From NCBI GenBank assembly GCA_903903765.1, contig CAIVAH010000158.1, positions 1-10,806 of the forward strand: 10,806 nucleotides of DNA, read 5' to 3'. Under the pieces are notes generated by a model. The model worked only from the letters and a program-made list of their open reading frames with translations, searched no databases and was not told the DNA's origin. Below, one piece after another: positions 1 through 10,806 of this stretch (position 1 is the first letter of the stretch; each line of letters starts with the position of its first letter). The DNA comes from an uncultured Methylococcaceae bacterium. GTDB lineage: Bacteria > Pseudomonadota > Gammaproteobacteria > Methylococcales > Methylomonadaceae. Position numbers and translations under genes: made by a program.

Positions 1-40
1 AATTTTAAAAAGTGTGTCATATGGCACACTTTTTAAAATT
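1..40. promoter_or_regulatory. Long palindrome, candidate activator-binding (enhancer) site, copy 1
   Basis: Arms 1-16 and 25-40 are exact reverse complements. The 8-base centre TCATATGG is itself palindromic except for one T/G pair, so the whole 40 bp is nearly symmetric around 20/21. The core GTGTGTCATATGGCACAC recurs at 2173-2198 ahead of the paralogous module. It lies about 185 bp upstream of the -12 element of a sigma-54 promoter, a normal distance for an enhancer-binding protein. An RNA copy would also form a hairpin with a U-run, so it could double as a terminator for a gene left of the window. Confidence 0.65.
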
Positions 41-191
41 GTCCAAATCAGCTTTTAGATTTTAAGAAAAAAGTTTTGTACAGTGATAAAAAAATTAAAT
101 AAAGTTTTTTGATTATATTTCATTTGTTTATGATAGTTTTAGTGGTCATATATCTATAATAATGTAAAAATATTTATTGATTTTTAGTAGT
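41..191. other. AT-rich spacer between palindrome and sigma-54 promoter
   Basis: No open frame of note is seen here. The stretch is strongly AT-rich with several A- and T-runs, consistent with bendable DNA between an enhancer site and a sigma-54 promoter. I looked for the IHF consensus WATCAANNNNTTR on both strands and found only matches with two or more mismatches, for example around 102-114 and 170-182. Confidence 0.4.
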
Positions 192-207
192 TGGCACGGT
201 GTCTGCT
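192..207 (+). promoter_or_regulatory. Sigma-54 (-24/-12) promoter of module 1
   Basis: TGGCACGGTGTCTGCT fits the RpoN consensus TGGCACGNNNNTTGCW. The invariant GG (193-194) and GC (205-206) are separated by ten bases, as required. Transcription would start near 217-219, giving a leader of about 97 nt before the ATG at 315. The equivalent position in module 2 (2349-2364) carries the same element, which strongly supports function. Confidence 0.85.
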
Positions 208-296
208 TTATATATTGCATCTTCTGATCATTTCGTTAGCAAAAGTTAATGTACAGAGAACGAAGGTAAGTTAAACAACAAATAATTTTAATCAAC

Positions 297-310
297 GTCC
301 TCAGGAGGAC
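297..310 (+). promoter_or_regulatory. Shine-Dalgarno hairpin in leader of module 1
   Basis: GTCCTCAGGAGGAC is an inverted repeat that can fold as a five-pair stem (297-301 with 306-310) with a CAGG loop. It places half of the strong Shine-Dalgarno AGGAGG (303-308) in the stem. It lies inside a 36-nt block (278-313) identical to 2430-2465 before the paralogue. The SD is 6 nt from the ATG at 315 and fixes that start. A regulatory role in translation is inference. Confidence 0.6.
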
Positions 311-314
311 TTAC

Positions 315-1262
315 ATGAAAATTTCTACTAAAGCTTTAAAAATTGCTGCATTAGGTGTTAGTGCAGTTACTATGATGGTTGCTACACAAGAAGCATCAGC
401 TCATGCATCTATCTTAAACACTGTTAACAGTGGTAAGGCTATTGGTTCAACTTCATTCTCTCGTATTGGTGTTAACCATGCTTGTAACGGAACTACTCCA
501 GTAACTCCAATTGTTGCGCAAAGTGCGGTTATTCCAACTATTAATCCTACTATTTCAGTTGCTACTGTTACTAATAACGTTGCAGGTGCTTATACTGTGC
601 AAACAACTTCTCCAGCAAACACAGTGGGCAACTACTTGTTTACTTCATCTGCAGCTACTACGCCTGTGGCTACTTTGGCTGGTGCCTTTCAATTAGTACA
701 AAGCAAAGACGTATTTAGTTCTTCTATCGAACAACGCAATGCTGCTAATGCAGTAATCGGTTGGGTATCTACTAAAGGTGGCTTACAAATTAACGAACAC
801 GGTGAAGTTCCATTTCGTTTCACAAACGTATTCTTCGGTGCTAACTCTTGCGTACATGACGTAGTAGTTCAATTAGCGGTTGCTGATATTTGTAAAACAA
901 CTTCAAAACCACCCTTTACAACTTTAGCTAAATCACAGGGTGTTGAGTTATGGATTGATAACACTTTAGCATCACTTCCTACAGAGTTTCCAGTGGCGGC
1001 GATTGAAAATAGTGCGGGTACTACTAACTTAACGATCAACCGTGATCCTATCCAAGATCCATATCCAGCTTCTTGTGCTAATGCTCCAATTGCTTCAGCA
1101 GCAACAAACTTAGCAGCTACAACTCAAGCTAACGCTGTGACCGGTTATACAGCAGGTGCGACGCCATTAACTTCAGTTAAAATCCAACCGTCTGCTGATG
1201 ATTTAAAGCAATTACAATTCCCAGGTTGGGGAACTCCAGTTTCTGGCAACACTTTCCAATAA
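315..1262 (+). CDS. Exported YcnI/DUF1775-like protein, predicted N-terminal-His metal-binding protein (copy 1)
   Basis: 315 aa. Residues 1-29 form a signal peptide (KALK, hydrophobic core, then EASA). Cleavage after Ala29 would leave His30 as the mature N-terminus. The segment VNHACNG (His55, Cys57) followed by a VxIP-like strand, and the later VADICK...GVELWID (Cys193, Trp213), resemble the HGCDG and C-x-G-x-RW landmarks of the DUF1775/YcnI family. That family includes a protein that binds Cu(II) through its mature N-terminal His. Cys57, Cys179, Cys193 and Cys254 are all kept in the paralogue at 2467-3423 and probably form two disulfides. The chain is longer than typical DUF1775 and ends in the conserved motif LQFPGWGTPVSGNTF. 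Expression is probably driven by the sigma-54 promoter at 192. The family link was made by eye and is tentative; copper binding is inferred. Confidence 0.6.
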   Translation: MKISTKALKIAALGVSAVTMMVATQEASAHASILNTVNSGKAIGSTSFSRIGVNHACNGTTPVTPIVAQSAVIPTINPTISVATVTNNVAGAYTVQTTSPANTVGNYLFTSSAATTPVATLAGAFQLVQSKDVFSSSIEQRNAANAVIGWVSTKGGLQINEHGEVPFRFTNVFFGANSCVHDVVVQLAVADICKTTSKPPFTTLAKSQGVELWIDNTLASLPTEFPVAAIENSAGTTNLTINRDPIQDPYPASCANAPIASAATNLAATTQANAVTGYTAGATPLTSVKIQPSADDLKQLQFPGWGTPVSGNTFQ

Positions 1263-1274
1263 GAGTTAGTTAGT

Positions 1275-1333
1275 GTTGGCCTTCGGTCGCACTTGGTTTG
1301 TATAAAAAACTAAGTGCCGTTAAAGGCAGCAAC
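1275..1333 (+). other. Intercistronic stem-loop, module 1
   Basis: An 11-pair stem (1289-1299 with 1307-1317, one G-U pair, 7-nt loop) is extended by GCCTT/AAGGC (1279-1283 with 1323-1327) and GTTG/CAAC (1275-1278 with 1330-1333). No T-run follows, so it is not an ordinary terminator. It begins 12 nt after the stop of the first gene, and a differently sequenced hairpin occupies the same place in module 2. It probably protects the 3' end of the upstream message, giving unequal output of the two genes (inference). Confidence 0.6.
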
Positions 1334-1372
1334 TTCAACTATCACATTAATGGAATTTTTAAGAGATAATTT

Positions 1373-1960
1373 ATGAAAAATAAACTATTTATAACGCTAT
1401 TATTTAGCGTATTGTTGTCAGGAGCAGCGCAAGCTGATCTTTTTGCACCGGATGTGCAAGCAGGTCTTGCTACGGTTGATGCTGAGTTTTTAACTACTGA
1501 TCAATCAGATTATTATGGGTTTAATGTAACGACAGCAGGTGATGTTAATTTATACACTAGCTCGATCGCTCCTTATGATCCAAATTTGACTTTTTGGTCT
1601 GCGCCTTCAGCAACTGTGGATTGGACTTCAGCAGATCCAACTGTTGGTTGGACGCCAGTTAACTTTAATGATGATTCGTCCTCATTAAGTTTTTTTGAGT
1701 CTGGCGCTAATGCAAAAGATGCTCAGTTAAAAGTAACTTTAGATGTTGGTAACTATTTTGCGAGAGTATCAGGCAATAGTCAGTTGTTTGCTTATCAATT
1801 TAATGTTGATACGGTTAATGTCGCAGGCACGGGTGCTTTGGTTGCTAACGTTGCTCAAGTTGCGTCTGTGCCATTGCCAGCAGCAGTATGGATGTTTGCA
1901 AGTGGCTTGATTGGTTTTTTAGGTTTTTCAAAAAGAAAAGCACAAAATAAAGCAATCTAG
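1373..1960 (+). CDS. VPLPA-CTERM sorted surface protein with PPC-like beta domain (copy 1)
   Basis: 195 aa. The signal peptide runs to about residue 21 (SGAAQA before DLF). A beta-rich body follows, with the block QSDYYGFNVTTAGDVNLYTS, then DPNLTFW, FNDDSSS and LDVGNYFARVSG. This order resembles the bacterial pre-peptidase C-terminal / DVUA0089-type fold common in PEP-CTERM proteins. The tail at 166-195 is a classic sorting signal: VPLPAAVW, a hydrophobic segment, then the basic cluster SKRK. Such tails are processed by an exosortase (XrtD for the VPLPA type), so the protein should reach the cell surface or extracellular matrix. It lies 110 nt after the YcnI-like gene with the stem-loop between. 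Roughly four fifths of residues match the copy at 3535-4113, a closer match than between the YcnI-like partners. The start is shared in context (GAGATAATTTATG) with copy 2. The precise role is unknown. Confidence 0.8.
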   Translation: MKNKLFITLLFSVLLSGAAQADLFAPDVQAGLATVDAEFLTTDQSDYYGFNVTTAGDVNLYTSSIAPYDPNLTFWSAPSATVDWTSADPTVGWTPVNFNDDSSSLSFFESGANAKDAQLKVTLDVGNYFARVSGNSQLFAYQFNVDTVNVAGTGALVANVAQVASVPLPAAVWMFASGLIGFLGFSKRKAQNKAI

Positions 1961-1970
1961 TTAAAATAAG

Positions 1971-2028
1971 CACCTGCACTTCGTTTATTGTCATTGAATG
2001 ATGATAATCGGTGTGTGGGTGTTTTTTT
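1971..2028 (+). terminator. Intrinsic terminator of module 1
   Basis: CACCTGCAC (1971-1979) pairs with GTGTGGGTG (2013-2021) over nine pairs including two wobbles. An inner stem, ATTGTCAT with ATGATAAT, lies inside, and seven T residues follow (2022-2028). The same architecture with compensating changes lies after the VPLPA gene of module 2 at 4124-4183. Confidence 0.8.
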
Positions 2029-2061
2029 ATGCGAGTACATATAAATGAAATCTAAAATTTC

Positions 2062-2104
2062 AGGGTAAACAAGTTAATTCCAATGCTTGTTTGCCCTTTT
2101 TTTT
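2062..2104 (+). terminator. Second, stronger intrinsic terminator
   Basis: AGGGTAAACAAG (2062-2073) pairs with CTTGTTTGCCCT (2086-2097): twelve pairs with a single G-U, a 12-nt loop and an eight-base T-run (2097-2104). It lies 34 nt beyond the first terminator and insulates the module 2 control region. No gene lies between the two, and module 2 has no equivalent second terminator before the next gene. Confidence 0.85.
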
Positions 2105-2145
2105 GCCTAAAATTTAAAGTGTTTAACCAGAACTGTTTTTTTTAG

Positions 2146-2171
2146 AAAGTGTGTCATATCACGTATTTTTT
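2146..2171. promoter_or_regulatory. Degenerate (half) copy of the activator palindrome
   Basis: The left arm AAAGTGTGTCATAT (2146-2159) is intact. The right arm has lost symmetry (CACGTAT instead of GACACAC). Its centre at 2157/2158 is 28 bp from the centre of the perfect site at 2185/2186. This looks like a weaker secondary site for the same regulator, as is common for enhancer-binding proteins that form oligomers. Confidence 0.5.
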
Positions 2172-2172
2172 T

Positions 2173-2198
2173 AAAAGTGTGTCATATGACACACTTTT
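2173..2198. promoter_or_regulatory. Perfect 26-bp palindrome, candidate activator-binding site, copy 2
   Basis: The sequence is symmetric about 2185/2186 with core GTGTGTCATATGACACAC flanked by AAAA and TTTT. It matches the site at 1-40 and lies about 178 bp upstream of the -12 element at 2362-2363. Two terminators already close the previous unit upstream, so a terminator role here is unnecessary. A dimeric or hexameric sigma-54 activator is the likely ligand (inference). Confidence 0.7.
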
Positions 2199-2283
2199 TT
2201 GAAGTGAACTATTATGATTTCAAAGGTTGCATGTATTAGCTAAAAAGATAATAAAAATTACTGCTAATATTTTTTTTATTTAA

Positions 2284-2296
2284 TATCAATGCATTA
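2284..2296 (+). promoter_or_regulatory. Candidate IHF site between enhancer and sigma-54 promoter
   Basis: TATCAATGCATTA matches the IHF consensus WATCAANNNNTTR at every defined position and is preceded by a T/A-rich run (2269-2283). It lies between the palindrome at 2173-2198 and the promoter at 2349-2364, the standard place for IHF to bend DNA so the activator meets the polymerase. Copy 1 has no equally good match. Confidence 0.55.
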
Positions 2297-2348
2297 AGCG
2301 GTTTTTTTGAGGCTAATTGCGCCCGTGAAGAAAGGTGCAATAACAATT

Positions 2349-2364
2349 TGGCATAGAGTCTGCT
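2349..2364 (+). promoter_or_regulatory. Sigma-54 (-24/-12) promoter of module 2
   Basis: TGGCATAGAGTCTGCT has the invariant GG (2350-2351) and GC (2362-2363) separated by ten bases. It shares TGGCA and GTCTGCTT with the module 1 promoter although flanking DNA has diverged. The start of transcription should be near 2374-2376, giving a leader of about 92 nt. Confidence 0.8.
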
Positions 2365-2448
2365 TATAAGAAATTATCCTCGGATCAAATTCGTTTGTAG
2401 TTTAACGATGCCGATCCAAGGGTATATACACAAATAATTTTAATCAAC

Positions 2449-2462
2449 GTCCTCAGGAGGAC
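2449..2462 (+). promoter_or_regulatory. Shine-Dalgarno hairpin in leader of module 2
   Basis: The inverted repeat is identical to that at 297-310, with AGGAGG at 2455-2460 and the ATG at 2467. It is embedded in the 36-nt block 2430-2465, which is identical to 278-313. Exact conservation of untranslated sequence while the rest of the upstream region has drifted suggests a functional leader. Confidence 0.6.
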
Positions 2463-2466
2463 TTAT

Positions 2467-3423
2467 ATGAAATTTTCTGCTAAAGCTTTAAAAATTGCTG
2501 CAATAGGTGTTAGCGCAGTTACTATGATGATTGCTACACAAGAAGCGTCAGCTCACGCTACTTTTTTAAATACGGTTAATAGTGGTACTGCAATTGGTGC
2601 AACTTCTTTCTCTAGACTTGGTCTTAACCATGCGTGTAACGGCGCTGCGTCAGGGATCTCATATCCCATCATAGCTCAAAGTGTTGCTATTCCAACTATA
2701 AATCCAATTATTTCTCGTGCGGATGTTGCTTCTGGAGTTTTAGGTAATTACTCAGTATTGCCTGCTGCTACTGTTGCTGACTACCTATTCACTACAGAAG
2801 CGAGTACTGTTGCTGTAACAACTTTGGCAAATAGATTTGGATTAGTACAATCTAAAGATGTATTTAATTCGCAAATTGAGCAACGTAGTCCATTATCAAC
2901 GACAACAAGTCATGGTAAAACGACTAATGACGTAGTAGGTTGGGTTTCTACTAAAGGTAACTTACAGATTAACCTAAATGGTGAAGTACCTTTCCGTTTT
3001 GCTAACGTATTCTTTAAGAAGACATCTTGTTTAAGAAATGTTACGGTTCAAATTCCGGTAGTTGATATTTGTAAAACATCTGCTAAACCAGGAACATTTG
3101 TCGCAGGTACTTTAGCTAAAGCCAGTGGTGGCGTTGAAATATGGGTTGATCCAGCTTTAACAACTCCATCATGGTTACCACAAACCTCGATTGAGGCTGG
3201 CGCAGGTACTACAAACTTTACCATCAACCGTGATCCAATTGCTAATCCATATCCAGCAAGTTGCGCGGGTGCACCAATTGCGGCAAATGGCGTGTTAACA
3301 GGTACTTTCACATCAGGTGCTGATGCTTTATTTGATATCAAAATTCAGCCATCAGCTGACGATATTAACAAATTACAGTTCCCAGGATGGGGAACTCCAG
3401 TTGCTGGCAACACTTTCGAATAA
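2467..3423 (+). CDS. Exported YcnI/DUF1775-like protein, predicted N-terminal-His metal-binding protein (copy 2)
   Basis: 318 aa, paralogue of the protein at 315-1262. The signal peptide is nearly identical (residues 1-29, ending EASA), so His30 again becomes the mature N-terminus. Conserved landmarks are LNHACNG (His55, Cys57), Cys188, the VVDICK motif (Cys202), GVEIWVD (Trp226), Cys266 and the ending LQFPGWGTPVAGNTF. The middle diverges, and copy 2 has an insertion after the QIEQRS segment (STTTSHGKTTND) that adds a further His. The resemblance to DUF1775/YcnI is by motif order only. If correct, mature His30 would contribute amine and imidazole ligands to Cu(II). The gene is controlled by its own sigma-54 promoter at 2349 and followed by its own VPLPA-CTERM partner, so the two pairs may be tuned differently. 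Confidence 0.6.
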   Translation: MKFSAKALKIAAIGVSAVTMMIATQEASAHATFLNTVNSGTAIGATSFSRLGLNHACNGAASGISYPIIAQSVAIPTINPIISRADVASGVLGNYSVLPAATVADYLFTTEASTVAVTTLANRFGLVQSKDVFNSQIEQRSPLSTTTSHGKTTNDVVGWVSTKGNLQINLNGEVPFRFANVFFKKTSCLRNVTVQIPVVDICKTSAKPGTFVAGTLAKASGGVEIWVDPALTTPSWLPQTSIEAGAGTTNFTINRDPIANPYPASCAGAPIAANGVLTGTFTSGADALFDIKIQPSADDINKLQFPGWGTPVAGNTFE

Positions 3424-3434
3424 TAGTTTAGTTA

Positions 3435-3490
3435 GGACGTCTTTAGTTGCACGTGGTTTTTTTGTAAAAGCGACTGCAATTAAAGCATCC
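3435..3490 (+). other. Intercistronic stem-loop, module 2
   Basis: CTTTAGTTGCA (3441-3451) pairs with TGCAATTAAAG (3475-3485), with a G-U in the middle. The stem continues inward through GT/AC and TTTT/AAAA and outward through GGA/TCC (3435-3437 with 3488-3490). No T-run follows the outer stem. It occupies the same place as the stem-loop at 1275-1333 although the primary sequence differs, which argues for conserved structure. Confidence 0.55.
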
Positions 3491-3534
3491 TATATTAAGG
3501 CTATCCGATTAATCGAATACTAACGAGATAATTT

Positions 3535-4113
3535 ATGAAAAATAAACTATTTACTGCGCTGTTGTTTAGCGTATTTTTATCAGGAGTTGCGAGAGCTGAT
3601 CTTTTTACACCTGATGTGCAAGCGGGTCTTGTTACGATTGATGCTGAGTTTTTAGATGTTAATCAGTCAGACTGGTTTGGTTTTGATGTTGCGACTACTG
3701 GTGATGTGAACTTATACACTAGTTCTATCGCACCTTATGATCCAAATTTAACATTGTGGAAAGCATCATCATCAACAGTAGATTGGACTGTAGCAGACCC
3801 AACTGCAGGTTGGACGCCAGTTAGTTTTAATGATAACACAGCGTCATTGAGTTTCTTTGAAAGTGGTGCGAATGCAAAAGACGCTCAGTTAAAATTAACT
3901 TTAGATATTGGTAATTATTTTGCAAAAGTGTCAGGTCAATCTCAATTGTTTGCTTATCAATTTAATGTTGATACAAATAATGTGGTTGGTACGGGAGCAT
4001 TGGTTGCAAATGTAGCGGCGGTGCCATTGCCAGCAGCGGTATGGATGTTCGCAAGTGGCTTGATTGGTTTCTTAGGTTTTTCAAAAAGAAAAACACAAAA
4101 TAAATCAATTTAG
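3535..4113 (+). CDS. VPLPA-CTERM sorted surface protein with PPC-like beta domain (copy 2)
   Basis: 192 aa, close paralogue of the protein at 1373-1960. The signal peptide ends at ARA before DLF. The same blocks follow: GDVNLYTSSIAPYDPNLT, GWTPVSFNDN, SFFESGANAKDAQLK and LFAYQFNVDT. The sorting tail at 163-192 is VPLPAAVW, hydrophobic segment, SKRK. The main indel is three residues lost just before the tail (NVAQVAS in copy 1 against NVAA here). The body probably forms a beta-sandwich of the PPC/DVUA0089 type (inference from DPNLTLW and LDIGNYFAKVSG). It lies 111 nt after its YcnI-like partner. Stronger conservation here than in that partner suggests an interaction surface or a structural role. 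The exosortase that would process the tail is not in this window. Confidence 0.8.
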   Translation: MKNKLFTALLFSVFLSGVARADLFTPDVQAGLVTIDAEFLDVNQSDWFGFDVATTGDVNLYTSSIAPYDPNLTLWKASSSTVDWTVADPTAGWTPVSFNDNTASLSFFESGANAKDAQLKLTLDIGNYFAKVSGQSQLFAYQFNVDTNNVVGTGALVANVAAVPLPAAVWMFASGLIGFLGFSKRKTQNKSI

Positions 4114-4123
4114 TTAAACTAAT

Positions 4124-4183
4124 ACACCTGTGCTTTGTTTATTATTATTGAATGATAACAAATGAAGTGCGGGTGTGTTTTTT
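4124..4183 (+). terminator. Intrinsic terminator of module 2
   Basis: ACACCTGTGC (4124-4133) pairs with GTGCGGGTGT (4167-4176) through ten pairs, three of them wobbles. An inner TTTGTT/AACAAA stem lies inside, and T residues follow at 4178-4183. The next gene's Shine-Dalgarno begins only six bases later, so read-through must occur, or a promoter must lie inside, if the downstream genes depend on this transcript. Confidence 0.75.
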
Positions 4184-4199
4184 ATTTAAGGAGGTAGAA

Positions 4200-4952
4200 G
4201 TGATTAAAAAAATTATAGTTGCAATTATTGCAGTTGCAAGTTCAGTTAGTCTGGCACAGGCCGCTATTACACCAATAAATTCAACATTTAATAGTTCCAA
4301 TATAAACAAAATTGATACCTATTTTATTCAAGCGAATGGCACTGGTAATGTTGATATTTTTTTACAATCACAATTAAATACTGAACTTGGATTTGATTTA
4401 CCCATTGATTTAACGTTAACGGTTTGGGAGAAAGTCGGTAATTTATGGTCTTTGATAGGCGCTAATGCGGGTGCGGCAAGAACTTTAGCTGATCAAGGTG
4501 CTACCACTATATACGGACAAACTGTTTTGCAGTGGAGCGGAACTTTTGGTGATGGCATGGCCGACCCTGGTTTATCGCTTAGTATGACTAGCGGTAAGAC
4601 TTATATGGTTGTTAATTCTGAAGAGAAAAATGGTCCAACTTCTTTGTCAACAGCAAGTAGTGTTACAAATCAGACTACGTATGAAGTAGGTTTTACCGAG
4701 GCTTTGGGGCAAACAATTGCAGTTTCTTCAAGCAGTCCTGGTGATTATAGTAGTGCATTTAAAGGGTTAAGTGACTTGTCTGGCTCTGGTGAAATTTATT
4801 CGTTAAATACCCCCTACACGTTAACGATTAACGGAAATGTGTCTTTAACCGCAGCTCCAATTGCGGCTGTGCCATTACCTGCAGCAGTTTGGTTATTTGC
4901 TAGTGTTTTAGCAGGGTTTGGTTTTTTTGGTAAGAAAAAGGATTACGGTTAG
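4200..4952 (+). CDS. Third VPLPA-CTERM surface protein (GTG start)
   Basis: 250 aa from a GTG start. A near-perfect Shine-Dalgarno AAGGAGG (4188-4194) sits five bases upstream. The in-frame ATG at 4152 lies inside the preceding terminator hairpin and would spoil the signal peptide, so it is rejected. From the GTG, residues 1-21 make a clean signal peptide (IKK, hydrophobic core, AQA before AIT). The body has DTYFIQANGTGNVDIFL and DLTLTVWEKVGNLW, echoing the smaller VPLPA proteins' pattern of an early beta domain, and SSSPGDYSSAFKGLSDLSGS further on. The tail at 224-250 is VPLPAAVWLF, hydrophobic segment, GKKK. It is likely delivered to the surface by the same exosortase as its two neighbours. 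It opens the second half of the cluster; its function is unknown. Confidence 0.75.
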   Translation: MIKKIIVAIIAVASSVSLAQAAITPINSTFNSSNINKIDTYFIQANGTGNVDIFLQSQLNTELGFDLPIDLTLTVWEKVGNLWSLIGANAGAARTLADQGATTIYGQTVLQWSGTFGDGMADPGLSLSMTSGKTYMVVNSEEKNGPTSLSTASSVTNQTTYEVGFTEALGQTIAVSSSSPGDYSSAFKGLSDLSGSGEIYSLNTPYTLTINGNVSLTAAPIAAVPLPAAVWLFASVLAGFGFFGKKKDYG

Positions 4953-4997
4953 TGATTGAGTAATGTTTTTTCTAATAAAGGTTTCTGATATTCCTTC

Positions 4998-5026
4998 TTG
5001 TTATGTCTGCCTTGTTTCAGTATTTT
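4998..5026 (+). promoter_or_regulatory. Weak candidate sigma-70 promoter
   Basis: TTGTTA (4998-5003) and TATTTT (5021-5026) are separated by 17 bp, each with four of six consensus positions. Transcription would begin near 5033, just ahead of the ATG at 5048. In AT-rich DNA this may be chance. It is listed because the 95-nt gap after 4952 is the largest in the right-hand gene run. Confidence 0.25.
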
Positions 5027-5047
5027 TATCATTTACAAATAAGAATT

Positions 5048-5872
5048 ATGATTTTAAAAAAAGTCTTTTGTTTCGTAATTTTATATTCGTGCCTATTAGA
5101 TTTTACTGTGGCTGATTTAAGTTCGAATAAGATTCCTTTTACTGAGCTTAATAACTCAGACTCTATAAATATCGAGCAACTTTCACCCAGTCTATTTAAC
5201 TTAAAAACTGATAATGTGGTTTTATCAGCGGTATTGAAGGAGTTTAGTAAAAAAACTGGGACTATTATTCACTATAATAATGATTATGAAGATAATATTT
5301 CGACCGTAAATTGTGCTGGCGATTTCGTTGCTGTTATGTCTTGTTTGTTAGGCGAAAATTATAGTGTGATAGTTCGTCATCAAGAATCTGTTCAATCAAG
5401 CTTAGTGATGCCGGAAATAGCTGAGATATGGTTAGTACAAAAAACAAAATTTGAGCAGTCTACAGATCATAAAAAAATCATAAATGAGAGTAAAAATGAG
5501 CTTATTGAAAGTTTTTTACTTATGGCTAAAGATCCTTACCAGAGAAAAGAAGCTATCGCGCAGTTGGCAGTTTTAGCCTCAAATAATGATTTTTTAGTTA
5601 AAAATGAGTTAATGCAAGCCATGAGTGATAAGGATCCAGAGATTAGAGCTCAGGCAATCTTTGGATTGGGTAAATATCATCAAAACGACTCATTGGCGTA
5701 TTTAAGACTGGCCCTGTCTGATGAAAGTTTAGATGTGCGTTTGATGGCGTTGGAACAGTGTACTGATTATCCAGTACTGTTAGAGCAAGCATTAAACGAT
5801 GATGAAGCTGCGGTTCGAGATACTGCGAGTATGAAATTAAGGGTATTGAGTAAACAACATAATAAAAATTAA
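5048..5872 (+). CDS. Exported protein with STN-like domain and HEAT repeats
   Basis: 274 aa from the ATG at 5048. An in-frame ATG at 5003 would add 15 residues ahead of a good signal peptide and is less likely. Signal residues 1-22 (ILKK, hydrophobic, TVA before DLS). Residues about 50-115 (FNLKTDNVVLSAVLKEFSKK, followed by TGTIIHYN and a CLLGENYSVIVR segment) resemble the secretin/TonB short N-terminal (STN) domain. From about 150 to the end are HEAT-type helical repeats, for example DKDPEIRAQAIFGLGKYHQ and DESLDVRLMALEQC. Both parts mediate protein contacts, so a periplasmic scaffold or adaptor linking an envelope complex is plausible (inference). It is followed 13 nt later by the next gene, so co-transcription is likely. 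No catalytic motif is seen. Confidence 0.7.
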   Translation: MILKKVFCFVILYSCLLDFTVADLSSNKIPFTELNNSDSINIEQLSPSLFNLKTDNVVLSAVLKEFSKKTGTIIHYNNDYEDNISTVNCAGDFVAVMSCLLGENYSVIVRHQESVQSSLVMPEIAEIWLVQKTKFEQSTDHKKIINESKNELIESFLLMAKDPYQRKEAIAQLAVLASNNDFLVKNELMQAMSDKDPEIRAQAIFGLGKYHQNDSLAYLRLALSDESLDVRLMALEQCTDYPVLLEQALNDDEAAVRDTASMKLRVLSKQHNKN

Positions 5873-5885
5873 TGAGGAATAATGA

Positions 5886-6377
5886 ATGAATAATATTAAA
5901 GCGGCAGTATTTTTGGGGTTATCAGTTTTTTTAAGTGCTTATGCGACTAATGTCTTATCACATACTTATATTGGCACCATAGGTGCCTTGGGCGGTCCAA
6001 GTGCTACTGATCTATTAAGAGTTGATTGTTTTTTAGATCCTGGGTTTTCTCAAACGCCTACTCATTCATTGTTTATTGATATTAATGATGGTACGACCAC
6101 AGGTGGCAAATTAACTGCCCATGCGACCGTTTATAATACGGGTGCTTATGGAAAGGCCGTATCAGTAACAGATCCAAAAGGAGCAGATGGTACTGCAAGT
6201 GTATCAAAATTATTAAATGTGGTAACGCCAACGGATGTTCAAGATGTAAGTTTTTATATTACAGTAAGTCATACCGATGCGGGCGCAGAAAATTACCTAC
6301 TTGATTATCATTGTCAAGATAAATTTGGTCAGCATACTGGGACCGGAGAACCAATTACTGTGTTGCAAAGTCAATAG
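5886..6377 (+). CDS. Small exported protein with predicted mature N-terminal His
   Basis: 163 aa. The start is set by GAGG at 5874-5877; an ATG at 5882 in another frame stops after three codons. Signal peptide residues 1-25 end VLS, which fits the -3/-1 rule, so the mature chain would begin at His26 (HTYIGTIG). Two cysteines, Cys48 in RVDCF and Cys143 in DYHCQ, are likely to be disulfide-bonded. The body is beta-rich with several further His residues (THS, AHA, SHT, YHC, QHT). I do not recognise the family. The N-terminal His mirrors the two YcnI-like proteins upstream and suggests, by analogy only, a metal-binding role. It precedes a TlpA-like thioredoxin by 23 nt, which fits a need for disulfide control. 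It is probably in one transcript with its neighbours. Confidence 0.7.
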   Translation: MNNIKAAVFLGLSVFLSAYATNVLSHTYIGTIGALGGPSATDLLRVDCFLDPGFSQTPTHSLFIDINDGTTTGGKLTAHATVYNTGAYGKAVSVTDPKGADGTASVSKLLNVVTPTDVQDVSFYITVSHTDAGAENYLLDYHCQDKFGQHTGTGEPITVLQSQ

Positions 6378-6400
6378 GTTGAATTTATAAGAATTATTAA

Positions 6401-6922
6401 ATGCTACTAAAAAAATCATTAGAGTCAATTTGTTTATTTTTGTTTATTTTGTTTGCTGATAAATGTTATGCAACTGATTTAAATTTAAAAGCACCGCAAT
6501 GTATATTGACGTCTTTGAATGATGCGAAAACTATAGAATTGAAGCAATTTGAAGGTAAGGTAGTTTACGTTGATTTTTGGGCCTCTTGGTGTGGTCCCTG
6601 TGCAACTTCTTTTCCTTTTATGAATAATTTAAGCAGAGATTTAAAGGCACAAGGCTTAGAGGTGATTGGTGTAAATCTAGATGAAAATCTAGAGGAATCT
6701 AAACAGTTTCTGGAGCAACAGCCCGCGAACTTTATTATAGCTTCTGATCCAGAGCAACAATGCGCAAAACAATTTGGTCTTAAAGCAATGCCTTCTTCTT
6801 ATCTAATTGATAGAAAAGGCTTGGTAAGGCATGTGCATATAGGTTTTAGGCCTGCTGAGGCGCTTGAGTTTAGGGCTTTAGCTGAAAAACTATTAGCAGA
6901 GCCAATAGATAACTCCAAATGA
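6401..6922 (+). CDS. TlpA/ResA-like thioredoxin-fold thiol-disulfide oxidoreductase
   Basis: 173 aa, the normal size for a periplasmic TlpA-like protein. The signal peptide runs to about residue 24 (CYA before TDL). The fold markers are in order: beta strand KVVYVDFWASW, active site Cys64-Gly-Pro-Cys67 (WCGPC), GVNLDE, and the cis-proline Pro131 in KAMPSSYLID. It transfers electrons to disulfides or keeps cysteines reduced in the periplasm. Unlike most relatives it has extra cysteines at 34 and 121, besides Cys11 and Cys22 in the signal peptide. Likely clients in the neighbourhood are the Cys-containing exported proteins and the Cys-rich DUF4266 tail (inference). TlpA-like genes next to DUF4266 and DUF3570 genes are a pairing I recall from other genomes but cannot verify here. 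Confidence 0.9.
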   Translation: MLLKKSLESICLFLFILFADKCYATDLNLKAPQCILTSLNDAKTIELKQFEGKVVYVDFWASWCGPCATSFPFMNNLSRDLKAQGLEVIGVNLDENLEESKQFLEQQPANFIIASDPEQQCAKQFGLKAMPSSYLIDRKGLVRHVHIGFRPAEALEFRALAEKLLAEPIDNSK

Positions 6923-6977
6923 TTAGATAGAGTAAATTGTGTTTATTTACGTTTTTAATGTATTAATAGGTTCTAGA

Positions 6978-7187
6978 GTGACTAGAATCTTTTTTTTTAT
7001 ATCCATAAGTATTTTTTGCATAGCCTGTGTACATCTAGAACCTTGGGAGCGAAGAAATTTGGCTAAACCTCAAATGGCTATTGACGCTTTTCCAATGCTA
7101 AATGAGATGCGTGCACATAATTTTGGTAGCCGAGAAGCAGGTTCAGGATCAAGTTCGAGTAGTGGTGGTGGCTGTGGCTGCTATTAA
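6978..7187 (+). CDS. DUF4266 small lipoprotein with Gly/Cys tail
   Basis: 69 aa from GTG 6978, which gives a compact lipoprotein signal (TR, hydrophobic run, CIAC) with Cys17 as the lipidated residue. A GTG at 6939 would give 82 aa with an extra hydrophobic stretch and is the alternative. The lipobox has Cys at -3, which is unusual. Residues 21-33, EPWERRNLAKPQM, are the signature I associate with DUF4266. The chain then has a GSREAGSG stretch and ends in a serine/glycine run and GGGCGCY (63-69). The closely spaced C-terminal cysteines suggest metal binding, redox chemistry or modification (inference). It overlaps the start of the next gene by about 14 nt, so translation is probably coupled. 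The family function is not established as far as I know. Confidence 0.85.
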   Translation: MTRIFFFISISIFCIACVHLEPWERRNLAKPQMAIDAFPMLNEMRAHNFGSREAGSGSSSSSGGGCGCY

Positions 7188-9783
7188 AGCAAAAAAAACA
7201 AGTATACAGGCATTAACTGCCGCGGCATTGTTGTTACCAGGGTTGGTTTTTCCTATTGTAAATGCGGCTGAAGATGATGAAATGGATTTTCAGTTTAGTC
7301 GCTATCAAGAAGGTAAAAGAAATTTAGGTGGTGTGCCTAATACTAAAAAACCAATAGAGGTTAATAGTTTGCAAGGTGGTGCAAAATTTAGCCTATCTGA
7401 TCGAGTTAAGTTTGCCTTCAAATATACCCAAGATACTTGGTCGGGCGCAACTCCTATAGGAACTGCACCGTTATTATTTGGCGGAAATAAACAGTTAATG
7501 AGTAATGGAACAGTAACGGGCGCATCACCGATTATTAGTTCAAATTATTACGTTGATAAAAATACTCTGCAAGCTCAAAAGCTAGTAGATTATACTCCAG
7601 ATGGTATTGCTTTGTTTTCCGCAAATAATCAATTAGTACATACCATATCTGTTGCTTCACCAGAAACGCGTCGACAAGGTGATTTTAATTTAACTTACGA
7701 ATGGGATGAGGCAGCTATCACTGCAGGTGGAGGTACTTCGGTTGAGAGAGATTATGAATCAAATTTTGGTAACGTGGCGGCAAGATTTGATTTTAATCAA
7801 AAGTTAACCAGTTTAAATCTGGGTTTAAGTTACACGAATAGTTATACGAATGCTTTGATAGATCATGATGCGAGTCCGTATATCGATAAAAATGCTTATT
7901 TAGCCACTGGCCAATATCAGGCAAGTCCTTCAGGTGAGCGTATTCAGGCTGGGAGACAGGACTGGGCGCCTAATATAGGTGTTACCCAAATATTGGGTGA
8001 GAATACATTAATACAAAATTCATTGGGTTTTAGTCGCGCTACAGGTTATATGGCAAACCCCTATAAAGTTGTTGAGGTTGGTTTTGTCGACCCTAATCAA
8101 ACTCCAGACATTATTGATCCTTTTGGTGATGGTGAAAATTATTTTGGGGATGGTCGTCCTGAAAATATAGTTAATGCTGATTTAAAGGCTTTTTTGGAGA
8201 AGCGACCAACTCAACGAGACCAATTCAATGTCAGTTCTCGATTTGTGCAGTATATAAAGCCTTTAGATGCGGCTTTACATTTTGATTATCATTTTTCGTC
8301 TGATGATTGGGGTATTGATTCGCATACTTTTGCTGCTGATTGGATGCAACCTATAGGTGCAGGTTGGACCCTAACGCCAAGGGTGCGTTATTATTCTCAA
8401 GAAGCCGCTGATTTTTATACGCCTTATCTAATTATTAATCAGAAAAGTATCTCCGGAACTACCGGTAAGCCCAGTCCTGATTACCTAAAATTGCCCAATA
8501 ATTATTCGAGTGATCAGCGTTTGTCAGGTTTTGGAGCGTTAAGTGGCGGGATTTCGCTAAATAAGAAGTTTGCTAAAAGTGTAACCTTAGAAACTGGTTT
8601 TGAATATTATACCCATGATGGCGATTTGAAGTTGGGTGGCGGTGGTGAAGCTAGTTACGCTAATTTTAATTATTATGTTGTTAATGCGTCTATTAAAGTT
8701 AATTTAGCCTCTTTAAGTCACAGTATTGCTACTGAAAGTCATGCAGAACATCACCATCACCACGATCATGGTGCGCCAATTCCCGCTGGAGTCATGTTTG
8801 GACATATGTTGGATAAGTCTGGCAAGTTTATGGTGGGGTATCGCTATATGCATGATTCCCAAGCAGGATCTATGTTGCATGGACAAGATGCAGTTGCTGA
8901 CGCTACCCTAGTTAATCAAGGCTGTGGATCTGCACCTATTGATAAATGTTTTATTACGCCAAAAGAAATGAATATGCATATGCATATGTTAGATTTAATG
9001 TATGCGCCAACTGATTGGTTAAACTTAATGCTAATGCCACAGTTTGTGGATATGAATATGTCGATGCGGCAAATTGCTAATCCAGCAGATTTTGGACTTT
9101 CTGCTTTTAGCGCTAATAAGTTGTCTCATATTACGCATCATGTTGATGCGGGTCATAGCACCGGTGGTGTAGGTGATACGGGTATGTATGCGCTATTTAA
9201 ATTATGGAACACTGATAATAATCATCTGCATTTAACGGTGGGTACGACAGCACCTACCGGCTCTGTTGATAATATGCTCCGACGTAATCATCAAGTGGAG
9301 GGTGGTTATAATGATTATGGCATGCAACTAGGTAGTGGTACTTGGGATTTTAAATCTAATTTGACTTATACAGGGCATTGGGACGATTGGTCTTGGGGAG
9401 CACAAGTCGGTGGCACTCAACGCTTACAAGACAAAAATAGTTCTGGTTATTCTTTAGGTGATGTATTTCAGTCCACGGCTTGGGGAAGTTATCAGTGGTT
9501 TAACTGGTTGTCCTCTTCTGTGCGAGGTGTTTATACCGAGCAGGGCAAAATTAATAATCAATATAATGGTTTAGTTCAAGCTTTAGGCCCCATGGATTAT
9601 CCTAAGAATTATGGTGGTCGTTATTGGGATGTGGGCTTTGGTCTTAATGCTTTTGTACCTACGGGTAATTTAGTGGGTAATAATTTAAGCGTAGAGTGGT
9701 TAGAGCCCGTCAGTACCGATGTAAATGGCTATCAGTTAGATCGTGATGGCGCTTTATCAGCAACTTGGAGCTATATGTTTTAG
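7174..9783 (+). CDS. Twin outer-membrane barrel: DUF3570 domain fused to Met/His-rich PF13557-like barrel
   Basis: 869 aa from GTG 7174, chosen because it gives a proper signal peptide (KAKK, hydrophobic core, VNA before AED). An upstream in-frame ATG at 7102 would begin with a reading of the DUF4266 tail region and is unlikely. Residues about 33-510 match the DUF3570 pattern (FQFSRYQEGKRNLGG, alternating aromatic beta strands) and close with an NFNYYVVNASIKV strand. A linker follows with a His cluster at about 523-532 (HAEHHHHHDH). Residues about 540-869 form a second barrel of the kind annotated as transporter/phenol_MetA_deg: FGHMLDKSGKFMVGYRYMHD, a Met/His-rich stretch at 599-631 (MNMHMHMLDLM, MPQFVDMNMSM), LTVGTTAPTGSVD, and a terminal Phe. 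Cys584 and Cys592 could pair. It is typically an outer-membrane location; the Met/His content points to metal, copper above all (inference). Two barrels in one chain is unusual. Confidence 0.8.
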   Translation: MAAIKAKKTSIQALTAAALLLPGLVFPIVNAAEDDEMDFQFSRYQEGKRNLGGVPNTKKPIEVNSLQGGAKFSLSDRVKFAFKYTQDTWSGATPIGTAPLLFGGNKQLMSNGTVTGASPIISSNYYVDKNTLQAQKLVDYTPDGIALFSANNQLVHTISVASPETRRQGDFNLTYEWDEAAITAGGGTSVERDYESNFGNVAARFDFNQKLTSLNLGLSYTNSYTNALIDHDASPYIDKNAYLATGQYQASPSGERIQAGRQDWAPNIGVTQILGENTLIQNSLGFSRATGYMANPYKVVEVGFVDPNQTPDIIDPFGDGENYFGDGRPENIVNADLKAFLEKRPTQRDQFNVSSRFVQYIKPLDAALHFDYHFSSDDWGIDSHTFAADWMQPIGAGWTLTPRVRYYSQEAADFYTPYLIINQKSISGTTGKPSPDYLKLPNNYSSDQRLSGFGALSGGISLNKKFAKSVTLETGFEYYTHDGDLKLGGGGEASYANFNYYVVNASIKVNLASLSHSIATESHAEHHHHHDHGAPIPAGVMFGHMLDKSGKFMVGYRYMHDSQAGSMLHGQDAVADATLVNQGCGSAPIDKCFITPKEMNMHMHMLDLMYAPTDWLNLMLMPQFVDMNMSMRQIANPADFGLSAFSANKLSHITHHVDAGHSTGGVGDTGMYALFKLWNTDNNHLHLTVGTTAPTGSVDNMLRRNHQVEGGYNDYGMQLGSGTWDFKSNLTYTGHWDDWSWGAQVGGTQRLQDKNSSGYSLGDVFQSTAWGSYQWFNWLSSSVRGVYTEQGKINNQYNGLVQALGPMDYPKNYGGRYWDVGFGLNAFVPTGNLVGNNLSVEWLEPVSTDVNGYQLDRDGALSATWSYMF

Positions 9784-9835
9784 TAACATAGGCTTCTGGC
9801 ATTTTTTTCTTCAATAATTTAAGTAGGTTAGCACA

Positions 9836-10806
9836 ATGAGTAATAAACCTCTCCAAACCAGTGGGCGGGTCGGCCTTTTTTTGACCGTTTTTATGACAGG
9901 ATCAGCTGTTATGGTAATTGAGCTTTTAGGTACACGGATGATTGCGCCTTTTTATGGCGCAAGTTTGTATGTTTGGTCCTCTTTAATTTCTGTCACGATG
10001 ATAGCCTTAGCAATTGGTTATTTTGTGGGGGGTAAATGGGCAGACTGCGCTAAGCGTACTGGTTTATCCTTAATTATTGCTTTAGCTGCTTTTTTAACAC
10101 TGATTATTCCATGGGTGGCCCGTCCTGTATTATTAGCAACGGATCCATTAGGTTTGCGAGCGGGTGCCTTTGTCAGTGCTTTAGTGCTATTTTTACCGAG
10201 TTTAACCTTCTTAGGGATGGTGGGGCCTTTTGCCATTAAGTTGGGAACTTCTAGATTAGAAGGTGTGGCCTCAAGTGCGGGCACACTTTATGCGGTTAGT
10301 ACTCTAGGTAGTGTCGTGGGTACTTTAGTGTTAGGGTTTTTCTTGTTTCCTTTGGTGGGTTCAAGAGAGATTTTTATGGGCGTGGGGATTATTTTGTTCT
10401 TTTTGGCATTGGTTGTTGCTTTTTTTGAACAACAAAATTTGGGAATTAAAGCTTCGTTGTTGCCATCTGTATTGCTCGTTGTGCTGGGTTTAAGTTTGGT
10501 GCCAAAAATCTCAGGTGCTGGTCATGTTTATGATCCTAACAGTAAATTTGATGTAAGGTCAGAGCATGAGAGTTTATATGGTTGGGTGCGAGTCATGGAT
10601 CATAAGACTAAAGATCTTAGAGTATTAACTTCTGATGCTTCTGCGATTGGGGCAGAAGGTATTTCTACGGGTGAAAATAAGCTAACGTATCAAAATATTG
10701 TGGGTTTGTTACCTGCGTTAGCTCCAGATATGCATAGAGCCTTAATTGTGGGTTTGGGTGCTGGTAAAATGGTTAATGTCTTGCATGACAAATATGGCAT
10801 GGTAGT
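9836..10806 (+). CDS. Fused membrane/spermidine-synthase-like protein (partial, 3' end beyond window)
   Basis: 323 complete codons are visible from the ATG at 9836 (TAGG about 8 nt upstream), and the frame is open to the window end. The N-terminal ~225 residues are hydrophobic with about six to seven membrane segments, starting with the family-typical FMTGSAVMVIELLGTRMIAP and later SSAGTLYAVSTLGSVVGT. The following soluble part has RVMDHKTKDLRVLTSD and a Rossmann nucleotide-binding motif ALIVGLGAGKM at 302-312, the aminopropyltransferase or SAM-binding motif I. Full members are usually 500 or more residues, so much of the catalytic domain is missing here. The true substrate is unknown, since many of these are not genuine spermidine synthases. 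It lies 52 nt after the twin-barrel gene with no clear terminator between, so it may belong to the same operon. Confidence 0.85.
   Translation, partial: MSNKPLQTSGRVGLFLTVFMTGSAVMVIELLGTRMIAPFYGASLYVWSSLISVTMIALAIGYFVGGKWADCAKRTGLSLIIALAAFLTLIIPWVARPVLLATDPLGLRAGAFVSALVLFLPSLTFLGMVGPFAIKLGTSRLEGVASSAGTLYAVSTLGSVVGTLVLGFFLFPLVGSREIFMGVGIILFFLALVVAFFEQQNLGIKASLLPSVLLVVLGLSLVPKISGAGHVYDPNSKFDVRSEHESLYGWVRVMDHKTKDLRVLTSDASAIGAEGISTGENKLTYQNIVGLLPALAPDMHRALIVGLGAGKMVNVLHDKYGMV

Follow-up and report, generated by a model that had tools for sequence, protein, structure and literature searches.

The described protein nearest to the larger of the proteins reported here is probably YcnI, which binds Cu(II) through a mono-His brace (PMC8424229) and has been reported to act in copper acquisition together with YcnJ (PMC12154828). 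A set of histidine, glutamate and tryptophan is given for about 60% of DUF1775 proteins, whereas most of the others, mainly proteobacterial, lack the glutamate (PMC8424229). The N-terminal-His proteins of a 2025 paper on signal strapping bind Cu2+ or Ni2+, so an N-terminal histidine alone does not say copper; for anglerases, treated in the same paper, extracellular metal capture is the proposed role (PMC12537917). CorA/MopE are surface copper proteins of gammaproteobacterial methanotrophs and share this type of host with the present locus, but their site consists of two histidines and a kynurenine and is not presented there as an N-terminal-His site (PMC3912023).

A second line of background concerns proteins of the TlpA, DUF4266 and DUF3570 types, known from other settings as members of an extracytoplasmic electron chain that uses flavins and thiols (PMC8238504). 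DUF3570 sets have possible links to iron, with 25 clusters containing VIT1, and the role of DUF3570/DUF4266 redox clusters is called uncertain; the words copper and methanotroph each occur zero times in the main text of that study (eLife 2021, PMC8238504). In the titles and abstract beginnings of the open-licence PMC papers that our searches returned, we found no account of the gene cluster described here. We regard it as reasonably probable that its three exported proteins with a predicted N-terminal histidine (His1) are metal binders that use the free N-terminal histidine as primary ligand and act with a redox set in copper capture and reduction.

Gene content of the locus

The window, the whole stretch of DNA analysed (10,806 nucleotides), is an entire contig and may be cut. 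Its features are as follows.

13..28, no strand: UAS-like palindrome TGTGTCATATGGCACA upstream of paralogue a, one mismatch to TGTGTCATATGACACA
192..207, + strand: sigma-54-type -24/-12 promoter TGGCACGGTGTCTGCT
315..1262, + strand: YcnI-like exported protein, paralogue a; predicted to begin with HAS once mature (residue 30)
1373..1960, + strand: exported protein with a PEP-CTERM-like tail, directly 3' of paralogue a; tail matches PF07589 (E 0.0015) and VPLPA-CTERM (E 5e-4), each under its cut-off
2150..2193, no strand: two UAS-like palindrome copies, TGTGTCATATCACGTA and TGTGTCATATGACACA; the second (2178-2193) exact, the first with more than two mismatches
2349..2364, + strand: sigma-54-type promoter TGGCATAGAGTCTGCT
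2467..3423, + strand: YcnI-like exported protein, paralogue b; His30 (mature residue 1), His55-Ala-Cys57, Trp226; structure predicted
3535..4113, + strand: PEP-CTERM-like protein similar to 1373..1960
4152..4952, + strand: third PEP-CTERM-like protein, weak tail match
5003..5872, + strand: exported HEAT-repeat protein (HEAT_2, E 9e-16)
5886..6377, + strand: small exported protein; His26 (mature residue 1 if cut at VLS/H), His142, His150
6401..6922, + strand: exported TlpA/ResA-type thioredoxin, WCGPC
6939..7187, + strand: small DUF4266 protein ending GCGCY (PF14086, E 8.5e-17)
7102..9783, + strand: DUF3570 protein (PF12094, E 1.1e-114); SGAT at 114, TGAS at 139, His/Met-rich second half

The true start of the DUF3570 protein probably lies later than 7102. 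Read by eye, the N-terminus of the HEAT-repeat protein contains an STN-like part.

Two families of exported proteins with a predicted N-terminal histidine

An earlier note on this DNA had proposed three exported proteins that mature with an N-terminal histidine. As a sequence prediction this holds, the open reading frames lying at 315-1262, 2467-3423 and 5886-6377 with predicted cleavage (slash) at EASA/HAS, EASA/HAT and VLS/HTY. The first two are paralogues with 66% identity, and the three proteins thus represent two independent families, here called large and small. The argument that three such proteins together are hard to ascribe to chance counted this paralogue pair twice and does not stand as made; a chance origin is nevertheless rejected, since His1 is conserved in all 55 rows of the wider large-family alignment that reach it. 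The real evidence is the conservation of His1, not the number three.

When a home-made signal-peptide rule was run over the window together with 17 fetched loci, it predicted 54 distinct exported ORFs. Histidine is the first residue after cleavage in 10 of them and, by coordinates, all 10 belong to the two families; as a rough background this also leans against chance. This rule is crude and incomplete, as it requires an ATG start and missed other members of both families. Two MauG-like proteins that it also missed (L109:13269 and L112:9412) seem to start with histidine as well. An N-terminal histidine is uncommon, yet not unique to the two families.

The cleavage site of the small protein is less certain and remains a prediction. 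The rule prefers a rival site, AYA/T, five residues earlier, and the VLS/H site is drawn from relatives, most of which read xA/H at the same column.

The large family and its probable relation to YcnI

Within the large family, His1 is present in 37 of 37 rows that reach it in a narrower alignment (A1, 38 rows) and, as stated above, in every such row of the wider one (A5, 56 rows, including P0076, a fragment without a start). His55, which the earlier note had guessed to be the second ligand, is invariant (56/56) and fits that role as a predicted ligand; the HxC motif is likewise conserved across the 56 aligned members, and Trp226 is present in 56/56. All five relatives with named records come from methanotroph genomes, and the distant YcnI-like profile was matched in 113 of 301 Methylococcales genomes. 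No PDB sequence matched the A5 profile at E <= 10, which still leaves room for a fold shared with CorA/MopE.

The proposed comparison with YcnI and its histidine-brace reading gained strong support in the predicted fold and in a profile alignment; the identity of the metal as copper does not follow from the N-terminal histidine alone. The predicted model of 2467-3423 matches two YcnI entries best, followed by a Nocardia protein, which we take to be DUF1775; His1 falls on the N-terminal histidine of YcnI. A Foldseek search with this model gave no match at E <= 0.001, and the site geometry is not fixed because model confidence is low (pLDDT averages 72.5 and drops below 50 at residues 43-46 and 59-61).

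Profile comparison of 55 of the 56 A5 members (omitting P0076) with 10 DUF1775 proteins scored 34.5 (E 1.5e-4); the best of 100 column shuffles reached 19.3 (E 0.044) and the reversed profile 16.5. The DUF1775 set was drawn from 13 loci, with L020 set apart and L024 and L025 omitted as near copies. A low-threshold alignment of the two profiles pairs His1 with His1, HxC with HGC (present in 10/10 DUF1775 sequences used) and Trp226 with the DUF1775 tryptophan. A forced global alignment fails, the near subfamily alone gives no match to DUF1775 (E 0.14), no profile of the large family finds YcnI among PDB sequences, and PF07987 (DUF1775) matches 0 of 56 members at E <= 1. PF07987 was also found in 0 of 61 Methylococcales genomes. 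Based on the model, the two large proteins appear to be remote relatives of YcnI (DUF1775), putatively with its cupredoxin-like fold.

The likeness to YcnI comprises the histidine at the predicted mature N-terminus and, in the low-threshold alignment only, a conserved tryptophan (Trp137 in YcnI, Trp226 here). In contrast, the large family lacks the Glu50 ligand of YcnI and has HxC at about that place, and it carries extra loops and cysteines, the window's proteins measuring about 289 residues when mature against 146 positions for the DUF1775 domain. Its genomic setting also differs: the large family sits with DUF3570, TlpA and DUF4266 genes, whereas DUF1775 often adjoins CopD (PMC12154828).

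Co-varying histidines in the small family

The small family is an unnamed family. None of nine members gave a Pfam match above cut-off, the only weak one being PF23623 (E 0.06), and none matched the Pfam N-terminal-His families DUF6702, DUF4198 and others. His26, His142 and His150 co-vary: among 66 aligned rows, all three are present in 45, all absent in 12 and mixed in 2, and this pattern predicts ligands. The count covers these 66 rows rather than all genomes with the family. They comprise the window protein and 65 of 72 distinct matches in 93 fetched sequences, seven having been too short or weak; five rows are cut by locus ends, the multi-domain L080 and L091 are misaligned, and two rows are duplicates, L036 of the window and L089 of L055.

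Like anglerases, DUF6702 and DUF4198, these are predicted N-terminal-His metal binders, but His142 and His150 are particular to the small family and the partner genes differ (PMC12537917). Compared with the histidine brace of LPMOs and CopC, in which a second histidine completes a T-shaped site, the candidate second histidine would be His55 in the large family and His142 or His150 in the small one, judged from sequence alone.

Association with a DUF3570 redox set

Both families occur together in 108 of the 113 Methylococcales genomes with the large family, versus 28 of the 188 others; the small family is found in 136 of 301. For at least 116 of 150 listed small-family places, one of 150 listed DUF3570 places is no more than 10 kb away. 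Of the best 67 listed large-family places, 26 have no small-family gene listed within 10 kb and 30 no listed DUF3570 place, counts taken from truncated listings and short contigs. Gene order is identical in L003, L004, L005 and L007, the four loci that extend far enough.

Both families often sit with HEAT, TlpA, DUF4266 and DUF3570 genes, neighbours that, by analogy, may constitute a flavin-based extracytosolic redox set. As in the described flavinylation sets, a DUF3570 protein with two [ST]GA[ST] motifs, which are of the flavinylation type, a DUF4266 protein with a C-terminal CxC and a thioredoxin-like protein lie side by side (PMC8238504). The sets differ in that the DUF3570 protein here has 893 residues and a His/Met-rich second half, against a domain of about 420 residues in those sets, and in that His1 proteins are added and ApbE lies outside the window (PMC8238504). 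ApbE is needed for flavinylation. It is absent from the window, with two copies elsewhere in the same genome, and is encoded within or adjoining the cluster in L005, L016 and L017.

Methylococcales need copper for methane monooxygenase, and the routes by which many gammaproteobacterial methanotrophs gather it are, to our knowledge, not settled. This need of the hosts argues against a reading in which the His1 sites are genuine metal sites that serve nickel, zinc, iron, or surface detoxification or storage instead of copper uptake. We consider that reading unlikely, though three points speak for it: signal-strapping N-terminal-His proteins bind Cu2+ or Ni2+ (PMC12537917), DUF3570 sets at times adjoin an iron transporter (PMC8238504), and a domain search of the window's proteins revealed no CopA, CopC or CopD domain. 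Against it also stands the nearest fold, that of YcnI, a Cu(II) protein (PMC8424229). Copper is probably the metal of the system.

Promoter motifs and PEP-CTERM context

In all 7 near-family genes scanned by script, a sigma-54-type site precedes the start codon by about 114-132 bases; similar sites, some further upstream, were seen by eye before 3/3 distant-family genes. The hexamers of TGGCACGGTGTCTGCT, TGGCAC/CTGCTT, are those of the mapped RpoN promoter of pepA (PMC9850573). The palindrome TGTGTCATATGACACA, for which a read-backwards control gave 0 in all six sequences searched, lies near genes whose PEP-CTERM-like tails were read by eye and flanks an exosortase gene on both sides. A role of the palindrome as a copper operator was dropped, given this frequent proximity to PEP-CTERM-like genes. 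A putative ribosome-binding-site hairpin, GTCCTCAGGAGGAC, upstream of the two large genes was rejected, as its folding showed no advantage over shuffled sequences (z 0.31 and 0.62).

This context raises the alternative that the YcnI-like proteins belong mainly to a PEP-CTERM/exopolysaccharide surface layer, activated by sigma-54 along with PEP-CTERM proteins, with any metal binding being structural. The promoters, their match to pepA, the palindromes and the PEP-CTERM-like gene directly 3' of each YcnI-like gene in the window all agree with it. We nevertheless hold it to be improbable, since the distant subfamily (L015, L016, L017) adjoins small His1 proteins and DUF3570 genes, with no PEP-CTERM-like tail seen beside it by eye, and a metal site is what the conservation of His1, HxC and Trp points to. 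An enzymatic role, such as an LPMO-like copper oxygenase or peroxygenase, would suit the electron chain supplied by the cluster and the fact that His-brace proteins can be oxygenases (PMC10952591), but appears very improbable, as the best fold matches are to YcnI, a binding protein, with no LPMO among the entries listed, and a domain search of the window's proteins revealed neither a carbohydrate-binding nor an oxygenase domain.

Proposed function

The conservation, co-variation, gene order and promoter motifs described above, read directly from sequence, are consistent with the favoured reading of copper capture and reduction. In the large proteins, a single Cu(II) would sit among His1 with its amine, the HxC histidine (replacing Glu50 of YcnI) and Trp226, and in the small protein the metal would be held by His1, His142 and His150. 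Working with the TlpA, DUF4266 and DUF3570 proteins, surface or periplasmic His1 proteins would capture scarce Cu(II); the redox chain would then reduce it to Cu(I), or release copper, which would be handed on for uptake and the supply of methane monooxygenase. Copper itself, the direction of electron flow, and uptake rather than detoxification are what we infer from the locus.

More tentatively, the cluster may be an undescribed metal (copper) acquisition machine owned by Methylococcales, in which N-terminal-His capture proteins of two families, one of them a concealed YcnI lineage and the other bearing a His1-His-His triad in a new fold or site, are coupled to an outer-envelope reductase, the flavinylated DUF3570 protein, that makes Cu(I) from Cu(II) for uptake. 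The machine would replace DUF1775/CopD and methanobactin in these bacteria.

Taken as a whole, the locus adds two unnamed families of N-terminal-His proteins and gives the DUF3570/DUF4266 redox clusters a candidate function. This widespread and testable gene set is a candidate copper-gathering route in gammaproteobacterial methanotrophs.

Two families of exported proteins predicted to begin with histidine

The contig (C158, 10,806 bases), from an assembly of 1.92 Mb and 80% completeness, makes up the entire window and carries all cluster genes on the + strand:

315–1262, +, YcnI-like a
1373–1960, +, PEP-CTERM-like
2467–3423, +, YcnI-like b
3535–4113, +, PEP-CTERM-like
4152–4952, +, PEP-CTERM-like
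5003–5872, +, HEAT-repeat protein
5886–6377, +, small His1 protein
6401–6922, +, TlpA-like
6939–7187, +, DUF4266, C-terminus GCGCY
7102–9783, +, DUF3570, flavinylation-type motifs SGAT at 114 and TGAS at 139
9836–10804 (contig end), +, membrane protein

The last protein, which matched nothing in Pfam, is presumably of the spermidine-synthase-like kind; such a gene lies 3' of DUF3570 in the window and in the homologous loci L003, L004, and L016, and 3' of ApbE in L005. The five named relatives come from MAGs assigned to Methylococcales, Methylococcaceae, or Methylobacter.

The earlier note had proposed that signal peptidase leaves histidine as the first residue (His1) of three proteins. All three predicted sites are present, but the two large proteins are paralogues sharing 66% identity, so only two independent families remain. 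In the large family, the histidine (His30 in the precursor of 2467–3423) is found in all 37 rows reaching that position in the near alignment (38 rows) and in all 55 in the wider one (56 rows), whose mean column identity is 25%. H55, C57, P76, C188, C202, and W226 are invariant in the wider alignment (56/56); His55, the second ligand suggested in that note, is thus the fully conserved histidine of an HxC motif. A crude signal-peptide rule ranked cleavage at AYA/T above VLS/H in the window's small protein, and the majority of that protein's relatives have an xA/H pattern. Applied to the window and 17 fetched loci as a rough background, the rule predicted 54 distinct exported ORFs; 10 of them begin with histidine, and all 10 belong to the two families. 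The rule is blind to non-ATG starts, and two MauG-like proteins that likewise appear to start with histidine escaped it.

These two proteins (L109:13269–15554 and L112:9412–11691) resemble di-haem cytochrome c peroxidase/MauG, have the apparent mature start VFA/HGPTPV, and lie in palindrome-rich surroundings (see below); the former matches Pfam CCP_MauG. A further cytochrome protein of ~700 aa is encoded at L016:176–2284 (−), near the cluster, and at L109:373–2511 (−), the latter again matching CCP_MauG. We take it to resemble CorB/SACCP of copper-starved methanotrophs.

The large family is probably a remote YcnI relative

The predicted structure model supports a YcnI-like fold for the large family, and there is sequence evidence for this relationship that is independent of the model. 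Comparison of 55 large-family members with 10 Pseudomonadota DUF1775 proteins in hhalign gave a score of 34.5 (E 1.5e-4), with a confident span from His1 to HGC; at low threshold the path runs on and pairs C202 and W226 with a DUF1775 Cys and Trp. The pairing of the two first histidines is partly by construction, because both sets were trimmed to start at His; with the first three residues deleted, the score was 29.1 (E 0.0011). The best of 100 column shuffles scored 19.3 (E 0.044), and the reversed profile 16.5. Three distant members by themselves reached E 0.0011. Against this stand several failures: the near subfamily by itself showed no match to DUF1775 (E 0.14), the global-mode alignment came out misaligned, no large-family member reached the Pfam DUF1775 model, and large-family profiles did not recover YcnI among PDB sequences. 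Weighing these results, we regard the large family as a remote relative that lies outside PF07987 and probably works like YcnI. PF07987 itself was found in 0/61 genomes of the order, 1/75 in the class sample, and 11/150 in the phylum sample.

In YcnI, the N-terminal His and Glu50 are described as the residues that bind Cu(II), with Trp137 as a cushion; all three residues are kept in ~60% of homologues, the remainder, mainly proteobacterial, mostly lacking Glu (PMC8424229). Under copper limitation, Trp137Phe in B. subtilis YcnI is reported to behave much like a deletion, and His27Ala to have only a small effect (PMC12154828). The HxC histidine is common to the large family and all 10 proteobacterial DUF1775 proteins, where it occupies mature position 23 in 9 and position 25 in the one from L030, cut two residues early by the rule. 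It may take the place of Glu50 as a ligand.

A histidine triad in the small family

Close relatives of 5886–6377 are scarce (3 hits), and a profile including distant members places the family in 136/301 genomes of the order. Among 66 aligned rows from fetched loci (L036 duplicates the window, and L089 duplicates L055), 45 have His at each of positions 26, 142, and 150, and 12 have it at none of them; two are mixed (L059, His-His-Glu; L081, Asp-His-His), five are cut off, and two are misaligned. This joint presence and loss points to a single putative metal site formed by His1, His142, and His150. The 12 triad-less rows retain both cysteines, which suggests paralogues that are still intact but whose site was lost whole; because several of these rows are related, the loss events number fewer than 12. 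Triad-less paralogues (L015:4020–4445, L016:7894–8322; also in L039, L041, L051, L054–L058, L062, and L081) often stand in tandem with intact small proteins and are perhaps metal-free partners. The structure model of the small protein, built from four sequences (pLDDT 67.6), matched common beta-sandwiches.

Both families accompany a flavin/thiol redox set

The small family is present in 108/113 genomes of the order that carry the large family (large-family profile) and in 28/188 of those without it (Fisher p 6e-48, counting genomes as independent despite their relatedness). A small-family gene lies within 10 kb of at least 41 of the 67 strongest large-family places, and DUF3570 within 10 kb of at least 37 of these and of at least 116 of 150 listed small-family places; DUF3570 is more broadly distributed than the His1 families (198/301 genomes). 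The order YcnI-like, PEP-CTERM-like, PEP-CTERM-like, HEAT, small protein, TlpA, DUF4266, DUF3570 is conserved in all four loci of sufficient reach (L003, L004, L005, and L007, the last with larger gaps and a second small gene); L006 stops after the first gene. In the distant subfamily, L017 has YcnI-like, small, an extra gene, HEAT, TlpA, DUF4266, DUF3570, and ApbE, and L016 has two DUF3570 units flanking ApbE, while its HEAT and TlpA genes are separated by one for a small His1 protein. The two His1 families belong together, and with the redox set.

DUF3570, DUF4266, thioredoxin, and ApbE have been described as a hybrid flavin/thiol electron-transfer system of uncertain role, in which DUF3570 carries two [ST]GA[ST] flavinylation sites and DUF4266 a CxC tail (eLife 2021, PMC8238504). 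The window proteins share these features (SGAT and TGAS; GCGCY). By eye, the second half of DUF3570 contains a His-rich stretch and numerous Met and His; a histidine run, HAEHHHHHDHG (8740–8772), separates it from the DUF3570 domain. Two ApbE copies lie elsewhere in the host genome.

Promoter motifs link the large genes to PEP-CTERM genes

A sigma-54-type −24/−12 site lies ~114–132 bases 5' of the start codon in 7/7 scanned genes (both large genes of the window and the L003–L007 homologues); similar sites were seen by eye in L015, L016, and L017, farther upstream in the first two. The first-gene promoter, TGGCAC-N5-CTGCTT, shares its hexamers with an RpoN promoter reported to have been mapped for a PEP-CTERM gene (PMC9850573). 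Farther upstream, the palindrome TGTGTCATATGACACA occurs in the window (13–28, 2150–2193), L003, and L004; L017 has a variant of it. Allowing up to two mismatches, each of six genome handles searched held 1 to 18 copies, and the palindrome read backwards gave none in all six; G464 and G521 have identical coordinates and were treated as one genome. In G521, 15 of 18 copies fall within one 37-kb stretch, where inspection by eye shows PEP-CTERM-like tails on genes close to several of them. In G427, a stretch containing an exosortase gene has a copy on either side. The large genes therefore look like members of a PEP-CTERM/sigma-54 regulon, and the palindrome may serve a PrsR-type regulator as an enhancer site. 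It also lies near PEP-CTERM-like, exosortase, and YcnI-like genes in the window, L109, L110, L112, and L113. Separately, the ribosome-binding site sits inside a short hairpin, GTCCTCAGGAGGAC (297–310 and 2449–2462), kept in L003–L005 with variants in L006 and L007; its stability was no better than that of shuffles.

Proposed role in copper acquisition

N-terminal-His metal sites and flavin/thiol redox sets are each known as a kind. The combination of His1 families with the redox set, the hidden YcnI branch, and the His-triad family look new: in the parts of the open-licence literature covered, we found no description of these families, nor of DUF3570 clusters tied to copper or methanotrophs. 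The choice of metal is the main weak point of our proposal; copper is preferred because the nearest fold family binds Cu(II) and the hosts are methanotrophs. Alongside the observed conservation, co-variation, gene neighbourhood, and promoter motifs, we propose that the His1 proteins would catch Cu(II) outside the cytoplasm, that flavinylated DUF3570, supplied via the thiol carriers TlpA and DUF4266, would reduce it, and that the His/Met-rich part of DUF3570 would handle the resulting Cu(I). The captured copper may then feed methane monooxygenase.
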